Assembly: GCF_016745395.1 (NCBI RefSeq)
Contig: NZ_JAERVJ010000001.1
Coordinates: forward strand, 558,001-622,000
DNA length: 64,000 nucleotides
Reading direction: 5' to 3'
Source of the DNA: Methylocystis sp. Sn-Cys
GTDB lineage: Bacteria > Pseudomonadota > Alphaproteobacteria > Rhizobiales > Beijerinckiaceae
This document shows, in pieces, positions 1-64,000 of the stretch; the first letter of the stretch is position 1; each line of letters opens with the position of its first letter. A program made the translations under genes and the position numbers. The notes under the pieces were generated by a model, which saw only the letters and a list, made by a program, of their open reading frames with translations, ran no database searches and was not told the origin of the DNA.

Positions 1-653
1 GGATTGGACGCCGAGACATGGCCGGGCGGGATGTAGATCGTCTGGGTCGACGGCGCCGCGTCGACCACGGTGAAGTCCGCCGCCGTTTTTGCGGCTTCAT
101 CGCCGACAAGCGCGCGAATGAGATGGAGAGAAAGATCGATCCATGAGAGCGGGCCGCCGGCGGTCACCACGCGGCGATCTTCGATCAGCGACGCGCCGCG
201 CGCCGCGTCGGCGCGGGGATAGCGCGCTTTCAATTCATCGTGCCGCCACCATGTCGTCGTGCAGCGGCGCCCGTCGAGCAGGCCCGCCTCGCCGAACAGG
301 AAGACGCCGTTGCAGGCGGCGGCGACAATCGCGCCCAAAGCGTGCTGGCGCCTCAACCAGGCGGCTGCGGCGCTGATCTCGGGCGTCGGCGGCAGAGAAT
401 TGCCGCCCTCGCAGAAGAAGGGCGGGACGATGACGGCCGCGCATGAATCGAGCGTGCCGAAAGCCTCGTCCACCGCATGCGTCCGGCCCGAGCCGTCGCA
501 GATCGGCGCGCCACTCTGGCTGACCGTTACGACGCGATAGGGCGACGGCCGCTCTTTCGTCTTCAGCATGCGCCTGCTGAGCATCAGGAGATCGGCCGCG
601 CCGATGAATCCGAGGCCCAAGCAGTTTTCGTAACCGAGAACGGCGATATCCAT
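1..653 (-). CDS. GlxA-family transcriptional regulator (DJ-1/PfpI + AraC type), 3' end cut by window edge
   Basis: The reading frame starts with ATG at 653 and remains open to the window edge, giving about 217 residues. It begins MDIAVLGYENCLGLGFIGAADLL and has the nucleophile-elbow-like motif AAACNGVFLFGEAGLLDGRR around Cys114, as in the DJ-1/PfpI domain of GlxA-type regulators. These normally run to about 320 residues and carry a C-terminal AraC helix-turn-helix domain, which here lies outside the window. The family senses small molecules and activates or represses neighbouring genes. It is divergent from pmoC, with 162 bp between the two starts, and that gap carries repeated TGGC-N-GCC motifs. 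Regulation of itself or of pmoC is an inference from position only. Confidence 0.85.
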   Translation of the reverse strand, partial: MDIAVLGYENCLGLGFIGAADLLMLSRRMLKTKERPSPYRVVTVSQSGAPICDGSGRTHAVDEAFGTLDSCAAVIVPPFFCEGGNSLPPTPEISAAAAWLRRQHALGAIVAAACNGVFLFGEAGLLDGRRCTTTWWRHDELKARYPRADAARGASLIEDRRVVTAGGPLSWIDLSLHLIRALVGDEAAKTAADFTVVDAAPSTQTIYIPPGHVSASN

Positions 654-666
654 AACCTGACCCGCT

Positions 667-734
667 TGGCGGAAAATGCCTGTCTTGTGGCAAATTCGCT
701 GTCTGACTTTGCAAGAGTAATGGCAAATTCGCCA
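667..734. promoter_or_regulatory. Repeated TGGCAAATTCGC motifs between glxA-like regulator and pmoC
   Basis: The 12-mer TGGCAAATTCGC occurs exactly at 688-699 and 721-732, 33 bp apart, which is about three helical turns. The second copy extends into the near-perfect palindrome TGGCAAATTCGCCA (721-734). A weaker relative, TGGCGGAAAATGCC, lies at 667-680. Repeats on one face of the helix between a divergent AraC-type regulator and its neighbour suggest operators. No binding site of this sequence is known to me, so the assignment is inference. Confidence 0.45.
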
Positions 735-815
735 TGCTGGCAAGCGTAAGGCGCTCTTTATCCTCCTTCCTCACCGGAAACGCCGGTCGTTTCCCGGTCG
801 CAATGGAGAAGAAAA

Positions 816-1586
816 ATGAGTGCAACGACACAAACTGCAGCAGGCGCCGCAGCGGCCGAAAAGCCGATCGTGGATCTTAGAGGCATGTGGATCGGATTGG
901 GGCTGCTCAACAGCTTCTATTTGATCGTCCGCGTCTATGAGCAAGTCTTCGGCTGGCGCGCGGGCCTCGATTCATTCGCGCCCGAGTTCCAGACCTATTG
1001 GATGTCGATCCTGTGGTCGGAAATTCCGCTGGAGCTGATCGCGGGCCTTGGCCTCGCCGGCTATCTTTGGAAGACCCGCGTGCGCGATATGTCGCTTGTC
1101 ACGCCGCGTCAGGAAATGCGCGCCGTCGTCGATAATGTGAAATGGCTCGTCTGCTATGCGGCGGCGATCTATTGGGGCGCGTCCTTCTTCACCGAGCAGG
1201 ATGGCACCTGGCATATGACGGTGATCCGCGACACGGACTTCACGCCCTCGCATATCATCGAGTTCTATATGAGCTACCCGATCTATTCGATCCTGGCGGT
1301 CGGCTGCTTCTTCCACGCGAGGACGCGCATCCCTTACTTTTCCAAGGGCTATTCGCTCGCCTATCTGATCGTCTCAATCGGCCCCTTCATGATCATCCCG
1401 AATGTCGGCCTCAATGAATGGGGGCATACGTTCTGGTTCATGGAGGAACTCTTCGTCGCGCCGCTCCATTGGGGCTTCGTGTTCTTCGGCTGGATGGCGC
1501 TCGGCGTCTTCGGCGTCGTGCTTCAGCTCCTGCTGAACGTGCACCGCCTACTCGGCAAGGAGGGCGTCGCGCTCCTCACCGAGTGA
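816..1586 (+). CDS. pmoC: Particulate methane monooxygenase subunit C (lone copy)
   Basis: This 256-residue protein is an integral membrane subunit of pMMO, the copper enzyme that oxidises methane to methanol in intracytoplasmic membranes. It is rich in hydrophobic helices and carries the diagnostic stretch DGTWHMTVIRDTDFTPSH. Asp129, His133 and His146 are all present; these are the metal-site ligands described for PmoC of type II methanotrophs, at the same numbering. A good ribosome site (GGAGAAG) precedes the ATG at 816. No pmoA or pmoB follows: the next gene is convergent ygfZ, so this is an orphan copy of the kind known in type II methanotroph genomes next to complete pmoCAB operons. Amo/Pxm-type homologues are the alternative, but the close ligand spacing favours PmoC. 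Confidence 0.95.
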   Translation: MSATTQTAAGAAAAEKPIVDLRGMWIGLGLLNSFYLIVRVYEQVFGWRAGLDSFAPEFQTYWMSILWSEIPLELIAGLGLAGYLWKTRVRDMSLVTPRQEMRAVVDNVKWLVCYAAAIYWGASFFTEQDGTWHMTVIRDTDFTPSHIIEFYMSYPIYSILAVGCFFHARTRIPYFSKGYSLAYLIVSIGPFMIIPNVGLNEWGHTFWFMEELFVAPLHWGFVFFGWMALGVFGVVLQLLLNVHRLLGKEGVALLTE

Positions 1587-1705
1587 TTTGAAAGAGGCGC
1601 GCCACAATCTCGCCCCAGCCCTCCCGCAACGGGGCAAAGGGAATGGCTGTCGTCAAGCTCAAGATCGCCTTCCGACGCCCAGGGTCGGGAGGCGATTGAT
1701 TTTGG

Positions 1706-2530
1706 CTACCCTCTCTCGATGAATTCCAGCGCGATTCCGCCAGCCATCGGGGCCTCGCCTTTTTCCTTGGCGTCGGCGAGGCGGTCGAGACGGATGAGGG
1801 CGAGGCCCTCTTCGCCGATCGCAGAGCCCGTGACGCCGATCTCGACATCGCCCGCGCGGATCGATTCGCCGGGCTTGGGCGCGCCGCCGGGGGCGCGATA
1901 TTGCGTCACGCGCTTGCGCACGAGATTGCGATGCTTCATGCGCGAGACGACCTCCTGGCCGACATAGCAGCCCTTCTTGAAGTCGAGACCGGCGAAGAGG
2001 TCCATATCGGCTTCATGTGGGAAAGCGTCGCTATAGTCGAAATCGACGCCGCCCAGCGGCACGCCGGCGCGGATGCGGCGCATCTCATAGTCTGCGAGCG
2101 GACCGGAGGCGGCGATCTTGCCTTTTTCCGCAAGCGCGCGCCAACCGAGCGCCTCGGCGCGGGGGTCCGGCGCCAGCGCGATCGCTGGCGCTTCCGGGCG
2201 CTCCGCCGCGTCCGGGAAAGCGACGGCCTCCAGCCTGTCGCTGAGATTCGTCACGGTGATCTTCGCGCGCAGCTTGTACAGGTTCAGCCGCTTCTCGAGA
2301 TCGTCCGCGAGCGAAAGCGGACAATCGAGTAGGAAACGTCCCTCTCCCAACGCGAAGACGACAAAATCGAAGAGAATTTTACCTTGCGGCGTCAGCAGGG
2401 CGGCGAAGCGCGCGTCGCCCGGCTCGAGGGACTTCACATCGTTCGTCACGATATTGTGAAGAAATTTGGCCGCGTCTTCGCCGCTCACCTCGACGACGCC
2501 GCGGTCCGTCAGCAGGATCGCTGTGGTCAT
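1706..2530 (-). CDS. ygfZ: YgfZ-type folate-binding protein (GcvT-like)
   Basis: The protein is 274 residues from the ATG at 2530; an upstream extension to 2659 is in frame but unconvincing. It contains the signature KGCYVGQEV at about residues 186-194, which defines the YgfZ/IBA57 family. Members are structurally related to the aminomethyltransferase GcvT, bind tetrahydrofolate and help repair or assemble certain Fe-S cluster enzymes in the cytoplasm. It is convergent with pmoC and divergent from the dihydroorotase, so it appears to be monocistronic. Confidence 0.9.
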   Translation of the reverse strand: MTTAILLTDRGVVEVSGEDAAKFLHNIVTNDVKSLEPGDARFAALLTPQGKILFDFVVFALGEGRFLLDCPLSLADDLEKRLNLYKLRAKITVTNLSDRLEAVAFPDAAERPEAPAIALAPDPRAEALGWRALAEKGKIAASGPLADYEMRRIRAGVPLGGVDFDYSDAFPHEADMDLFAGLDFKKGCYVGQEVVSRMKHRNLVRKRVTQYRAPGGAPKPGESIRAGDVEIGVTGSAIGEEGLALIRLDRLADAKEKGEAPMAGGIALEFIERG

Positions 2531-2661
2531 TTTCTGTTCCTGTTGCTTGAGCGCGCAAGACATATCGCACGCTCGCTCGCGCATTCGACTGGCGCATTTG
2601 ACTTGGCGCATCGGCGACTTGTGCTTATCTAGGCAGGATCGCTGCAAACGGGGCGCCATTC

Positions 2662-3987
2662 ATGCCGCAGACATTCGACGTCATCCTATCTGGAGGCACG
2701 CTCGTCAACCAGGACGGCGAGGGCTTGCGGGATGTGGGGGTTCGCGGCGGCAAGATTGCCGCGATCGGCGATCTCTCCCGCGCTTCGGCCGGCGAGACGA
2801 TCGATTGCACGGGCCTTCATATTCTCCCCGGCGTCGTCGATTCGCAGGTGCATTTTCGCGAGCCGGGGCTTGCGCACAAGGAAGACCTCGAATCAGGCTC
2901 GCGTAGCGCCGTTCTTGGCGGCGTGACGGGCGTTTTCGAAATGCCCAACACCACGCCCCTCACAACGGGCGAAGCCGAGCTTGCGGACAAGGTCGCGCGC
3001 GCGACGGACCGCATGCATTGCGACTTCGCTTTCTGGGTCGGCGGCACGCATCAGAACGCCAAACACGCCGCCGAGCTCGAAAGGCTGCCGGGCGCGGCGG
3101 GCATCAAGGTTTTCATGGGCTCGTCGACGGGTTCGCTGCTCGTCGCCGACGATGAGGGCATTGCCGAGGTGCTCGCGCATACGCGCCGGCGCGCAGCCTT
3201 CCATAGCGAGGACGAATATCGCTTGAACGAGCGCAAGGATTTGCGCGTCGAAGGCGATCCGCGTTCGCATCCCATTTGGCGCGACGTCGAGACGGCGCTG
3301 CGTTCGACCCTGCGCCTGTTGAAGATCGCACGCGAGAAGCGCGCGCTGATCCATGTGCTGCATGTGACGACGGCGGAAGAGATCGAGCTTCTGTCGCATC
3401 ACAAAGATCTGGCGAGCGTCGAGGTCACGCCCAATCATCTCACGCTCGACGCCTCCGCTTATGAGCGGATCGGCACGCTGGCGCAGATGAATCCGCCGGT
3501 GCGCGAGGCGCATCACCGCGACGCGCTGTGGGAAGGCTTGCGGCAGGGCGTCGTCGACGTTATCGGCTCGGATCACGCGCCGCATACGCTCGAAGAAAAG
3601 GCGCAGCCCTATCCGAAAAGCCCGTCCGGCATGACGGGCGTGCAGACGCTGGTGCCGCTGCTGCTCAACGCCGTGAACAATGGCAAGCTGACGCTCGCGC
3701 GCTTCGTCGATTTGACGAGCGCCGGCCCGCTGCGCGTTTTCGGCATGGCTGGTAAAGGCCGCATCGCCAAAGGCTATGACGCGGATTTCACTGTCGTGGA
3801 TATGAAGCGGTGTGAGGTCATCCGCAACGAGTGGATCGCTTCGCGCGCCTGTTGGACGCCATTCGACGGCGCGGAAGTCACGGGTTGGCCGGTGGGGACC
3901 TTCGTGCGCGGCGCGCGGGTGATGTGGGAGGGCGAGCTGGTGACGCCCTCTCGGGGCAAGCCAATACGGTTTCAGCAGGCGTTGTGA
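2662..3987 (+). CDS. pyrC: Dihydroorotase (type I family)
   Basis: This 441-residue amidohydrolase converts carbamoyl-aspartate to dihydroorotate in pyrimidine synthesis. Family marks include PGVVDSQVHFREPG (residues 57-70), GGVTGVFEMPNT, GIKVFMGSSTGSL, a His-containing VTPNHLTL and DVIGSDHAPHT near the C-terminus. The first metal motif reads D60-S-Q62-V-H64 instead of the usual DxHxH, so one zinc ligand is Gln. I recall the same change in other Rhizobiales dihydroorotases, so it may be lineage-wide rather than inactivating. The later His and Asp residues remain. A perfect hairpin follows the stop. Confidence 0.88.
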   Translation: MPQTFDVILSGGTLVNQDGEGLRDVGVRGGKIAAIGDLSRASAGETIDCTGLHILPGVVDSQVHFREPGLAHKEDLESGSRSAVLGGVTGVFEMPNTTPLTTGEAELADKVARATDRMHCDFAFWVGGTHQNAKHAAELERLPGAAGIKVFMGSSTGSLLVADDEGIAEVLAHTRRRAAFHSEDEYRLNERKDLRVEGDPRSHPIWRDVETALRSTLRLLKIAREKRALIHVLHVTTAEEIELLSHHKDLASVEVTPNHLTLDASAYERIGTLAQMNPPVREAHHRDALWEGLRQGVVDVIGSDHAPHTLEEKAQPYPKSPSGMTGVQTLVPLLLNAVNNGKLTLARFVDLTSAGPLRVFGMAGKGRIAKGYDADFTVVDMKRCEVIRNEWIASRACWTPFDGAEVTGWPVGTFVRGARVMWEGELVTPSRGKPIRFQQAL

Positions 3988-3996
3988 CGAGCTGAA

Positions 3997-4054
3997 GCGC
4001 GCCTGAAGGCGCGCGGTCCAATGCGGCGCCCGGACCGCGCGCCTTCAGGCGCGC
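3997..4054. terminator. Bidirectional hairpin between pyrC and the Lrp-type gene
   Basis: A perfect inverted repeat has 23-bp arms at 3997-4019 and 4032-4054 and a 12-nt loop. It lies 10 bp after the dihydroorotase stop and 7 bp before the stop of the convergent regulator, the position expected of a shared terminator. No U tract is evident on either strand, so it may instead be a palindromic repeat unit. Confidence 0.6.
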
Positions 4055-4060
4055 TTGCGC

Positions 4061-4477
4061 TCACGCTGGCGCAAGGAGAAGGCTGGTTTCGCTTCGCGCG
4101 ACACCCTCGATCGACCTTACCGTCGACAGCACCCTGTCGAATTCCCCCAGATTGGCGACCTCGATCTCCGCAATGAGATCATAAGCCCCATTTGTGCTGT
4201 AGAGCGCGTGAATCTCAGGCAGGCCACGGAGCACTTGTACGACACGGCGGGTGCTCTTTCCTGCGACCTCGATCATCATGATCGCGCGGATGCGGTCGTC
4301 GTCTGCGACGCTCTTCAACCGCACGGTAAATCCCAGAATGACCTCGGACTCGATCAAGCGGTCGAGCCTGTTCTGCACCGTGCCGCGCGAGACGCCGAGC
4401 CGCTTCGCCAACTCGGACAGCGAGGCTCTGCCGTCCGCCCTCAACTCGGCGATCAAGCGGCGGTCGAGATCGTCCAT
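4061..4477 (-). CDS. Lrp/AsnC family transcriptional regulator
   Basis: The protein is 138 residues, the normal length for the family. It starts MDDLDRRLIAELRADGRASL, followed by the helix-turn-helix LAKRLGVSRGTVQNRLDRL (about residues 23-41) and a C-terminal RAM ligand-binding domain (from about 65, with NGAYDLIAEIEV). Such regulators respond to amino acids. It is divergent from the ornithine cyclodeaminase/arginine hydrolase pair, with an AT-rich 139-bp gap, so control of that arginine catabolic pair is likely but inferred. Confidence 0.9.
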   Translation of the reverse strand: MDDLDRRLIAELRADGRASLSELAKRLGVSRGTVQNRLDRLIESEVILGFTVRLKSVADDDRIRAIMMIEVAGKSTRRVVQVLRGLPEIHALYSTNGAYDLIAEIEVANLGEFDRVLSTVRSIEGVARSETSLLLAPA

Positions 4478-4616
4478 GCCTGCGTCCCTGTCGAATTGCA
4501 GATAGCTTATGTCAATTTGCTCAATAAGCTACGATATTATGCATATATTTGTGATTTTTATCGATGCCGGCCACCCGTAACATCAGGCGCACGCCGAGGA
4601 TGTTGGAGGCTTGGAT

Positions 4617-5687
4617 ATGGTCACTTTTCTGAACGCCTCAGACGTGGCCAAGATTGTGCGCCGCGTTGGCGCGCGCCGTTTCTGGGAGCGTCTGGTCGAG
4701 GGTCTTCGCGACGATTTCCTGCGCTGGGATCGTTTCGACAAATGCGCGCGCTTCGCCAGCCATTCGCCCGGCGGCGTCATCGAGCTTATGCCGGTGAGCG
4801 ACGGCGAGGTTTTCGCCTTCAAATTCGTCAATGGCCATCCCGGCAACACCCAGCTTTGCCTGCAGACCGTCGTGGCCTTCGGGGCGCTGGCCGACGTCGC
4901 GACGGGCTATCCGGTCTTCATGTCCGATATGACGCTCGCGACGGCCTTTCGCACGGCGGCGACGTCCGTTCTGGCGGCGCGCCATCTGGCGCGGCCGGGA
5001 ACCCGCACGATGGCGCTCATCGGCCTCGGCGCGCAATCGGAATTCCAGGCCTGGGCTTTCCACGAGGTTCTCGGCATCGACCGGCTGCGCATTTTCGACG
5101 TCGACGAAGAGGCCGCCGACAAGTTCGAATCCAACGTCGCGGGGTTTGGTCTCGGCATAACGCGTTGCGACAATGCGCGTCACGCGGCGCACGGCGCGGA
5201 TATCGTCACGACAATTACGGCCGATAAGAAGCGCGCCACGATTCTGTCCGAGGACATGATTGCGCCCGGAACGCATATCAACGCCGTCGGCGGCGACTGT
5301 CCCGGCAAGACGGAACTATCGCGCGAGTTGCTCCTGCGCTCGGACATTTATGTCGAATATGCGCCGCAGACGCGGCTCGAGGGCGAGCTCCAGCAGCTCC
5401 CCGCCGATCATCCGGCCACTGAGCTGCACGAGCTTCTCGCCGGCCGCAAGCCGGGCAGGGCGTCCAAAGACGCCATCACGATCTTCGACAGCGTCGGCTT
5501 CGCGGTCGAGGATTTTTCGGCGCTGCGACTCTTGCGCGACCTCGCGCGTGAAACCGGCGTTGGCGCTGGTTTGGAGCTGACGGCCGCGCCGACGAATCCG
5601 AAAGACCTCTTCTCCCTGTTGCATCCTCTCGAAACGGGGCAGGCGCGCGGCGACGCGCTTCCCGAGCCGATGAAACTCTCCGACTAA
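4617..5687 (+). CDS. ocd: Ornithine cyclodeaminase
   Basis: This 356-residue protein of the ornithine cyclodeaminase/mu-crystallin family converts ornithine to proline and ammonia, using bound NAD. Visible family features are the substrate-side segment FKFVNGHPGNT, the Rossmann segment MALIGLGAQSEFQAWAF, and GTHINAVGGDCPGKTEL. ATG at 4617 is chosen because GGAGG (4604-4608) sits eight bases upstream; a TTG at 4611 would be too close to it. The arginine-hydrolase-like gene follows after 30 bp, so the two probably form an operon that turns arginine into proline. Confidence 0.9.
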   Translation: MVTFLNASDVAKIVRRVGARRFWERLVEGLRDDFLRWDRFDKCARFASHSPGGVIELMPVSDGEVFAFKFVNGHPGNTQLCLQTVVAFGALADVATGYPVFMSDMTLATAFRTAATSVLAARHLARPGTRTMALIGLGAQSEFQAWAFHEVLGIDRLRIFDVDEEAADKFESNVAGFGLGITRCDNARHAAHGADIVTTITADKKRATILSEDMIAPGTHINAVGGDCPGKTELSRELLLRSDIYVEYAPQTRLEGELQQLPADHPATELHELLAGRKPGRASKDAITIFDSVGFAVEDFSALRLLRDLARETGVGAGLELTAAPTNPKDLFSLLHPLETGQARGDALPEPMKLSD

Positions 5688-5717
5688 CTTCCCTCTCTCT
5701 CCAGGAGCCTCCTCGAC

Positions 5718-6638
5718 GTGAACGTCCATCTCAAAGCCGAAACCATGCACGAGCCGAATCGTCGCGCCGCGCAGCCAGGCGCGCGCATCCTCATGTGCGC
5801 GCCCGACCATTTCGGCGTCGATTACGTCATCAACCCTTGGATGGAGAACCAAATCGGCCGCGCCGATCTCGCGCGCGCGCGCGAGCAATGGGAAAATTTA
5901 CGCCGCCACCTCGGGGCCAATGTCTCTCTGGATTTTGTCCCGCCCGCCGAGGGCCTGCCCGATATGGTATTCACGGCGAACGCCGGACTGGCGATCGGCG
6001 ACACGGTCGCGGTCGCGCGCTTCCACGCCAGGGAGCGTCGGCCCGAGGAAGATCTGTTTCGCGACTGGTTCGAAGCGCGGGGCTTCACGATCGCGCCCTG
6101 GCCCGAGGACATCGCCTTCGAGGGCGCCGGAGACGCTTTGCCCGATCGTGCGCAGCCTCTGATCTGGTGCGGGCATGGCTGGCGCTCGCATGCGCGGGCG
6201 GCGGCGCATTTGGCCGACATCTTCGACCGCGAGGCTGTCGGGTTGAAGCTGGTCGATCCCCGCTTCTATCACCTCGACACGTGCCTCTGCCCGCTCTCCG
6301 GCGGGTGGCTGATGTATTATCCGGGCGCCTTCGATGAGGCGTCGCGCGCGGAGATCGCGGCGCGCGTTCCTGCGCAGCGGCGGATCGAAGTCGACGAGGC
6401 CGACGCCATGGGCTTCGCCTGCAACGCCGTCGAGGCGGGCGGCCGAGTCTTTATGAACGCCTGCTCGCGTTCCCTCCAGGGGCGTCTTGCGGCGGCAGGC
6501 TTTCAACCGGTGGTGACGCCGCTATCGGAATTCCTGAAATCCGGCGGCGGCGCCAAATGCCTCACGCTCGAAGTGCAGTCGCACCGCGCTTATTCCGAAC
6601 AGACCGCGCGCCGGCCGGTCCTCTCCTCGGTGAGCTGA
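5718..6638 (+). CDS. Arginine dihydrolase / dimethylarginine hydrolase-like amidinohydrolase
   Basis: The protein is 306 residues, from GTG at 5718 behind AGGAG. It belongs to the guanidine-modifying (amidinotransferase/DDAH) superfamily: PDMVFTANAG (81-90), HLDTCLCPL (His185) and the catalytic-cysteine motif GGGAKCLTLE (Cys281) are present. Because the neighbour is an ornithine cyclodeaminase, the most likely activity is arginine to ornithine with release of ammonia and CO2, as in the ArgZ half of the cyanobacterial AgrE fusion. Dimethylargininase activity is the alternative. The 3' end overlaps a convergent small gene by 49 bp. Confidence 0.8.
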   Translation: MNVHLKAETMHEPNRRAAQPGARILMCAPDHFGVDYVINPWMENQIGRADLARAREQWENLRRHLGANVSLDFVPPAEGLPDMVFTANAGLAIGDTVAVARFHARERRPEEDLFRDWFEARGFTIAPWPEDIAFEGAGDALPDRAQPLIWCGHGWRSHARAAAHLADIFDREAVGLKLVDPRFYHLDTCLCPLSGGWLMYYPGAFDEASRAEIAARVPAQRRIEVDEADAMGFACNAVEAGGRVFMNACSRSLQGRLAAAGFQPVVTPLSEFLKSGGGAKCLTLEVQSHRAYSEQTARRPVLSSVS

Positions 6639-6949
6639 CCGGAGATGCGCGGTCCGTCGTGGACCTTGATGCTCACGATGCCGTTGTAAAAGCCGAAGCG
6701 ATAGTCGCGCTTCATCGGATAGGAGCTTCCATCGGGCCCGACGTAGAAGCAGTGGGAGCTATATTCGGGGTTCGCCAATCGCGAAATCGAGCAATGGATC
6801 TCGTAAGGCAGCGGCGCGCAATGCAGCGCAACGTCCTTATTGGGAACCATCCAATTCGACGAAGCGACCGAGCCCGCGAGGGCGGGCGACGAAAGTAACG
6901 GTAAGAGAAGCGCAAAGCCGGCGAAACGCTGGCGCCGATCGTTCAGCAT
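6590..6949 (-). CDS. Small secreted protein of unknown function
   Basis: The protein is 119 residues with a clear N-terminal signal peptide (FAGFALLLPLLSSPALA, cleavage after about residue 25). The mature part has four to five cysteines (CAPL, HCSIS, HCFYV, AVCSE), suggesting a disulfide-stabilised periplasmic protein. I do not recognise a family. Its last 49 bp overlap the 3' end of the convergent arginine hydrolase gene, which is unusual but tolerable. Downstream of its start lies a hairpin-rich gap before the Gly-rich gene. Confidence 0.6.
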   Translation of the reverse strand: MLNDRRQRFAGFALLLPLLSSPALAGSVASSNWMVPNKDVALHCAPLPYEIHCSISRLANPEYSSHCFYVGPDGSSYPMKRDYRFGFYNGIVSIKVHDGPRISGQLTEERTGRRAVCSE

Positions 6950-7033
6950 CGATCATCCTGACTGCAACCGCGCTGCTGCGCGGTTGCAATTTTTTGCGTG
7001 TCAGACCGCGATCTTAGATCAGCTCGCCGCGCG

Positions 7034-7411
7034 TCACCAGCAGGTGCAGCCGCCGCCGTAGCCGTAGGTAGCCGGATAATAGGGAGCCGCGGAATAGCCG
7101 TAGGGATAGCCGCCATAGCCGTAGTAGCCGCCGTAATAGGGCGAGGAAGCCGCCGCGCCGAGCGCCAGACCGCCGAGCAGGCCGGCCGCCGCCGCGCCGC
7201 CATATCCCCAGCCGCTGCCCCAGCCGCGACCCCAGCCGCCATATCCCCAACCACGGCCCCAGCCGCCATGCCCCCAGCCACCGAAGCCATGGCCCCAACC
7301 GCCGCCGCCCCAGCGACCCCAGGCCGCGTCGGCGGGCGTCGCGACGGAAAGCGCGCCGACCAGCATGGTGGCCGCGAGCGCCGCGGTAAACGTCTTACTC
7401 AGGTTCCTCAT
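7034..7411 (-). CDS. Glycine/tryptophan/tyrosine-rich secreted protein
   Basis: The protein is 125 residues from ATG 7411, which has an excellent ribosome site (AGGAGAAGG). A signal peptide (SKTFTAALAATMLVGALSVATPADA) is followed by about 40 residues of Gly-Trp-Gly repeats (GGWGHGFGGWGHGGWGRGWG), a small Ala-rich hydrophobic segment, then Gly-Tyr-Pro repeats ending GGGCTCW. Composition resembles sulfur-globule-type or cell-envelope low-complexity proteins, but the function is unknown. The short repeats also give the gene strong internal DNA repetition. Confidence 0.75.
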   Translation of the reverse strand: MRNLSKTFTAALAATMLVGALSVATPADAAWGRWGGGGWGHGFGGWGHGGWGRGWGYGGWGRGWGSGWGYGGAAAAGLLGGLALGAAASSPYYGGYYGYGGYPYGYSAAPYYPATYGYGGGCTCW

Positions 7412-7585
7412 CGCCTTCTCCTGGGTCCTTGTCCGCCAAAGCCCCAACGCCACTCCCTGCAACGCGAACCCGGTTTTGTTGTTCCTTCAGCTTTTGAACA
7501 GGATTTGGCCCCGCCATTTCGAACGTCGGCTATTTCCGCTCGCGCCGCAGGCGCTAGCTCATTGTTCTCTCGCAAGGAGACGGCA

Positions 7586-7813
7586 ATGACCAAACAGAAT
7601 GAAACGGCGCCGCGCAACGAAGGCGAAGGCAACCGCACGGCCGCCAGGCAATATAATGAGGCGCAGCGGAAATTCGTCGAGAGCGGCAAAGTCGAGCAGG
7701 CGGCGAAAGACGCCGAACATGCGCTCGAAACCGAAGAGGCCGAGGAGCTGAAGCGCGCCGAAGAAAAAGGCCGTGCGCACGCCAAACCGCATGAGGAGAA
7801 GCGGGAGATATGA
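7586..7813 (+). CDS. Small charged conserved hypothetical protein
   Basis: This 75-residue, highly charged, probably helical protein begins MTKQNETAPRNEGEGNRTAA and contains AARQYNEAQRKFVESGKVEQAAKDAEHAL. ATG at 7586 has AAGGAGA nine bases upstream; the longer in-frame extension from 6998 runs antisense through the Gly-rich gene and is rejected. I recall similar small proteins throughout the Rhizobiales; no function is known to me. Confidence 0.75.
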   Translation: MTKQNETAPRNEGEGNRTAARQYNEAQRKFVESGKVEQAAKDAEHALETEEAEELKRAEEKGRAHAKPHEEKREI

Positions 7814-7840
7814 TAGGGGATCCGCTTGATTGGTTCGGGT

Positions 7841-7976
7841 GTCATTCCCGACGCTCGCGCAGCGAGCGATCGGGAATCCAGAGCAAAACAGCGCTATTTT
7901 GGCTCTGGATTCCCGATCGGGCCTTTGGCCCGTCGGGAATGACAAGCGTGAACGCGAGCCATTCAAACGGAAAAGG
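7841..7976. repeat. Palindromic repeat, family A (copy A1)
   Basis: Nested inverted repeats start GTCATTCCCGACGCTCGC and end GTCGGGAATGAC (7841-7943). The middle holds the pair AATCCAGAGC / GCTCTGGATTCC. The unit continues into a conserved tail, GCCATTCAAACGGAAAAGGT. The same core plus tail recurs at 23158, 37122, 55608 and, reversed, at 62092. Confidence 0.9.
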
Positions 7977-7988
7977 TCCGAGCGCTTT

Positions 7989-8492
7989 TTAGTCCTCGCT
8001 CCAGAAATAATGCCACACGCCATCCGACGCGATGGCGATGCGCGCCGGACGCGGCCTGCCCTCGGCGTTGGAGCGGGCGAGGTCGGCGAAGCGCACACAG
8101 GCCCAGCGCCCGCGAGCCTCGTCCTCATTGACGGGCGGCGTCGGCCGGCTGGCGAAGGCCGGCCACTCATAGAGCGTCACCGGACCGCGCGTGATCGTCA
8201 CATAAGGCTGCGCGAAAACGGCGCGCGCTATGGCGATCGTCTCGCGTCCCTTTTTGTCGAAGGACAGCGCCTTCAAAATTTCGATCGGATCGGTTCCCGC
8301 TTTGAAGCTCCCGCTTTTCGCAAAGAGCGGCCGAACCTCGTTCCAGTCTATCGGAATCCGCAGCGCCTCGACGTCGTTCTTCTCCAGCGCGGCCAGGATC
8401 TTGTCCCGGATCGCCCGCACCGGCGCCGGCAGCGCGGCGAGATCGGTCAAAGGCTCGGACACGACGTCCTTCGCGGCTTTTTTCGTTTTCAT
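7989..8492 (-). CDS. Conserved hypothetical protein
   Basis: The protein is 167 residues from ATG 8492. It has LPAPVRAIRDKILAALEKND near residue 20, then DPIEILKALS and an aromatic C-terminal end (ASDGVWHYFWSED). I recall similar sequences as conserved hypothetical proteins of Rhizobiales, without an assigned role. There is no obvious signal peptide; the N-terminus is Lys-rich. The frame continues upstream through the antisense of the next gene, so the ATG at 8492 is the sensible start. It is divergent from the large TIGR02302 gene. Confidence 0.7.
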   Translation of the reverse strand: MKTKKAAKDVVSEPLTDLAALPAPVRAIRDKILAALEKNDVEALRIPIDWNEVRPLFAKSGSFKAGTDPIEILKALSFDKKGRETIAIARAVFAQPYVTITRGPVTLYEWPAFASRPTPPVNEDEARGRWACVRFADLARSNAEGRPRPARIAIASDGVWHYFWSED

Positions 8493-8623
8493 GCCGCATG
8501 TTAACCGGGCCGCCCCGCAAAAGGCGAATTCTTCCTTCTTCTGCTTAGCCTTCGGGCCGCATGGATTGTATAGTCGGCGGCAGACCGCCATCTCTACCGG
8601 GACGCCGTCTCGCCGGAGCGCGA

Positions 8624-11089
8624 ATGGACCTTTCCTCGAAGAATGAAAACAGCCGGCTGAAAAGCGCGGGCCCGTTGGAATATGCGCTGCGCCGCTCAGT
8701 GACGGCGATCCTGGCCGAGCGGCTGCTGAGGCTCGGCGCGGCGCTGGTGACGCTGGCTCTGTTTTTCGTGGCGCTGTCGTGGCTTGGGTTTTGGCGCGCG
8801 GTTCCGGTCGAAGCGCGTATGCTCGGCGTGTCACTCTTCGGCTTTCTGGCGCTTTACCTCGCCTCCCGTGAAATCGCCCGCGGCCTGCCCAAGCGCAGGG
8901 CCGCCGCCGCGCGCCTCGACGCCGCCGCCGATGGTCCGCTGAAGCCGGCCGCCTCGCTCGACGATACGCTTGCGGCGCAAAACGCCGATCCCGCCACCGC
9001 CGCCCTCTGGGCTCTGCATCGCAAGCGGCTGGAGACGGCGCTGGCGCAGACGCCCGTCGCCGCCCCGCGCCCGCGCCTGCCCGAACGCGACCCTTATGCG
9101 CTGCGCGCTTTGGCGCTGGTCGCCGCCGTCGCCGCGGCCTTCGTTGCAGGGGATGAAAAGCGCGCGCGGCTCGCCGCCGCTTTCGACTGGCGCGCCATTC
9201 ATCTGCTGGAGCCGGCGCAGCGCATTGACGCCTGGTTCGATCCGCCGGCTTACATGGGGCGCCCGCCCATCGTGCTCGGGCAGGAGAGCGGCGCGGTTCA
9301 GGCGCCCGTGAATTCGACGCTGCGGCTGCGGCCGACGGACGCCAATGTCTCTGTCGAAGGCGCGCTGACGCCAATCGACTCCGCGGAGAAGAAGGAGCGG
9401 GGCTTTGGTCTCGCCGGGGACGCCCGGATCGATCTTTCCGATGGCCGCAGCTTCGCGATCGCCGCCATTCCCGACCTCGTCCCCACAATCGAGCTTGTCG
9501 GCAAGCCGCGCAACAATGCGCGCGGCACGATGACGCTCTCCTACCGCGCCGAGGACGATTACGGCGTCGTGAGCGCCGAGGCCGTGTTCAGCAAGCCGGC
9601 CGCCGGCCGCGCGCTTTACGAGCCGCCGCGCTTGCCGTTGGAGCTTCCGGCTGGCGCCGGCGGATTGGGCGAAGGCCGCGCCACGCTCGATCTCGCCGAC
9701 AGCCCCTATGCGGGCGCCAGGATGACGATGCGTCTCGTCGCGAAGGACGCCGCCGGCAATGAGGGCGCTTCCGACCCGACCGAGGTGACGCTGCCGCAGC
9801 GCCGCTTCACCAAGCCGCTCGCCAAGGCGCTCGTCGAGCAGCGGCGCATTCTGGCGCTCGATCCCGACCAACGCGCCAATGTGCGCGCGGCGCTGGAGGC
9901 GCTGTCGATCGCGCCCGAGGTTTTCGACACGCCCTCCGCCGTCCATCTCGGCCTGCGCGCCGCGCGCCGCAGCCTGGAGGGAAAGCCCGACGACGACGCA
10001 TTGCGCGGCGTCGCCGACATGCTCTGGGCCATGGCTCTCAGTCTCGAAGACGGCAATGCGCCGGAAGCCGAGCGCGATCTGCGCGCCGCCGAACAGGCGC
10101 TGCGCGAAGCCTTGGCGCGCGGCGCCAATGACGAGGAGATCGCCAAACGCACGCAGGATTTGCGCGCCGCGCTCGATAAATTCCTCGAGCAGCTCGGCGC
10201 CCGCGCGCAGCCGCCGGATCAGCAGCAGAGCGAAAGCGCGAGCGATCCGGACAGCGTCACCCCCAGCGACCTGCAGGCCATGCTCGACGACATCGAAAAG
10301 GCGATGAAGTCCGGGGATATGGCCGAGGCGCAACGGCTCCTCGACGAATTGCAGGACATTATGGAGAACGCCCAGACGGGCGACGCTAGCGGCGCCCAGA
10401 ACGCCGCCCGCGAGAAAAAGCGCCGCGAGATGCAGCGGGCGCTCTCCGAGATCGACCAGCTTGCGCGCGAAGAGCAGCAACTGCGCGACGACACCTTCCA
10501 GGGGATGAAGAACCCCACGGACGACGACGCCCGCAGGCCGCAACAGCGCGGGGGCAAGAAGGCCCAGGCGCAGGCGGGCGACGACGCCGGTCCGGAGCGC
10601 CAGCGCCAACAGGGCCTGCGCGACAAGCTGGAGCGCCAGCAGGATGCAATGAAGGGTGAAGCGGGCGAGGCCGGCGAGGCGCTCGACGACGCCCGCAAGT
10701 CGATGAAGGAAGCGGAAGAGGCGCTGAAACCCGGCGGCGAGGGACGCGGCAAGGCGGTCGACGCCCAGGGCCGCGCCGTGGAGTCTCTGCGCAAGGGCGC
10801 CGACAAGCTCGCCGAGCAGATGCGCGGCGACGGCCAGCAGGGCGAGGAAGGCGAAGAGGGCCAGAGCGGCAAGGGCCATGGCAAGGCGCGCGGGCGCTTC
10901 GGCCAGGGGCGCGATCCGCTCGGGCGCTCGTCGGGCGGCCAGCGCGCCTCGCACGAGAAATATGATCCGCTCGGCCTGCCGCCGGCGCAACGGGCCCATC
11001 GCGTGCAGGAGGAGCTGCGCCGCCGCCTCGGCCAGCCCGAGCGCCCGACGGAGGAGCTGGATTATCTGCAACGCCTGCTGCGGCGGTGA
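8624..11089 (+). CDS. TIGR02302/DUF4175 family membrane protein
   Basis: This 821-residue alphaproteobacterial protein has two N-terminal membrane segments (about residues 35-75), a further hydrophobic segment near 160, a periplasmic central part, and a long low-complexity C-terminal half rich in Gln, Glu, Lys, Arg and Gly (from about 530). This layout is that of the aProt_lowcomp family TIGR02302; its function is not established. The ATG at 8624 is preferred over 8561 because GGAG lies just upstream. A palindromic repeat follows the stop. Confidence 0.85.
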   Translation: MDLSSKNENSRLKSAGPLEYALRRSVTAILAERLLRLGAALVTLALFFVALSWLGFWRAVPVEARMLGVSLFGFLALYLASREIARGLPKRRAAAARLDAAADGPLKPAASLDDTLAAQNADPATAALWALHRKRLETALAQTPVAAPRPRLPERDPYALRALALVAAVAAAFVAGDEKRARLAAAFDWRAIHLLEPAQRIDAWFDPPAYMGRPPIVLGQESGAVQAPVNSTLRLRPTDANVSVEGALTPIDSAEKKERGFGLAGDARIDLSDGRSFAIAAIPDLVPTIELVGKPRNNARGTMTLSYRAEDDYGVVSAEAVFSKPAAGRALYEPPRLPLELPAGAGGLGEGRATLDLADSPYAGARMTMRLVAKDAAGNEGASDPTEVTLPQRRFTKPLAKALVEQRRILALDPDQRANVRAALEALSIAPEVFDTPSAVHLGLRAARRSLEGKPDDDALRGVADMLWAMALSLEDGNAPEAERDLRAAEQALREALARGANDEEIAKRTQDLRAALDKFLEQLGARAQPPDQQQSESASDPDSVTPSDLQAMLDDIEKAMKSGDMAEAQRLLDELQDIMENAQTGDASGAQNAAREKKRREMQRALSEIDQLAREEQQLRDDTFQGMKNPTDDDARRPQQRGGKKAQAQAGDDAGPERQRQQGLRDKLERQQDAMKGEAGEAGEALDDARKSMKEAEEALKPGGEGRGKAVDAQGRAVESLRKGADKLAEQMRGDGQQGEEGEEGQSGKGHGKARGRFGQGRDPLGRSSGGQRASHEKYDPLGLPPAQRAHRVQEELRRRLGQPERPTEELDYLQRLLRR

Positions 11090-11138
11090 AACTGACGAAT
11101 TCGGGGCTCCCGATCGACATTGCTGGGCGTGAGCCAAT

Positions 11139-11268
11139 CCCTCCCCTTTACGGGGAGGGTGGCCCCGCGTAAGCGGGGTCGGGTGGGGTAAAGCCCCAAC
11201 GACGGTCGTAGCGGCGTGAACCCCACCCGGCGGCCTCTGGCCGCCGACCTCCCCGTAAAGGGGAGGTA
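11139..11268. repeat. Nested palindromic repeat, family D
   Basis: Outer arms are CTCCCCTTTACGGGGAGG and CCTCCCCGTAAAGGGGAG, with a second pair, CCCCACCC/GGGTGGGG, inside. It occupies most of the gap after the TIGR02302 gene. It is seen only once in this window. I recall similar elements scattered in other Rhizobiales genomes. It may also act as a terminator. Confidence 0.75.
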
Positions 11269-11314
11269 TGGAGCTCTACTTGCTGCGGATTAACCTGCCC
11301 GGGAGTTGATCGCC

Positions 11315-11503
11315 TTGTCCAATACGCTGGTCTTCGTCGCCGCCGCGGCGGTTTTCGCGGTGCTCCTCGCCGGCTTCATCAATATGTTTCGTGGCGGCGA
11401 GGGCGCGCCCCAGCGGTCGCAGACGCTGATGCGCTGGCGCGTCGGCCTGCAATTCGTCGCGCTCGCCATTGCGCTGGCGGCGCTTTATTTCAAAGGACGC
11501 TGA
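11315..11503 (+). CDS. HIG1-domain-like twin-transmembrane protein
   Basis: This 62-residue protein has two hydrophobic helices separated by a short basic loop: FVAAAAVFAVLLAGFINMFRGG, then RSQTLMRWRVGLQ and FVALAIALAALYF. The MRWRVGLQ loop is typical of HIG_1 domain proteins, which in mitochondria associate with respiratory complexes. TTG at 11315 is chosen over TTG 11306 because GGGAG (11301-11305) sits nine bases before it. The adenosyltransferase gene follows five bases later, so they are probably co-transcribed. Confidence 0.75.
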   Translation: MSNTLVFVAAAAVFAVLLAGFINMFRGGEGAPQRSQTLMRWRVGLQFVALAIALAALYFKGR

Positions 11504-11508
11504 TCGAC

Positions 11509-12087
11509 GTGGTGAAGCTCGACAGGATTTACACGAGGGGCGGCGACAAGGGCGCCACCTCGCTCGCCACCGGCGCCCGTCGTCGCAAGGATGACATTCG
11601 CGTCGAGGCTTACGGCGCAATCGACGAGACCAACGCCGCGATTGGCGTGGCGCGTCTTGCGGTTGCCGACGCCGCGCTCGACGCCATGCTGGAGCGCATT
11701 CAGAACGATCTCTTCGATCTCGGCGCCGAGCTTGCGACCCCGCACGATCCCGCCAAGCCGCTCGATCCGTCGATGCGGCTCGTCATCCTCCCCTCGCAGG
11801 TGGAGCGGCTGGAGAAAGAGATTGATACACTCAACGCCGATCTCGCGCCGCTGCGCTCCTTCGTGCTGCCCGCCGGGACGCCCGTCGCCGCGCATCTGCA
11901 TCTTGCGCGCACCATCTGCCGCCGCGCCGAGCGCGTGATGGTGACGCTGATGCAGACGGAAGGCGAGGAGCTTTCGGCCGTAGCGCTTGCTTATGTAAAT
12001 CGTCTCTCCGACTTCCTATTCGTCGCCTCGCGCTACGCCAATCGCGAAAAGGGCGACGTGCTGTGGAAGCCGGGGGCGACGCGGTGA
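11509..12087 (+). CDS. cobO: Cob(I)alamin adenosyltransferase, PduO type
   Basis: The protein is 192 residues, full length. The ATP-binding N-terminus MVKLDRIYTRGGDKGATSL and the segment VEAYGAIDETNAAIGVA identify a PduO/MMAB-type ATP:cob(I)alamin adenosyltransferase, which makes adenosylcobalamin. The motif RTICRRAERVMVTL near the C-terminus is also typical. Adenosylcobalamin is used by methylmalonyl-CoA and ethylmalonyl-CoA mutases, relevant to C1 assimilation in type II methanotrophs. A GTG start is used. The symbol is for the reaction; PduO/CobO are not the same family. Confidence 0.88.
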   Translation: MVKLDRIYTRGGDKGATSLATGARRRKDDIRVEAYGAIDETNAAIGVARLAVADAALDAMLERIQNDLFDLGAELATPHDPAKPLDPSMRLVILPSQVERLEKEIDTLNADLAPLRSFVLPAGTPVAAHLHLARTICRRAERVMVTLMQTEGEELSAVALAYVNRLSDFLFVASRYANREKGDVLWKPGATR

Positions 12088-12117
12088 GTAAAGAAAAGCA
12101 GATTGAGGAAAGGTCAC

Positions 12118-12720
12118 ATGGAGTATGAGCTGGATACCATCAGGGATGCCCCGAAAAGGCGTGAACGTGATTTCGTATCTCTTTTCAATGCACTTTGGTA
12201 CAAAGATTTTCCAGTAGTATATGGAAAAGAACGCGGGGTGTCACGCGCCAACTGGACCACACACATCGCGAGTGTCGTAAAACAGTCCAGCGATTTGCTG
12301 GGCCTCCTTACTCGGTTTGAAACCGGAAATCGAACTGACGCTGTAATTCAACGATTCGAGAGCGATAGGCTGTGGGCAAAAGTAGAGTGGGAATGGATCC
12401 AGGTTTTTCGACCGCAAGTGAACGAGCTTTGTAAGCTGCGAGAGGCAGCGGATAGCTGCGATGTATCTATATTTATCGGCTACGCCCATATCGATAACCG
12501 CGAAGTTAGCCTCAATAAAATAAGGGAGGAATGGAATGGCTGCGGCAAACCTCTCCTAATTTTCTTGATAACTTTTAGAGAGATTGAGGACCGTGCTCGC
12601 GTTTTTGACAAGTTAGAGACATACCGGATTACTAACGGATCGCTTCGCAGAATCCGTCGGCAGCCCGCTTTGCCGTGGCAGGTCGAGGGCTCAAGGTGGC
12701 AGGCGGAGCGGGGTCAATAG
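12118..12720 (+). CDS. AT-rich orphan gene of unknown function
   Basis: The protein is 200 residues from ATG 12118, with GAGGAAAGG just upstream. Base and codon use differ sharply from every neighbour: AGA, ATA, GTA, TTA and TAT codons are frequent through 12120-12640. This indicates recent acquisition. Visible features are FNALWYKDFPVVYGKERGVSR, a hydrophobic beta-like segment CDVSIFIGYAHI, an apparent GKPLLIFLITF strand and a basic tail. I recognise no family. The last 80 bp return to the local GC-rich style, so the 3' end may be fused to host sequence. It sits between the adenosyltransferase and mutL. Confidence 0.65.
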   Translation: MEYELDTIRDAPKRRERDFVSLFNALWYKDFPVVYGKERGVSRANWTTHIASVVKQSSDLLGLLTRFETGNRTDAVIQRFESDRLWAKVEWEWIQVFRPQVNELCKLREAADSCDVSIFIGYAHIDNREVSLNKIREEWNGCGKPLLIFLITFREIEDRARVFDKLETYRITNGSLRRIRRQPALPWQVEGSRWQAERGQ

Positions 12721-12769
12721 CGGCTTTTTTCTGAACACGACAAGCCTCTCGTTCCCAGGATCATTATCC

Positions 12770-14557
12770 ATGGCCGTTCGTCGTCTCGATCCCATCCTCG
12801 TCGACCGCATCGCCGCCGGCGAAGTGGTCGAGCGGCCGGCTTCGGCGGTGAAGGAACTGGTCGAGAATGCGCTCGACGCCGGCGCCACGCGCATCGACGT
12901 CGCCATCGAAGACGGCGGCCGCAAGCTCATTCGCGTCATCGACGACGGCTGCGGCATGGATGAGCATGATCTGGCGCTCGCCATCGAGCGCCACGCCACC
13001 TCCAAAATTCCTGACGGCGATCTCACCCATATTGCGACGCTCGGCTTTCGCGGCGAGGCGCTGCCCTCCATCGCGGCCGTCGCCGACCTCACGATCGATA
13101 CGCGCGCCAAGGAGGCGCAACACGGTTTTTCCATTCGCGTGGAGGCCGGCGAAAAGCGCGGGCTTATCGCCTCGAGCTGGCCGCGCGGCACGCGGATCGA
13201 AGCCCGCGCGCTCTTCGCCGCGACGCCAGCGCGGCTGAAATTCCTGAAAACCGACCGCACGGAGACGGCCGCCGTCGTCGATGTGGTCAAGCGCCTCGCC
13301 ATGGCGCATCCCGACGTGCGCTTCGCGCTCTCCGCCGACAGCGGCGCGCTCTTCGACTATCCGGCTTGCGGCGCGGATTCCGCTCGCCGCATCGCGCAGG
13401 TGCTGGGCGAGGAATTTCGCGCCAACGCCTTCGAGATCGACGCCGAGCGCGAAGGCGTGCGGCTCGTGGGGCTCGCGAGTCTCCCCACCTACAATCGCGG
13501 CAATGCGCAGGCGCAATATGTCTATATCAATGGGCGGCCGGTGCGCGACAAGCTCTTCGCCGGCGCCATTCGCGCCGCCTATCTCGATTTTCTCGCGCAT
13601 GACCGCCATCCTGTCGCTGCGCTTTTCATCGACTGTGATCCGCGCATCGTCGATGTGAACGTGCATCCGGCCAAGGCGGAAGTCCGCTTCGCTGATCCCG
13701 GCCTCGTGCGCGGCCTCGTGGTGGGCGCGCTGAAACAGGCGCTCGCCGAGAAGAGCCATCGTAGCGCCAATACCAACGCACGCACGGCGATCGACATGCT
13801 CGCACGCTACAACGGCCCGCGCGAGCCGACGCCCTATCGCGCGCCGCCGCCCGCGAATTGGAGCACAGCCAACTCTCCCTATGCGCCGAGCGGTTTCGCC
13901 GAGGCGCCGCAAGCGACCTTCGACACCGGCGCGCCCATGGCGCGCGCGCATGAGGCGCCGACAGAGACGCTCGACGACGCGCCGCTCGGCGCCGCGCGCG
14001 CGCAATTGCATGAAACCTATATTATCGCGCAGACGCGCGATGGGCTCGTCATCGTCGACCAGCATGCGGCGCATGAGCGGCTCGTCTATGAGAAGCTCAA
14101 GAAGCAACGGGCGGAGACGGGCGTCGCGCGGCAGATGCTGCTCATTCCCGTCGTCGTCGATCTCGACGAGGCGCGCATGAATGCACTTTCCGGCGCCTTC
14201 GAAGAACTGGCTACGCTGGGCCTTGTGCTCGAGCCCTTCGGGCCCGGCGCCGTCATGGTGCGCGAGGCGCCGGCGGCTTTGGGCGAGGTGAACCACAAGC
14301 GGCTTGTCGAAGACATTGCCGATCTCCTGGCCGAAGACGGCGACGCACGTGGCCTTTCCCGGCGTCTCGACCATGTGCTCGCAACCTGCGCCTGCCATCA
14401 TTCGGTGCGCGCCGGCCGGCGCCTGAGCGCCGCCGAGATGAATGCGCTGCTACGCGAGATGGAGACAACGCCGGGCGCGGCGCAATGCAATCACGGCAGG
14501 CCCACTTATGTGGAGCTGAAGCTTTCCGACATAGAGAAGCTTTTCGGACGGAAGTAG
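12770..14557 (+). CDS. mutL: DNA mismatch repair protein MutL
   Basis: The protein is 595 residues. The N-terminal GHKL ATPase motifs are intact: ELVENALDAGAT, DDGCGM, RHATSKI and GFRGEALPSI. The middle linker (about 345-410) is Pro/Ala-rich. The C-terminal dimerisation domain carries IVDQHAAHERLVYE, the metal-binding endonuclease motif DQHA(x)2E(x)4E, and CNHGRPT near the end. So this MutL is expected to nick DNA itself, as in bacteria without MutH. A family-B repeat begins one base after the TAG stop. Confidence 0.96.
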   Translation: MAVRRLDPILVDRIAAGEVVERPASAVKELVENALDAGATRIDVAIEDGGRKLIRVIDDGCGMDEHDLALAIERHATSKIPDGDLTHIATLGFRGEALPSIAAVADLTIDTRAKEAQHGFSIRVEAGEKRGLIASSWPRGTRIEARALFAATPARLKFLKTDRTETAAVVDVVKRLAMAHPDVRFALSADSGALFDYPACGADSARRIAQVLGEEFRANAFEIDAEREGVRLVGLASLPTYNRGNAQAQYVYINGRPVRDKLFAGAIRAAYLDFLAHDRHPVAALFIDCDPRIVDVNVHPAKAEVRFADPGLVRGLVVGALKQALAEKSHRSANTNARTAIDMLARYNGPREPTPYRAPPPANWSTANSPYAPSGFAEAPQATFDTGAPMARAHEAPTETLDDAPLGAARAQLHETYIIAQTRDGLVIVDQHAAHERLVYEKLKKQRAETGVARQMLLIPVVVDLDEARMNALSGAFEELATLGLVLEPFGPGAVMVREAPAALGEVNHKRLVEDIADLLAEDGDARGLSRRLDHVLATCACHHSVRAGRRLSAAEMNALLREMETTPGAAQCNHGRPTYVELKLSDIEKLFGRK

Positions 14558-14558
14558 C

Positions 14559-14640
14559 CGTCATTGCGAGCGCAGCGAAGCAATCCAGGGCCGCGGTGGC
14601 TGCCCTGGATTGCTTCGTCGCTACGCTCCTCGCAATGACG
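14559..14640. repeat. Palindromic repeat, family B (copy B1)
   Basis: An inverted repeat of about 82 bp starts CGTCATTGCGAGCGCAGCG and ends CTCGCAATGACG, with inner arms GCAATCCAGGGC / GCCCTGGATTGC. It begins one base after the mutL stop and could act as its terminator. Confidence 0.9.
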
Positions 14641-14735
14641 GAGACTCCGCGTTCCTCTTCAGAACGGGCTTGCGCGGCGTCCGGGTGAAGCGCTTGGGGT
14701 CGCCTTCTTTGGCGCGCTTGGTCAGATCGCGCAGC
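14641..14735 (-). pseudogene. Diverged duplicate of the gcvPB 3' end
   Basis: Read on the minus strand, this encodes LRDLTKRAKEGDPKRFT then RTPRKPVLKRNAESPSLRGA. The C-terminus of gcvPB reads LRDLVKRAKEGDAKRFT and KPVLRWSAESPSLRGA. Each copy runs directly into a family-B repeat. The fragment has no start and is about 35 codons long. It is best read as a tandem duplication of the gene end with its repeat, since diverged. Confidence 0.75.
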
Positions 14736-14785
14736 GAGCGCTGACCTTGCTCTGGATTCGCCGTCGCACGCTCGGCGACATAGGC

Positions 14786-14867
14786 CGTCATTGCGAGCGC
14801 AGCAAAGCAATCCAGGGCCGCGATGGCTGCTCTGGATTGCTTCGTCGCTACGCTCCTCGCAATGACG
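14786..14867. repeat. Palindromic repeat, family B (copy B2)
   Basis: This has the same structure as B1 (CGTCATTGCGAGCGCAGC ... CTCGCAATGACG). It overlaps the 3' end of gcvPB and supplies that gene's final codons and its stop at 14848-14850. Confidence 0.9.
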
Positions 14868-16389
14868 GAGACTCCGCGCTCCACCTCAGCACGGGCTTGC
14901 GCGCTGCGGCTGTCTCGTCCACGCGCCGGCGGGGCGCGAGGCGCGGCGCCTGGGTGAAGCGCTTGGCGTCGCCTTCCTTCGCGCGCTTCACCAGATCGCG
15001 CAGTGTGGCGATGAAGAGATCGAGCGAGGCTCTCGATTCCGATTCCGTCGGCTCGATCAGCATGGCGCCATGCGCGACGAGCGGGAAATAAATCGTCATC
15101 GGATGGTAGCCCTCGTCGATCATCGCCTTGGCGAAATCGAGCGTCGAGACGCCGGTTCCCTTGAGCCAGGCGTCATCGAACAGGACTTCATGCATGCAGA
15201 GCCGGTCGCCGAAAGGCTGGCTCATCACGTCGCGCAATGACGCGCGCACATAATTGGCCGACAGCACGGCGTCCTTGGACGCCTGCGCCACGCCGTCGCC
15301 GCCATGCGCGAGGAGGTAGGCGAGCGCGCGCACGAACATGCCCATCTGACCATGAAAAGCAGTCATGCGGCCGAAGCTCTGTGTGCCTTCCACATGTTCG
15401 ACAATCTCGAGCGTTTCGCCGTTACGGCGTACGAAGGGCACGGGCGCGAAGGGCGCCAGCCTTTCGGACAGCACGACCGGGCCCGCGCCCGGACCGCCGC
15501 CGCCATGCGGCGTCGAGAAGGTCTTGTGCAGATTGATATGCATGGCGTCGACGCCGAAATCGCCGGGGCGCGCCACGCCGGCGATGGCGTTGAAGTTGGC
15601 GCCGTCGCAGTAGAAATAAGCGCCCGCGTCATGAACGGCGTCGGCGATCTCGATGATTTCGCGCTCGAAAAGACCGCAGGTGTTGGGGTTCGTCAGCATG
15701 AGCGCCGCAACGTCGGGGCCGAGCGCTTCTCGCACCGCCGCTGCGCGAACCGTTCCATCATCGGCGCCCGGCACGACGCGCACGGAAAAGCCGAGCAGCG
15801 CCGCCGTCGCCGGATTGGTGCCATGGGCCGATTGCGGGATCAGCACGACCTTGCGCGTCGCGCCTTCGCCGCGCGCCGCGACGGCAGATTTGATCGCCAT
15901 CATGCCGCAGAGTTCGCCATGCGCGCCCGCTTTCGGAGAAAGCGCGATCGCCTGCATATTCGTCAGCGTCAGCAGCCAATGCGCAAGTGTCTCCATCAGC
16001 TCCAGCGCCCCCTGCACGGAGGACATGGGCTGCAGCGGATGAAGATCGGCGAAGCCCTCCAGCCGCGCGAGCTTTTCGTTCGAACGCGGATTGTGCTTCA
16101 TCGTGCAGGAGCCGAGCGGATAAAGGCCCGCGTCGATCGAATAGTTCTTGCGCGACAGGCGCACATAATGGCGCATCGTCTCCGGCTCGCTGAGGCCGGG
16201 CAGGCCGATGGACCCTTTTCGCTCCAGCCCGCCGAGGCGTGCGGCGAATTGTGGCGGTTCGTCCACGTCGACGCCGGTCGCGTCCGTGCGGCCGATTTCA
16301 AAGAGCAAAGGTTCTTCCTGATCGAGCGCGCGATTGCCGGTGAAGGTGTCGGGCGTTTCGTCGTCGATATGAGTGGGGCGGTCGAGCAT
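14848..16389 (-). CDS. gcvPB: Glycine dehydrogenase (decarboxylating) subunit 2, P-protein beta
   Basis: The protein is 513 residues from ATG 16389, one base after the gcvPA stop. It is the PLP-carrying half of the split P-protein, which decarboxylates glycine and passes the aminomethyl group to GcvH. HINLHKTFSTPHGGGGPGAG contains the PLP lysine; SCTMKHNPR, QSAHGTNPATA and EGTQSFGRMTAFHGQMG are family marks. The tail after about residue 470 (KRFTQAPRLAPRRRVDETAAARKP...) is low-complexity. The last seven codons (SPSLRGA) and the stop come from a family-B repeat, so the native terminus has been replaced or extended. Confidence 0.94.
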   Translation of the reverse strand: MLDRPTHIDDETPDTFTGNRALDQEEPLLFEIGRTDATGVDVDEPPQFAARLGGLERKGSIGLPGLSEPETMRHYVRLSRKNYSIDAGLYPLGSCTMKHNPRSNEKLARLEGFADLHPLQPMSSVQGALELMETLAHWLLTLTNMQAIALSPKAGAHGELCGMMAIKSAVAARGEGATRKVVLIPQSAHGTNPATAALLGFSVRVVPGADDGTVRAAAVREALGPDVAALMLTNPNTCGLFEREIIEIADAVHDAGAYFYCDGANFNAIAGVARPGDFGVDAMHINLHKTFSTPHGGGGPGAGPVVLSERLAPFAPVPFVRRNGETLEIVEHVEGTQSFGRMTAFHGQMGMFVRALAYLLAHGGDGVAQASKDAVLSANYVRASLRDVMSQPFGDRLCMHEVLFDDAWLKGTGVSTLDFAKAMIDEGYHPMTIYFPLVAHGAMLIEPTESESRASLDLFIATLRDLVKRAKEGDAKRFTQAPRLAPRRRVDETAAARKPVLRWSAESPSLRGA

Positions 16390-16390
16390 C

Positions 16391-17731
16391 TTAAAGAGAC
16401 CCTTCCAGAGCGGCGACAAAAGCCGCACGATCTTCTGGCGTATTGGTTTCAGTGCAGGCGACGAGCAGCAGATCGTCGAGGCCGGCTTTTGGCAGCAGCC
16501 GCGAGACGGGGACGCCTGCGAGCACGCCCTTTGCCGCCATTCTTTCAACAAGCGCGGCGGCGTCGCCTTTCACGCGCAGCGTGAATTCGTTGAAGAAGCT
16601 CTTGTTGAGCACGTCGACGCTCGGAACGCGCTCCAGCATTTCCGCCAGCGCGACTGCGTTGGCGTGATTGAGTTTCGCGAGACGCGTGAGGCCTGCTTCG
16701 CCGAGCAGCGTCAGATGAATGGTGAAGGCGAGGGCGCACAGGCCCGAATTGGTGCAGATGTTCGACGTCGCCTTGTCGCGGCGGATATGTTGCTCGCGCG
16801 TCGAGAGCGTGAGCACGAAAGAACGCCGCCCGTCGGCGTCGACGCTTTCGCCCGCAAGACGCCCCGGCATTTGCCGCACGTAATCGTGCCGCGTGGCGAA
16901 GAGTCCGACATAGGGGCCGCCGAAATTCAGCGCATTGCCGATCGATTGGCCTTCGCCGACAACGATGTCGGCGCCCATGGCGCCCGGCGGCGTCAGTAGG
17001 CCGAGCGAAACGGCTTCGGTGAAGACCGCGACGAGCAGAGCGCCATAGCGGTGGCAGGTCTCCGCAATCTTCGTTAGATCGCGAAGATTGCCGAAAAAAT
17101 CCGGCGTCTGCACGACGACGCAGGAAACCGTATCGTCGATTTTCGCGATAAGGTCTTCGGCTCCCGACACATCGGGCGCCATGACGATCGTCTCGTCTTC
17201 GGCAAGGCGCGAGACCGTTTGCACGACCTCGGCGTAATGCGGATGAAGACCGCCCGAGAGCAGCGCCTTGCGGCGCTTCGTCAGCCGGTGCGCCATCAGC
17301 ACGGCTTCCGCCGTCGCCGTCGAACCGTCATACATGGAGGCGTTGGCGACATCCATGCCCGTGAGGAGCGCGACCTGGGTCTGGAACTCGAAGAGCGTTT
17401 GCAGCGTGCCCTGCGAAATCTCCGGCTGATAGGGCGTGTAGCTCGTCAGAAACTCCGAGCGCTGGATCAGATGATCGACGCTGGCCGGCACGTGATGCCG
17501 ATAGGCGCCGGCGCCTATAAAAAAAGGAACGCGCCCCGCGGGCGTATTGCGCGCGGAAAGCTGCGAGAAGATGCGCTCGACCTCCAGCTCCGATTTGTGA
17601 CGCGGCAGACCGAGCGGTTCTTTCAGCAGCGTCGAGGCCGGCGCGTCCGCGTAGAGGTCTTCTATTTTATCTACGCCGATCGTCGCCAGCATGGTCTTCC
17701 GGTCGGCGTCTGACAGCGGGAGATAGCGCAT
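16391..17731 (-). CDS. gcvPA: Glycine dehydrogenase (decarboxylating) subunit 1, P-protein alpha
   Basis: The protein is 446 residues, full length for the split form. It begins [20 protein letters not shown] and contains [53 protein letters not shown] and GGPYVGLFA, all typical of GcvPA. With GcvPB it forms the P-protein. It is third in the gcvT-gcvH-gcvPA-gcvPB operon, 18 bp after gcvH. Confidence 0.96.
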
Positions 17732-17749
17732 CTCTTGTTCCTTCCGGCG

Positions 17750-18118
17750 CTACAAGGTCTTCACGAAACCGGCGTAGGCGCCTTCGTCCATCAGCGTTTC
17801 AACTTCGCCCGCATTCTCCAGGCGCAGCTTGACGAGCCAGCCGCCGGCGAGCGGATCATCGTTGACGAGCGCGGGCTTTTCGCCGAGTTCCGCGTTCACT
17901 TCGACGACTTCGCCGGTAACCGGCGCATAGACTTCGCTCGCGGCTTTCACGCTTTCGACGACAGCGAGCTCCGAGCCTTTGGTGACTTTCTTTCCGATCT
18001 TGGGCAGATCGACGAAAACAATGTCGCCGAGCTGCGCCTGCGCATAGTCGGAGATGCCGATGGTCGCGACGTCGCCATCGAGCCGAAGATATTCATGGTC
18101 CCTCGTGAAACGCAGCAT
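17750..18118 (-). CDS. gcvH: Glycine cleavage system H protein
   Basis: The protein is 122 residues. It is the lipoyl carrier that shuttles the aminomethyl group between the P, T and L proteins. The lipoylation site is Lys58 in VVESVKAASEVYAPVTGEVVEVN. The gene is spaced 16 bp after gcvT and 18 bp before gcvPA. Confidence 0.97.
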   Translation of the reverse strand: MLRFTRDHEYLRLDGDVATIGISDYAQAQLGDIVFVDLPKIGKKVTKGSELAVVESVKAASEVYAPVTGEVVEVNAELGEKPALVNDDPLAGGWLVKLRLENAGEVETLMDEGAYAGFVKTL

Positions 18119-18134
18119 GGTTCATCCCATCCCA

Positions 18135-19262
18135 TCAGGCTTTGAAGTAGCGATGCGCCACGAAAGGCAGGGGCGCCACATCGACGCCGATGCGGTTGCC
18201 GCGCAATTCCGTGGCGAGCGAAACGCCGGGCGCGGCATATTCGCGCGCGACATAGCCCATGGCGATCGGCCGCTGCAGCGTCGGCGAAAATCCGCCGGAG
18301 GTGACATGGCCGGCGACTTCGCCGCTTTGTGAAACGAGGATGGCGCCCTCGCGCACCGGCGCTTTGGTCTGCGGCAGGAGTCCGACCCGCAGGCGCGGCG
18401 GTCCATTGCGCAAAGCGGCGTCGATGCGCTCGAAGCCGGGGAAGCCGCCTTCCGCGCGCCGCCTTTTGCCAATCGACCAGGAAAGGCCGGCCTCCACCGG
18501 GTCGGTGGTCTCGTCGAGATCATGCCCATAGAGCGGCAGTCCGGCCTCCAGCCGCAGCGCGTCGCGCGCGCCCAGCCCCGCCGGCGCCACGCCTTCATTG
18601 TCCAGAAGCGCCTTCACGAAAAGCTCGGCGCGGTCGGCGCGCATGGAAATCTCGAAACCGTCCTCGCCCGTATAGCCGGAGCGCGAAACGAAGAAGCTCG
18701 ACACGCTCTCTTCGAAAGCGCGCCAGCTCATGAAGGGAAGGTCCTCGGCGCCGGGGAGGAGGGCGCCGAGGACGGCCGCCGCGCGCGGCCCTTGCAGGGC
18801 GATCAGCGCGCGGTTCAACGGGATGAAGTCGAATTGCGGCAGGCGCTCGCGAATGAGCGCGAAATCATCCGCCTTCCGTGACGCGTTGACGACAATGAGC
18901 AGTCGCTCCTCGACGCCCGGCAGCCGCGTCACCATCAAATCGTCGGAAACGCCGCCTTTTTCGTTCAAAAGCTGCGTGTAGCGCATGCGCCCGGGCGCGA
19001 GCCCGACGAGGTCGCCGGGCGTGAGGCTTTCGAGCGCGCGCGCAGCGCCCGCGCCGGCAAGGATCGCCTGGCCCATATGCGACACGTCGAACACTCCCGC
19101 CTTCTGGCGCGTGTGCAGCGTCTCGGAGACGATGCCCGAGGCATATTGCAGGGGCATGTCATAGCCGGCAAAGGGCGCCATGCGCGCCCCCAGGCTGCGA
19201 TGCAATGCGTCGAGCGGCAAATGCGCCAGCGGGGCGCCATCGTGGTTGGGCTGAGCGGTCAC
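18135..19262 (-). CDS. gcvT: Aminomethyltransferase (glycine cleavage T protein)
   Basis: The protein is 375 residues, full length. It transfers the methylene group from the lipoyl-bound aminomethyl of GcvH to tetrahydrofolate. Family marks are MAPFAGYDMPLQYASGI, GVFDVSHMGQA, GYTGEDGFEIS, and ARDALRLEAGLPLYGHDLDE. It is the first gene of the operon; its leader carries a tandem glycine riboswitch. Glycine breakdown to methylene-tetrahydrofolate links this operon to serine-cycle C1 metabolism. Confidence 0.96.
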   Translation of the reverse strand: MTAQPNHDGAPLAHLPLDALHRSLGARMAPFAGYDMPLQYASGIVSETLHTRQKAGVFDVSHMGQAILAGAGAARALESLTPGDLVGLAPGRMRYTQLLNEKGGVSDDLMVTRLPGVEERLLIVVNASRKADDFALIRERLPQFDFIPLNRALIALQGPRAAAVLGALLPGAEDLPFMSWRAFEESVSSFFVSRSGYTGEDGFEISMRADRAELFVKALLDNEGVAPAGLGARDALRLEAGLPLYGHDLDETTDPVEAGLSWSIGKRRRAEGGFPGFERIDAALRNGPPRLRVGLLPQTKAPVREGAILVSQSGEVAGHVTSGGFSPTLQRPIAMGYVAREYAAPGVSLATELRGNRIGVDVAPLPFVAHRYFKA

Positions 19263-19324
19263 AAGAGACTCTCCGGCTTCGGGCGTTTGCGCAGCGGGCG
19301 GAATCAGGCTCGCGACGCGCCCCC

Positions 19325-19510
19325 TCTGTCCGGTGACCTGAGAGATTTCCCCGCTTGCCGATAGGCAAGCGAGTTACGCCCTTCGGTGGGCGAAGCGCTT
19401 TTGGAGCGCCGCGCCGCTTTCCAGAGTCTATCCTCTCCGCGGTCCTTTTGCCTGAGCGTTTCCGGGGCGGTTTCGCCTTCGGCGCCGGCGCGAGCCGGTC
19501 TCTCCCGCGA
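19325..19510 (-). promoter_or_regulatory. Tandem glycine riboswitch in the gcvT leader
   Basis: On the minus strand the leader shows two glycine aptamers in a row. The first runs from GCGGGAGAGACC (19497-19508) through CGCCGAAGGCGAAACC and CCCCGGAAACGCTCAGGCAAAAGGACCGC. The second runs from GGAGAGGATAGACTCTGGAAAGCG through CACCGAAGGGCGTAACTC and AAATCTCTCAGGTCACCGGACAGAGGGG. The paired GCCGAAGG and CTCAGG...AAAGGACA-type signatures are diagnostic. It lies about 60 bp before gcvT and should activate the glycine cleavage operon when glycine is abundant. Confidence 0.95.
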
Positions 19511-19687
19511 AAGAGGTTACGACCACAAAGATGTGCTTCCTCCCGCACTGCGTCAAGACGCGGGCGCGCGACATTTTTGATCGTATTTGCGCGGCGAGGG
19601 GCAGCGCGGCTATTCTTTGGCCGCCTTTTCCGCGCATGGCCCGCGGCGTCATGCTTTTCTTGGGCTTTCAACCGGGCGCTGTGGCGA

Positions 19688-21727
19688 ATGTGGCGTGAGC
19701 AGTTGGACTATTTCTGGGACGGTCGGCGACGGCTCGTCATTGGGTGCTTCGACGGCGCCGAACGCGCGTCGCCGCTTGGCGCGCGCCCCGCGCTGACCGT
19801 CATTTCGGCGCGCGACCCCGGTTTCGTGATCGAGCCCACGCTCGTCGATGTGATCGACGCGGCGCGTTGGCGCGCCGGAGTCGTGATTGCCGACATTTCG
19901 CTCGAACATCGTTTCGTGCGCCTGCTCGCCGCCGACGGTGAGGAGCTGACGCTTTTTCTGGGCTCGGAGCGCGACCAGCCTCCAGAGGGCGATTATCGCC
20001 TGTTGATGACCCTCTTGCCCGAGGGCGGCGGCCCAGATGCGGCCGCCTTCCGGCTCGTTGCGTTTCCGGCGCGCGGCGATATTGAGCGGCTCGCGCGGGA
20101 GCAGGCCACGACGGCCGGGCCGCGCCTTGTCTGGGCCTTCGGGCAGCGCCGCGCCTTCGAGCAGAGCGCGGGCGGCGCCCTCGTCGCGCGGCTCGCGCCG
20201 GCGCGGCGCATTTTTCCTGCCTATCAGAGCCGGCTGCTGCTGGAGGCGCGCAGGCTCGACATCGAGGCTTCCGCCGACACCCGCGAGGCGCCCTTCGCCA
20301 TCATGCAGCATTGGCTGCACGAAAATGGCGCGCCGCGCGCCATGCTGCGCCTGCGCATTCCCGATTCTCTGGAGGAGAGCGCGGCGGCGCTCGGCGGCGC
20401 CAGCGTCGCGCTCGTCCTCAACCAACGCCGCCGCCTGCGTGGCTGGATGCATGAGCAAAAGCAGGCTGGCGAGCCGGTCATCGACCCGCTGACCTTCGAC
20501 GACATTCGTGAGGCGACGGGCGACGCGGGCGAATTGCCCGACGCGGTGGAGGCCCGTGACGCCATCGTCGTCGCGAACCTCCTCAACCTTCTGCTCGATC
20601 CCGATTCGCCGGAGGCCGACGGCGTCGCCGTGCGGCGCAGCCTCGAGAAAAACGGCGCCGGCGCCGGAGAAACGATCGAGATCGATTTTTACGGGGCGGC
20701 GCTCGGCGACGATCTGGGGCTTGTGGCGCCGGCCGCGCGGCAGGGCGACCTCGCCATCGCCCCGGTCGATCCCGGCGGTCCGCTCGTTGCGCGGCTCTTT
20801 CGTTTCGAGGCCGATGGGCTCGTTCCCCGGCGCCTTAGTGAGGACGATCCGCTCATCGAAGAGCTGACGCGCCGCGGCGTCCATTCCGTCACCCGCACCA
20901 ATACGAGCGCCGCGGCCCGCGCCTTCGCCGAACGCGCGGCCGGATTGAAGAGCCGGCGGGAGAAGCTCGTCGCCGGTTTCAACGAGGCGCTGACGCGCGC
21001 GGGCTTTTCCACGCGCTTCTCTGCAGCCGGTCTGTGGGACGTGTTCGAGCCTCTACAATTGGCGAGCTTCGTGACGCTCGCGACGCAATCGCCGCCGCCG
21101 GCGCGGGCCGCGCTGCAAGAGATGGGCGCTTATGGCGCCTATGGCGTCGATCCGGCGCTGGCGACGGCGCTCATGCGCGGCGGAGCGCTGGCGCAGGGCG
21201 CGCGCGTTGTCGCGGACCCACGTGGCGGCGCGTCGCTCGCCGCGCGCTACGCCGCTGCTTGCGGCGCCGAGGGAATGACGCCCCCTGGCCTAGACGCAAT
21301 GTCGCAAGTCGCCGCGCTCGGCGTTTTGATCCGGGAAGAGGATATGCCGTTTTTGCGCGCTGCGCGTATCGGCTTGTCTGTAGACCCGGTTGTCCGGCGC
21401 GCCGCCTCTGTCGCCGCCCGGCGCCTTGAGGATTTGACGGCGGTCGAAAGCGCCATCGCCCATTTCGAGAAATCGCGCGACCTCGAGAGCGCCTCGGCGC
21501 TTTCGGAATATCTCGCCGCCCGCCGCGCCGGCCGCTGGATTTCCGCGGCCTCGGCGCCGGCGCTTGCGTCGCTTCTGGCCCGCGCCGATGTGGCGCGCGA
21601 GGAGGAGCAGACCCGCGTCGCCGTCGGCATGACCGCCGCAGCCGCGGCGCCGCCGACGGCGACTATTGCGCCGCCGGCCCGGCCCGAGAAGCCCAAGGGC
21701 TTCTTGCGGCGGCTGTTCGGCGGATAG
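19688..21727 (+). CDS. Large hypothetical protein, 679 residues
   Basis: I do not recognise this protein. From ATG 19688 it begins MWREQLDYFWDGRRRLVIGCFDGAERASP. It is Ala/Arg/Glu-rich with no signal peptide or membrane helices, apparently alpha-helical in its second half, and ends in the basic amphipathic tail PEKPKGFLRRLFGG, which could touch a membrane. The frame is open back to 19355, but that stretch is antisense to the glycine riboswitch, so the later ATG is chosen. Codon use matches the neighbours, so it is likely a real gene. A family-B repeat follows. Confidence 0.7.
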   Translation: MWREQLDYFWDGRRRLVIGCFDGAERASPLGARPALTVISARDPGFVIEPTLVDVIDAARWRAGVVIADISLEHRFVRLLAADGEELTLFLGSERDQPPEGDYRLLMTLLPEGGGPDAAAFRLVAFPARGDIERLAREQATTAGPRLVWAFGQRRAFEQSAGGALVARLAPARRIFPAYQSRLLLEARRLDIEASADTREAPFAIMQHWLHENGAPRAMLRLRIPDSLEESAAALGGASVALVLNQRRRLRGWMHEQKQAGEPVIDPLTFDDIREATGDAGELPDAVEARDAIVVANLLNLLLDPDSPEADGVAVRRSLEKNGAGAGETIEIDFYGAALGDDLGLVAPAARQGDLAIAPVDPGGPLVARLFRFEADGLVPRRLSEDDPLIEELTRRGVHSVTRTNTSAAARAFAERAAGLKSRREKLVAGFNEALTRAGFSTRFSAAGLWDVFEPLQLASFVTLATQSPPPARAALQEMGAYGAYGVDPALATALMRGGALAQGARVVADPRGGASLAARYAAACGAEGMTPPGLDAMSQVAALGVLIREEDMPFLRAARIGLSVDPVVRRAASVAARRLEDLTAVESAIAHFEKSRDLESASALSEYLAARRAGRWISAASAPALASLLARADVAREEEQTRVAVGMTAAAAAPPTATIAPPARPEKPKGFLRRLFGG

Positions 21728-21773
21728 TTCTCGAGCCTGCGTGAACACGCCGCTCCCCCGGCGTAGCCGCGGC

Positions 21774-21856
21774 CGTCATTGCGAGGAGCGTAAGCGACGA
21801 AGCAATCCAGGGCGGCGACCGCGGCTCTGGATTGCTTCGCTTCGCTCGCAATGACG
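21774..21856. repeat. Palindromic repeat, family B (copy B3)
   Basis: The 83-bp unit starts CGTCATTGCGAGGAGCG and ends CGCTCGCAATGACG, with inner arms around GCAATCCAG / CTGGATTGC. It lies between convergent genes. Confidence 0.9.
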
Positions 21857-21893
21857 GCGACATGCTTTCTCGCCGCGGCTGAATGTAGGTTTG

Positions 21894-22220
21894 TTACAGT
21901 TTGTCCTTCAGTTTTTTCGCGTCCGCTTCCACGGCGCGCCATGCGTTCCGAAGCTTGGTCACGAACGACTCGCTCGGCGCTTTCTTGCAGTCGTCGATAA
22001 TCATCGGCACGACTTTTTCCGTGCCCTCGATGTCGACGACGGAATCGGGCTTGCCGCTTTTGGCCTTGGCCGTCGCCCAATAGACGACCTTGGGCTGGAA
22101 GTCGTCCTGGACAGCGAGAAACTCCTCACAGGTCCATTTAGCGACCGGCTTTTTCGTGTCGGCGACGGCCGCCTGGGCGGCGAGGACGCAAGAAGCGAGA
22201 AGGAAATAACGTAGCTTCAT
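21894..22220 (-). CDS. hdeA: HdeA/HdeB-family acid-stress periplasmic protein
   Basis: The protein is 108 residues from ATG 22220. A signal peptide (MKLRYFLLASCVLAAQAAVA) precedes a mature domain with the HdeA pattern: KPVAKWTCEEFLAVQDDFQPKVVYW, then VVPMIIDDCKKAPSESFVTKL, with two cysteines expected to form a disulfide. HdeA-type proteins are small acid-activated chaperones in the periplasm. Confidence 0.85.
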   Translation of the reverse strand: MKLRYFLLASCVLAAQAAVADTKKPVAKWTCEEFLAVQDDFQPKVVYWATAKAKSGKPDSVVDIEGTEKVVPMIIDDCKKAPSESFVTKLRNAWRAVEADAKKLKDKL

Positions 22221-22534
22221 GAGACGCTCCGGGAATAGCGTTGAGGAAAACTGCGACGCGAGGAGTGACCGAGCTCGGTCACCCCGCATATCCGAGCATA
22301 AGCGGAAGACAACGACAATCGCGCGGGCGATCGGTTCACGCGCCGCGCGGGAGAAGGGTTCGGACTGAGTTAACGTCGCGTTGACGCGCCGCTGGCAGCC
22401 GAGATCGTTTACGTTGTCCTTACCGCGATTGCGAAGAGCGAGGTTGAACGACGTCTCGGCCGTGTTAGCTTGCCGGGCCCAGCCTGAGCTGGTCTCTCCT
22501 AATCTCGCTCCGATTCTTCCTGAATGAGGCGCCA
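22221..22534. other. 314-bp divergent intergenic region
   Basis: This lies between the divergent hdeA and DUF992 genes. It holds a perfect 18-bp palindrome, GTGACCGAGCTCGGTCAC (22265-22282), 45 bp upstream of the hdeA start, a plausible operator or hairpin. I see no coding frame with family support and no member of the A-C repeat families. Confidence 0.5.
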
Positions 22535-23062
22535 ATGATTTTGTCCAAGAAACTGTCGCTCGCCGGCCTGGCCTTTTTGGGCCTGGCGCTCGTCCCGGCC
22601 AACGCGCTTGCGCAGACGGCGACTGTCGGCACGCTGCAATGTCATCTCTCGGGTGGGGTCGGCATGATCCTGGTAGAAAACCAGGTGGCCGACTGCGTCT
22701 ATAAAGGCCAATCTGCGCCGCCGCAGCACTATATCGGCCGGCTCACCAACGTGGGCGCGAATATCGGGATCAGCGGCCCTGGTGAAATGATATGGGAAGT
22801 TGTGACCGCGACCAATAAGGTCGGTCCGGGCGCTTTGGCCGGCGATTACGCGGGCGCGCAGGGATCAGTGGCGGTCGGCGCCGGGGTCGGCGGCGCCGTG
22901 CTGGTCGGCGGCTCCAGCAATTCCATTTCGCTGCAGCCGATTTCCGTTTCCGCCGATACGGGGCTTAATCTCTCGGCCGGCATTGGCAATCTCAATCTGC
23001 AATATATGCCGGTGACGCCGCCGCCGCCGTTCAAGCTGCTGAAGCTGAAAAAGGCTCACTAA
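22535..23062 (+). CDS. DUF992 family exported protein
   Basis: The protein is 175 residues. A signal peptide (KKLSLAGLAFLGLALVPANALA) is followed by VGTLQCHLSGGVGMILVENQVADCVYKG, the two-cysteine start of DUF992. A Gly-rich central part and a C-terminal GLNLSAGIGNLNLQY follow. The family is common in alphaproteobacteria and of unknown function. A strong terminator follows the stop. Confidence 0.85.
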   Translation: MILSKKLSLAGLAFLGLALVPANALAQTATVGTLQCHLSGGVGMILVENQVADCVYKGQSAPPQHYIGRLTNVGANIGISGPGEMIWEVVTATNKVGPGALAGDYAGAQGSVAVGAGVGGAVLVGGSSNSISLQPISVSADTGLNLSAGIGNLNLQYMPVTPPPPFKLLKLKKAH

Positions 23063-23080
23063 TCAGCCTCCGAAAGCAGC

Positions 23081-23122
23081 AGCGCCGCTCGCATGGACTC
23101 ATGCGAGCGGCGCTTGTTTTTT
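23081..23122 (+). terminator. Rho-independent terminator after the DUF992 gene
   Basis: A 14-bp stem, AGCGCCGCTCGCAT / ATGCGAGCGGCGCT, with a short loop is followed by TGTTTTTTG. It starts 19 bp after the stop codon. Confidence 0.92.
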
Positions 23123-23157
23123 GAGTATAGCGCCCGCCGCTGTTGGCTGGGCCCGCT

Positions 23158-23296
23158 GTCATTCCCGACGCTCGCGAAGCGAGCGATCGGGAATCCAGAG
23201 CAGAACCAGCGCTTTTGTGGCTCTGGATTCCCGGTCGGGCTTTCAGCCCGCCGGGAATGACATTCCCCAATGCGCGCTGTTCAAACGGAAATAGTA
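23158..23296. repeat. Palindromic repeat, family A (copy A2)
   Basis: The core GTCATTCCCGACGCTCGC ... CCGGGAATGAC covers 23158-23261; the conserved tail CTGTTCAAACGGAAATAG follows. The tail ends exactly at the stop codon of the minus-strand peroxidase gene. Confidence 0.9.
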
Positions 23297-24349
23297 TCAG
23301 CGGTCGCGCGGCGGCAGGACCGGGAGAACGATGTCGGGCTGCTTCCCCGTCAGCGTCTTCAGGAAAGCCACGATTTTCGTCGTCTCGTCGTCGGAGAGCT
23401 TCGCGCCGAGCTGCGCCTCCGCCATCACCGCCACCGCTTTCCTCAGATCGAAGGTCGAGCCTGTGTGGAAATAGGGCGGGGTCATTTCGACGTTGCGCAA
23501 CGACGCAACCTTGAACACGTAACGGTCCGCGTTGTTCTTGGTCACTGCGTAGCGGCCGGCGTCCTCGGGCGGCAGATATTCGGGGCCGGGATTCGCGACG
23601 ACGCCGAATTTGGCGTAGCTCGCCCCGCCGATGTTCACGCCATTGTGGCAAGCGGCGCAGCCCTTGTTGATGAAGAGCTCGAGGCCGGCCTTTTGCGTGT
23701 CGTCGAGCGCCGCGTCGTCTCCGGTCAGCCAGCGATCGAAGGCGGAATCGGGGGTGATCAGCGTCGCTTCGAAGACCGCGATCGCTTTGCCGATATTGTT
23801 GTAGACGAGAGGGTCGGCTTCGCCGGGGAAGGCCGTCTTGAAAGCCTCGACATACGAAGGCACGGTCTTGAGCTGATCGATTTCATGCTGCTTGGTGGCG
23901 GCGAGCTCGATCGGATTGATCGCCATGGGCCCGCCGCGCGTCTTCAGCACGGCCTTGGGATTGGCCATGACCGAATTGACGACCTGGTCCTGCAGATCAG
24001 CCGCGCGGCCGTCCCAATATAGGGATTTGTTGAAGACGGCGTTGAGCACCGTCTGCACGTCGCGCCCCGCGAGCTGGCTGCTGGCGATCGTGTCGACGCC
24101 GCTCATGCTGAGGTTGTGGCAGGTGGCGCAGGCCATGTCCCGGTGCTCGGACAGGCGCGTCTCGAAGTAAAGCATCTTGCCGAGCGCGAGCTTTTCCGGC
24201 GTCGCCGGATTGTTGGGGAACGCCGGCGCGGTCTTGGGAATCGGCTCGAACAGGCCCTTTGCCTGATCGCGCAAGGCGCCCTCGGCATGAGCGGTGCCGG
24301 CGCCGACCGACAAAAGAGCAAAGATCGAGGCGATGAGGGAATGACGCAT
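23297..24349 (-). CDS. Di-haem cytochrome c peroxidase (CcpA/MauG family)
   Basis: The protein is 350 residues from ATG 24349, with AAGGAGG upstream. A signal peptide (residues 1-22, ending GTAHA) directs it to the periplasm. Two c-type haem sites are present: CATCH (74-78) and CAACH (231-235). The conserved FNKSLYWDGRA, MTPPYFHTGSTFDL and KIVAFLKTLTG segments are typical of bacterial di-haem peroxidases, which reduce hydrogen peroxide using cytochrome c. The MauG-like branch, which modifies other proteins, is an alternative. Confidence 0.9.
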   Translation of the reverse strand: MRHSLIASIFALLSVGAGTAHAEGALRDQAKGLFEPIPKTAPAFPNNPATPEKLALGKMLYFETRLSEHRDMACATCHNLSMSGVDTIASSQLAGRDVQTVLNAVFNKSLYWDGRAADLQDQVVNSVMANPKAVLKTRGGPMAINPIELAATKQHEIDQLKTVPSYVEAFKTAFPGEADPLVYNNIGKAIAVFEATLITPDSAFDRWLTGDDAALDDTQKAGLELFINKGCAACHNGVNIGGASYAKFGVVANPGPEYLPPEDAGRYAVTKNNADRYVFKVASLRNVEMTPPYFHTGSTFDLRKAVAVMAEAQLGAKLSDDETTKIVAFLKTLTGKQPDIVLPVLPPRDR

Positions 24350-24408
24350 GTTCGGGCCCACCTCCTTGGAAAGGAAATCGCTCTATAGCACAGCTCTTTC
24401 CTTGCGCC

Positions 24409-25047
24409 TTATTGGCTCGCCCATAAAATCCGCGCCATCCAGCTCACGTCCTCGCGCGGCACGACGCGGTCGGGATAGGCTGGATTGATCGAGCGCAATT
24501 CGATCGAGCGCGCCGTCTGGCGTTTGAGCTCCTTGGCCATGATCTCGCCGGCGGTCGTCTTCACTACGACGCGGTCGCCGCGGCGAATTGGCGCAGCGGG
24601 CGAGACGATGACGATGTCGCCCTCGCGATAGAGCGGCGCCATCGAGTCGCCGGCAATCTCCAGCGCATAAGAGTGCTCGTCGGCCTCGGCGAGAATGTCG
24701 ATCTCGTCCCAGCCGGCGCCCACGGCAAACCCTGAGTCGTCGAAAAAGCCGCCCGCGCCGGCCTGCGCCATGCCGATCAGCGGGCGGGTGTAGCGCCGCG
24801 CTTCGCCGCTCGCCGAGACCAGCGCCATGAAGTCGTCGAGGCTCGCGCCCGTCGCCTGCAGAACCTTGGCGATCGATTCGGTCGAGGGCCAGCGCTGGCG
24901 CCCCGTAGCCGTCTCGCGCTTGGAGCGGTTGAAGGTCGTCGGATCGAGCCCCGCCTTGCGCGCGAGGCCGGAGGGCGTGAGCCCATAGCGCTCGCCGAGC
25001 GCGTCTATGGCCGCCCAAATCTGGGCGTGGGAGAGAATGTCCGTCAT
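24409..25047 (-). CDS. S24-family transcriptional repressor (XRE-like HTH + LexA-like protease domain)
   Basis: The protein is 212 residues. The N-terminal helix-turn-helix (about 22-75: GLTPSGLARKAGLDPTTFNRSKR) binds DNA. The C-terminal LexA/CI-like domain has Ser135 in AGDSMAPLYREGDIVIV and Lys172 in GEIMAKEL, with the 37-residue spacing of LexA. This layout is that of chromosomal phage-repressor-like regulators common in Rhizobiales. It is not a true LexA, since the HTH differs. An imperfect palindrome overlaps its likely promoter. Confidence 0.88.
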   Translation of the reverse strand: MTDILSHAQIWAAIDALGERYGLTPSGLARKAGLDPTTFNRSKRETATGRQRWPSTESIAKVLQATGASLDDFMALVSASGEARRYTRPLIGMAQAGAGGFFDDSGFAVGAGWDEIDILAEADEHSYALEIAGDSMAPLYREGDIVIVSPAAPIRRGDRVVVKTTAGEIMAKELKRQTARSIELRSINPAYPDRVVPREDVSWMARILWASQ

Positions 25048-25074
25048 GGCGCGACCGGGTTGGGGAAAGGATGG

Positions 25075-25100
25075 TTCCTGTAATAGGAATATATCCTTGT
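25075..25100 (-). promoter_or_regulatory. Likely promoter/operator of the S24 repressor gene
   Basis: An AT-rich patch upstream of the gene contains the inverted repeat TTCCT-GTAAT-AGGAA (25075-25089) next to a TATATT-like -10 box read on the minus strand (about 25090-25096). The overlap suggests autorepression. This is inference from position and symmetry. Confidence 0.4.
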
Positions 25101-25155
25101 CTCTGCGCGCCGCAAATAGGAAAATTATCAGGAAGAACGGCGGCTTGGGGCCGCC

Positions 25156-27012
25156 CTACGCCTCCTCCTCCGCCTCTTTCGCCGGTCGGCCGGAGATACG
25201 GCGCCGCGCCTGCTCGCGTTTTATCTTATTGCGTCTTTCCGTCTGACGGGCGCGCGCTTCTTCGCCCGTGGGCTGGAGGATCTTGCGGTATTCGTCGCGC
25301 TTCTCGTGGATGGAGGCGATCACATAGCCCATGGGCACGCCGACATCGACGAGCACCGTCTCCGCAAGCTGCAGGCTCGCCTCGATCGTCTCGGGGATGG
25401 CGTCGCTGGCGCCGAGCGCATAGAGCGTCGTGGCGTGGCGCGCGTCGCGGGCGCGGGCGACGATGATCAGATCGGTCCTGATCTCGCCGGCGATACGCAC
25501 GATCTCCTCGACCGCCGCCGCGTTCTCGATGGTCACGACGAGGGCGCGCGCCTGCTCCAGGCCGCAGCGCATCAGGAAGTCCTTGCGCGCGGCGTTGCCC
25601 CAATAAATCTCGACGCCTTTCGCGCGCGCGTCGGTGACGATGGAGACGAGATTTTCCACCGCGACGAAAGGCACATTGTGGCGCGACAGCATGTCGCCGA
25701 CCAGGCTGCCGACGCGCCCATAGCCCACGATCAGGACGCGGCCTTCGGCGACGGCGTTTTCCGGCTCGAGATGCGCGAATTTCGTTTCATCGCTTGCGCG
25801 CTCGGCGGATTGCGAGAGCCGCGCGCCGAGGCGCCCCAGAAAGGGAATGAAGAAGATGCTCAGCGTCACCACGACCATGGTCTCGGCGCCATTGTGGCCG
25901 GGCAGGACGCCGGCGAGCATGGCGGAGGTGAGAAGCGCGAAGGCGAATTCGCCGCCGGGCGCGAGCAGCAAGGCGGCTTCGGCCGAGGCCCGCCAGTCGA
26001 TGCGGAACAAGAGCGCGAGCGCGAAGATGATCGCCGCCTTCACCGCAATGAGCCCCAGCGTATGGATGATCGTCGGCGCCGGGTCGGCGACGACCGCGCC
26101 AATGTCGAGCCCCGCGCCCACGGAGACGAAGAAAAGGCCGAGCAGCAAGCCTTTGAACGGCTCGATCGTCACCTCGATCTCGCGACGGAACTCCGTCTCC
26201 GCGAGCAGCAGGCCGGCGACGAAGGCGCCGAGGCCCATGGAGAGGCCGGCCGAAGCCGTCACCAGCGCTTCGCCCACGATCACCAGCAGACAGGCGGCGA
26301 CGAAAAGCTCCGCCAATTGCGCCGCGGCGACGAGACGGAACAGCGGCCGCAGCAACAGCCGGCCGAAAATGATGAGGCCGGCAAGCGCGACGAAGGCGGG
26401 CAGGAGAGTGTAGACGGCTTGAAGCGCGTTGAAGCCATTTTTGGCTTCGGCCAGGACGGTGACGAAGAACAACGCCGGCGCCACCATCAAATCCTGCAGC
26501 AGCAGCACCGAAAAAGCGACGCGCCCCGGCGATTTATTGATGCGCCGTCCTTCGGAGAGCACCGGCATCACCACTGCCGTCGAGGACATGGCGAGGGCGA
26601 CGCCCATCAGGATCGAGGGCGCGGCGTCGACGCCGAACCAATAGCGCCCGACAAGCGCCAGTATCGTCGTGCAAACGGCGACCTGGGCAAGCCCCAGGCC
26701 GAAAACGAGCCGCCGCAAGCGTACGAGGCGCTCCCAGGAAAGCTCCAGCCCGATCATGAAGAGCAGGAAGACGAGCCCGAATTCGGCGAGCCGCCCGACG
26801 CCTTCGACATCGGCGATGGTGAAATAGCCGAGCCATCCGTAGCGCTCGGCGATGCTGCCGAGCCCATGCGGCCCGAGCGCCGCGCCGGCAAGGAGGAAGC
26901 CCAGCACCGGGCTGACTCGCAGCCGATGGAACAAAGGCACGACCACGCCCGCGGTGGTGAGAAAGACGAGCGCCTCGCGGTAGGATTCGAGATGTAACGG
27001 ATTCTCGCCCAC
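25156..27012 (-). CDS. Kef/CPA2-type monovalent cation:proton antiporter
   Basis: The protein is 618 residues with a GTG start. Twelve or so hydrophobic helices fill residues 10-390 (for example GFLLAGAALGPHGLG, FGLVFLLFMIGLELSW, LAMSSTAVVMPVLSE), which is the CPA2 transport domain. A Rossmann TrkA-N domain follows (VLIVGYGRVGSLVGDML, about 425-545), and a basic/acidic tail ends the protein. KefB/KefC proteins export potassium, gated by glutathione adducts. Gating by glutathione cannot be read here. Confidence 0.9.
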   Translation of the reverse strand: MGENPLHLESYREALVFLTTAGVVVPLFHRLRVSPVLGFLLAGAALGPHGLGSIAERYGWLGYFTIADVEGVGRLAEFGLVFLLFMIGLELSWERLVRLRRLVFGLGLAQVAVCTTILALVGRYWFGVDAAPSILMGVALAMSSTAVVMPVLSEGRRINKSPGRVAFSVLLLQDLMVAPALFFVTVLAEAKNGFNALQAVYTLLPAFVALAGLIIFGRLLLRPLFRLVAAAQLAELFVAACLLVIVGEALVTASAGLSMGLGAFVAGLLLAETEFRREIEVTIEPFKGLLLGLFFVSVGAGLDIGAVVADPAPTIIHTLGLIAVKAAIIFALALLFRIDWRASAEAALLLAPGGEFAFALLTSAMLAGVLPGHNGAETMVVVTLSIFFIPFLGRLGARLSQSAERASDETKFAHLEPENAVAEGRVLIVGYGRVGSLVGDMLSRHNVPFVAVENLVSIVTDARAKGVEIYWGNAARKDFLMRCGLEQARALVVTIENAAAVEEIVRIAGEIRTDLIIVARARDARHATTLYALGASDAIPETIEASLQLAETVLVDVGVPMGYVIASIHEKRDEYRKILQPTGEEARARQTERRNKIKREQARRRISGRPAKEAEEEA

Positions 27013-27110
27013 GCAGCCTCCCGACGCCCGATGATTCGATGAAGCGAATGTAAAGGCGATGGCGCGTTTTGCGAGACGAATGAAGCAGAAACTATGCTGT
27101 TGGAGTGCAC

Positions 27111-27139
27111 AAAAAAACGCCGCCTTTCAAAAAGGCGGC
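27111..27139 (-). terminator. Rho-independent terminator after the DUF2147 gene
   Basis: The stem GCCGCCTTT / AAAGGCGGC (27119-27127 and 27131-27139) with a three-base loop is followed on the minus strand by seven T residues (A tract at 27111-27117). It separates DUF2147 from the antiporter gene. Confidence 0.88.
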
Positions 27140-27169
27140 ACCAGAGTGCATACAAATGGCGATGACGCC

Positions 27170-27302
27170 CCTCGTGCTTCGAGACGCCTGCTGCGCAGGC
27201 TCCTCAGCATGAGGGGCTTCTGCATCGGCGCAAGCAAGACATTTAGGCCTCATCCTGAGGAGCGAGCGCAGCTCGCGTCTCGAAGGACGAGGCCGCCTCG
27301 GA
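27170..27302. repeat. Compound palindromic repeat, family C (copy C1)
   Basis: Two facing units are seen: CGTGCTTCGAGACGCCTGC ... CCTCAGCATGAGG (27173-27213) and GGCCTCATCCTGAGGAGCG ... GTCTCGAAGGACGAGG (27246-27294). The second unit recurs at 55749. I recall similar CCTCATCCTGAGGAGC-type elements elsewhere in Rhizobiales. Confidence 0.8.
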
Positions 27303-27339
27303 AGCTAACCCGCGAACCGGCGCCGCCCGTCTTGGCCGA

Positions 27340-27825
27340 TTATTCCGCGCTGGCGGCCCTTGCTTCCTTCGCGTGCGGCTCGAGCGCGGCCTGCGGCTTG
27401 GTCGCGGGCGCAGCGCTGACGCGGGTCCAGGTTTCGCCGCTGCAGAGAATGCCCCAGAGACAACCTTTCAGCCGCAACTCATTTGCCGATTTGATGGTGA
27501 TCGAGCCATCGTAGGTCTTGCCGTCCTGCGCATTATAAAGCTTGCCCTTCCATTCGTTGGGCCCGCTCTTGGTGGCGCCGCGCAAGATCACCGTGCCGAT
27601 GGATTTCTGATCCTCGGCCTTCTCGACGGAAATGAGCTTGGCGCACAGTTGCGCGCCGCAGTCGTAGAAGCTGAATTGCTCTCCCCCTTCCGGGCGCAGC
27701 CAGACGCCGTGCGGATCGTTGGGATCATGGGGGGCGACCGCTCCCGCCGGCGCGGCGAGAAGCGCCAAGGCGGCGGCTGCGGGCACAAGACGCGTGAAGA
27801 GATCGAAGACTGGGATACGCTTCAT
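27340..27825 (-). CDS. DUF2147 family exported protein
   Basis: The protein is 161 residues with a signal peptide (LVPAAAALALLAAPAGAVA). The mature domain has DPHGVWLRPEGGEQFSFYDCGAQLCAKL, GKLYNAQDGKTYDGSI and LRLKGCLWGILCSGETWTR, which is the DUF2147 pattern of paired cysteines and a GxxYxPxxGKxY-like stretch. The family is periplasmic or surface-located and of unknown function. AAGGAG lies upstream of the ATG. Confidence 0.85.
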   Translation of the reverse strand: MKRIPVFDLFTRLVPAAAALALLAAPAGAVAPHDPNDPHGVWLRPEGGEQFSFYDCGAQLCAKLISVEKAEDQKSIGTVILRGATKSGPNEWKGKLYNAQDGKTYDGSITIKSANELRLKGCLWGILCSGETWTRVSAAPATKPQAALEPHAKEARAASAE

Positions 27826-27948
27826 GTCGATCGCTCCTTACTCGTGGCGATGAGGGAAGCGTCTCTCTTCAAATGGGCAAATCTTCGACCGCAATGAGAC
27901 GTGGACTGGACGGTCCGTCGCAAGCTGCGGCGTTATCCTGAGCGGCTC

Positions 27949-29157
27949 CTATTGCTGCACAAGGCGCCGATAGACATCGAGAGTCGCGCGCTGCATCTGT
28001 TCGATCGAGAATCGGCTCTGCACATTGTCGCGGGCGCGCAGCATCAATTCGTCGCGCGCCGAAGCCGTCAAAGACAGCGCTTCGCCGATCGCGCGCGCGA
28101 GGGCGACGGGATCGCCCGGCGGCACGCGCCAGCCTGTCGCCTGATGGCGCGGCGTCTGCGGCGGCGCTTGCACGATCTCGGGAGAGGCGCCGATGTCGGA
28201 AACGACGACCGGCGCGCCCATCGCCTGGGCTTCGATAGCGACGCGGCCGAAGGCTTCGGGCTCGATGGAGGGCGCGACGACGGCGGCGGCGGCGAGATAG
28301 GCTGCGGGCATGTCGTCGCAATGGCCGGCGTTGCGGACCAGATCCGAAACCCCGGCCCGCTGGATCTGCGTTTCGATCGCCTGGCGGAAATTCTCACTGT
28401 GGGGATCGCCGACGAAGAGAATGCGAATGTCGCTCATATCGCTCGCTGCGAGGCGCTTGGCCGCCTCGATCATCACTGCATGGCCTTTGCGCGCGGCCAG
28501 CCGCGCGGGCAGCAGCACGACGCGCTCATGCGCCGCCACATTCCATTGCGCGCGCAGCCTCTGAACGCGGGAGGGCGATACGGCGTTGGGCGAAAAGACG
28601 CGCAGGTCGGCGCCGCGCGGAATGACTACGACACGTTCGCTGGCGTCCGGATGCAATTGGCGAATACGCTGCGCCGCGAATTCGGAAATGGCGATGACCG
28701 TGTCGCCTGTCGCCATGACCGCGTTGTAGCGCAGCTTGATCGGCGAGGATCCATAGTAGGCGCTGTGGTAGGTCGTGACGAATTTGGCGCCGGTCTGGCG
28801 CGTGGCGTAATAAGCGACCCAGGCGGGCGCCCGCGAACGCGCGTGGACGATGTCGACGCCCTCGTCGCGGAGAATGCGGGCGAGCTGCACGGAGTTGAGC
28901 GCCATGGCGAATGGGTTCTTCGTCGCCGCCGGGAAGGGAATCCAGATTCCGCCCTTGGATTGCAGCTCGCTGACCATGCGGCCGCCGCGCGAGGCGACGA
29001 GACAGCGTCCCCCGGCGAGCGCGAGCGCTTCCGCCATATCGATCGTGGCGCGCTCCGCGCCGCCCGATTGAAGGTCGGGGACAATCTGCAGCACCGTTCT
29101 CCCGACCAGCGATTGGTCGGCGGCGGGGGCTTTGGGAGGGGCGAGCGTTTGCGGCAT
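27949..29157 (-). CDS. Family 4 glycosyltransferase
   Basis: The protein is 402 residues from ATG 29157 (an in-frame TTG at 29220 would add 21 residues). It has the GT-B fold: an N-terminal acceptor domain beginning TVLQIVPDLQSGGAERATIDMAEAL, and a C-terminal nucleotide-sugar domain with VVLLPARLAARKGHAVMIEA, ILFVGDP and PSIEPEAFGRVAIEAQAMGAPVV (the EPEAFGRVAIE donor-binding motif). It probably adds sugars to lipopolysaccharide or exopolysaccharide. No other polysaccharide genes are nearby, so the acceptor is unknown. Confidence 0.88.
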   Translation of the reverse strand: MPQTLAPPKAPAADQSLVGRTVLQIVPDLQSGGAERATIDMAEALALAGGRCLVASRGGRMVSELQSKGGIWIPFPAATKNPFAMALNSVQLARILRDEGVDIVHARSRAPAWVAYYATRQTGAKFVTTYHSAYYGSSPIKLRYNAVMATGDTVIAISEFAAQRIRQLHPDASERVVVIPRGADLRVFSPNAVSPSRVQRLRAQWNVAAHERVVLLPARLAARKGHAVMIEAAKRLAASDMSDIRILFVGDPHSENFRQAIETQIQRAGVSDLVRNAGHCDDMPAAYLAAAAVVAPSIEPEAFGRVAIEAQAMGAPVVVSDIGASPEIVQAPPQTPRHQATGWRVPPGDPVALARAIGEALSLTASARDELMLRARDNVQSRFSIEQMQRATLDVYRRLVQQ

Positions 29158-29289
29158 CAGGGGGCGGGCGACCAGTTCCAACTTCGTGAGGCCGCATTCT
29201 CTTACGGGATTATTTACCAACTATGAGCAAATGGCGGCAAAACAAGCGCGGAGCGAGAACGCGCGTCGCCGCATCGACGAAAAGAAGAG

Positions 29290-30123
29290 ATGAGCTTGAT
29301 CCCGACCCCGACGCAAACCGACTTCCTCCATGTAGCCAATCCCGCCGGCGGCCCGCCCTGGCGCATCGCAAGGCGGCTGCGAAAACCGACCCACGCGGGG
29401 ATCGCCGCGCCGGGAATCGTCTGGCTCGGGGGCTTTGCGTCCGATATGGCCTCCACCAAGGCGAGCTATCTCGACGCATGGGCGTGCGAGAGGGGGCGCG
29501 CCTTTCTGCGATTCGATTATTCGGGCCATGGCGAATCGGGCGGACGGTTCGAAGATGGCTGCATCGGCGATTGGCTGGAGCAGACCGCCGCGGTCTTCCT
29601 GCAATCGACGCAAGGTCCCCAGATCGTGGTCGGCAGCTCGATGGGCGGATGGCTCGCGCTGCTTCTGGCGCGCCGTCTCGCTGAAAGAGGCGAGGAGCGC
29701 CGCCTTGCCGGCCTTATCCTAATTGCGCCCGCCGTCGATTTCACGGAAGCGCTCATCTGGGCCAATCTCGACGCGGCGGCGCGCCGCGACATCATCGAGA
29801 AGGGGGCGTGGCGCCGCCTGTCCGACTATGCGCCCGACCCCACGCCGATCACGCGCCGGCTGATCGAGGATGGGCGCAATCATCTCCTGCTCGGCGGCAT
29901 TATTCGCGCCTACGCGCCCGTGCATATTCTGCAAGGCATGGCGGACCCGGACGTGCCCTGGCGTCACGCAATGACCCTCGTTGAACATCTCTCGGCCGAT
30001 CCGGTGACGCTGACCTTCGTCGCCGACGGCGACCACCGCCTGTCGCGCCCGCAGGATCTCGCGCAACTTGGCGCGGCTCTCGAGCTGATGAGCGCCCCGG
30101 CGGCGGAAACGGGGGCGAGATAG
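29290..30123 (+). CDS. Alpha/beta hydrolase
   Basis: The protein is 277 residues. The fold is shown by IVWLGGFASDM, RFDYSGHGESGG, the nucleophile elbow VVGSSMGGW (Ser about 117), and the acid/His pair near GMADPDVPWRHAM and VADGDHRLSRP. It resembles ABHD10-type or carboxylesterase-like enzymes; the substrate is unknown. It is divergent from the glycosyltransferase and sits just before metX. Confidence 0.85.
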   Translation: MSLIPTPTQTDFLHVANPAGGPPWRIARRLRKPTHAGIAAPGIVWLGGFASDMASTKASYLDAWACERGRAFLRFDYSGHGESGGRFEDGCIGDWLEQTAAVFLQSTQGPQIVVGSSMGGWLALLLARRLAERGEERRLAGLILIAPAVDFTEALIWANLDAAARRDIIEKGAWRRLSDYAPDPTPITRRLIEDGRNHLLLGGIIRAYAPVHILQGMADPDVPWRHAMTLVEHLSADPVTLTFVADGDHRLSRPQDLAQLGAALELMSAPAAETGAR

Positions 30124-30179
30124 CGAGCCAGTAGCAAGCGCTCATATTTCGGGCCTTGACAGTCCCGGCCCGCGCCTCG

Positions 30180-31436
30180 ATGGTGCCGAACAATTCGTTC
30201 GGCATATCGAACGTGGGGATCGTTTTGACTCAATCTCAGCAGGCGAAGGACGACGACGGCGCCCCGCCGATCCTGGCCCCCTGCGCAAATGGGGCAAACG
30301 GCAAGCCGCACGGCAAAAGCGTCGTTTTCCCAATGGATCACGCGCTCGTCACCGACGGCGGCCGGAGCATTGCGCCGCTCGCTATCGGTTACGAGACCTA
30401 TGGCGAATTGAACGCCGACCGCAGCAACGCCATCCTACTCTGCCACGCGCTCACCGGCGACCAATATGCCGCGGGCGTCCATCCCGTCACCGGCAAGCCC
30501 GGCTGGTGGGACGCCTTGGTCGGTCCCGGCAAGCCCTTCGACACGGAGCGATATTTCATCATTTGCTCCAATGTCGTCGGCGGCTGTATGGGCACGACGG
30601 GGCCTTCCTCGACGAATTCGTCGACCGGCAAGCCTTATGGCCTCGATTTTCCGGTGGTGACTATCCGCGACATGGTGCGCGCTCAGGCGATGCTGATCGA
30701 TCATCTCGGCATCGAGACGCTCTTCTGCGTGGCGGGCGGCTCGATGGGCGGCATGCAGGTGCTGCAATGGGCGGCGAGCTATCCCGATCGCGTTTTTTCC
30801 GCCATGCCGATCGCGACGGCGGCGAAACATTCGGCGCAAAACATCGGCTTCAACGAGGTCGGCCGCCAGGCCGTGATGGCCGACCCGGATTGGCGGGCCG
30901 GCCGTTATCTCGAGCAGGGCGTGCGCCCCGAAAAGGGTCTCGCCGTGGCGCGCATGTCGGCGCATATCACCTATCTTTCGGAAGCCGCGCTGCAGCGCAA
31001 ATTCGGCCGCAAGCTGCAGGACCGCTCCGCCCCGACATTCTCTTTTGACGCCGATTTTCAGGTCGAAAGCTATCTGCGCTATCAGGGCGTCGCCTTCGTC
31101 GAGCGCTTCGACGCCAATTCCTATCTTTTCGTGACGCGCGCCTGCGATTATTTCGATCTCGCGGCAGACTATGGCGGCTCTCTGGCGAAAGCCTTCAAAG
31201 ACACTAAGACGCGTTTCTGCGTCGTCTCTTTCACCTCCGACTGGCTTTATCCGACCTCCGATTCGCGCGCCGTCGTGCATGCGCTGAATGCGGGCGGCGC
31301 TTCGGTTTCCTTCGTCGAGATCGAATCGGACAAAGGCCACGACGCCTTTTTGCTGCACGAGCCGATGTTCATCGCGACGACGCGCGGCTTCCTCGAATCG
31401 GCCGCCGTCGCGCGCGGGCTGAAGGCGCGGCCATGA
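30180..31436 (+). CDS. metX: Homoserine O-acetyltransferase
   Basis: The protein is about 418 residues. It acylates homoserine (acetyl or succinyl donor) in methionine synthesis. The catalytic Ser lies in [15 protein letters not shown], and [15 protein letters not shown] and [13 protein letters not shown] are typical, with the Asp/His pair in [15 protein letters not shown]. The start is uncertain: ATG 30180 is used, TTG 30156 is upstream, and GTG or TTG codons around 30213-30228 are possible. A perfect hairpin (30185-30203) overlaps the chosen start. metW follows with a 4-bp overlap. Confidence 0.93.
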
Positions 31437-32062
31437 CCCTCACTCAACATCCTCGCCTCGATCATCTACTCATCGCCGACATGGTGGAGCCGGGCGCCCG
31501 CGTGCTCGACGTCGGCTGCGGCGACGGCGCGCTTTTGCAGCTTCTGGCGCGGGCGAAGAATGTCGACGGACGCGGCGTGGAACTTTCGCAGCGCGGCGTG
31601 AACGAATGCGTCGCCAAGGGATTGTCGGTCATCCAGGGCGACGCGGACACGGATCTTGCGGATTATCCCAATGACGGCTTCGACTATGTGATTCTGTCGC
31701 AGACATTGCAGGCGACGCGCCATCCGCGGGAGGCGCTCGGCAATATGCTGCGCATCGGCCGCCGCGCCATCGTCTCTTTCCCTAATTTCGGCTATTGGCG
31801 CGTGCGCGTCCAGCTCGCCTTTCGCGGCCGCATGCCGGTGACCGGCAATTTATCCTATAGCTGGCACGACACGCCGAACATTCATTTGTGTACAATCCGC
31901 GACTTCGTGGAGCTTGTTGACAATCTCGGCGCCCATATCGAACGCGGCTTTGCGCTCGATCACGCGGGCGCGCCGATTCGCGTCAATGCGCCTTGGTGGG
32001 TTTGGAATCTGATGGGCGAACAAGCGATTTTCCTTTTGGAACGCGACGCTCCTTCCGAGTAA
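31433..32062 (+). CDS. metW: Methionine biosynthesis protein MetW
   Basis: The protein is 209 residues with a class I methyltransferase-like fold: [15 protein letters not shown] and [19 protein letters not shown]. MetW is nearly always paired with metX, and here ATGA overlaps the metX stop. I recall that MetW associates with MetX and promotes its activity, so the two form an operon for methionine. Confidence 0.94.
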
Positions 32063-32243
32063 TGCTGCATTGCCATTGTATTTTTTTACGGCTGTGCGAC
32101 GGTTTGTCCCGTGCGCTCGGCTCTGAATCGCGCTAGCCTGCTTTTGCTTGATCTGATCGGCCCCATTGCATTTGAGCTGGCGGCTCCGGAGCAATCTTCG
32201 ACAAAACCGCCGGGACTGGTTTTTAACGAGGGGAGAGGTCCGC

Positions 32244-32990
32244 GTGACAATGCATGGAGATATTGCGCTCGAAATTGCTCAAACCCGCAAAGGCCGCGTG
32301 AACCGGCGGAGTTCCCGCGCGACGCTTTCCGAGCCGCCGACGCTTCGCGATTTGCGGCTTTTCGCTTCCGTCGACAGCGAGACGCTCTCGCGTCTAGCGC
32401 TCGAGGCCAAGGTTGAAACCTTCGACGAAGGCGCCGCGATCTTCCGCCAAGGCGATCTCGTGAACGCTGTCGTGATCGTCCTGCACGGTTACGTCAAAGT
32501 ATTGCGCATCGCATCCTCGGGCGACGAGACGCTTGTCGGAATCTGTTCTGACGGCGAGACGGTCGGCGAACCGCCTTCGGGCGCGAATGAAACCTACCGT
32601 GTCTCGGCGGAGGCCATCGGTCCGACTTCGGTTCTCAAATTCCCCGCAGCGCGTTTCTCGCGGCTGATGAAGGAGTCGCCGTCTCTTTGTGCGGCGGTCG
32701 TTCAGGACGCCAAGGACAAGATCGCCGCGCTTGTCACGGAGATCGAAGCGCTCAAGGCGCAGAACGCCGACCAGCGGCTCGCAAGCTTCATTCTCGCGCT
32801 CTGCCCGCCGGGCGAAGAACAGTGCCGCTTTCGCTTGCCCTATGACAAAAGGCTGATCGCCGCACGGCTGGGCGTGAAGCAGGAAACGCTGTCGCGCGCC
32901 TTCGCCAAATTGCGCGAGCACGGCGTGCGCACGGAGACGCGCGACGTGTTGGTCGAAAGCGTCTCGCGCCTTGCTGAGCTATGCGACTAG
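32244..32990 (+). CDS. Crp/Fnr family transcriptional regulator
   Basis: The protein is 248 residues from GTG 32244, with GGGAGAGG five bases upstream (ATG 32250 is an alternative). The cyclic-nucleotide-binding-like domain (about 35-150: LRDLRLFASVDSETLSRLALEAKVETFDEGAAIFRQGD) is followed by a dimer helix and a winged HTH (DKRLIAARLGVKQETLSRAFAKLREHGV). No N-terminal cysteine cluster is visible, so it is not an oxygen-sensing FNR. It resembles the DNR/NnrR branch. An AT-rich 180-bp leader follows metW. Confidence 0.87.
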   Translation: MTMHGDIALEIAQTRKGRVNRRSSRATLSEPPTLRDLRLFASVDSETLSRLALEAKVETFDEGAAIFRQGDLVNAVVIVLHGYVKVLRIASSGDETLVGICSDGETVGEPPSGANETYRVSAEAIGPTSVLKFPAARFSRLMKESPSLCAAVVQDAKDKIAALVTEIEALKAQNADQRLASFILALCPPGEEQCRFRLPYDKRLIAARLGVKQETLSRAFAKLREHGVRTETRDVLVESVSRLAELCD

Positions 32991-33107
32991 CTGTTTCTTC
33001 TGTCTCGGCTTTCTTTTGAAAAATGCGCGCGTGTCGTTTCGCGCTAGTTCTTGACCTTTGCGGATTTCGCTATGAAAACTTCTCCCGCCGAGAACGGGAG
33101 AAGCGAC

Positions 33108-33485
33108 GTGTCGAACAACAGCGAGGTCACAATTTTCGTCTGCACGTCTTGCCGTGACAGCAACGATCCCGAGCGCCGTCCGGGCGCGGCTTTTATCGAC
33201 GCCTTGCGGTCCCGGCTGGCTGAGCGCGCGCTTGATTTCCGCGTGGAGCCGGTCGACTGTCTCGCGGTCTGCAAGAGGCCGGCGACAATCGCTCTCGCCA
33301 GCGCAACCAAGTGGACCTATGTGATCGGCGATCTCGATCCGGCGAGCAGCGTCGACGAGGCCATCGATTCTGCGGCGCATTACGCCGAAAGCGAGAATGG
33401 CATCGTCGCCTGGAAGGATCGGCCTGCCTGCTTCAAGAAAGGCGTCATCTCGCGCACGCCGCCGCTTATCAATCGCGCCGGGTAA
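33108..33485 (+). CDS. DUF1636 family metal-binding/Fe-S protein
   Basis: The protein is 125 residues from GTG 33108, with GGGAG seven bases upstream; ATG 33072 is an in-frame alternative. Cysteine pairs TIFVCTSCRDS and VDCLAVCKRPAT match the thioredoxin-like ferredoxin arrangement of DUF1636 (predicted metal-binding). DUF1636 proteins have no established role. A 9-bp hairpin (33078-33102) lies in the leader or first codons. Confidence 0.8.
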   Translation: MSNNSEVTIFVCTSCRDSNDPERRPGAAFIDALRSRLAERALDFRVEPVDCLAVCKRPATIALASATKWTYVIGDLDPASSVDEAIDSAAHYAESENGIVAWKDRPACFKKGVISRTPPLINRAG

Positions 33486-33535
33486 TGCTTCGAAGAAGCG
33501 GCGCTGAGCGCGGAGGCGTTGGCAAAATCATCTCC

Positions 33536-33617
33536 CGTCATTGCGAGGAGCGAAGCGACGAAGCAATCCAGAGTCGCGACCGCTGCTCTGGATTGCTTCG
33601 CTTCGCTCGCAATGACG
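33536..33617. repeat. Palindromic repeat, family B (copy B4)
   Basis: An 82-bp unit, CGTCATTGCGAGGAGCG ... GCTCGCAATGACG, lies between convergent DUF1636 and ppa. It ends four bases before the ppa stop. Confidence 0.9.
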
Positions 33618-33621
33618 CGTA

Positions 33622-34158
33622 TTACTTCTTTTCCGCCTTCGCGCGCTCGATCCCCGCGCTGATCAACGCGCGGGCCTCCGCGGCGTCTCCCCAGCCGGCG
33701 ACCTTGGCCCATTTGCCGGGCTCGAGATCCTTGTAGTGCACGAAGAAATGCTCGATGCGCCGCCAGGTCATCTCCTGGAGATCGGTGTAGTTGTGCACGT
33801 CCACATAACGCTGGGTGAGGCGCGGCGATGGCACCGCAACGATCTTCTCGTCGCCGCCGGCTTCGTCGGTCATGCGCAACACGCCGATCGGACGCACGGA
33901 AATAACCGCGCCGGGCGCCACGGGGCGCGTATTGGCGACAAGCACGTCACAGGGGTCGCCGTCGTCGGAGAGCGTATGCGGAATGAAGCCGTAGTTCCCC
34001 GGATAGCGCATGGCCGTGTAGAGGAAGCGATCGACGAAGAGCGTGCCCGACGCCTTGTCCAGCTCATATTTGATCGGCTCGCCGCCGAGCGGCACTTCGA
34101 CCACGACATTGACTTCATGCGGGGGGTTCGCGCCGATCGGAATGGCGTCGAGACGCAT
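33622..34158 (-). CDS. ppa: Inorganic pyrophosphatase
   Basis: The protein is 178 residues, the usual length of the type I family. It has [50 protein letters not shown] (metal-binding acidic cluster) and [14 protein letters not shown]. It hydrolyses pyrophosphate in the cytoplasm and drives biosynthesis forward. Confidence 0.97.
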
Positions 34159-34284
34159 ACTTCTAGCTCCGGTTTTAGAGAATTCCGCTTTGCGCGCATA
34201 GAGGCGCCCGAGCGATCATGGGAGATGAATCGCGGCTGCACCTAGCACTAATCCGAGGCGGACTCTAGGGCGCCACGCGCCAGG

Positions 34285-35172
34285 CTAGCGCTTTTCGTCC
34301 GGGGCGGCGGCGATCGCGGTGGCGGCGCTCTCCGCGGCGGCCTGCATCTCCTCCTGGGCGAGCGGCCCGACGAGGACGAAGGCGAAGCCGCCGGCGCGCC
34401 ATTCGATCGCCGTGACCCCCTGCGCTGCGCGCGGCGCGAGCGGCGCGCCCGCCGCCTCGGCGCGCTCGAAATAAAGCCCGAGGCGGGCGCCGTTGGCGCG
34501 CTCATAGATCAGCAGGCCCGCGGGCGCGGCGACGCCCGGCAAGACGCGCCCGCCGATGAGGCGCAGGCCGAGCCCGGCGAGATTGGGCGGACGGGAGAAA
34601 CCGACGCGCTCGGCCAGCCAGGCGACAAGCTCGCCTTTCCGGGAGACGTCGATCTCGACCGGGCGGGCGTCGGAGGCATAGGTCGCATAGGTCAGGCTGG
34701 CGCGACCGGCGTAGCTTTGGGTGAGAACTGCCGAAACCGGCGGACGCGGCGCTTCGTTGCGACCGGCGAAGACGAGCGCGGCGAGGCCGGCCACCGCCGC
34801 GCCGGCGAGCAGGGTCAAAACAGTGGAGAGCGCCGCCTGCCGCCGGCGGCTGGCGCGGATTTCGTCGAGCCGCTGGGAGGGGCGCGAGGCGCCCGGCCGC
34901 CCCCAATGGATGGCGCCGGTCTCGATTGGCCCTTGCTGAGGCGCATGCGTGCGGGTCGCGGCGTCTTTGAGCGACAGCGGCAACATCTCCAGCGCCGCCG
35001 GTTCGAAGGCTGCGCGCAGCGCCGCGTTTTGGCGTCGCCACCCCTCGACGAGGGCGGCGTCTGCGGGATGCGTGAGGAGGTGGTCCTCGACCTTGCGGCG
35101 GCGCTCGGCGTCGAGCTCGCCGTCGACCAAAGCGTGGAGGTCGGCCTCGCCAATGATGGTGGAAGCGGGCAA
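34285..35172 (-). CDS. Anti-sigma factor, single-pass membrane protein
   Basis: The protein is 295 residues. The N-terminal part MPASTIIGEADLHALVDGELDAERRRKVEDHLLTHPADAALVEGWR is an anti-sigma fold with a zinc-finger-like His but few cysteines. One membrane helix lies at about 115-135 (STVLTLLAGAAVAGLAALVFA), followed by a periplasmic sensor domain. It is 7 bp downstream of a sigma-factor-like gene and should hold it inactive until a signal arrives. The signal is unknown. Confidence 0.85.
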   Translation of the reverse strand: MPASTIIGEADLHALVDGELDAERRRKVEDHLLTHPADAALVEGWRRQNAALRAAFEPAALEMLPLSLKDAATRTHAPQQGPIETGAIHWGRPGASRPSQRLDEIRASRRRQAALSTVLTLLAGAAVAGLAALVFAGRNEAPRPPVSAVLTQSYAGRASLTYATYASDARPVEIDVSRKGELVAWLAERVGFSRPPNLAGLGLRLIGGRVLPGVAAPAGLLIYERANGARLGLYFERAEAAGAPLAPRAAQGVTAIEWRAGGFAFVLVGPLAQEEMQAAAESAATAIAAAPDEKR

Positions 35173-35179
35173 GCGGCGC

Positions 35180-35680
35180 CTATTTCACGATGCGCAGATG
35201 CGAGGCGGCGCGGCGCGCGCCGCTCTCGGCGTCCGCTGGCGGCAGGCCCACGACGCCAAGCTTCGCCCGGGCGCGCATGAGCTGGGCGAGCAGCGCTTCC
35301 CGCCTTATGCCGAGAACGCGCGCAGCGGCCTCGTACCCCATCCCTTCGAGAGAGACGAGGAGCAGGGCCGCGCGATCATCGAGGGAAAGCTCTGCGAGGC
35401 CGTGGACGATCGGCGGATGACGCGGGGTCGGGCGTGAGGCGTCCGTCAGACGCTTGCCAGCCGAAGCGGTGAGCGCGGCGTAGGCTTCGAGTCGTGCCTC
35501 CTGGAGATCGGCGGGGCGCAGCTCCCTGGCGCGGATACGGGCGCCGACGTTCTGCAATGCGCTTTGCACGAGTTCGTCGGAAAGCGTATGGCCGGCGCCG
35601 GCGCAAAGCGCCCGCGAATATCGGCGCAGGGCAGGCGCTATGCCTCCCAGCCGCTCCAGGATCTCGGCTTTCTTCCCCAT
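35180..35680 (-). CDS. ECF-type sigma factor
   Basis: The protein is 166 residues. An N-terminal sigma-2-like part (PALRRYSRALCAGAGHTLSDELVQSAL) is followed by a sigma-4-like HTH (LSLDDRAALLLVSLEGMGYEAAARVLGIRREALLAQLMRARAKL). It matches the small ECF group whose gene is followed by a membrane anti-sigma factor, as here. Targets are unknown. Confidence 0.83.
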   Translation of the reverse strand: MGKKAEILERLGGIAPALRRYSRALCAGAGHTLSDELVQSALQNVGARIRARELRPADLQEARLEAYAALTASAGKRLTDASRPTPRHPPIVHGLAELSLDDRAALLLVSLEGMGYEAAARVLGIRREALLAQLMRARAKLGVVGLPPADAESGARRAASHLRIVK

Positions 35681-35875
35681 CCGTGGCCCTGTTAGGCTTG
35701 ACCAGCGCCATTAGTGGCGTTTCCTATGGGATGATAGGTCAACGCGCCACAAATGGCTATGGGCGCATTATAGCATTTTTGCGGACGGAACGGCTGCTGC
35801 GGTCAGGGTTTCCTTTGTGGAAAATCCACGCTAAAGGGCGCTTCGACCTATTTGCACCTGAAATGGACGCCCCCG

Positions 35876-36736
35876 ATGACCGACCAAGCCGCGCCCGCCC
35901 CTTTCGCTGGAATTCTCGCCGGAAAGAAAGGCCTTATCCTGGGCGTCGCCAATAATCGCTCGATCGCCTGGGGCATCGCCAAGGCCTGCGCGCAGGCCGG
36001 CGCCGAGCTCGCGCTGACCTATCAGGTGGAAGCGTTGGAGAAGCGCGTGCGCCCGCTCGCCGCCGAGCTTGGCGCCCATGTCGTCGGGCGCTGCGACGTC
36101 GCTCAGCCGGAGACGATCGACGAAATCTTCGCCGAGGTCGAGAAGCTCTGGGGCAAGGTCGATTTCGTCGTCCACTGCCTCGCCTATTCCGACAAGGACC
36201 AGCTCGACGGCCGCTACGTCGACACCACCCTCGACAACTTCCTGATGTCGATGAACATCTCCTGCTACAGCTTCACGGCCATCGCCCAGCGCGCCGAAAA
36301 GCTGATGCCGGAAGGCGGCTCGCTGCTGACGCTCTCTTATTACGGCGCCGAGAAATGGATGCCGCATTATAACGTGATGGGCGTCGCCAAGGCGGGGTTG
36401 GAGGCGTCGGTGCGCTATCTCGCCGCCGATCTCGGCGCCAAGAACATCCGCGTCAACGCCATCTCCGCCGGCCCGATCAAGACCATGGCGGCCTCGGGCA
36501 TCGGCGACTTCCGCTACATTCTGCGCTGGAACGAATACAACTCGCCGCTGCGCCGCGTCGTGACAATCGAGGAAGTGGGCGAGAGCGCGGTTTATCTGCT
36601 GTCGCCAATGTCGCGCGGCGTCTCGGGCGAAATCCTGCATGTCGACGCCGGCTATCATGTCGTCGGCATGATGAACCCGTCTGCTGCGCCGAAGATGGCG
36701 GATTTGCTGGCGCTGTTGCCGCAGGATGTGAAGTAA
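35876..36736 (+). CDS. fabI: Enoyl-[acyl-carrier-protein] reductase (NADH)
   Basis: The protein is 286 residues. It catalyses the last reduction in fatty-acid elongation. The SDR fold shows GLILGVANNRSIAWGIAKA, the catalytic YNVMGVAK (Tyr-x6-Lys), and SAGPIKTMAASGI. ATG 35876 is chosen (MTDQAAPAPFAG). A TTG at 35852 would extend it and lacks support. No clear ribosome site is seen upstream. Confidence 0.95.
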   Translation: MTDQAAPAPFAGILAGKKGLILGVANNRSIAWGIAKACAQAGAELALTYQVEALEKRVRPLAAELGAHVVGRCDVAQPETIDEIFAEVEKLWGKVDFVVHCLAYSDKDQLDGRYVDTTLDNFLMSMNISCYSFTAIAQRAEKLMPEGGSLLTLSYYGAEKWMPHYNVMGVAKAGLEASVRYLAADLGAKNIRVNAISAGPIKTMAASGIGDFRYILRWNEYNSPLRRVVTIEEVGESAVYLLSPMSRGVSGEILHVDAGYHVVGMMNPSAAPKMADLLALLPQDVK

Positions 36737-36814
36737 GGGGTCGGGCCATGCCCGCGCTCGTCGCGGGCTCCTTTGGCTAGCTCCAAATAGCGGCTTTTTG
36801 TGATATAAGAGCCT

Positions 36815-37075
36815 ATGTCGATTACGCTCACGCGCGATCAGGAAGCATGGCTCGAGGCGCATGTCGCGACCGGCGAGTTCGCGTCGGTCGAGGAGGCCGC
36901 CCGCCTGCTCATCGACCAGCGCATTGCCGAGTTGGCGACAGTCTATGAAGACGACATGGCGTGGGCGAAGCCTTTGGTCGACGAGGCCCGCGCGGCGGTC
37001 GCCCGTGGCGACGTTCTGACTCTTGATGAGCATAGGGCGCGGAACGCAGCGCGTCTTGCCGCGCTACGTGGATAG
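36815..37075 (+). CDS. parD: ParD-type antitoxin
   Basis: This 86-residue protein has a ribbon-helix-helix N-terminus, MSITLTRDQEAWLEAHVATGEFASVEEAARLLIDQRIAE, and an acidic/helical C-terminus typical of ParD antitoxins. ParD binds and silences ParE and represses its own operon. The partner toxin, overlapping the stop by one base, is reduced to a 15-codon stub by a repeat, so the antitoxin appears to be an orphan. Confidence 0.85.
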   Translation: MSITLTRDQEAWLEAHVATGEFASVEEAARLLIDQRIAELATVYEDDMAWAKPLVDEARAAVARGDVLTLDEHRARNAARLAALRG

Positions 37076-37218
37076 TGGCGCGGATACTCGTTACATCTAC
37101 GGCTGACGCAGACGCCGCCTTTATTCCGCTCGCGCAGCGAGCGATCGGGAATCCAGAGCCAAACCAGCGCTTTTGTGGCTCTGGATTCCCGATCGGGCCT
37201 TCGGCCCGTCGGGAATGA
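37075..37218 (+). pseudogene. ParE-like toxin remnant truncated by a family-A repeat
   Basis: GTG at 37075 overlaps the parD stop, the usual spacing for a toxin gene. The frame reads VARILVTSTADADAAF, which resembles the start of ParE toxins (MARI-V-x-A-ADAD), and then passes straight into family-A repeat sequence (IPLAQRAIGNPEP...) to a stop at 37216. Only 47 codons remain, against about 95 in a functional ParE. The last two-thirds of the toxin are missing. Confidence 0.7.
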
Positions 37219-37256
37219 CAAGCCCCAATCCGAGCTATTCAAACGGAAACGGTATA
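37122..37256. repeat. Palindromic repeat, family A (copy A3)
   Basis: The unit starts ATTCCGCTCGCGCAGCGAGC (short of the usual CCCGAC) and ends CGTCGGGAATGAC at 37219; the tail GAGCTATTCAAACGGAAACGGT follows. Its left end lies inside the toxin frame. Confidence 0.88.
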
Positions 37257-37289
37257 ACGCCTTAGGTCGATGCTTGTGAAGGCGCGCCC

Positions 37290-38573
37290 TCACACCCCCT
37301 CCGGCCGCCCCACCATCGCCACCAGCAGCCCGCCGTCGCCGAAGAGCTTCTTCGCCGCGCGCTTGCACTCCTCCATGCCGACAGCCGCGATTTTGCCGTT
37401 GCGTTCGTCGAGATAGCTCGGCTCGAAGCCGTCCATCTGCAGATGCACGAGCTGGCTGGCGATCTTCGTCGAAGTGTCGAAGCGCAGCGCATAGGAGCCG
37501 ATGAGGTATTTCTTCGCCTTGTCGAGCTCATCCTCGGTCGGGCCTTCTTCCGCGAAGCGGCGCACTTCCTCTTCGATGATCCGCAAAGCTTCGCCGGCGC
37601 GCTCGTTCTTGGTGGCGGCGGCGCCAATCAGCATCGGGCAGCGGTCATATTCGTTGAGCTGCGAATAGACGCTATAGGCCATGCCGCGCTTCTCGCGCAC
37701 CTCGCGGAAGAGCCGCGCGGTGAACGAGCCGCCGCCGAGAATGTGGTTCGCGACCACGGTGGCGAAATAGTCGGGATCGCGCTTGGTGACGCCCGGTCGG
37801 CCGAAGCGGATCGTGGTTTGGGGGATGTCGAGCGTCACGATTTGGCGCGAGCCGACGCCGGCGAGCGTGATCGGCGCGACGTCCGCGAGGTCGTTTTCCG
37901 TCGCCAGGGCGCCGAAGGTCGCGTCCAGATGCTCCGAGAGGGTCTGGGCGTCGATGGCGCCGACGACCGCGATCTTGAGGTCCTTTTTGGCGAACAGCCT
38001 TTGCTGTAGGGCGAGCAAATCCGGCCGCGACAGGCTTTCGATCGAGGAAAGCTCGCCGCGCGCCGGGCGGCCATAGGGATGCTCGGGGAAGGCCGCTTCG
38101 CGGAAGGCTTTGGCCGCCATGGAGTCCGGCTCATTTGCGTCGCGCTTCAATTCGGCGACGAGCTGGCTGCGCACGCGCGCGACGTCGGCCTCGGCGAGAT
38201 GCGCGTCGACGAGCGCCAGTTTCAAAAGCGCGAAGGCCTTGTCGGTGTTCTTTGCGAGCGTCTGCAGATGCCCCGAGATCGAGTCCCGGTCGGCGCCGAA
38301 GCCCAAGTGAATGGCGAGCTCGTCCACGGCGCGGTGGAAGCCGCGCGCGTCATAGGGCCCCGCGCCTTCGTCGAGGAGCCCGGCGAGCAATGTCGCGAGG
38401 CCCGGCTTGTCGGCAGGGTCCTGGGCGGCGCCGCCGCGCAACGAGAATTCCAGAGCGACGAGCGGCACGGCGTAGCTTTCGACGAGCCAGGCGGTGACGC
38501 CGCCGGGCGTGACGATGCGCTGCACATGCTCGGCGCGCGAGGCCATGGAGACGGCGGGTGCGTGGGCGGTCAT
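37290..38573 (-). CDS. M16 peptidase family, non-catalytic subunit
   Basis: The protein is 427 residues from ATG 38573 (MTAHAPAVSMASRAEHVQRIV). It has the duplicated M16 fold, but the zinc motif HxxEH is replaced by LLAGLLDEGAG, so it cannot bind zinc. The C-terminal half has RLFREVREKRGMAYSVYS. In such operons a non-catalytic member pairs with the catalytic one, which is immediately upstream. The partnership is inferred from family and position. Confidence 0.85.
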   Translation of the reverse strand: MTAHAPAVSMASRAEHVQRIVTPGGVTAWLVESYAVPLVALEFSLRGGAAQDPADKPGLATLLAGLLDEGAGPYDARGFHRAVDELAIHLGFGADRDSISGHLQTLAKNTDKAFALLKLALVDAHLAEADVARVRSQLVAELKRDANEPDSMAAKAFREAAFPEHPYGRPARGELSSIESLSRPDLLALQQRLFAKKDLKIAVVGAIDAQTLSEHLDATFGALATENDLADVAPITLAGVGSRQIVTLDIPQTTIRFGRPGVTKRDPDYFATVVANHILGGGSFTARLFREVREKRGMAYSVYSQLNEYDRCPMLIGAAATKNERAGEALRIIEEEVRRFAEEGPTEDELDKAKKYLIGSYALRFDTSTKIASQLVHLQMDGFEPSYLDERNGKIAAVGMEECKRAAKKLFGDGGLLVAMVGRPEGV

Positions 38574-38645
38574 GCGGAATCCTAAGAGAAAGAGAATGGC
38601 CGGTGCGCCGGGCGCCGGCCTCAATGGGCTCAGGCGGCTTCGGGC

Positions 38646-39992
38646 TCAGGCGACTTCGTCTTCTTCCGCCGGCAGCAGGAAGCCCGTGACGGCGCGGCGC
38701 TTGTCGAGCCATTTCTTCGCTGCGGCGGTGACGTCGGCGGCGGTGACGGCCTCCATCCGCTCCGGCCAGGCGGCGACGTCCTCGATGGTCAGCCCCGTGG
38801 CCAGCGCTTCGCCATACCAGCGGGCGAGCGAGGCCTGGCTGTCCTGCGCATAAATGGCGTCGGCGACGAGCCGCGTCTTGGCGCGCCGCAGATGCGCTTC
38901 GTCGATCGGCTTTTCGGTGAAGCGCTTGATCACACGGTCGATCGCCTCGTCGAGGTCCTCGAGCGAAACGCCCGGCGCCGGGGTGGCGTAGACCCACAGC
39001 CGCGAGTCGTCGACGGCGGAGCCGAGATAATAGGCGCCGGCGCCGACGGCATATTTTTCGTCGACGACGAGCGTTTCGTAGAGCGCGCTGGTGGCGCCGC
39101 CGCCGAGCATATGGGCGAGCGTCTCGATCGCCTCGGCCTCGCCGGGCGCGGCGGTCGTGTAGGAGGGCACGAGGAAAACGCGCTCATGCGCGGGCTGCTC
39201 GACCTTCTCGTCGGAGAGCGACACGAGCCGATGCGCGCGATGCGGCGGCTCCTTGGTGCGGTTGCGGCGCGGCGGCTCGGCGCGCGCCGGAATTTTCCCG
39301 TAGGTTTCCCTGGCGAGCCGCCCGACCTCCTCCGCATCTATGTCGCCCGCGACGATGAGGATGGCGTTCTCGGGCGTGTAGAAGCGGGTGTAATAGGCGA
39401 GCGCATCCTCGCGGTTCAGGCTCTCGATCTCATGGTTCCAGCCGATGATCGGCGTGCCATAGGGGTGGTGGGCGTAGAGCGCCGCCTGCACGGCCTCGTC
39501 GAGCTGGGAAGACGGGTCGTTGTCGGTGCGCATACGGCGCTCTTCCAGCACGACGTCACGCTCGGGCGTCACCACCTCGTCGGTCAGGACGAGATTGGAC
39601 ATGCGGTCGGCCTCGAACCCCATCAGGGCGCCGAGATGCTCCTTGCCGATGCGCTGGAAATAAGCGGTGTAATCATAGCTGGTGAAGGCGTTCTCCTGGC
39701 CGCCGAGCTCGGCGACGAGATTGGAGAATTCGCCCTGCGGATGGCTCTTGGTGCCCTTGAACATCAAATGTTCGAGAAAATGGGCGATGCCGGATTTGCC
39801 GAGCGGATCGTCGGCCGAGCCGTTCTTGTACCAGACCATATGCGTCACGACGGGCGTGCGCACATCCGGAATGACGACGACTTCGAGACCATTATCGAGC
39901 TTGAAATGGGAAATATTGGCGCCGGCATGCGCCGAGTCGCCGGCCGCGCCCGGGGTGAGCGCTACGGTCGGCGACGCAGAGGAAGACGACAT
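38646..39992 (-). CDS. M16 zinc metallopeptidase, catalytic subunit
   Basis: The protein is 448 residues. GIAHFLEHLMFKGT contains the HxxEH zinc site; the downstream Glu lies in the LGGQENAFTSYDYTAYF part. It is related to the mitochondrial processing peptidase beta subunit and PqqF-like enzymes. No signal peptide is clear, although the first 25 residues are Ser/Ala-rich. It is upstream of the non-catalytic subunit, with 72 bp between the genes. Confidence 0.92.
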   Translation of the reverse strand: MSSSSASPTVALTPGAAGDSAHAGANISHFKLDNGLEVVVIPDVRTPVVTHMVWYKNGSADDPLGKSGIAHFLEHLMFKGTKSHPQGEFSNLVAELGGQENAFTSYDYTAYFQRIGKEHLGALMGFEADRMSNLVLTDEVVTPERDVVLEERRMRTDNDPSSQLDEAVQAALYAHHPYGTPIIGWNHEIESLNREDALAYYTRFYTPENAILIVAGDIDAEEVGRLARETYGKIPARAEPPRRNRTKEPPHRAHRLVSLSDEKVEQPAHERVFLVPSYTTAAPGEAEAIETLAHMLGGGATSALYETLVVDEKYAVGAGAYYLGSAVDDSRLWVYATPAPGVSLEDLDEAIDRVIKRFTEKPIDEAHLRRAKTRLVADAIYAQDSQASLARWYGEALATGLTIEDVAAWPERMEAVTAADVTAAAKKWLDKRRAVTGFLLPAEEDEVA

Positions 39993-40155
39993 CGAAGGGC
40001 CTTTCTGGCGGCGCGTGGCCGCCCGAAGCTGGAGAACATTATCTCCTATATAGGCCCAAAAGACCCTCGCCGGAACTCAATCCTTGGCCGGCTCCTTGCG
40101 GGAGTCGGCCTTTCTGGAAGCGGAAGACCTGCTTTCCAATATAGACCCCAAAAAT

Positions 40156-40863
40156 TTAGTTGTCGGAGCCTCTGAGGAAACTCGGCATCATGCTGGAGAA
40201 CCCGCCGCTGCTGGCCGTCGGTTTCTGTGTAGGCGCCGTGCCTGCGGTCTGGGCGACGGGATCGCTCTCGTTCCTGTCGCCCCCCAAATAGCTCAAGGGA
40301 TTCCACCAGGAGGAGCTTTTCCCGCCGTCCGAGTCGCGAACCCGGGCGAGGTCCATCGTGGGGCGGCGATAGCCCGTGGGCGGCTCTGTCAGCATGCGGC
40401 GCGCCGGCTCCTCCGTCATCGGCCCGGACGATCGCGAGCGTGCGCTGAGCGCCATCTGCAGGAAGCCGGGCTCATCATCCGTGCCAGGCGCGTAATCCGG
40501 CTTGGGGCCGCGAATCCGGTCCAAAAGGCCTGGCTTCTTCTCCTCCGGCGGGGCGTTCGGGATCTTTGCGTAGCGGTCGGTGTTGCGGCGGCGCGCGGCC
40601 GCAACATCGGTCGGCCAGCCATCCGGGCGGTTCGTCTTCTCCTGCGGAGCCGGCAAGTCGCCGATGCGCGGCGGCAGAACCAGTTTGGGGCGCTCGTTGT
40701 AGTCGATCTTTGACGCGTTCGGGTCCGAGGAAACCCCGACAAGCTCCATGACCGCGCTGATGGTCGATTTATCGTCCGCTGCCTGGGCCGGCGCGCCATA
40801 GGCGGCTGCGAGACCGGCGAGCGCGAGGAGGGCGCGACCCCGGGATCGTGCGAGCTTCATCAT
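40156..40863 (-). CDS. Exported hypothetical protein
   Basis: The protein is 235 residues with a signal peptide (ALLALAGLAAAYGAPAQA). The mature part is Pro/Arg-rich and probably disordered, with KPKLVLPPRIGDLPAPQE-like and WWNPLSYLGG segments. The placement between lspA and the M16 pair fits what I recall of alphaproteobacterial gene order; I cannot give a function. A near-perfect hairpin (40086-40110) lies between it and the M16 gene. Confidence 0.7.
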   Translation of the reverse strand: MMKLARSRGRALLALAGLAAAYGAPAQAADDKSTISAVMELVGVSSDPNASKIDYNERPKLVLPPRIGDLPAPQEKTNRPDGWPTDVAAARRRNTDRYAKIPNAPPEEKKPGLLDRIRGPKPDYAPGTDDEPGFLQMALSARSRSSGPMTEEPARRMLTEPPTGYRRPTMDLARVRDSDGGKSSSWWNPLSYLGGDRNESDPVAQTAGTAPTQKPTASSGGFSSMMPSFLRGSDN

Positions 40864-41109
40864 TCCAACTCCTTGCCCAGAACGCCGGCGCGCGTGAAAC
40901 GCCCCCGCCAGCCGCGTGAATACGCCTCAAAGGCGCAGATTGCGTCCCACTTATTGGCGATTTAGTGGCGGCCGCGCAACTGGGGCGTTTCGGCGCGCGC
41001 TCGAACCTTCGCAGAGCGCATTCCACAAAAGTTGACAGACTTTTGCGAAAAGAATGCGCTCCAGCTTTGGAATCTGCGCGCTTTCTCATCGCTCGCGAGC
41101 GGAAGCGCG

Positions 41110-41688
41110 CTAGGCCGCGCCTTCCGCAGGCGGCGACTCCGAGAAAAGGGTTTCAAAAAGCAGCATCGCGACTCCTGCCGTAATAGCGACGTCGGCGACG
41201 TTGAAGACGTAATTGGCGAGCGGCCCCACCGGGAGCGTCGTATGGAAATAGAAGAAATCCGCGACCGCGCCGCGCGCGAGGCGATCGGCCGCGTTGCCCA
41301 GCGCCCCGCCGACGACGAGGCCGATCGCGAGCGTCAACAGCCGGCTTTGGGCCCGCCAGAGCCACCAGATAAGGCCGGCGACGATGACGCCTTGCCCGGC
41401 GAGGAGCAGCGCGCGTCCGACGCCCTCATGCGCCTGAAAGAGCGAATAGGAGACGCCGTAGTTCCACGAGAGCACGACGTCGAGGAAGGGCGTCAGCGTG
41501 ATCGGCTGCCGCGCGCCGATGCCGAAGACGTCGAGCATCCAATATTTATGGGCCTGATCGGCGAGCGCCGCCGCGAGGGCGGCGAGGAGGCCGAGAATGC
41601 GGGGCGGCGTGAGGAAGGGCGGCACGGCGACTCTGTGTGGCGACTCTGCGGATTGCGGGAACGCCGCTCGGCGGCTTGGCCTATTCAT
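41110..41688 (-). CDS. lspA: Lipoprotein signal peptidase (signal peptidase II)
   Basis: The protein is 192 residues with four membrane helices. The catalytic aspartates are in GGALGNAADRLARGAVADFF and VFNVADVAI, as in LspA. It cleaves prolipoproteins in the inner membrane after lipid attachment. The N-terminus is slightly long; a start within the first 20 residues is possible. Confidence 0.94.
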   Translation of the reverse strand: MNRPSRRAAFPQSAESPHRVAVPPFLTPPRILGLLAALAAALADQAHKYWMLDVFGIGARQPITLTPFLDVVLSWNYGVSYSLFQAHEGVGRALLLAGQGVIVAGLIWWLWRAQSRLLTLAIGLVVGGALGNAADRLARGAVADFFYFHTTLPVGPLANYVFNVADVAITAGVAMLLFETLFSESPPAEGAA

Positions 41689-41744
41689 ATCTTCCCGGCG
41701 GCGTCGCGGCTAGCCGACTGCCCGGTTGCGGCGCCGCAAAAATC

Positions 41745-41773
41745 TTGACATCCGCGCGGCCGCAACCTATCTC
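41745..41773 (+). promoter_or_regulatory. Sigma-70 promoter of groESL
   Basis: A perfect -35 box, TTGACA (41745-41750), a 17-bp spacer and a TATCTC -10 box (41768-41773) precede groES. The expected start point lies at the edge of the CIRCE element. Confidence 0.75.
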
Positions 41774-41781
41774 ATCGCGCG

Positions 41782-41808
41782 TTGGCACTCGTCGTAAGAG
41801 AGTGCCAA
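41782..41808 (+). promoter_or_regulatory. CIRCE operator (HrcA-binding)
   Basis: An exact CIRCE inverted repeat: TTGGCACTC (41782-41790), nine bases, GAGTGCCAA (41800-41808). HrcA represses groESL here at normal temperature. It is 68 bp upstream of the groES start. Confidence 0.97.
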
Positions 41809-41875
41809 TAATTTCGCTTATGGCTTGCGACGGGCGGAATTTCCTGCCCGACGCGCAGAAAAGGAAGACATTGCA

Positions 41876-42163
41876 ATGGCGTTCCGTCCCCTGCACGACC
41901 GCATCGTGGTCAAGCGCATCGAAGGCGAAGAGAAGACCAAAGGCGGCATCATTATTCCCGACTCCGCCAAGGAAAAGCCCCAGGAGGGCAAGGTGATTTC
42001 GGTTGGCCCCGGCGCTCGCGACGAGAGCGGCAAGCTCGTTCCCCTCGACGTGAAGGCCGGCGACCGCGTTCTGTTCGGCAAGTGGTCCGGCACCGAGGTC
42101 AAGATCGACGGCGACGACCTGTTGATCATGAAGGAAAGCGACATTCTCGGCATCGTCGAATAA
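41876..42163 (+). CDS. groES: Co-chaperonin GroES
   Basis: The protein is 95 residues, full length: [33 protein letters not shown]. It caps the GroEL cavity during protein folding. AAGGAAG lies upstream of the start. It is co-transcribed with groEL from a CIRCE-controlled promoter. Confidence 0.98.
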
Positions 42164-43843
<1,680 letters not shown>

Positions 43844-43866
43844 GTCCGGTCGGTCAGAGAGATTGG

Positions 43867-43902
43867 AGAGCCCCGGGGGAAACCTCGGGGCTTTTCTTTT
43901 TT
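43867..43902 (+). terminator. Rho-independent terminator after groEL
   Basis: GC-rich stem AGAGCCCCGGGG / CCTCGGGGCTTTT with a short GAAA-type loop and a run TTTTCTTTTTTGG. It is 24 bp after the groEL stop. Confidence 0.92.
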
Positions 43903-43919
43903 GGGCCGGCCCCGGCGCC

Positions 43920-44000
43920 CGTCCTTGCGAGCGAAGCGAAGCAATCCAGAGCCACATCGGGGCGCCGGGTTGCTTCGTCGCGGCGCTCCTCGCAATGACG
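43920..44000. repeat. Palindromic repeat, family B (copy B5)
   Basis: CGTCCTTGCGAGCGAAGCG ... CTCGCAATGACG, slightly diverged (TCC for TCA at the left end). It follows the groEL terminator. Confidence 0.85.
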
Positions 44001-44139
44001 GCGCACGCATAAGCTGCGGCAGGCAGCGACGAAAGCGCGCGGCGGCGAGACGTTGCGGGATCGTCGAGGCTCGGTTAGCATCCCCTTCACGCGCGGCGGT
44101 TCTGTTCGCGCGGCAAACTTAAAATTTGGGAGCATTCCG

Positions 44140-44286
44140 ATGGCGAGCAATCGCGGGTCGGCGTCCACCGACGCGGACTGGGCTGAACACGAAAAGACCT
44201 ACAATGGTTTCCTCTGGCTGCTGAAATTCTCCGCGGCCGGGTCGGCGATAACCCTCGTCCTCCTCTACGTGCTCTTCGCGCGCTAA
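44140..44286 (+). CDS. aa3-type cytochrome c oxidase subunit IV-like protein
   Basis: The protein is 48 residues: MASNRGSASTDADWAEHEKTYNGFLWLLKFSAAGSAITLVLLYVLFAR. The DxWAEHEKTYxGFLxLLK N-terminus and single membrane helix match the small bacterial aa3 oxidase subunit IV family. It is encoded away from the main oxidase operon, as is common. ATG 44140 has TTGGGAG upstream. Confidence 0.85.
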   Translation: MASNRGSASTDADWAEHEKTYNGFLWLLKFSAAGSAITLVLLYVLFAR

Positions 44287-44361
44287 GAAAAGCCCAAGCC
44301 CCTCACGCCAGCCGTCAGGGGCCACCATGACGGCGACGGTTCGCAACAGCCGGAGGTCGTC

Positions 44362-45495
44362 ATGCGCATTGCCGTATTGGCCGAGTCGGACAAAGCTGAG
44401 CCGCGCGTCGCGGCGACGCCGGAAACCGTCAAGAAATTCGTCTCACTCGGCGCCGAGGTCGCGGTTCAATCCGGGGCCGGCGCCGGGGCGGGCGTTTCCG
44501 ACGCCGAATACGCCGCGGCAGGCGCCAAGATCGGCGCCGAGCCGGCGACGACCCTTGCGGGCGCCGATATTCTGCTCCGCGTGCGCCGCCCTTCGGCCGC
44601 CGAGCTGGCCGGCGCCAAGCAAAATCTTGCCCTCATCTGCATCATGGATCCGTTCGGCAACGAGGCGGCGCTCGCCGGTCTCGCCAAGGCGGGCGTGATC
44701 GCCTTCGCCATGGAGTTCATGCCGCGCATCACCCGCGCGCAATCCATGGACGTGCTGTCGTCGCAGGCCAATCTCGCCGGCTATCGCGCCGTCATCGAGG
44801 CGGCGGCCGAATATGGCCGCTCCTTCCCGATGATGATGACGGCCGCCGGCACCGTTCCGGCCGCGAAGGTCTTCATCATGGGCGTCGGCGTCGCGGGGCT
44901 CCAGGCCATCGCCACGGCGCGCCGGCTGGGCGCCATTGTGACGGCGACCGATGTGCGCCCGGCGACGAAAGAACAGGTCGAGTCGCTCGGCGCGAAATTT
45001 CTTGCGGTCGAGAACGAGGAATTCCAGCAGGCTCAGACGGCGGGCGGCTACGCCAAGGAGATGTCGAAGGACTATCAGGCCGCGCAGGCGGAGCTCACCG
45101 CGAGCCACATCGCCAAGCAGGATGTGGTCATCACGACCGCGCTCATCCCTGGCCGACCGGCGCCGAAGCTCGTTTCGGCCGAAATGGTGCGGTCCATGCG
45201 CACAGGCTCGGTCATCGTCGATCTTGCCGCCGAGCGCGGGGGCAATTGCGAATTGACCAAGCCCGGCGCGACCGCCGTGGAGAATGGCGTGAAGATCGTC
45301 GGCGCGCTCAATCTCGCGGGCCGTATGGCGCCGACTGCCTCCAGCCTCTACGCCAAAAATTTGCTCGCCTTCGTCGAGACGCTGATTTCCAAGGAGACGA
45401 AGCAGCTCGCCATCGATTGGGACGACGAACTCGTGAAAGCCACCGCGCTCACGCGCGACGGCGCGGTCGTCGACGCAAGATTCAAACAGGCCTGA
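44362..45495 (+). CDS. pntA1: NAD(P) transhydrogenase alpha subunit part 1
   Basis: The protein is 377 residues. It is the NAD(H)-binding domain I of the membrane transhydrogenase: [26 protein letters not shown] at the N-terminus and [31 protein letters not shown] for the Rossmann fold. The split alpha subunit is typical of alphaproteobacteria. The enzyme uses the proton gradient to make NADPH. It is first in pntA1-pntA2-pntB. Confidence 0.95.
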
Positions 45496-45526
45496 ACGCA
45501 GCATCCTTCCAACAAGGAGCGCAATA

Positions 45527-45976
45527 ATGACCGATTCAACGCAGCAATTGCTCGAAAAGGCGCGGGCGGCGGCGGAAGCCGCGCGCCAACTGGCGGATCA
45601 GGCGCAGCACTACTCCGACCAACTGTCACAAACGGCGGCGGCGATCAGCGCGCATGGATTGGGCGGCGGCGCGGTCGACCCGGTCGTCTTCCGCCTCGCG
45701 ATTTTCGTTATGGCGGTGTTCGTCGGCTACTATGTTGTCTGGTCGGTGACGCCGGCCTTGCATACGCCGCTGATGTCGGTGACGAACGCCATCTCCTCCG
45801 TGATCGTCGTCGGCGCGCTGCTCTCCGTCGGCGTCGAGCCGTCGGGCGCGAGCGACGACGGCGCCGGCGTCGCAAGATGGTTCGGCTTCATCGCGCTGAT
45901 ACTCGCGAGCGTGAACATATTCGGCGGCTTCCTCGTCACCGAACGCATGCTCTCCATGTATAAAAAGAAGGGCTGA
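45527..45976 (+). CDS. pntA2: NAD(P) transhydrogenase alpha subunit part 2
   Basis: The protein is 149 residues. It holds the membrane part of the alpha subunit, with three to four helices ([47 protein letters not shown]). The first 40 residues are coiled-coil-like and Ala/Gln-rich. It is 31 bp after pntA1 and five bases before pntB. Confidence 0.94.
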
Positions 45977-45981
45977 CGCAA

Positions 45982-47379
45982 ATGAGCGCCAATCTCTCAG
46001 CCCTCCTTTATCTCGCCGCCGGCGTGCTTTTTATTCTGGCCTTGCGCGGGCTTTCGTCTCCCGCGACGTCCCGCCAGGGCAATCGCTACGGCATGATCGG
46101 CATGGCGGTCGCGGTCGCGACGACATTGCTGCTCCATCTGCCGCCGCTCTTCGGCTTTGTGCTGATCATCGTCGGCGCAGCGGCCGGCGGCGGCGCGGGC
46201 GCCTATGTGGCGCAGCGCATTCCGATGACGGCGATGCCGGAGCTTGTCGCCTTCTTCCATTCGCTCGTCGGCCTTGCCGCCGTGCTCGTCGCAGGCAGCG
46301 CCTTTTTCGCGCCGCAGGCTTTCGGCATCGGCCAGGCAGGGCATATCGAAGGCGGGAGCCTGTTCGAAATGTCGCTCGGCGCGGCGATCGGCGCGATCAC
46401 CTTCACGGGCTCGATCATCGCCTTTCTCAAGCTTTCCGAGCGCATGAGCGGCAAGCCGATCCTGCTGCCCGAACGTCACACGATCAACATCATGCTCGGC
46501 GCGGCGCTGGCGGCGCTGATCCTGCTGTTCGTGACGACAGAGTCGGGCTTCTGGTTCTTTCTGCTCATTCTCGTCTCGCTGGCGCTCGGCGTCACGCTCA
46601 TCATCCCGATCGGCGGCGCCGATATGCCGGTCGTCGTCTCCATGCTCAACTCCTATTCGGGATGGGCGGCGGCGGGCATTGGTTTCACGCTCGGCAATCT
46701 CGCGCTCATCGTTACGGGCGCGCTCGTCGGCTCGTCGGGCGCGATCCTTTCCTACATCATGTGCAAGGGGATGAACCGCAGCTTCATCTCCGTGATTCTC
46801 GGCGGTTTCGGCGGCGAGACGGCGGGGCCGAGCGGCGCCAAGGAGACGCGCAACGTCAAGCAAGGTTCGCCCGAGGACGCCGCCTATATCATGCAGAACT
46901 CGGGCAAGATCGTCATCGTGCCGGGTTATGGCATGGCGGTGGCGCAGGCCCAGCATGCGCTGCGCGAGATGGCGGATTTGCTGAAGAAGGAAGGCGTGGA
47001 CGTCAGCTACGCCATCCATCCCGTCGCGGGCCGCATGCCGGGCCATATGAATGTGCTGCTGGCCGAAGCCAATGTGCCTTATGACGAAGTCTTCGAGCTC
47101 GACGACATCAACTCTCAATTCGCCCAGGCGGACGTGGCTTTCGTCATCGGCGCCAATGACGTGACGAACCCCGCGGCGAAGACGGACAAAGCGTCGCCCA
47201 TCTACGGGATGCCGATCCTCGACGTCGAACGGGCGAAGACGGTGCTTTTCCTCAAGCGCGGCATGGGCTCAGGCTATGCGGGAGTGGAGAACGAGCTGTT
47301 CTTCCGGCCCAACACGATGATGCTTTTCGGAGACGCGAAAAAGACCGTGGAGGCGATCGTCAAAGCGCTGGCGCATTAA
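45982..47379 (+). CDS. pntB: NAD(P) transhydrogenase beta subunit
   Basis: The protein is 465 residues. Membrane helices fill residues 1-260 and the NADP(H)-binding domain III follows (IVIVPGYGMAVAQAQHAL, YAIHPVAGRMPGHMNVLLAEA, FVIGANDVTNPAA). With PntA1 and PntA2 it forms the proton-pumping transhydrogenase of the inner membrane. Confidence 0.97.
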   Translation: MSANLSALLYLAAGVLFILALRGLSSPATSRQGNRYGMIGMAVAVATTLLLHLPPLFGFVLIIVGAAAGGGAGAYVAQRIPMTAMPELVAFFHSLVGLAAVLVAGSAFFAPQAFGIGQAGHIEGGSLFEMSLGAAIGAITFTGSIIAFLKLSERMSGKPILLPERHTINIMLGAALAALILLFVTTESGFWFFLLILVSLALGVTLIIPIGGADMPVVVSMLNSYSGWAAAGIGFTLGNLALIVTGALVGSSGAILSYIMCKGMNRSFISVILGGFGGETAGPSGAKETRNVKQGSPEDAAYIMQNSGKIVIVPGYGMAVAQAQHALREMADLLKKEGVDVSYAIHPVAGRMPGHMNVLLAEANVPYDEVFELDDINSQFAQADVAFVIGANDVTNPAAKTDKASPIYGMPILDVERAKTVLFLKRGMGSGYAGVENELFFRPNTMMLFGDAKKTVEAIVKALAH

Positions 47380-47495
47380 GAGGGAACGATGATTTCCCCG
47401 ACGTTGGCTTTTCCGGAAGCTGCGCGGAGGATTTTTGCTCCTCGACATCCCGGCCAAGCCTTCGATCTGCCGCAGTCGGCAATAAGCAGCGGGTC

Positions 47496-47531
47496 AAAAA
47501 ACGAAAAACCCCGGGAGTCTTTCTCCCGGGG
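47496..47531 (-). terminator. Terminator between pntB and the TonB receptor gene
   Basis: The stem CCCCGGGAG / CTCCCGGGG (47509-47517 and 47523-47531) with a five-base loop has T runs downstream on the minus strand (A runs at 47496-47508). It is best placed to end the TonB-receptor transcript and may act on pntB too. Confidence 0.85.
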
Positions 47532-47555
47532 CTCTCTCTCTTTCAGCCTTCTCGA

Positions 47556-50153
47556 TCAATCGATCGAGAAAGCGACCGGTTGGAACCAGTTCCTCACGTC
47601 GGGCAGGCCGCTCTCATTCCCCGCATAAAAGATTCCCCGCTCGGGATGCTTGGCGGCGCCGTAGTCATACTTCGCGGCGAAATAGAAGGTTCGCTGCGGG
47701 AAGGGATGGAACAGGAAATATCTGTAGTTCCCGATGTTGTCGATGCCGAAGTCGAAGGACAGCCGCTCGCTCCACTTGTAGTTGACCTTTGTGTCGACGA
47801 CAAAGAAAGGATCGAAAGCCTGATATATGCCATAGGCGCGGTCGTTATTGGCCATGGTGCGCCACATCTTGCTTTGGTAGCGGCCTGCGAGTGTGAAGGC
47901 CCATTGGTCGTCGGGACGGTAGGTGAAAGCTAATGTCCCGCGCCACTCGGGAACATTTGGCACAGTCTTGCCTGCGACCGAGATTGCCCAGGGGTATTCA
48001 AAATTGGCGACGCTCGGCGCCCAGGTCGGATTGGAGATGATCCGCGCATTGAGCCATGTTGCGCTGCCCAGCACCTCCAGCCCCTTGAAGCCAAAATTGT
48101 CCTTCTGGAAGGCGACTTCGACGCCGCTGTTGCGGATGCGCTGAACATTTGTTGGCGCCTGCGTGGGAATGTTCGTGCCAGGCGAGAAGGTCAGCTGGTT
48201 GATGATGGCGTCGCGCACCTCTTCGTCGAAGAACGAGACTCGCGCAAGACCGTCCAGGCCAAGCTTCCGCTCGACCGTTAATTCTTTACTGAGGGCCGAC
48301 TCAGGCCGCAGATTGGGGTTGGGGTTGGTCGCAACGCCGTTCACCCCCACGGTTGCGAGATTATAGAGCTCGCGCACCGTCGGGAAGCGATTAGCCATGC
48401 CGACTGATCCCCTGATCGTCCATTTGTCGTCGACGATATATTCGAGCGTCCCCTTCGGCGAGAAGCGCGTGCTGTACAGGTTCGGCTGGTAGATCGGGAG
48501 CCAACCTAGCGGATTGCCAGTGAGATTGGTGCCGAAATTATTGACGCCGGCCTGCTGATTGTAGCCCTCCGAGGCCGTCCAATGCTCGCCGCGTAAGCCG
48601 GCGGTGAGCTTCAGATTATGCGCAATCGGGAAGGCGTCCTGAAACCAGAGCGCCTGGGTGCGGGTCGTGCCCTGCGCGATCGAAACCGCCGCGCCGGTGC
48701 TCGCGGCCGTGCCGGAGGGCCAGTTCGCCGTCAGCCACACAGGATTGTTGAGGTGGAATTGGTCGCCATGCAAGCCGAAGCTGATGTCGTGGCCCTGCAA
48801 CAGCCCTTCGGGGGGGCGAACAATGCCCTTCATATCGAAGAGCGTCCAATAGGTGCCGGTGAACACCGTGTTGCGGCCTGTCTGCGTGTAGCCGCCGAAG
48901 GGAATGGCGGCTGACCAGGGCGAGACCTGATCGGACTGCAGATAGGTGAAGTTGGAGGCCGAGACTTCAAAATCGAAAGGGCCGCCGCTGTTGGATCGGA
49001 TCGCGGCCGCGTTGACCATGATCTTTTCCTGGATTCGGTAATAGCCCTGAGTCGCAAAATTTTGCAGCGCGGTGTTGTTCAAGCCCCGGCCCGCGGTCGT
49101 CACGCCCCAAACCGGGCCGTATCCGGAGAAAAGGTAATTCTCGGGAATCGATGTCCCGTCATTCGACCAAAAGCCGAAAGTGTAAGTGCCTCGGATCGTC
49201 TGGCTGAAGTCATAGGCGAGCTTGAGTTTCGCATTCACCTGATCATTCGCCAGATTGCCGGTCGAGCCGATCACATTGGCGAAGGTCGTCCCATAGACGT
49301 TCGTCGCCAGATAGGCGTTGGGGTAGAAATTGGGCGAGGTCACATAGGTGAGCGGCTGCTGCGAGCCGCGCTGCCAATTGCCTGAGATCGTCCAGGACAG
49401 GTCGCCTATGCGATCGCCGGCGAAGAAGCTCGTCACATTGTTGACGAGGCCCTTGTTCATTCCATACTGCGAGAAATCCTGGACCGCGAGCGTGTCCTTG
49501 ATCGACACTTCCAGCTTCTCGGGCATGCGCGTCGTAATCTTCAGCACGCCCCCCATCGAGTTGCCCGGATATTGCGCCGCATAGGGGCCGTAGAGGAAAT
49601 CTACGCGCTCGATCTCTTCCGGCGCGACAAGGCCCCAGCGCGGCGCGCCAATGGTGTTGTCGTTGCCGACGAGCGCGGTGAGCAGAAGGTCGTCTGCGTA
49701 GACCAGGCTGCGCGCCGAGGAGCTGACGCCCCAGGTGCGGGTCTGCAGCACCGCCTGCGTGTCGCCGTTATTGCGTTTACGCACGAAAAGGCTCGGCATG
49801 TATTTCACCGCGTCTTCCGTATCGACGATGTTGATCTGCCGTTCGATCTGCTTGCGCGTGACGCTCGCGACCGTATTCGGCAACTGCCACTTTTCGACGA
49901 AGGCGGGGCGGCCGTCGGGCAGGGTCGGCGACCAGCGCGAGACGATCGGCGATGGCGCGGGCGCGCTGGCGACGCCGGGCCGCGCGGCGACTGGCCCGGC
50001 GGCGCGGGCAGGAGCCGAACTGCGAGCGGGCGCATGATGATGCTGGCCGCTGACGTCGATGGTCGGCAGCGTATGCGTCGCCTGCGCGGGCGACAGAGCG
50101 GCGAAAGTCAAAGCGCAGGCGGAGACGCCGCGCAGGAGGTAATGGCGGTACAT
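47556..50153 (-). CDS. TonB-dependent outer-membrane receptor
   Basis: The protein is 865 residues. A signal peptide (residues 1-26, ending PAQA) is followed by a TonB-box-like TLPTIDVSG and a His-rich segment (GQHHHAPARS). The plug domain (about 90-215) includes ITTRMPEKLEVS and YGPYAAQYPGNSMGG; the beta-barrel fills the rest (GIDNIGNYRYF). Such receptors import metal chelates, vitamins or other scarce solutes, powered by TonB. The two DUF2946-like genes, exbB-exbD-tonB and Cys-rich exported proteins just upstream suggest a metal, possibly copper. The substrate is inference. Confidence 0.92.
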   Translation of the reverse strand: MYRHYLLRGVSACALTFAALSPAQATHTLPTIDVSGQHHHAPARSSAPARAAGPVAARPGVASAPAPSPIVSRWSPTLPDGRPAFVEKWQLPNTVASVTRKQIERQINIVDTEDAVKYMPSLFVRKRNNGDTQAVLQTRTWGVSSSARSLVYADDLLLTALVGNDNTIGAPRWGLVAPEEIERVDFLYGPYAAQYPGNSMGGVLKITTRMPEKLEVSIKDTLAVQDFSQYGMNKGLVNNVTSFFAGDRIGDLSWTISGNWQRGSQQPLTYVTSPNFYPNAYLATNVYGTTFANVIGSTGNLANDQVNAKLKLAYDFSQTIRGTYTFGFWSNDGTSIPENYLFSGYGPVWGVTTAGRGLNNTALQNFATQGYYRIQEKIMVNAAAIRSNSGGPFDFEVSASNFTYLQSDQVSPWSAAIPFGGYTQTGRNTVFTGTYWTLFDMKGIVRPPEGLLQGHDISFGLHGDQFHLNNPVWLTANWPSGTAASTGAAVSIAQGTTRTQALWFQDAFPIAHNLKLTAGLRGEHWTASEGYNQQAGVNNFGTNLTGNPLGWLPIYQPNLYSTRFSPKGTLEYIVDDKWTIRGSVGMANRFPTVRELYNLATVGVNGVATNPNPNLRPESALSKELTVERKLGLDGLARVSFFDEEVRDAIINQLTFSPGTNIPTQAPTNVQRIRNSGVEVAFQKDNFGFKGLEVLGSATWLNARIISNPTWAPSVANFEYPWAISVAGKTVPNVPEWRGTLAFTYRPDDQWAFTLAGRYQSKMWRTMANNDRAYGIYQAFDPFFVVDTKVNYKWSERLSFDFGIDNIGNYRYFLFHPFPQRTFYFAAKYDYGAAKHPERGIFYAGNESGLPDVRNWFQPVAFSID

Positions 50154-50234
50154 TGTTGGTGTTCCCTCTTCGCGCCGGACAAGGCGGCGCGTCTGATCCC
50201 GGCGCGGCGCGCCGTTACGCTTAATCGGAGTGGA

Positions 50235-50603
50235 TCAGGCCTGGAATGGCGGCGCTCGGGCGGGCGCGTTTCGATTGAATATTTTGGCGCGCGGCGGGAC
50301 GGCCAACTCGGCGGCCGAGACACGCCAATAGGGCGCGGGGCGTCCCGCCGGCAGGCTCGGCGCGTCGCTGTCGATCGCCGTGAAGCCAAGCTGGCAGAGA
50401 GAGCAGGAGGCGTGGTCATGCGGCGCTGGCGCGTCGAAGGGCGCGGGCGGGTCGTTGCGCGCGTCCGGCGCCAAAACGATCGCCGTCTGCTTGTGGCACC
50501 CCGCATAGCCCTCGCGCGCCGCGGCGGCGCCCCATAGCGATGCGCCGAGCTGTGTCAGCAAAGCGACACAGACGATCAGCGATGCGAGTAGCCTTTGACG
50601 CAT
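50235..50603 (-). CDS. DUF2946-like exported Cys/His protein
   Basis: The protein is 122 residues with an N-terminal hydrophobic signal or anchor (SLIVCVALLTQLGASLWGAAAA). It has GCHKQ (Cys36, His37) and APHDHASCSLCQLGF (His62, His64, Cys67, Cys70), the CxxC-centred pattern of DUF2946. DUF2946 genes are often found beside metal uptake or efflux genes. It lies 81 bp upstream of the TonB receptor on the same strand. Confidence 0.75.
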   Translation of the reverse strand: MRQRLLASLIVCVALLTQLGASLWGAAAAREGYAGCHKQTAIVLAPDARNDPPAPFDAPAPHDHASCSLCQLGFTAIDSDAPSLPAGRPAPYWRVSAAELAVPPRAKIFNRNAPARAPPFQA

Positions 50604-50787
50604 GGGCCGGCAGACAGTCCCGAGAAGCCATAAGGCGCCCGCGAAAAAGGCGCCTCACGGCGTGATCGCGATTTTGGTCCATCACGTTAACCTTGATCGC
50701 GCGACGCAATGAACTCTGCCGCTGGCCGAGAAGCATTCCAAGATTGCTTGCGTTGTCAGAAATCAAAAAATCCATTAAGAGACTTTT

Positions 50788-51210
50788 ATGTCACACATGC
50801 GGGACATCGGCGAAAGAATACGCGTAGCGATCGTCATCGCTGCGGTATGGGCGCTGATGTTCGGCGTGTCCGCGTCAGGCGCGGCGGTCGCGGGCGCGAC
50901 TGACACCGTATTAAAAAACAACGATAAAACTGCCGTAGGCCTGTTCGCGTGCTTCAAGCGTCATATGACGCAGCGCGCCGACGCCGCGAGCGACAAGGCG
51001 CCCGGGACCGACTACGCCGGCAAGCATCATTGCCCGTGCTGTCTTGCGGCGAGCATGGCGGCGGCTGTTCTGCCAGAGCGGCTCGCGCCGGTGACGCGGC
51101 CGCTGCAGGCGCAGAGGCCGGTTTCCTACAGCGTGGCGGCGACATTCGCGCGGGACGGTTGCTCGTCGCCGTCCATCAATGGGGCCCGAGCGCCACCCTC
51201 TATAGTTTAG
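50788..51210 (+). CDS. Second DUF2946-like exported Cys/His protein
   Basis: The protein is 140 residues, divergent from the first. A hydrophobic N-terminal segment (VAIVIAAVWALMFGVSASGAAVAG) precedes AGKHHCPCCLAASMAA (His80, His81, Cys82, Cys84, Cys85), a cluster suited to binding a soft metal. The tail is basic and unremarkable. ATG 50788 is used; MRDIGERI at 50797 is possible. It leads the exbB-exbD-tonB operon, 155 bp upstream. Confidence 0.68.
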   Translation: MSHMRDIGERIRVAIVIAAVWALMFGVSASGAAVAGATDTVLKNNDKTAVGLFACFKRHMTQRADAASDKAPGTDYAGKHHCPCCLAASMAAAVLPERLAPVTRPLQAQRPVSYSVAATFARDGCSSPSINGARAPPSIV

Positions 51211-51364
51211 AAACTTTCCGATCGGCGGAACCTAGCGCTGGCTCGCGTGCTGCATGCGGGTAAGATCGCCGGTCAGAGACGCCCTTGAGCGTCCAAGATC
51301 ACAATAAAATCAATGTCAGACGCCGTTGCTGCTCTGCGCGCGCCGTCGAGGATGAGTGAGTTCT

Positions 51365-52006
51365 ATGGACCATACGTCGCTTTCCCCGCTCGCCATGTTT
51401 CTCAACGCCGGCCCGGTCGGCAAGGTCGTCATGGCGGCTCTGCTTCTCGCTTCGGTCTGGACCTGGGTGCTGATCATCGAAGGCGCCACAGCCGTCATTC
51501 GCATCGCCAAGGCGACTAAGGAGGCGCGCGCGGGCGGGCCGGTCGGCCTTCTCGAACCCGTCGCCGCTGCTGGCCGGGAAGCTTTCGCGCTCGATCTTCC
51601 CGATGAGACGACCGGCGACAAGCGTGAGCGAATTGCCGAAAATATGAGCCGCGCTGCCCGCGAATTTCTCACCAAGGCCGAGGGCGGCCTGCCCAATCTC
51701 GCCGTGATCTCCTCGGTCGCGCCCTTCGTCGGCCTCTTCGGCACGGTTTGGGGCATCATGACGAGCTTCGCCGGGATTGCGCAGTCGCAGGACACCAGCC
51801 TCGCGGTTGTCGCGCCGGGCATTGCGGAAGCGCTCGCCGCGACCGCTTATGGCCTCGCCGCCGCCATTCCGGCTTCGGTCGGCTATAACCGTATCGGCTC
51901 CTCCTTCTCGCGCCTCGGCCAGCAGGTTGCGCATTACATCGAGGACGAGGCGCTGCGCATGACCAGCGCGCCGAACGCCCGCCGTTCGCAAAAGGAGGCC
52001 GCATAA
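51365..52006 (+). CDS. exbB: ExbB/TolQ-family proton channel subunit
   Basis: The protein is 213 residues from ATG 51365. Three membrane helices are visible, including MAALLLASVWTWVLIIEGA, and SSVAPFVGLFGTVWGIMTSFAGIAQ and EALAATAYGLAAAIPASVGYN, the classic ExbB/TolQ signatures. It forms the proton channel that energises TonB. It is directly followed by exbD (no gap). Confidence 0.93.
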   Translation: MDHTSLSPLAMFLNAGPVGKVVMAALLLASVWTWVLIIEGATAVIRIAKATKEARAGGPVGLLEPVAAAGREAFALDLPDETTGDKRERIAENMSRAAREFLTKAEGGLPNLAVISSVAPFVGLFGTVWGIMTSFAGIAQSQDTSLAVVAPGIAEALAATAYGLAAAIPASVGYNRIGSSFSRLGQQVAHYIEDEALRMTSAPNARRSQKEAA

Positions 52007-52504
52007 ATGGCGCTCCCGACCCGCTTCAAGAACAACAACGACCTTTATCAGCCGCTCGCCGACATCAATGTCACGCCGCTCGTCGACGTGATGCTGGTGC
52101 TGCTCATCATCTTCATGGTGACCGCGCCGCTGCTCGCCAAAGGCGTGAAGGTCAATCTGCCTCAGGCCAGCGCCGCGCAGCCGATCAATCAGAAGGACCC
52201 GATCGTCGTCACGGTCGGCAAGGACGGCAAGGTGTCGCTCGGCGCCGATCCGGTGTCCGAGGAGGCGCTCATCGACGGCATTCGCGCCATGATGGGCGAG
52301 GACGTCACGCGCGTCGTGCATGTCCGCGGCGACACCGAGGCGGTCTATGGCGAAGTCGTCGCGGTGATGGACAGACTCGCGACGAATGGCATCACCCATA
52401 TCGCCATCATGACCAATTCGCGCAGCAAGACCGGCTCGGCGGCGAAAGCCGCTGCGCCTGCTGCGCCCGCCGCGCCGGCTCCGGCGGGAGGGGCGGCGAA
52501 ATGA
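52007..52504 (+). CDS. exbD: ExbD/TolR-family biopolymer transport protein
   Basis: The protein is 165 residues. One N-terminal membrane helix follows the motif [35 protein letters not shown], whose Asp carries the proton. The tail is Ala/Pro-rich. It starts at the exbB stop and overlaps tonB by four bases, so it is translationally coupled. Confidence 0.94.
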
Positions 52505-53214
52505 CGGACTTCGCCCTCAGCCCCGACTACGCCAGCCAGCCCGACGAGCCGGAAGGCGCGCCGCCGGTCAATCCGCCGTGGCTGCGCCCCGTCGCCGTCA
52601 CGGTGATCGTCGCCGCGCATATCGCTGTCTTCGCGGCCTTCCTTTACGCGCCGGCGCCCAAGACGATCTCGCTCGACTCGCTCTCCATGGATCTCGTCCA
52701 GGAGGGCGACTTCATCGAGCAGCAGGAAGTGAGCGCTGCGGAGGACACGCCCCCGCCGGTCGCCGTCGAGCAGCCGGACCTCGCCTTGCCGCCGCCGGTC
52801 GTGATGGCGCCGGACGCGATCCCGCTCGCGGTGAAAAAGGACGACACCGAGAAGCTCGAGAAAAAGCAGGAAGAGCGCAAGGAAATCGAGCGCGCCGAGC
52901 AACGCCGCGAAGCGCAGGCGCGTCGTCGCGCCGGCGCGCCGAATGCGGGCGGCGCCACCAGCGGCGCGTCGCAGGCGAGCTGCCTCGCCCATGTCGCCGC
53001 CTCGCTGCGCCAGCATACGCCGGGCTCGACGAGCCTCGGCGCCGGCACGGCCCATGTGACCTTTCATGTGAACGCCGGCGGCGGCATTTCGGGCGTTTCG
53101 GCTTCCGGCTCGACCCCGGCGCATGCGGCGCTGGCGCGGCGCATCGTGGGCTCGTCACGCGGTCCGGGTAGCTGCGGCTCCGCCTTTGTAAGCCAAGCCT
53201 TCGCCTTCCATTGA
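52501..53214 (+). CDS. tonB: TonB energy transducer
   Basis: The protein is 237 residues. It has a cytoplasmic start, one membrane helix ([23 protein letters not shown], about 33-55), a Pro/Glu/Lys-rich periplasmic spacer ([20 protein letters not shown]) and a C-terminal TonB-like domain ([39 protein letters not shown]). The C-terminal part contains two cysteines (SCLAH and GSCGSAF), unusual for TonB. It should couple ExbB-ExbD to the TonB receptor on the other side of the cluster. Confidence 0.88.
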
Positions 53215-53267
53215 CCTTTGCCGGCGGACTCGCAAGAGCCCGCCGCTTCTCTTGTTGGAAGCACGCC

Positions 53268-53702
53268 ATGAAGGTTCTCCTCAGCGGGCGCGTCGCATTT
53301 CTTTGCGCGCTCGTCCTTACCGGCGCCGCGCGGGCGGAGGCCCCCAAGCCGTCGTCCGCCCCAGCTCCCGCCGCAGCGGCAAAGCCGGCGCCTGCGCCAG
53401 CCGCGCCGAAACCCGCGCCTCAAACGGCGCCCGAGCCCGCCTCTGGCATGTCCGAGAGCAAATATCTCGGTCTGCTCTACGCCGAGATCGCCAAGCATAC
53501 GCCGGAGGAAAACGCCTCCGGGCCGGGCGAGGTGAGGGCGAGCTTCATCGTCGGCGCCTCTGGCAAGATCGAGAAAGTGACGATCGACAAGACGACGAGC
53601 CCGGCGCATGCCGAGATGGTGAAGAAAATACTGGCGGCGGTTGTCGTTCCTGCCCCGCCCGGCGGCGCGATGGATGTCGGTCAGACCTTCAAGTTCCGCT
53701 GA
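53268..53702 (+). CDS. Secreted TonB-C-terminal-like protein
   Basis: The protein is 144 residues. It has a cleavable signal peptide (FLCALVLTGAARA) rather than a membrane anchor, then a Pro/Ala-rich linker and a TonB-C-terminal-like domain (YLGLLYAEIAKHTPEENASGPGEVRASFIVGASGKIEKVTI ... VVPAPPGG). It would be a free periplasmic TonB domain. It is 53 bp after tonB and before the beta-propeller gene. Confidence 0.72.
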   Translation: MKVLLSGRVAFLCALVLTGAARAEAPKPSSAPAPAAAAKPAPAPAAPKPAPQTAPEPASGMSESKYLGLLYAEIAKHTPEENASGPGEVRASFIVGASGKIEKVTIDKTTSPAHAEMVKKILAAVVVPAPPGGAMDVGQTFKFR

Positions 53703-53725
53703 AGCGAAACCATTAGAGGGAAGTC

Positions 53726-54991
53726 ATGGGGTCGATGGCCATTCCGCGCGTGATTATCATATCGGCCGCCGCGTTCGGCGTGAGCGGCGGCGCCGACGCC
53801 GAGCTCGGCGCGCCGGCTCCGGCGCCGGCCGAAGGGCATCGACATAGCGCGCTGGCCTGCGCCGAACGCAAGCCGGATTGCGCCGCGACCGTCAATCCGG
53901 CGTACGACGCCAAGGGCAAGCTTTGGGTCGCTTACGCCATCGAAAAGACGGTCTATGTCGCCTCTTCCGCGGACGGGGCCAAAAGCTTTTCCGCGCCCGT
54001 CGCGATCGCGTCGGTCAGCGACGGCGTCATCGACGCCCATGGCGACGCACGGCCGAAGATCGTTCCCCTCGACGACGGAACGCTGCTCGCCAGCTATACG
54101 ACGCGGCCCGACAAGCAGATGATCGGCACGATCTTCACGGCGCGCTCGACCGACGGCGGCAAAAGCTTCTCCCCGCCCCAGGCGCTGCTCGCGTCCGGCG
54201 GGCAGCGCTTCGAGACTTTCGTCGTCACGCCCAAGGGGCGCCTCTACGCCGGCTGGCTCGACAAGACCAACGCTCTGAAGGCCAAGGCCGAGGGCAAGGA
54301 GTTCGAGGGCAGCGGCGTCGCCTTCGCCTGGTCGGACGATAAGGGGCAGAGCTTTGCGGGCAAAAAAATCCTGATGGACCACGCCTGCGAATGTTGCCGC
54401 ATGTCTGCGGCGCTGGATCGCGACGGCCTGCCGGTGTTTCTGTGGCGGCAGGTCTTCGACGGCAATGTTCGCGATCACTACGCCGCGAAGCTTTCCGCCG
54501 ATGGCGCAACGCTGACGGGCGGGCGCGTTTCCGACGATAATTGGGCGATCAATTCCTGCCCGCACCACGGCCCCAGCCTCGCCGTCGACGCCCATGGCGG
54601 ATGGCACGCGGTCTGGTTCACGAAGGGCAAGAATCGGCAGGGGCTTTTCTACGCGCATAGCGAAGATTCGGGAAAAAGCTTCTCCAGCCCCGAGAAATTC
54701 GGCGACGACGCCAAGGCCCCGGGCCACCCCGTCGTGCTCGGGGCGAAAGGCCGTCTCTATCGCGTCTGGAAGGAGTTCGACGGGACGACGACGACCATCC
54801 CGCTGCAGCTCTCGCGTGATGGCGGCAAAAGCTGGAGCGCGCCGAAAATCCTCGCGCAGACCGACGACGCCTCGGATCATCCGGAGCTCGTCGCCTACAA
54901 GGGCGCGGCTTATCTTTCGTGGGTTACGCATAAGGAGGGCTATCGCCTGCTGCCGCTTCCCCGGGACGAGAAGAGTGCCGCAGTGCGATGA
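53726..54991 (+). CDS. Exported BNR/sialidase-like beta-propeller with a Cys/His cluster
   Basis: The protein is 421 residues with a signal peptide (VIIISAAAFGVSGGADA). Five Asp-box repeats are seen: SADGAKSFSA, STDGGKSFSP, SDDKGQSFAG, SEDSGKSFSS and SRDGGKSWSA, so it folds as a beta-propeller. It has an unusual metal-ligand-like cluster DHACECCRMS (His219, Cys221, Cys223, Cys224) and NSCPHHGPS (Cys278, His280, His281). True sialidase catalytic residues were not identified. Position suggests a periplasmic metal-binding or chaperone role in the TonB locus. This is inference. The thioredoxin-like gene overlaps its stop by four bases. Confidence 0.75.
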   Translation: MGSMAIPRVIIISAAAFGVSGGADAELGAPAPAPAEGHRHSALACAERKPDCAATVNPAYDAKGKLWVAYAIEKTVYVASSADGAKSFSAPVAIASVSDGVIDAHGDARPKIVPLDDGTLLASYTTRPDKQMIGTIFTARSTDGGKSFSPPQALLASGGQRFETFVVTPKGRLYAGWLDKTNALKAKAEGKEFEGSGVAFAWSDDKGQSFAGKKILMDHACECCRMSAALDRDGLPVFLWRQVFDGNVRDHYAAKLSADGATLTGGRVSDDNWAINSCPHHGPSLAVDAHGGWHAVWFTKGKNRQGLFYAHSEDSGKSFSSPEKFGDDAKAPGHPVVLGAKGRLYRVWKEFDGTTTTIPLQLSRDGGKSWSAPKILAQTDDASDHPELVAYKGAAYLSWVTHKEGYRLLPLPRDEKSAAVR

Positions 54992-55596
54992 AGAAGGTGA
55001 TCGCCAATCTGCGTGCCGCCTGTCATTCCCGACGCGCGCAGGAATCAAGGAGCGGCTTTCGCGTCTCTGCTCTGGATTCCCGGTCGAGCCTTTGGCTCGC
55101 CGGGAATGACAGATGGCACACTCTCGCCGCTGGTCTATCTCTCTTGGCCTTCGTGGTTGTCGCCGCTTCGAGCGCCCATGCGCTCGATTTCAAGCCCTAT
55201 GGTCGCGGCGCCTTCTCGCAGATCGCCAAGGCGCATGCGGGGCGGCCGCTGATGATTCACTTCTGGTCCGTCACCTGCCCGCCCTGCCTCGCCGAGCTGG
55301 CGCAATGGGCGCAGATGACGGCCGAACACAAGGATGTCGACATCGTCTTCGTCAACGTCGATAGCGAAGAAGATCGCGCGCGGGCGGCGGCGCGCGCCGA
55401 GAAGGCCGGGCTCGGCAAGTCGGCGCATTACGGTTTTGCGGATGATTTCGTCGAGAAGCTCTATTTCGAGGCTGATAAAACGTGGCGGGGCGAATTGCCG
55501 TTCACCGCGCTTGTGGCGCCCGACGGCGGGGTGATCGCCGTGACCGGCGCAATCGACGATCCGCTCGTTCTGCAGTGGCTGGAAAAACACAGATAA
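54988..55596 (+). CDS. TlpA-like periplasmic thioredoxin with a repeat inserted in its signal peptide
   Basis: The protein is 202 residues, and the ATG overlaps the preceding stop (ATGA). It has WSVTCPPCLAELAQW with the active-site Cys97-Pro-Pro-Cys100, and VNVDSEEDRARA typical of TlpA-type reductases. The N-terminus is split: MKKVIANLRAA, then about 30 residues (HSRRAQESRSGF ... WLAGND) encoded by a family-A repeat, then the hydrophobic core HTLAAGLSLLAFVVVAASSAHA. It would reduce disulfides in the periplasm, perhaps those of its Cys-rich neighbour. Whether the protein is still exported is untested. Confidence 0.82.
   Translation: MKKVIANLRAACHSRRAQESRSGFRVSALDSRSSLWLAGNDRWHTLAAGLSLLAFVVVAASSAHALDFKPYGRGAFSQIAKAHAGRPLMIHFWSVTCPPCLAELAQWAQMTAEHKDVDIVFVNVDSEEDRARAAARAEKAGLGKSAHYGFADDFVEKLYFEADKTWRGELPFTALVAPDGGVIAVTGAIDDPLVLQWLEKHR
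55022..55110. repeat. Palindromic repeat, family A (copy A4) inside a coding sequence
   Basis: An 89-bp unit, GTCATTCCCGACGCGCGC ... GCCGGGAATGAC, lies within the 5' end of the thioredoxin-like gene, keeping the frame open. It is more diverged at its left part than the other copies and lacks the TTCAAACGG tail. Confidence 0.88.
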
Positions 55597-55607
55597 GCGC
55601 GGCCAGA

Positions 55608-55743
55608 GTCATTCCCGACGCTCGCGCAGCGAGCGATCGGGAATCCAGAGCAAAGGCGGCTATCATGGCTCTGGATTCCCGGTCGGGCCTTCAGCCCGCC
55701 GGGAATGACAAGACCCGATGCGAGCTGTTCAAACGGAAATGGT
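55608..55743. repeat. Palindromic repeat, family A (copy A5)
   Basis: The core GTCATTCCCGACGCTCGC ... CCGGGAATGAC (55608-55709) is followed by the tail GAGCTGTTCAAACGGAAATGG. It begins 11 bp after the thioredoxin-like gene stop and is followed directly by a family-C unit. Confidence 0.9.
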
Positions 55744-55748
55744 GTTGG

Positions 55749-55807
55749 GCCTCATCCTGAGGAGCGAGCGAATGCTCGCGTCTCGAAGGACGAGGCCGCC
55801 TCAGAGG
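55749..55807. repeat. Palindromic repeat, family C (copy C2)
   Basis: GGCCTCATCCTGAGGAGCGAGC ... GTCTCGAAGGACGAGGCCGCCTC matches the second unit of C1 (27246-27302). It joins the end of copy A5. Confidence 0.85.
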
Positions 55808-55868
55808 TTTATCAACCGGCTGACCTTTCCCGCCTAAGCGGGAAAGGCGCTCTCGAGTATCGGACTTA

Positions 55869-56276
55869 TCAGGCGACGCCCTTCGCGTTCAGATAAGGGC
55901 CGTAGAGCCGGTCGATATTGGGGATGTGGTCCGTCAGCCAGCCGACCACGAAGCCGGCCGTCTCTCCGGTCACCTCCGCTTCGCCGGCGTGGAATTTCTT
56001 TTGCAAATCGGCGCAAGTCGCCACCAGCTTGTCATGCTCGGCTTTGTGGCCGGCTGCGGCTGGATAATCATATTGCGCGAAATTCGCTTCCTCCGCCGCG
56101 AAATGCTTCACCACATAGTCGATGAGCGCATCGAGCTCCTTGCCGATCGAGGTTCTGTCACCACTGGCGACGGCGTCGCCGAGCACATTCACCAGCCTGA
56201 ATATTTCCTGATGTTCCGCGTCGTGTGCGCTGACGTTGGTCGCGAATTGCTCCTTGGTCCAGGTGATAAGCGACAT
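55869..56276 (-). CDS. Bacteriohemerythrin
   Basis: The protein is 135 residues, a normal single-domain length. The di-iron ligand set is complete: His22, His58, Glu62, His77, His81, His117 and Asp122. It binds O2 reversibly in the cytoplasm. In methanotrophs bacteriohemerythrin is reported to deliver O2 to particulate methane monooxygenase, which fits this genome. It is not in an operon here. Confidence 0.93.
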   Translation of the reverse strand: MSLITWTKEQFATNVSAHDAEHQEIFRLVNVLGDAVASGDRTSIGKELDALIDYVVKHFAAEEANFAQYDYPAAAGHKAEHDKLVATCADLQKKFHAGEAEVTGETAGFVVGWLTDHIPNIDRLYGPYLNAKGVA

Positions 56277-56442
56277 TCAGTTTCCTCCACACCAACGCCC
56301 CATGCGCCCCTCGTGGCGACGAGTCGCGCAATTGCTTAAGCGCCTGCGCGATCTCGTCGCGCACGCACTTTGACGTGATGACTCGAGGCTGTAATTGACC
56401 GGCGTCAACACGAGACAATGTGACGCGCCCATCATTCGCCGC

Positions 56443-56524
56443 CGTCATTGCGAGCAAAGCGAAGCAATCCAGGGCCGTGATGTGACTGTGGATTGCTTCG
56501 TCGCTTGCGCTTCTCGCAATGACG
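56443..56524. repeat. Palindromic repeat, family B (copy B6)
   Basis: CGTCATTGCGAGCAAAGCG ... CTTCTCGCAATGACG. It lies 16 bp after the stop of the minus-strand ANL-like gene. Confidence 0.88.
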
Positions 56525-56540
56525 GGGCGCGGACGCTCTG

Positions 56541-57569
56541 TCAGAGTCTGCGCAAAACGAACGCGTCGTCTTCAGCGCGCAGCGCGATAATCGGACAGCG
56601 TTCTTGCGAGTCGCCGACGCAAGCGGCGCCATCTCCCAAGGCGACGACTGCGGCGATGGCGCCATTGTCGAGCAGTCCGGCGCGTTCGAGATCGGCGAGG
56701 ATGGAAACCGGCGCAATCAATCGCGCCGACCCAAGCGCATCGAGCGTTTCGAGAAAGCGCGCCGTGGTGAAAGGCGCAAGAAAATGCAGCGGCGCGCCTG
56801 CGAGCAACGCGGCGAGCGGGCCCGCGAGGAGAGCGGTGAGCGAACTCGGCGCATAGAGTGAAAGAATGGGCGCTTCGCGCGCGGCGCGAGTCGCGCGCAC
56901 GAGATCGAGCGCCGCGCCGAGCAGCGCGCCTTGCGAAGCGAAACGGACATTCCCGCTCTCGTCGAGCGCGCCGACATCGAAGCGTTCGTCGTCGCTCCAA
57001 TCTTCGGAGAGCGGCACGCGCGGCGACATCTGCGCCGCGAGCGCTTGCGCCGAAAAATCAGCGGCGCCGTCGAGCGCGCCATGAAGCGCGCCGATCACGC
57101 GCAATGACGGCGTATTGGCGGCGATGTCGAGCAGCGCCTCCTCGAAATCGAGGGCGCAGATTTGCGCCGGCGCGAACAGCGCGGCGATCTGCAATGTCTT
57201 TGCTCCGTGAGCGATGGCTGCGCGCCATTGGGGGAGGGGCATGGGCGCGAGCGTTGGCGCAAGACCCGCGGCGAGCACGCCGACGAGCGCTACAAAGGCT
57301 TGCGCCCCGGGTGGAGAGCAGATGAGAATTCTCTCGCCGCGCGCGAGATCGAGGGCGCGGAGCTTGGAGAGGCAAGCGCCGACGCGCTGGTAGAGATCGG
57401 CGTAGGTGACGTGGTCCGTTGCGCCTTCGACGTTATCGAGAAAGGCGAGCCCGCCGGGGCGCGGCCTCGCCGCGCCGGCGACGAGGGCGTCGAAGCCGAA
57501 CTGCGTCAGCGGATGGGCGCGGACGAGCGCCGCTTCCTCTCTCTCGGAAACAGCGGCGCGCGCGGTCAT
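56541..57569 (-). CDS. Degenerate ANL (AMP-binding) domain protein
   Basis: The protein is 342 residues from ATG 57569, whose first bases overlap the stop of the upstream peptide-binding gene (ATGA). It resembles the N-terminal half of adenylate-forming enzymes: NVEGATDHVTYADLYQRVGACLSKLRALDLARGERILICSPPGAQAFVALVGVLAAGLAPTLAP. The ATP-binding TSGTTGxPK motif is absent, at the place where FASQGALLGAALD stands, and the C-terminal subdomain is missing. So it probably has no ligase activity. It could be a decayed gene or a repurposed domain. Confidence 0.7.
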   Translation of the reverse strand: MTARAAVSEREEAALVRAHPLTQFGFDALVAGAARPRPGGLAFLDNVEGATDHVTYADLYQRVGACLSKLRALDLARGERILICSPPGAQAFVALVGVLAAGLAPTLAPMPLPQWRAAIAHGAKTLQIAALFAPAQICALDFEEALLDIAANTPSLRVIGALHGALDGAADFSAQALAAQMSPRVPLSEDWSDDERFDVGALDESGNVRFASQGALLGAALDLVRATRAAREAPILSLYAPSSLTALLAGPLAALLAGAPLHFLAPFTTARFLETLDALGSARLIAPVSILADLERAGLLDNGAIAAVVALGDGAACVGDSQERCPIIALRAEDDAFVLRRL

Positions 57570-59407
57570 GGATTTTTCCTCCACCAGCTCTCGAGCGTCG
57601 GGCCAAAGAGCGGCGCTGCGTAGCGCGGCAGGCGCTCGGGCCGGGCGAGGTCGGTCGAATGCGCGATCCATTGCTCGGAGGCGTGAAACAAAGGCACGAC
57701 ATAAAAGCCCGAGAGCAGAACGCGGTCATAGGCGCGCACCGCCGCGACGAAATCCTCGTGGCTTTGCGCGGAGAGAAGCGCAACGATCAGGCTGTCGATC
57801 GCGGGCGAGGCGGCGCCGGCGAGATTGAAGGACGATTCCTGCGTCGCGCTCGCCGAGCCCCAACGCATGCGCTGCTCATTGCCGGGCGAGGCCGAAGCGA
57901 GATACTGCCCGATCATCATGTCGAAATCGAACTTCTGGCGCCGGCGCTGATATTGCACTTCGTCGACAAGCCTGACGCGCGCCTCGACGCCGATGCGCGC
58001 GAGAGAGGCCGCGTAATTGAGCGCGAGACGCTCCTGATTGCGGTCCTTCACCATGATCTCGAAGGAAACCGGCGCGCCATCCTTGGAGAGCCTGTCGCCA
58101 TTCACATGATAACCGGCCGCCGCCAGCAATTCGAGCGCGCGCTTGGCCATGTCGCGATCGCGGCCCGAACCGTCGTTGACCGGCGGGCGCCATTTTCCGT
58201 CGAGAATATCGGCGCGCACGGCGTCGGGGTAGGGCGCAAGCAAAGCGCGCTCCTTCTCGCTCGCCGGACGTCCGGAGGCGGAAAGCTCCGATTCATCGAA
58301 GAAGCTTTTCGTGCGCGTATAGAGGTTCGAATAGAGATTGGCGTTGATCCACTCGAAATCGAACATCATGCCGAGCGCTTCACGCAGCCGGATGTCTTTG
58401 AAGATCGTTTGCCGCGTGTTGAAGACGAAGCCTTCGAGCCCTTTCGGGTTCTCGTTCTTCAACGCCTCGGTTGCAACGCGGCCATCCCGTAGCGCTGGGA
58501 AGTCGTAGCCTGTCGACCAGCGGGTCGTGCTGGTCTCTTCGCGATAGTCGATCAAGCCGGCCTTGAAGGCCTCGAACAGCGCGTTTCCGTCGCGGAAATA
58601 TTGGATGTCGATCTCATCGAAATTGTAGAAGCCGCGCTGGCTCGGGACATCCGCGCCCCAATAGTTGGGGTCGCGCTTCAACAGCAGCCGCGCGCCGGCC
58701 TGCGCATCCGCAACGATATAGGGGCCCGAGCCAAGGGGCTTGGCGAGCGTTGCGTCCGAAAATCGCTCGAGATCGGTCGCGTGCTTGGGCAGCACGGGCA
58801 TGATGGCGAGAATGAGCGGCAGCTCGCGATCGCCGACGCCCGTCAGATCGTAGGAGACAGTCTGCGCGTCGGGCGCTGTGATCGATTTCACGAGCCCATA
58901 GGCGACCCGCTGCTGCGGGCGGCCCTTCGACTTGAGGAGATTGAAGGAAAACAGCACGTCTTCCGAGGTGATCGGCTTGCCGTCGGAGAAATGCGCCCGC
59001 GGGTCGAGATGGAAGGTCACATGGGCGCGGGCGGCGTCGATGTCGAGCGATTGCGCGATGAGCGGATAGAGCGTGAAAGGCTCGTCCTGCGACCGCGCCA
59101 TCATTCCTTGGAAGATATTGCCGACGAGGCCCTGGGCCGTGGAGCCGGATTTGAGATTGAAGGGGTTGAGGCTGTCGAATGTCCCGGCGAGACCGACGCG
59201 CAGCCTGCCGCCTTTCTTTGCTTGCGGGTCGGCGTAAGGGAGATGCTCGAAGTCCGGCGGCAGCGCCGGCGCGCCATGCGCCGCCAGGCCATGAGTAGGC
59301 TCGCCCGCCATGAGCGGACCGCCGGGCGCAAAGGCCGTCAGCAGCGCAAGGGCGAGGCTCGGAAGGCGGCGCCTCTTTAGGCGGCCGCGAATCGCGGAAG
59401 AGATCAT
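57566..59407 (-). CDS. Extracellular solute-binding protein, family 5 (YejA-like)
   Basis: The protein is 613 residues with a signal peptide (ending GGPLMAGEP). Family 5 features include HLPYADPQAKKGGRLRVGLAGTFDSLNPF at the mature N-terminus, DGKPITSEDVLFSFNLLK, and LLKRDPNYWG. It is closest in layout to YejA-type binding proteins for oligopeptides or microcin-like peptides. No permease or ATPase genes are adjacent. A decayed ANL gene overlaps its stop, so the two are co-translated. Confidence 0.88.
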   Translation of the reverse strand: MISSAIRGRLKRRRLPSLALALLTAFAPGGPLMAGEPTHGLAAHGAPALPPDFEHLPYADPQAKKGGRLRVGLAGTFDSLNPFNLKSGSTAQGLVGNIFQGMMARSQDEPFTLYPLIAQSLDIDAARAHVTFHLDPRAHFSDGKPITSEDVLFSFNLLKSKGRPQQRVAYGLVKSITAPDAQTVSYDLTGVGDRELPLILAIMPVLPKHATDLERFSDATLAKPLGSGPYIVADAQAGARLLLKRDPNYWGADVPSQRGFYNFDEIDIQYFRDGNALFEAFKAGLIDYREETSTTRWSTGYDFPALRDGRVATEALKNENPKGLEGFVFNTRQTIFKDIRLREALGMMFDFEWINANLYSNLYTRTKSFFDESELSASGRPASEKERALLAPYPDAVRADILDGKWRPPVNDGSGRDRDMAKRALELLAAAGYHVNGDRLSKDGAPVSFEIMVKDRNQERLALNYAASLARIGVEARVRLVDEVQYQRRRQKFDFDMMIGQYLASASPGNEQRMRWGSASATQESSFNLAGAASPAIDSLIVALLSAQSHEDFVAAVRAYDRVLLSGFYVVPLFHASEQWIAHSTDLARPERLPRYAAPLFGPTLESWWRKNP

Positions 59408-59734
59408 GCTGCGACAATAGTCGAAGCTATGGCGGCAAGAAGCCGAGACCGGGCGTCATTCCGCCTCATTTATGAAATTTTAACGTAATCGGCGCTCGCG
59501 GGGGCTTTATGAGCGCCGGGGACCGCTGGAATTTGCCGCGGCGACAAGGTAAGAGCTTTGCCGTCGCTCCGGCGCGGCGGCTGCGCCGGGGGAGAATCGC
59601 GGTCGGGGCAAAAGTTCCAAGGGCGTTCCATTTTTCGTCCGCGCAGGCGGGCGGCCCCCGCAAGACGAGACAACAAGAGCTGTTTAGAAGCCGGAAGAGC
59701 GCCGGCTAGAGAGCAATCGAAAGGGACTTCGGAA

Positions 59735-60445
59735 ATGTCGAACCTCTTCTCGCGGTCCGCCGCGGTCGCGCTGGCAGGCGCTTTCCTGCTCGCCGGCGTT
59801 TCGGCGCAAGCCCAGCAGGCTCCGGCCGCTGCCGGGCAGCAGCCTGCCGCAGGCGGGGCGCAGGGCCCCATCACCGCCACGCTTCAGGCGGTGCAGCCCG
59901 ACTGGACCAAGGTCTGCGGCAGCGATCCGGCGACCAAGAAGGAAGTCTGCTACACGACCCGCGATTTCGGCGCCGCCGCGAAGGAAGGCGACGCGCCGCA
60001 GCCGCTGCTCGCGCTCGCGGTCTATGATCCCAAGGGCGACGACACCAAGATCATCCGTCTGCTGCTGCCGCCGGGCCTGATGCTGAAGCCGGGCTTCCGC
60101 TTCGCCATCGACAAGGGAGCCATGGAGGCCGGCGCCTTCGAGATCTGCTTCCCGAACGGCTGCTTCGCCGAGGCGAAGGTCAAGAAGGCCTCGGTCGACG
60201 GCATGAAGAAGGCCCAGCAAATGACGGTCATCGTCAAGAACCAGGCCAATACCGAGGTCACTTTCTATTTGCCGCTGAACGACTTCGGCAAAGCCTTCGA
60301 CGGCCCGGCGATCGACCCCAAGGTGCTCGAGGAGCAGCAGAAGAAGCTGCAGGAAGAGCTGCAGAAGAAGGCCGAGGAAGAGCGCAAGAAGCTCGAAGCC
60401 AAGAGCGCCGCGCCGGCCGCGGCTCCTGCGCCGGCCAAGAAGTAA
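59735..60445 (+). CDS. Invasion associated locus B (IalB) family protein
   Basis: The protein is 236 residues from ATG 59735 (MSNLFSRSAAVALAGAFLLAGVSAQA signal peptide). The central domain has QPDWTKVCGSDPATKKEVCYTTRDF and a second Cys pair (FEICFPNGCFAEA), the IalB pattern. The C-terminal 50 residues are a charged Lys/Glu helix (EEQQKKLQEELQKKAEEERKK) followed by Ala/Pro. IalB proteins are periplasmic or outer-membrane and common in Rhizobiales. The role is unknown here. Confidence 0.9.
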   Translation: MSNLFSRSAAVALAGAFLLAGVSAQAQQAPAAAGQQPAAGGAQGPITATLQAVQPDWTKVCGSDPATKKEVCYTTRDFGAAAKEGDAPQPLLALAVYDPKGDDTKIIRLLLPPGLMLKPGFRFAIDKGAMEAGAFEICFPNGCFAEAKVKKASVDGMKKAQQMTVIVKNQANTEVTFYLPLNDFGKAFDGPAIDPKVLEEQQKKLQEELQKKAEEERKKLEAKSAAPAAAPAPAKK

Positions 60446-60467
60446 GCGTCTCTCTTTAGGAACAAAG

Positions 60468-60504
60468 AAACGCCCGCATGGCTCATGCGGGCGTTTTCTT
60501 TTGG
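60468..60504 (+). terminator. Rho-independent terminator after the ialB gene
   Basis: The stem AAACGCCCGCATG / CATGCGGGCGTTT with a three-base loop is followed by TCTTTTGG. It is 22 bp after the stop. Confidence 0.92.
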
Positions 60505-60584
60505 GGCGGTGGGAGAGAAGCCGGGAAATGCCGGGAAGCTGGTCCAGCGCGGCCAAGTAGCGATGATGGGCATGCGCTGGCGTC

Positions 60585-60665
60585 CGTCATTGCGAGGAGC
60601 GTAGCGACGAAGCAATCCAGGGCCTGGATGACGCTCTGGATTGCTTCGCTCTGCTCGCAACGACG
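60585..60665. repeat. Palindromic repeat, family B (copy B7)
   Basis: CGTCATTGCGAGGAGCG ... CTCGCAACGACG, with inner arms AGCAATCCAGGG / CTGGATTGCTT. It precedes purB by about 110 bp. Confidence 0.88.
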
Positions 60666-60775
60666 GGATGGGCTGCGAGCCCGAAGGCTCGCGGTCCCGA
60701 GGCGCTCTTTTGCGCTTTCCGCCGCTCTATGCTAGCGCGAGCCCTCCCAATGCGTTCCAGACCTGAGCTGCGCCC

Positions 60776-62083
60776 ATGATCCCTCGCTATTCTAGATCCG
60801 AGATGACCACGATCTGGGAGCCGCAGACGCGCTTCCGCATCTGGTTCGAGATCGAGGCCTATGCCTGCGACGCGCTGGCCGAGCTCGGCGTCATCCCCAA
60901 GGAAAGCGCCAAGAATATCTGGGACAAGGCGGATTTCGTCGAGTTCGACGTCGCTCGCATCGACGACATCGAGCGGGTGACGAAACATGACGTCATCGCC
61001 TTCCTCACGCATCTTGCCGAATTCATCGGCCCGGATTCGCGCTTCGTGCATCAGGGCATGACGTCCTCGGACGTGCTCGACACCTGCCTCGCCGTGCAGC
61101 TCTCGCGCGCCGCCGATCTGCTGATCGCCGATGTCGACGCGCTGCTCGCGGCAATCAAGAAGCGCGCTTACGAGCATAAATTCACGCCGACCATCGGCCG
61201 CTCGCATGGCATTCACGCCGAGCCCACCACCTTCGGGCTCAAAATGGCGCAGGCCTATGCGGAGTTCACCCGCGCTCGCGAACGCCTCGTTCACGCCCGC
61301 AAAGAGGTCGCGACCTGCGCCATCTCCGGCGCCATCGGCACTTTCGCCAATATCGACCCGCGCGTTGAAGAATATGTGGCGCACAAAATGGGCCTCGTCG
61401 CCGAGCCCGTCTCGACGCAGGTCATTCCGCGCGACCGCCATGCGGCGTTCTTCGCGACGCTCGGCGTCGTCGCGTCTTCGGTCGAGCGGCTCGCCATTGA
61501 AATCCGCCATTTGCAGCGCACGGAAGTGCTGGAGGCCGAGGAATATTTCTCCGCGGGCCAGAAGGGCTCGTCGGCCATGCCGCATAAGCGTAATCCGGTG
61601 CTGACTGAAAATCTCACCGGCCTCGCGCGCCTCGTGCGCGGCATGGCGATTCCGGCCATGGAGAATGTGGCGCTCTGGCACGAGCGCGATATTTCGCATT
61701 CCTCCGTCGAGCGCATGATCGGCCCCGACGCGACGGTGACGCTCGACTTCGCGCTGGCGCGGCTCACCAATGTCGTCGAGAACCTTCTCGTTTACCCCGA
61801 GAATATGCAGAAGAATTTGGACAAGCTCGGCGGCCTCGTCCATTCGCAGCGCGTGCTGCTCGCATTGACGCAAAAGGGCGTCTCGCGCGAGGACGCCTAC
61901 GCCATGGTGCAGCGGAACGCCATGCCGGTCTGGCGGGGCGAGGGCGAGTTCCGCGATCTCCTCGGCAAGGACAAGGATGTGAGCGCCAAACTCTCGCCGG
62001 CGGAGTTGGACGAGCTGTTCGATCTCTCGTACCACTTCAAGCATGTGGATACGATTTTCCAGCGCGTGTTCGGGGAGGGCTGA
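60776..62083 (+). CDS. purB: Adenylosuccinate lyase
   Basis: The protein is 435 residues, full length. It cleaves SAICAR and adenylosuccinate in purine synthesis. The fumarase/aspartase-superfamily signature GQKGSSAMPHKRNP is intact, as are IGRSHGIHAEPTTFG and ISHSSVERM. The start MIPRYSRSEMTTIWEP is typical. Confidence 0.97.
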   Translation: MIPRYSRSEMTTIWEPQTRFRIWFEIEAYACDALAELGVIPKESAKNIWDKADFVEFDVARIDDIERVTKHDVIAFLTHLAEFIGPDSRFVHQGMTSSDVLDTCLAVQLSRAADLLIADVDALLAAIKKRAYEHKFTPTIGRSHGIHAEPTTFGLKMAQAYAEFTRARERLVHARKEVATCAISGAIGTFANIDPRVEEYVAHKMGLVAEPVSTQVIPRDRHAAFFATLGVVASSVERLAIEIRHLQRTEVLEAEEYFSAGQKGSSAMPHKRNPVLTENLTGLARLVRGMAIPAMENVALWHERDISHSSVERMIGPDATVTLDFALARLTNVVENLLVYPENMQKNLDKLGGLVHSQRVLLALTQKGVSREDAYAMVQRNAMPVWRGEGEFRDLLGKDKDVSAKLSPAELDELFDLSYHFKHVDTIFQRVFGEG

Positions 62084-62091
62084 CGCAGCTT

Positions 62092-62180
62092 CCGTTTGAA
62101 TAGATGGGGACGTGTCATTCCCGGCGGGCTGAAAGCCCGACCGGGACTCCACAGCCACAAGAGCGCTGGTTTTGCCCAGA
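62092..62180. repeat. Truncated, reversed family A repeat (copy A6)
   Basis: Read left to right it begins CTTCCGTTTGAATAG (the tail, reversed), then GTCATTCCCGGCGGGCTGAAAGCCCG and the centre AGAGCGCTGG. The half that should end GAGCGTCGGGAATGAC is missing: a family-B repeat starts at once. Confidence 0.85.
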
Positions 62181-62183
62181 GCC

Positions 62184-62266
62184 CGTCATTGCGAGCGAAG
62201 CGAAGCAATCCAGGGCAGCGATGCGGCGCTGGATTGCTTCGTCGGCTCCGCCTCCTCGCAATGACC
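62184..62266. repeat. Palindromic repeat, family B (copy B8)
   Basis: CGTCATTGCGAGCGAAGCG ... CTCCTCGCAATGACCG. It replaces the second half of copy A6, giving a composite repeat. Confidence 0.88.
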
Positions 62267-62336
62267 GCGGTGAGTCCTGTGTGTCCAAACGGCGCGAGCG
62301 TCCGGGATACGCCGAACCAATCGAGTGGATCTCGTA

Positions 62337-62825
62337 TCACTCCTGCGCCGGCGCCTTCAGATGGCCGCGCCGCCGGTCCCGTTGCCTCATCAACGTGTCG
62401 GCGGCGTCGATTTCCGCGTAAGCGAGCTTTATCTCCAGGGCGAAGGCGACGAGCGCCGCAGTGAAAAGCCCCATGGCGATCATGAACAGAAACCCCGCGC
62501 CGAATTCGTGACGGAAGCGGAAAAACGCCGATGCGAAGGCGACGATGACGAGAAAGCTCGTCACGACGCAGCTCGCCACGCCCCAATAGATCGAGCGGTG
62601 GACCAGCACGGCGCGCCGCCGCAGGATCGGCACCTCGACCTTGCGATGCGCCTGGGCGTGTCCGTCGTCGAGATCGGCAAGCTCGCGCGCGCGATCCACG
62701 ATCCGATCCTGCCGTGAGACGAGCACGCCCAAAAGCTGCGCCTCGGCGGCGAGCAGAAAGGCCGGGCCGGTCACCTGGGAGATGACGATGGAAAGCTGCT
62801 CGATGGTCGGCGCGTCGAAAAGCAT
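62337..62825 (-). CDS. DUF2721 family membrane protein
   Basis: The protein is 162 residues with three hydrophobic segments (about 15-40, 78-100 and 108-130). The order ISQVTGPAFLLAAEAQLLGVLVSRQDRIVDRARELAD, a basic loop, then IYWGVASCVVTSFLVIVAFASAFF matches DUF2721. The function is unknown. It is divergent from ccmI. Confidence 0.82.
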   Translation of the reverse strand: MLFDAPTIEQLSIVISQVTGPAFLLAAEAQLLGVLVSRQDRIVDRARELADLDDGHAQAHRKVEVPILRRRAVLVHRSIYWGVASCVVTSFLVIVAFASAFFRFRHEFGAGFLFMIAMGLFTAALVAFALEIKLAYAEIDAADTLMRQRDRRRGHLKAPAQE

Positions 62826-62953
62826 GGGCGGTCCCGCGTAAAACAGTTCGTCGGCGCATCTTATACCGGTTCGTGGCCCCCCGGAGCGGGGGACGGCGGC
62901 GCAAGCTGCATTTCTCTTCCAAAGCGCCCGGCAAAGCCTTAAACAGCGCTTCC

Positions 62954-64000
62954 ATGATGTGGCTCATTTTCGCTCTCCTCACCGGCGCCGCGGTTATGGC
63001 CGTCCTCCTGCCGCTCGCCATGCGGGGCGAGACGAAAGACGCGGGCGCCGCCGACATCGCCTTTTTCGAGGAGCAGCTCGCCGAGATCGCGCGCGAGCGC
63101 GCGGAGGGCCGCCTCGACCCGGTCGAAGCCGAGGCCGCGAAGACCGAGGCCGCCCGGCGCCTGCTGCGCGCCGAAGCGGCTCCGAAGGCGCGGGCCGAGG
63201 GCTCCCGCAAGGCGGCGCTCGTGGCGGCGCTTGCGGCGATGGTCATTGTCCCGGCGGTCTCGCTGCCGCTCTATCTGCGCCTCGGCAAAGTCGAAATGCC
63301 CGACATGCCGCTGACGGCGCGGCTCGACTCCCAGCCCGACAAGGGCGATCTCGCCGGCGCCGTCGCCCGCATCGAACAGCATTTGCGCGAGCATCCAGAG
63401 GATGGCCGCGGCTTCGAGGTGGTGGCCCCCTATTACCTGCGCTCCGGGCGCGGCGAGGAGGCGATCGACGCTTATTCCAAGGCCTTGAAGCTCCTCGGGG
63501 CCACGGCGGAGCGCCACGCCAATCTGGGGCAGGCGCGCATGATCGTCGCCGAAGGCAAGGTCACGCCGCAGGCGCGGCAGGATTTCGAGGCGGCGCTGGC
63601 GCTCGACCCCGGCAATGTGATGGCCGCCTATTATCTCGGCGTCGGCGCAGAGCAGGCGGGCGAGAAGGACAAGGCCGTCGGGATTTTCGAGAAGCTCGAA
63701 GCCGAGGCCTCGGCCGACGCGTCCTATCTCCCGGCCGTGAAGCGCCGGCTGGCGGCGTTGCGGGGCGAAGACGCGCAAGAGCGGCCGCCCTTCGCGCAGG
63801 GGCCCGCGAGCGCGCAGGGCAAGGCCATCGCCGCCATGCCGGCCGACGAGCGCGCGGCGACGATCAAGGGCATGGTCGACAAGCTTGCGTCGCGGCTGGA
63901 GAGCAAGGGCGACGACGTCGAAGGCTGGCTGCGGCTCATCCGCGCCTATAGCGTGCTGTCGGAACCCGAAAAGGCGAAAAAGGCTGTCGAGGACGCCCGC
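62954..64000 (+). CDS. ccmI: Cytochrome c biogenesis protein CcmI/CycH, 3' end cut by window edge
   Basis: The frame starts at ATG 62954 (MMWLIFALLTGAAVMAVLLPLAM) and stays open to the window end, giving 349 residues. Two membrane helices (about 3-22 and 90-112) flank the cytoplasmic coil FFEEQLAEIARERAEGRLDPVEAEAAKTEAARRLL. A periplasmic TPR-like domain follows (EEAIDAYSKALKLLGATAERHANLGQA). This is the layout of CcmI, which carries apocytochrome c to the haem lyase. The remaining ccm genes probably follow to the right. Confidence 0.9.
   Translation, partial: MMWLIFALLTGAAVMAVLLPLAMRGETKDAGAADIAFFEEQLAEIARERAEGRLDPVEAEAAKTEAARRLLRAEAAPKARAEGSRKAALVAALAAMVIVPAVSLPLYLRLGKVEMPDMPLTARLDSQPDKGDLAGAVARIEQHLREHPEDGRGFEVVAPYYLRSGRGEEAIDAYSKALKLLGATAERHANLGQARMIVAEGKVTPQARQDFEAALALDPGNVMAAYYLGVGAEQAGEKDKAVGIFEKLEAEASADASYLPAVKRRLAALRGEDAQERPPFAQGPASAQGKAIAAMPADERAATIKGMVDKLASRLESKGDDVEGWLRLIRAYSVLSEPEKAKKAVEDAR

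Follow-up and report, generated by a model that had tools for sequence, protein, structure and literature searches.

A locus of Methylocystis sp. Sn-Cys that encodes a TonB-dependent receptor, its energizing proteins and an exported propeller is probably a copper-acquisition system, built of two divergent operons that are each led by a CruR-type leader predicted to sense copper during translation. CruR control is of a known kind, its mechanism having been published (PMC9426467); the novel part lies in the twin leaders and in a module of a CxCC/CPH propeller and a thioredoxin.

Layout of the locus

The genes lie in a 64-kb window, by which we mean the whole stretch of DNA analysed (64,000 nucleotides). 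By sequence, the receptor gene follows leader A, and the exbB-exbD-tonB-tonB2-propeller-thioredoxin operon, which runs divergently, begins with leader B:

47556..50153, minus strand: TonB-dependent receptor, 865 aa (Pfam Plug and barrel; homologues)
50154..50234, minus strand: gap of 81 nt from the leader A stop to the receptor start (foldable, see the folding tests below)
50235..50603, minus strand: putative leader A, CruR-type DUF2946 ORF of 122 aa (CSLC, 45 residues, RAPP, 3 residues, stop)
50604..50787, no strand: divergent start region of leaders A and B, 184 nt, without a good Fur, Irr or Zur box
50788..51210, plus strand: putative leader B, CruR-type DUF2946 ORF of 140 aa (HHCPCC, 48 residues, RAPP, 3 residues, stop)
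51356..52006, plus strand: ExbB proton channel subunit (Pfam MotA_ExbB)
52007..52504, plus strand: ExbD (Pfam ExbD)
52501..53214, plus strand: TonB-like protein (4-nt overlap with exbD; position; NCBIfam TonB below cut-off)
53268..53702, plus strand: second, small TonB-C-like protein with a signal-peptide-like start (similarity to the TonB C-terminus in locus L041)
53726..54991, plus strand: exported propeller with C221-E-C223-C224, H251 and C278-P-H-H (BNR_2, model, conservation)
54988..55596, plus strand: thioredoxin-like protein with CPPC (4-nt overlap with the propeller gene; Redoxin/AhpC-TSA)

All genes named in an initial annotation of this DNA are present where it had placed them, as judged by ORFs and Pfam, and the motifs CSLC, KHHCPCC, HACECC, CPHH and CPPC are confirmed in the translations. 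Its naming of two TonB proteins is the weakest part of the assignment: gene position, conservation and the resemblance of the two proteins to each other (32% in L041, E 3e-5) speak for it, but neither protein has a TonB_C Pfam match. The first scores 26.7 bits with the NCBIfam TonB model (cut-off 315) and the small one 19.6 bits with the AgmX/PglI C-terminal model (cut-off 40); the latter probably starts at ATG 53268.

Two DUF2946 genes with the anatomy of CruR

Both DUF2946 proteins score above the curated Pfam cut-off of 23.7 bits (leader A 24.7, leader B 25.2), and both carry RAPP near the C-terminus, three residues before the stop, a feature on which the initial annotation was silent. The Cys pair precedes RAPP by 45 residues in leader A (CSLC) and by 48 in leader B (CPCC). 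As a C-terminal RAPP with an upstream Cys pair is the anatomy of CruR, we read these proteins as leaders. A scan of the 64 kb for this anatomy returned leaders A and B as its sole matches, with none in 40 first-order Markov shuffles. In the complete Methylocystis loci (n = 19; L051 and L054, at contig ends, are excluded, as are three Methylocystis hits, L033-L035, of which no long sequence was retrieved), leader B is kept throughout and leader A in 16. One relative has RASP instead of RAPP in leader A, and Methylosinus L090 shows no leader A and no thioredoxin close by.

Leader A shares with CruR the DUF2946 domain, the CxxC motif, the 45-residue spacing, the C-terminal RAPP and the position as first gene before putative copper genes, with a gap that here spans 81 nt up to the receptor gene. 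Leader B is a CruR-like variant whose spacing exceeds the 45 residues of CruR by three and ranges from 48 to 51 across the 19 Methylocystis loci; counting from its CC pair brings leader B near the register of leader A. In Bordetella pertussis CruR, a CxxC-RAPP spacing longer by two residues is functional and one longer by five is not (PMC9426467), and ribosome arrest at the CruR RAPP in vitro is described in PMC12992588.

The initial annotation had taken the DUF2946 proteins for metal-capture proteins. The signal-peptide-like starts and Cys/His clusters of both would suit stable proteins that bind copper in the periplasm as part of the uptake path, but all seven DUF2946 genes of the genome end in RAPP or RGPP a few residues before the C-terminus, and the genes stand first in operons. 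Moreover, CruR itself could not be complemented in trans and went undetected in proteomes (PMC9426467). Judged from sequence, the two proteins are thus most likely cis-acting CruR-like leader peptides, and a stable-protein role is very unlikely.

The control regions

A further, very improbable reading is that the leaders resemble CutF, so that copper would switch on the genes behind them and the locus would serve to handle excess copper. In the CutF-CutO system of Rhodobacter capsulatus (PMC9973294), as in the present locus, a copper gene follows an exported leader that carries a Cys motif and, at its C-terminus, a Pro motif; the system differs in that copper activates the downstream gene via a stem-loop over the ribosome site and in that export of the leader is needed. 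The 81-nt gap after leader A is short and can fold so that a stem contains the leader stop codon and the RxPP codons face the ribosome site, which is no more than suggestive of an RNA switch. A conserved switch at this position found no support in covariation, which was not beyond that of shuffles: 93.8% of cells pair in the gap fold, but 63 of 500 shuffles reach the observed paired percentage, 50 the covariation score and 24 the number of two-sided pairs, and the alifold covariation term is -0.1. The duplex of RxPP codons and ribosome site has p < 0.05 in 4/17 A leaders and 1/19 B leaders; over ten representatives, there is little gain from true matching (-15.7 for matched pairs, -15.2 for mismatched ones). 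C>G bubbles, which would go with Rho termination at a CruR-type leader, are borderline for the 17 A leaders (mean 0.21; coding null mean 0.129, 95% point 0.205) and absent for B leaders, which counts against the CruR reading. Against CutF-like activation stand the missing covariation support for the fold, the receptor and ExbBD-TonB, which are import machinery, and the combination of DUF2946 with CxxC and RAPP, which is of the CruR type.

Between the leaders we searched for Fur, Irr and Zur boxes by their consensus sequences. The best Fur match had 7 mismatches of 19 and the best Irr match 5 of 14, neither of them a good box, and no Zur box was found.

A receptor family of its own

The receptor forms a family of its own within Methylocystis/Methylosinus and matches no copper-receptor family by sequence (NCBIfam models, PDB profile search). 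It stays below the cut-off of every one of the 18 receptor models that NCBIfam listed (E 0.001), among which the OprC model TIGR01778 does not appear. A grouping with cobalamin receptors, which the initial annotation had named as speaking against its reading, is not found by model scores (TIGR01779, 32.2 bits, cut-off 599.7). The receptor profile matched nine PDB sequences at 1e-5, not including 9rvq, which we take to be the CrtA structure; the fold search was unspecific (model pLDDT 70.5).

A locus for the uptake of iron, heme or siderophores, with a receptor for an iron chelate or heme and incidental Cys/His proteins, would be in line with the best receptor models, of heme/hemoglobin type, and with the nearest solved relative by profile, the heme receptor PhuR. 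However, the 99.8 bits reached there are far below the cut-off of 316.85, no good Fur or Irr box is present, and the CruR-type leaders and copper neighbours of homologous loci argue against it, making it a very improbable reading. Readings as an iron, zinc or cobalamin locus were set aside together, given the lack of good boxes and the receptor scores below cut-off. By ORFs and Pfam, the locus contains no sigma/anti-sigma pair and no methanobactin genes, MbnB being on contig C17.

A propeller and a thioredoxin beside copper genes

The propeller, which has BNR/Asp-box repeats as sialidases do, matches BNR_2 (42.9 bits) and no NCBIfam family; its model (pLDDT 87) resembles lectins and sialidases in Foldseek at TM about 0.4-0.6, and the family carries the name 'sialidase' in databases. 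We predict that it is a copper-receiving protein with a Cys/His site (CxCC, H251, CPH) and that the thioredoxin is the reductant of its cysteines. The latter matches Redoxin/AhpC-TSA just above cut-off and the TlpA model NF047696 well below it (26.6 bits, cut-off 230), and CxxC and a cis-Pro are present in 78 of 78 cases.

Homologous propellers were collected from 80 loci, grouped into lineages by ourselves from record titles; conservation of CECC follows in part from the scan patterns by which they were found. A thioredoxin is near the propeller in 77 of the 80 loci. CruR-type leaders were found upstream in 45 of the 59 loci with 4.5 kb of upstream sequence (21/80 lack it) and nowhere in 340 kb of distant flank. 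The ORF directly upstream of the propeller is a receptor in all 39 cases scanned with Pfam, out of 52 such ORFs. When the small ORFs upstream of the receptor were inspected by eye in 15 loci without a leader-pattern match (L117 having no candidate receptor ORF), none was a clear leader; in L139 and L140 there is an ORF with RGPP four to five residues before its end, which the Cys pattern misses. Betaproteobacterial loci are mostly without a recognisable leader (1/12). In nine genomes sampled apart from the motif patterns, CECC, receptor and thioredoxin were each found in all nine, the leader in six, PCuAC in six and YcnI with CopCD in two.

The propeller-thioredoxin pair recurs by copper genes in Bradyrhizobium, Reyranella-type bacteria and Gallionellaceae. 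The 20 Bradyrhizobium loci contain PCuAC (18), YcnI (13) and CopCD (14), and 5/17 betaproteobacterial loci contain a Csp1-like protein, for which Pfam gives no copper family and PDB comparison does so for L150. Thus, the initial proposal of copper acquisition gains independent support from the CruR-type leaders and from the PCuAC, YcnI, CopCD and Csp1-like proteins around homologous propellers. A propeller search of plasmids gave no match at 1e-20. A second propeller paralogue follows a RAPP leader and receptor in 3/3 loci, all three lacking a thioredoxin, so the pair is not obligatory.

Another metal, such as zinc, nickel or cobalt, is a very improbable substrate. PMC9973294 describes His-only CutF-like proteins beside nickel/cobalt genes, and a DUF2946 gene stands at the czr locus in a Caulobacter Zur table of PMC4176598, but here the motifs contain Cys, no Zur box is present, and the neighbours in other lineages (PCuAC, CopCD, Csp1-like) are copper-specific.

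Discussion

How does the locus compare with known copper systems? The initial annotation held that it matches no named system. This can be upheld, at best, for the half with propeller and thioredoxin; in its regulatory half the locus is an instance of CruR, a named system (PMC9426467). In B. pertussis cruR-crtA(bfrG)-bp2921, as here, a DUF2946 leader with CxxC and RAPP directly precedes a TonB receptor gene (PMC9426467, PMC12914433), and some crtA operons likewise include exbBD and tonB genes. The present locus differs in its two divergent leaders, in a receptor that seems to be of another family, and in having a propeller and a thioredoxin, whereas over 75% of crtA loci have a PepSY_TM protein, of which there is no Pfam match at this locus and four elsewhere in the genome. 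AhpC_TSA genes listed among cruR operon genes (PMC9426467) may include the present thioredoxin. In pcuABCDE, an operon of B. japonicum for copper starvation, a cruR homologue comes first, with receptor, PCuAC, YcnI and copper transporter genes, and no propeller is mentioned in the parts of the sources available to us (PMC9426467, PMC8424229, PMC6696091). Our Bradyrhizobium loci join these genes with the propeller-thioredoxin pair, whereas the Methylocystis loci show no tblastn match for PCuAC, YcnI or CopCD in the sequence searched. OprC and MbnT import copper in a TonB-dependent manner, the same general role as proposed here; MbnT, the receptor for methanobactin, is encoded beside sigma/anti-sigma and mbn genes. 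Our literature search found nothing on twin leaders or a CxCC/CPH propeller-thioredoxin module; the methanotroph copper-uptake work that it returned is centred on methanobactin, and no such operon is named in the main texts available to us.

By analogy with CruR of B. pertussis, ribosomes would stall at the leader RAPP at low copper, allowing expression of the downstream genes; copper binding to the nascent Cys pair would release the stall, Rho would terminate transcription and uptake would stop. With leader A, release of the stall may instead mask the ribosome site of the receptor gene. The twin leaders thus predict that uptake is switched on at copper scarcity. Powered by its own ExbBD-TonB, the receptor would then import copper through the outer membrane, probably in chelated form, and the propeller would receive it at its Cys/His site. 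The thioredoxin may hold the propeller cysteines reduced, much as the periplasmic thioredoxin TlpA reduces those of the copper carrier ScoI (PMC6696091); this thioredoxin is only distantly TlpA-like, its likely partner is the propeller rather than ScoI, and the likeness is one of function alone. From there, periplasmic carriers would take over the copper, which in this methanotroph would finally reach particulate methane monooxygenase.

Beyond this locus, we lean, with little more than even confidence, towards the CxCC/CPH propeller and thioredoxin being a new, widespread periplasmic copper-receiving module, a regular companion of TonB receptors under CruR control across many Proteobacteria, which would pass Cu(I) to PCuAC, CopCD, storage in a Csp1-like protein or the supply line of methane monooxygenase. 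The different Cys types of the two Methylocystis leaders would then set separate copper thresholds for receptor and energy supply.

Methanotrophs have a high copper need for particulate methane monooxygenase, and the locus represents a second conserved candidate copper route in these bacteria, with a built-in copper switch. We also observed a similar CruR-type leader before the lone pmoC of Methylocystis in 9/11 cases, which would subject a subunit of methane monooxygenase to copper sensing by a nascent chain. Finally, the propeller-thioredoxin pair links a protein family named 'sialidase' to copper, and, given its recurrence beside copper genes in several lineages, a single biochemical test would be enough to give a large family a new annotation.

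Results

In the 4.02-Mb genome of Methylocystis sp. Sn-Cys (G000), the window (contig C8:558001-622000) contains two divergent transcription units, flanked by pntB and a hemerythrin-like gene:

Minus strand: 122-aa DUF2946 protein (leader A), 81-nt gap, TonB receptor
Plus strand: 140-aa DUF2946 protein (leader B), 145-nt gap, exbB, exbD, tonB, small TonB-C-like gene, propeller, thioredoxin

From exbB to the thioredoxin gene, gaps do not exceed ~53 nt and two 4-nt overlaps occur. The genes and motifs on which the initial annotation had based a candidate metal acquisition system were all confirmed. The closest named propeller is that of Methylocystis iwaonis (98% identity).

Judged by their sequences, both DUF2946 proteins look like CruR-type leaders. 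Each ends in RAPP followed by three residues, with 45 residues from CSLC to RAPP in leader A and 48 from CPCC to RAPP in leader B, the same anatomy as CruR of Bordetella pertussis. CruR is described as sensing copper through a CXXC motif of the nascent chain while RAPP arrests the ribosome; upon release of the arrest, Rho stops transcription ahead of a TonB receptor gene (PMC9426467). Arrest at RAPP was later reported in a purified system, where RAPP and RGPP are described as supporting arrest in several contexts (PMC12992588). Across the 64 kb, the leader-anatomy pattern had two hits; 40 Markov shuffles gave none. Genome-wide, DUF2946 was matched seven times at E 0.001 (five over the cut-off), and all seven proteins carry RAPP or RGPP within 8 residues of the C terminus. 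A C>G bubble, a feature tied to Rho termination, was borderline for leader A and not visible for leader B. For the RNA from leader A to the receptor, a fold is possible that puts the stop codon into one stem and sets the RxPP codons against the ribosome site; covariation for this fold was not convincing, and in most species the codon-ribosome site pairing did not exceed chance.

Within the genus, the paired arrangement is conserved. The propeller gene was found in 24 of 41 genomes searched, corresponding to 24 of the 25 from Methylocystis, the exception being a 59%-complete genome. Loci were fetched for 20 of 23 relatives, two of them ending at contig borders, which with the window's own gives 19 complete loci. 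ExbB, ExbD, TonB, the second TonB, propeller and thioredoxin are present in 18/18 complete relatives and leader B in 19/19 complete loci, and a divergent leader A with R[AG]PP precedes the receptor in 16/19. In a close relative, leader A (L041:4699-4833) ends in RASP instead, a naturally occurring change in the arrest motif; the L048 locus has no such receptor, and L060 has a different receptor downstream with its own RAPP leader. A tree of 72 leaders, which we read no further than this given its few columns and long branches, unites the 19 B leaders (support 99/95); the 17 Methylocystis A-type leaders fall outside that group and are scattered among those of other bacteria. That two cysteine types, CxxC and CPCC/CPDCC, face each other suggests two copper thresholds. 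Operons of relatives (L083 and other Methylocystis loci) have as many as four consecutive TonB-like genes, versus two in the window. Methylosinus sporium (L090) has kept leader B; neither leader A nor a thioredoxin near the propeller was found at its locus.

Beyond methanotrophs, a genome scan combining the propeller profile with the patterns [RL][VA]WKEFDG and D[HND][TAS]CECCR confirmed at least 561 places, of which we kept the best 80; many of these are closely related, and their counts are not independent events. By record title they belong to Methylocystis, Methylosinus, Bradyrhizobium, Gallionella and other Nitrosomonadales, Terasakiella, Paramagnetospirillum, Reyranella, Acetobacteraceae and a few gammaproteobacterial MAGs. 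Among these best 80, a thioredoxin lies near the propeller in 77, and the same-strand ORF directly 5' of the propeller, found 52 times, is a TonB receptor in all 39 scanned. Upstream sequence of 4.5 kb or more was available for 59 loci, and 45 of these have a CruR-type leader within the 4.8 kb upstream (Methylocystaceae 12/12, Bradyrhizobium 19/19, betaproteobacteria 1/12, others 13/16); in 340 kb of sequence over 6.5 kb distant there is none. Gallionella-type loci are ordered receptor, propeller, thioredoxin, TonB, ExbB, ExbD.

The association was also seen in samples chosen without motif patterns. A profile search, with a profile that itself contains the cysteines, gave 12 propeller matches at 1e-20 in 349 genomes of the phylum (8 of 184 genera). 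At the nine new loci, four of them from one genus, we found CECC in 9/9, CPH in 8/9, receptor and thioredoxin in 9/9 each, a leader and PCuAC in 6/9 each, and YcnI with CopCD in 2/9. The class sample (337 genomes) added three strong homologues outside the genus, each with an adjoining thioredoxin and a leader within the fetched stretch.

Known copper genes accompany the module in Bradyrhizobium, where the complete locus runs leader, receptor, propeller, thioredoxin, PCuAC, YcnI (DUF1775), CopC-CopD. Given enough flank (n=20), PCuAC is found in 18, YcnI in 13 and CopCD in 14 Bradyrhizobium loci, with Pfam backing from L106 and, for CopC and CopD, also from L128 and L153; at non-Bradyrhizobium loci, PCuAC lies downstream in 5/42 and YcnI in 0/42. 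Cys-rich proteins are encoded at 5/17 betaproteobacterial loci (L150:6966-7436, L113, L125, L136, L147). The one from L150, the only one compared, matches Csp1, a copper storage protein of solved structure (5fjd, E 4.8e-20), and Pfam assigned no copper family to four of the five. These Csp1-like proteins adjoin the receptor-propeller module in genomes of the iron-oxidiser type.

A second propeller, ~31% identical, occurs in four Methylocystis genomes with CxCC and CPH kept. The three loci fetched at length (L194, L195, L196) retain CACC and GCPH and the order RAPP leader, receptor, propeller; a thioredoxin is absent from all three, and the L194 leader has no Pfam match. The more distant relatives L065 and L066 are without the cysteines.

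Discussion

The CruR half of the locus is already known. In our search of the accessible literature, nothing was found on the propeller or the twin leaders; the propeller could still appear in figures, supplements or subscription papers. The CruR, CrtA and CutF papers do not use the terms BNR, sialidase, propeller or thioredoxin in their main text. AhpC_TSA genes are listed for cruR operons (PMC9426467), and the window thioredoxin also matches this Pfam family. At crtA loci, a PepSY_TM protein is described in the place (PMC12914433) that the propeller-thioredoxin pair holds in Methylocystis.

The receptor forms a separate family: its scores stay under the cut-off for each of the 18 NCBIfam models among the matches listed, its nearest solved relative by profile is PhuR, and its fold match is unspecific. 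The propeller model (pLDDT 87) is lectin- or sialidase-like, and a profile search at E 0.01 found no solved structure related to it. Its C221, C223, C224 and C278 are conserved in 81/81 sequences, H251 in 79/81 and H280 in 77/81, a conservation that the scan pattern partly accounts for; in the thioredoxin, CxxC and the cis-proline are retained in 78/78. We model the proposed pairing of thioredoxin and propeller on TlpA, described as reducing the copper chaperone ScoI and COX II (PMC6696091). By this analogy, the thioredoxin would act as reductant; copper transfer by the locus proteins and a path on to pMMO are likewise predicted. Since the genome encodes MbnB (449.9 bits, cut-off 325), methanobactin uptake is likely a separate route.

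Leader-type ORFs also stand elsewhere in the genome. At L011:2862-7603 (= G000:C17:256861-261602), a RAPP leader is followed by genes for an ECF sigma factor, a FecR-like protein and an STN-containing siderophore-type receptor, a gene order resembling MbnIRT. On contig C14 (L009:7640-12064), three leader-type ORFs surround one TonB receptor: an RGPP type 163 nt before it, and an RGPP and a RAPP type after it that no clear gene follows. A CC-type RAPP leader precedes a small ORF with a weak RHS-repeat match (L010:7248-8232 = G000:C8:697247-698231). Finally, a CruR-like leader, with HHHGLCCILHC upstream of an end reading RAPQSPRAPP plus 8 residues, precedes a lone pmoC (PF04896; L008:6262-7631 = G000:C20:119261-120630). 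Such a leader stands before 9/11 members of this Methylocystis pmoC group (71-100% identity; L163 and L175 lack it) and before 0/17 other pmoC-like copies checked. A methane monooxygenase subunit gene, this lone pmoC, may itself be under nascent-chain copper control.
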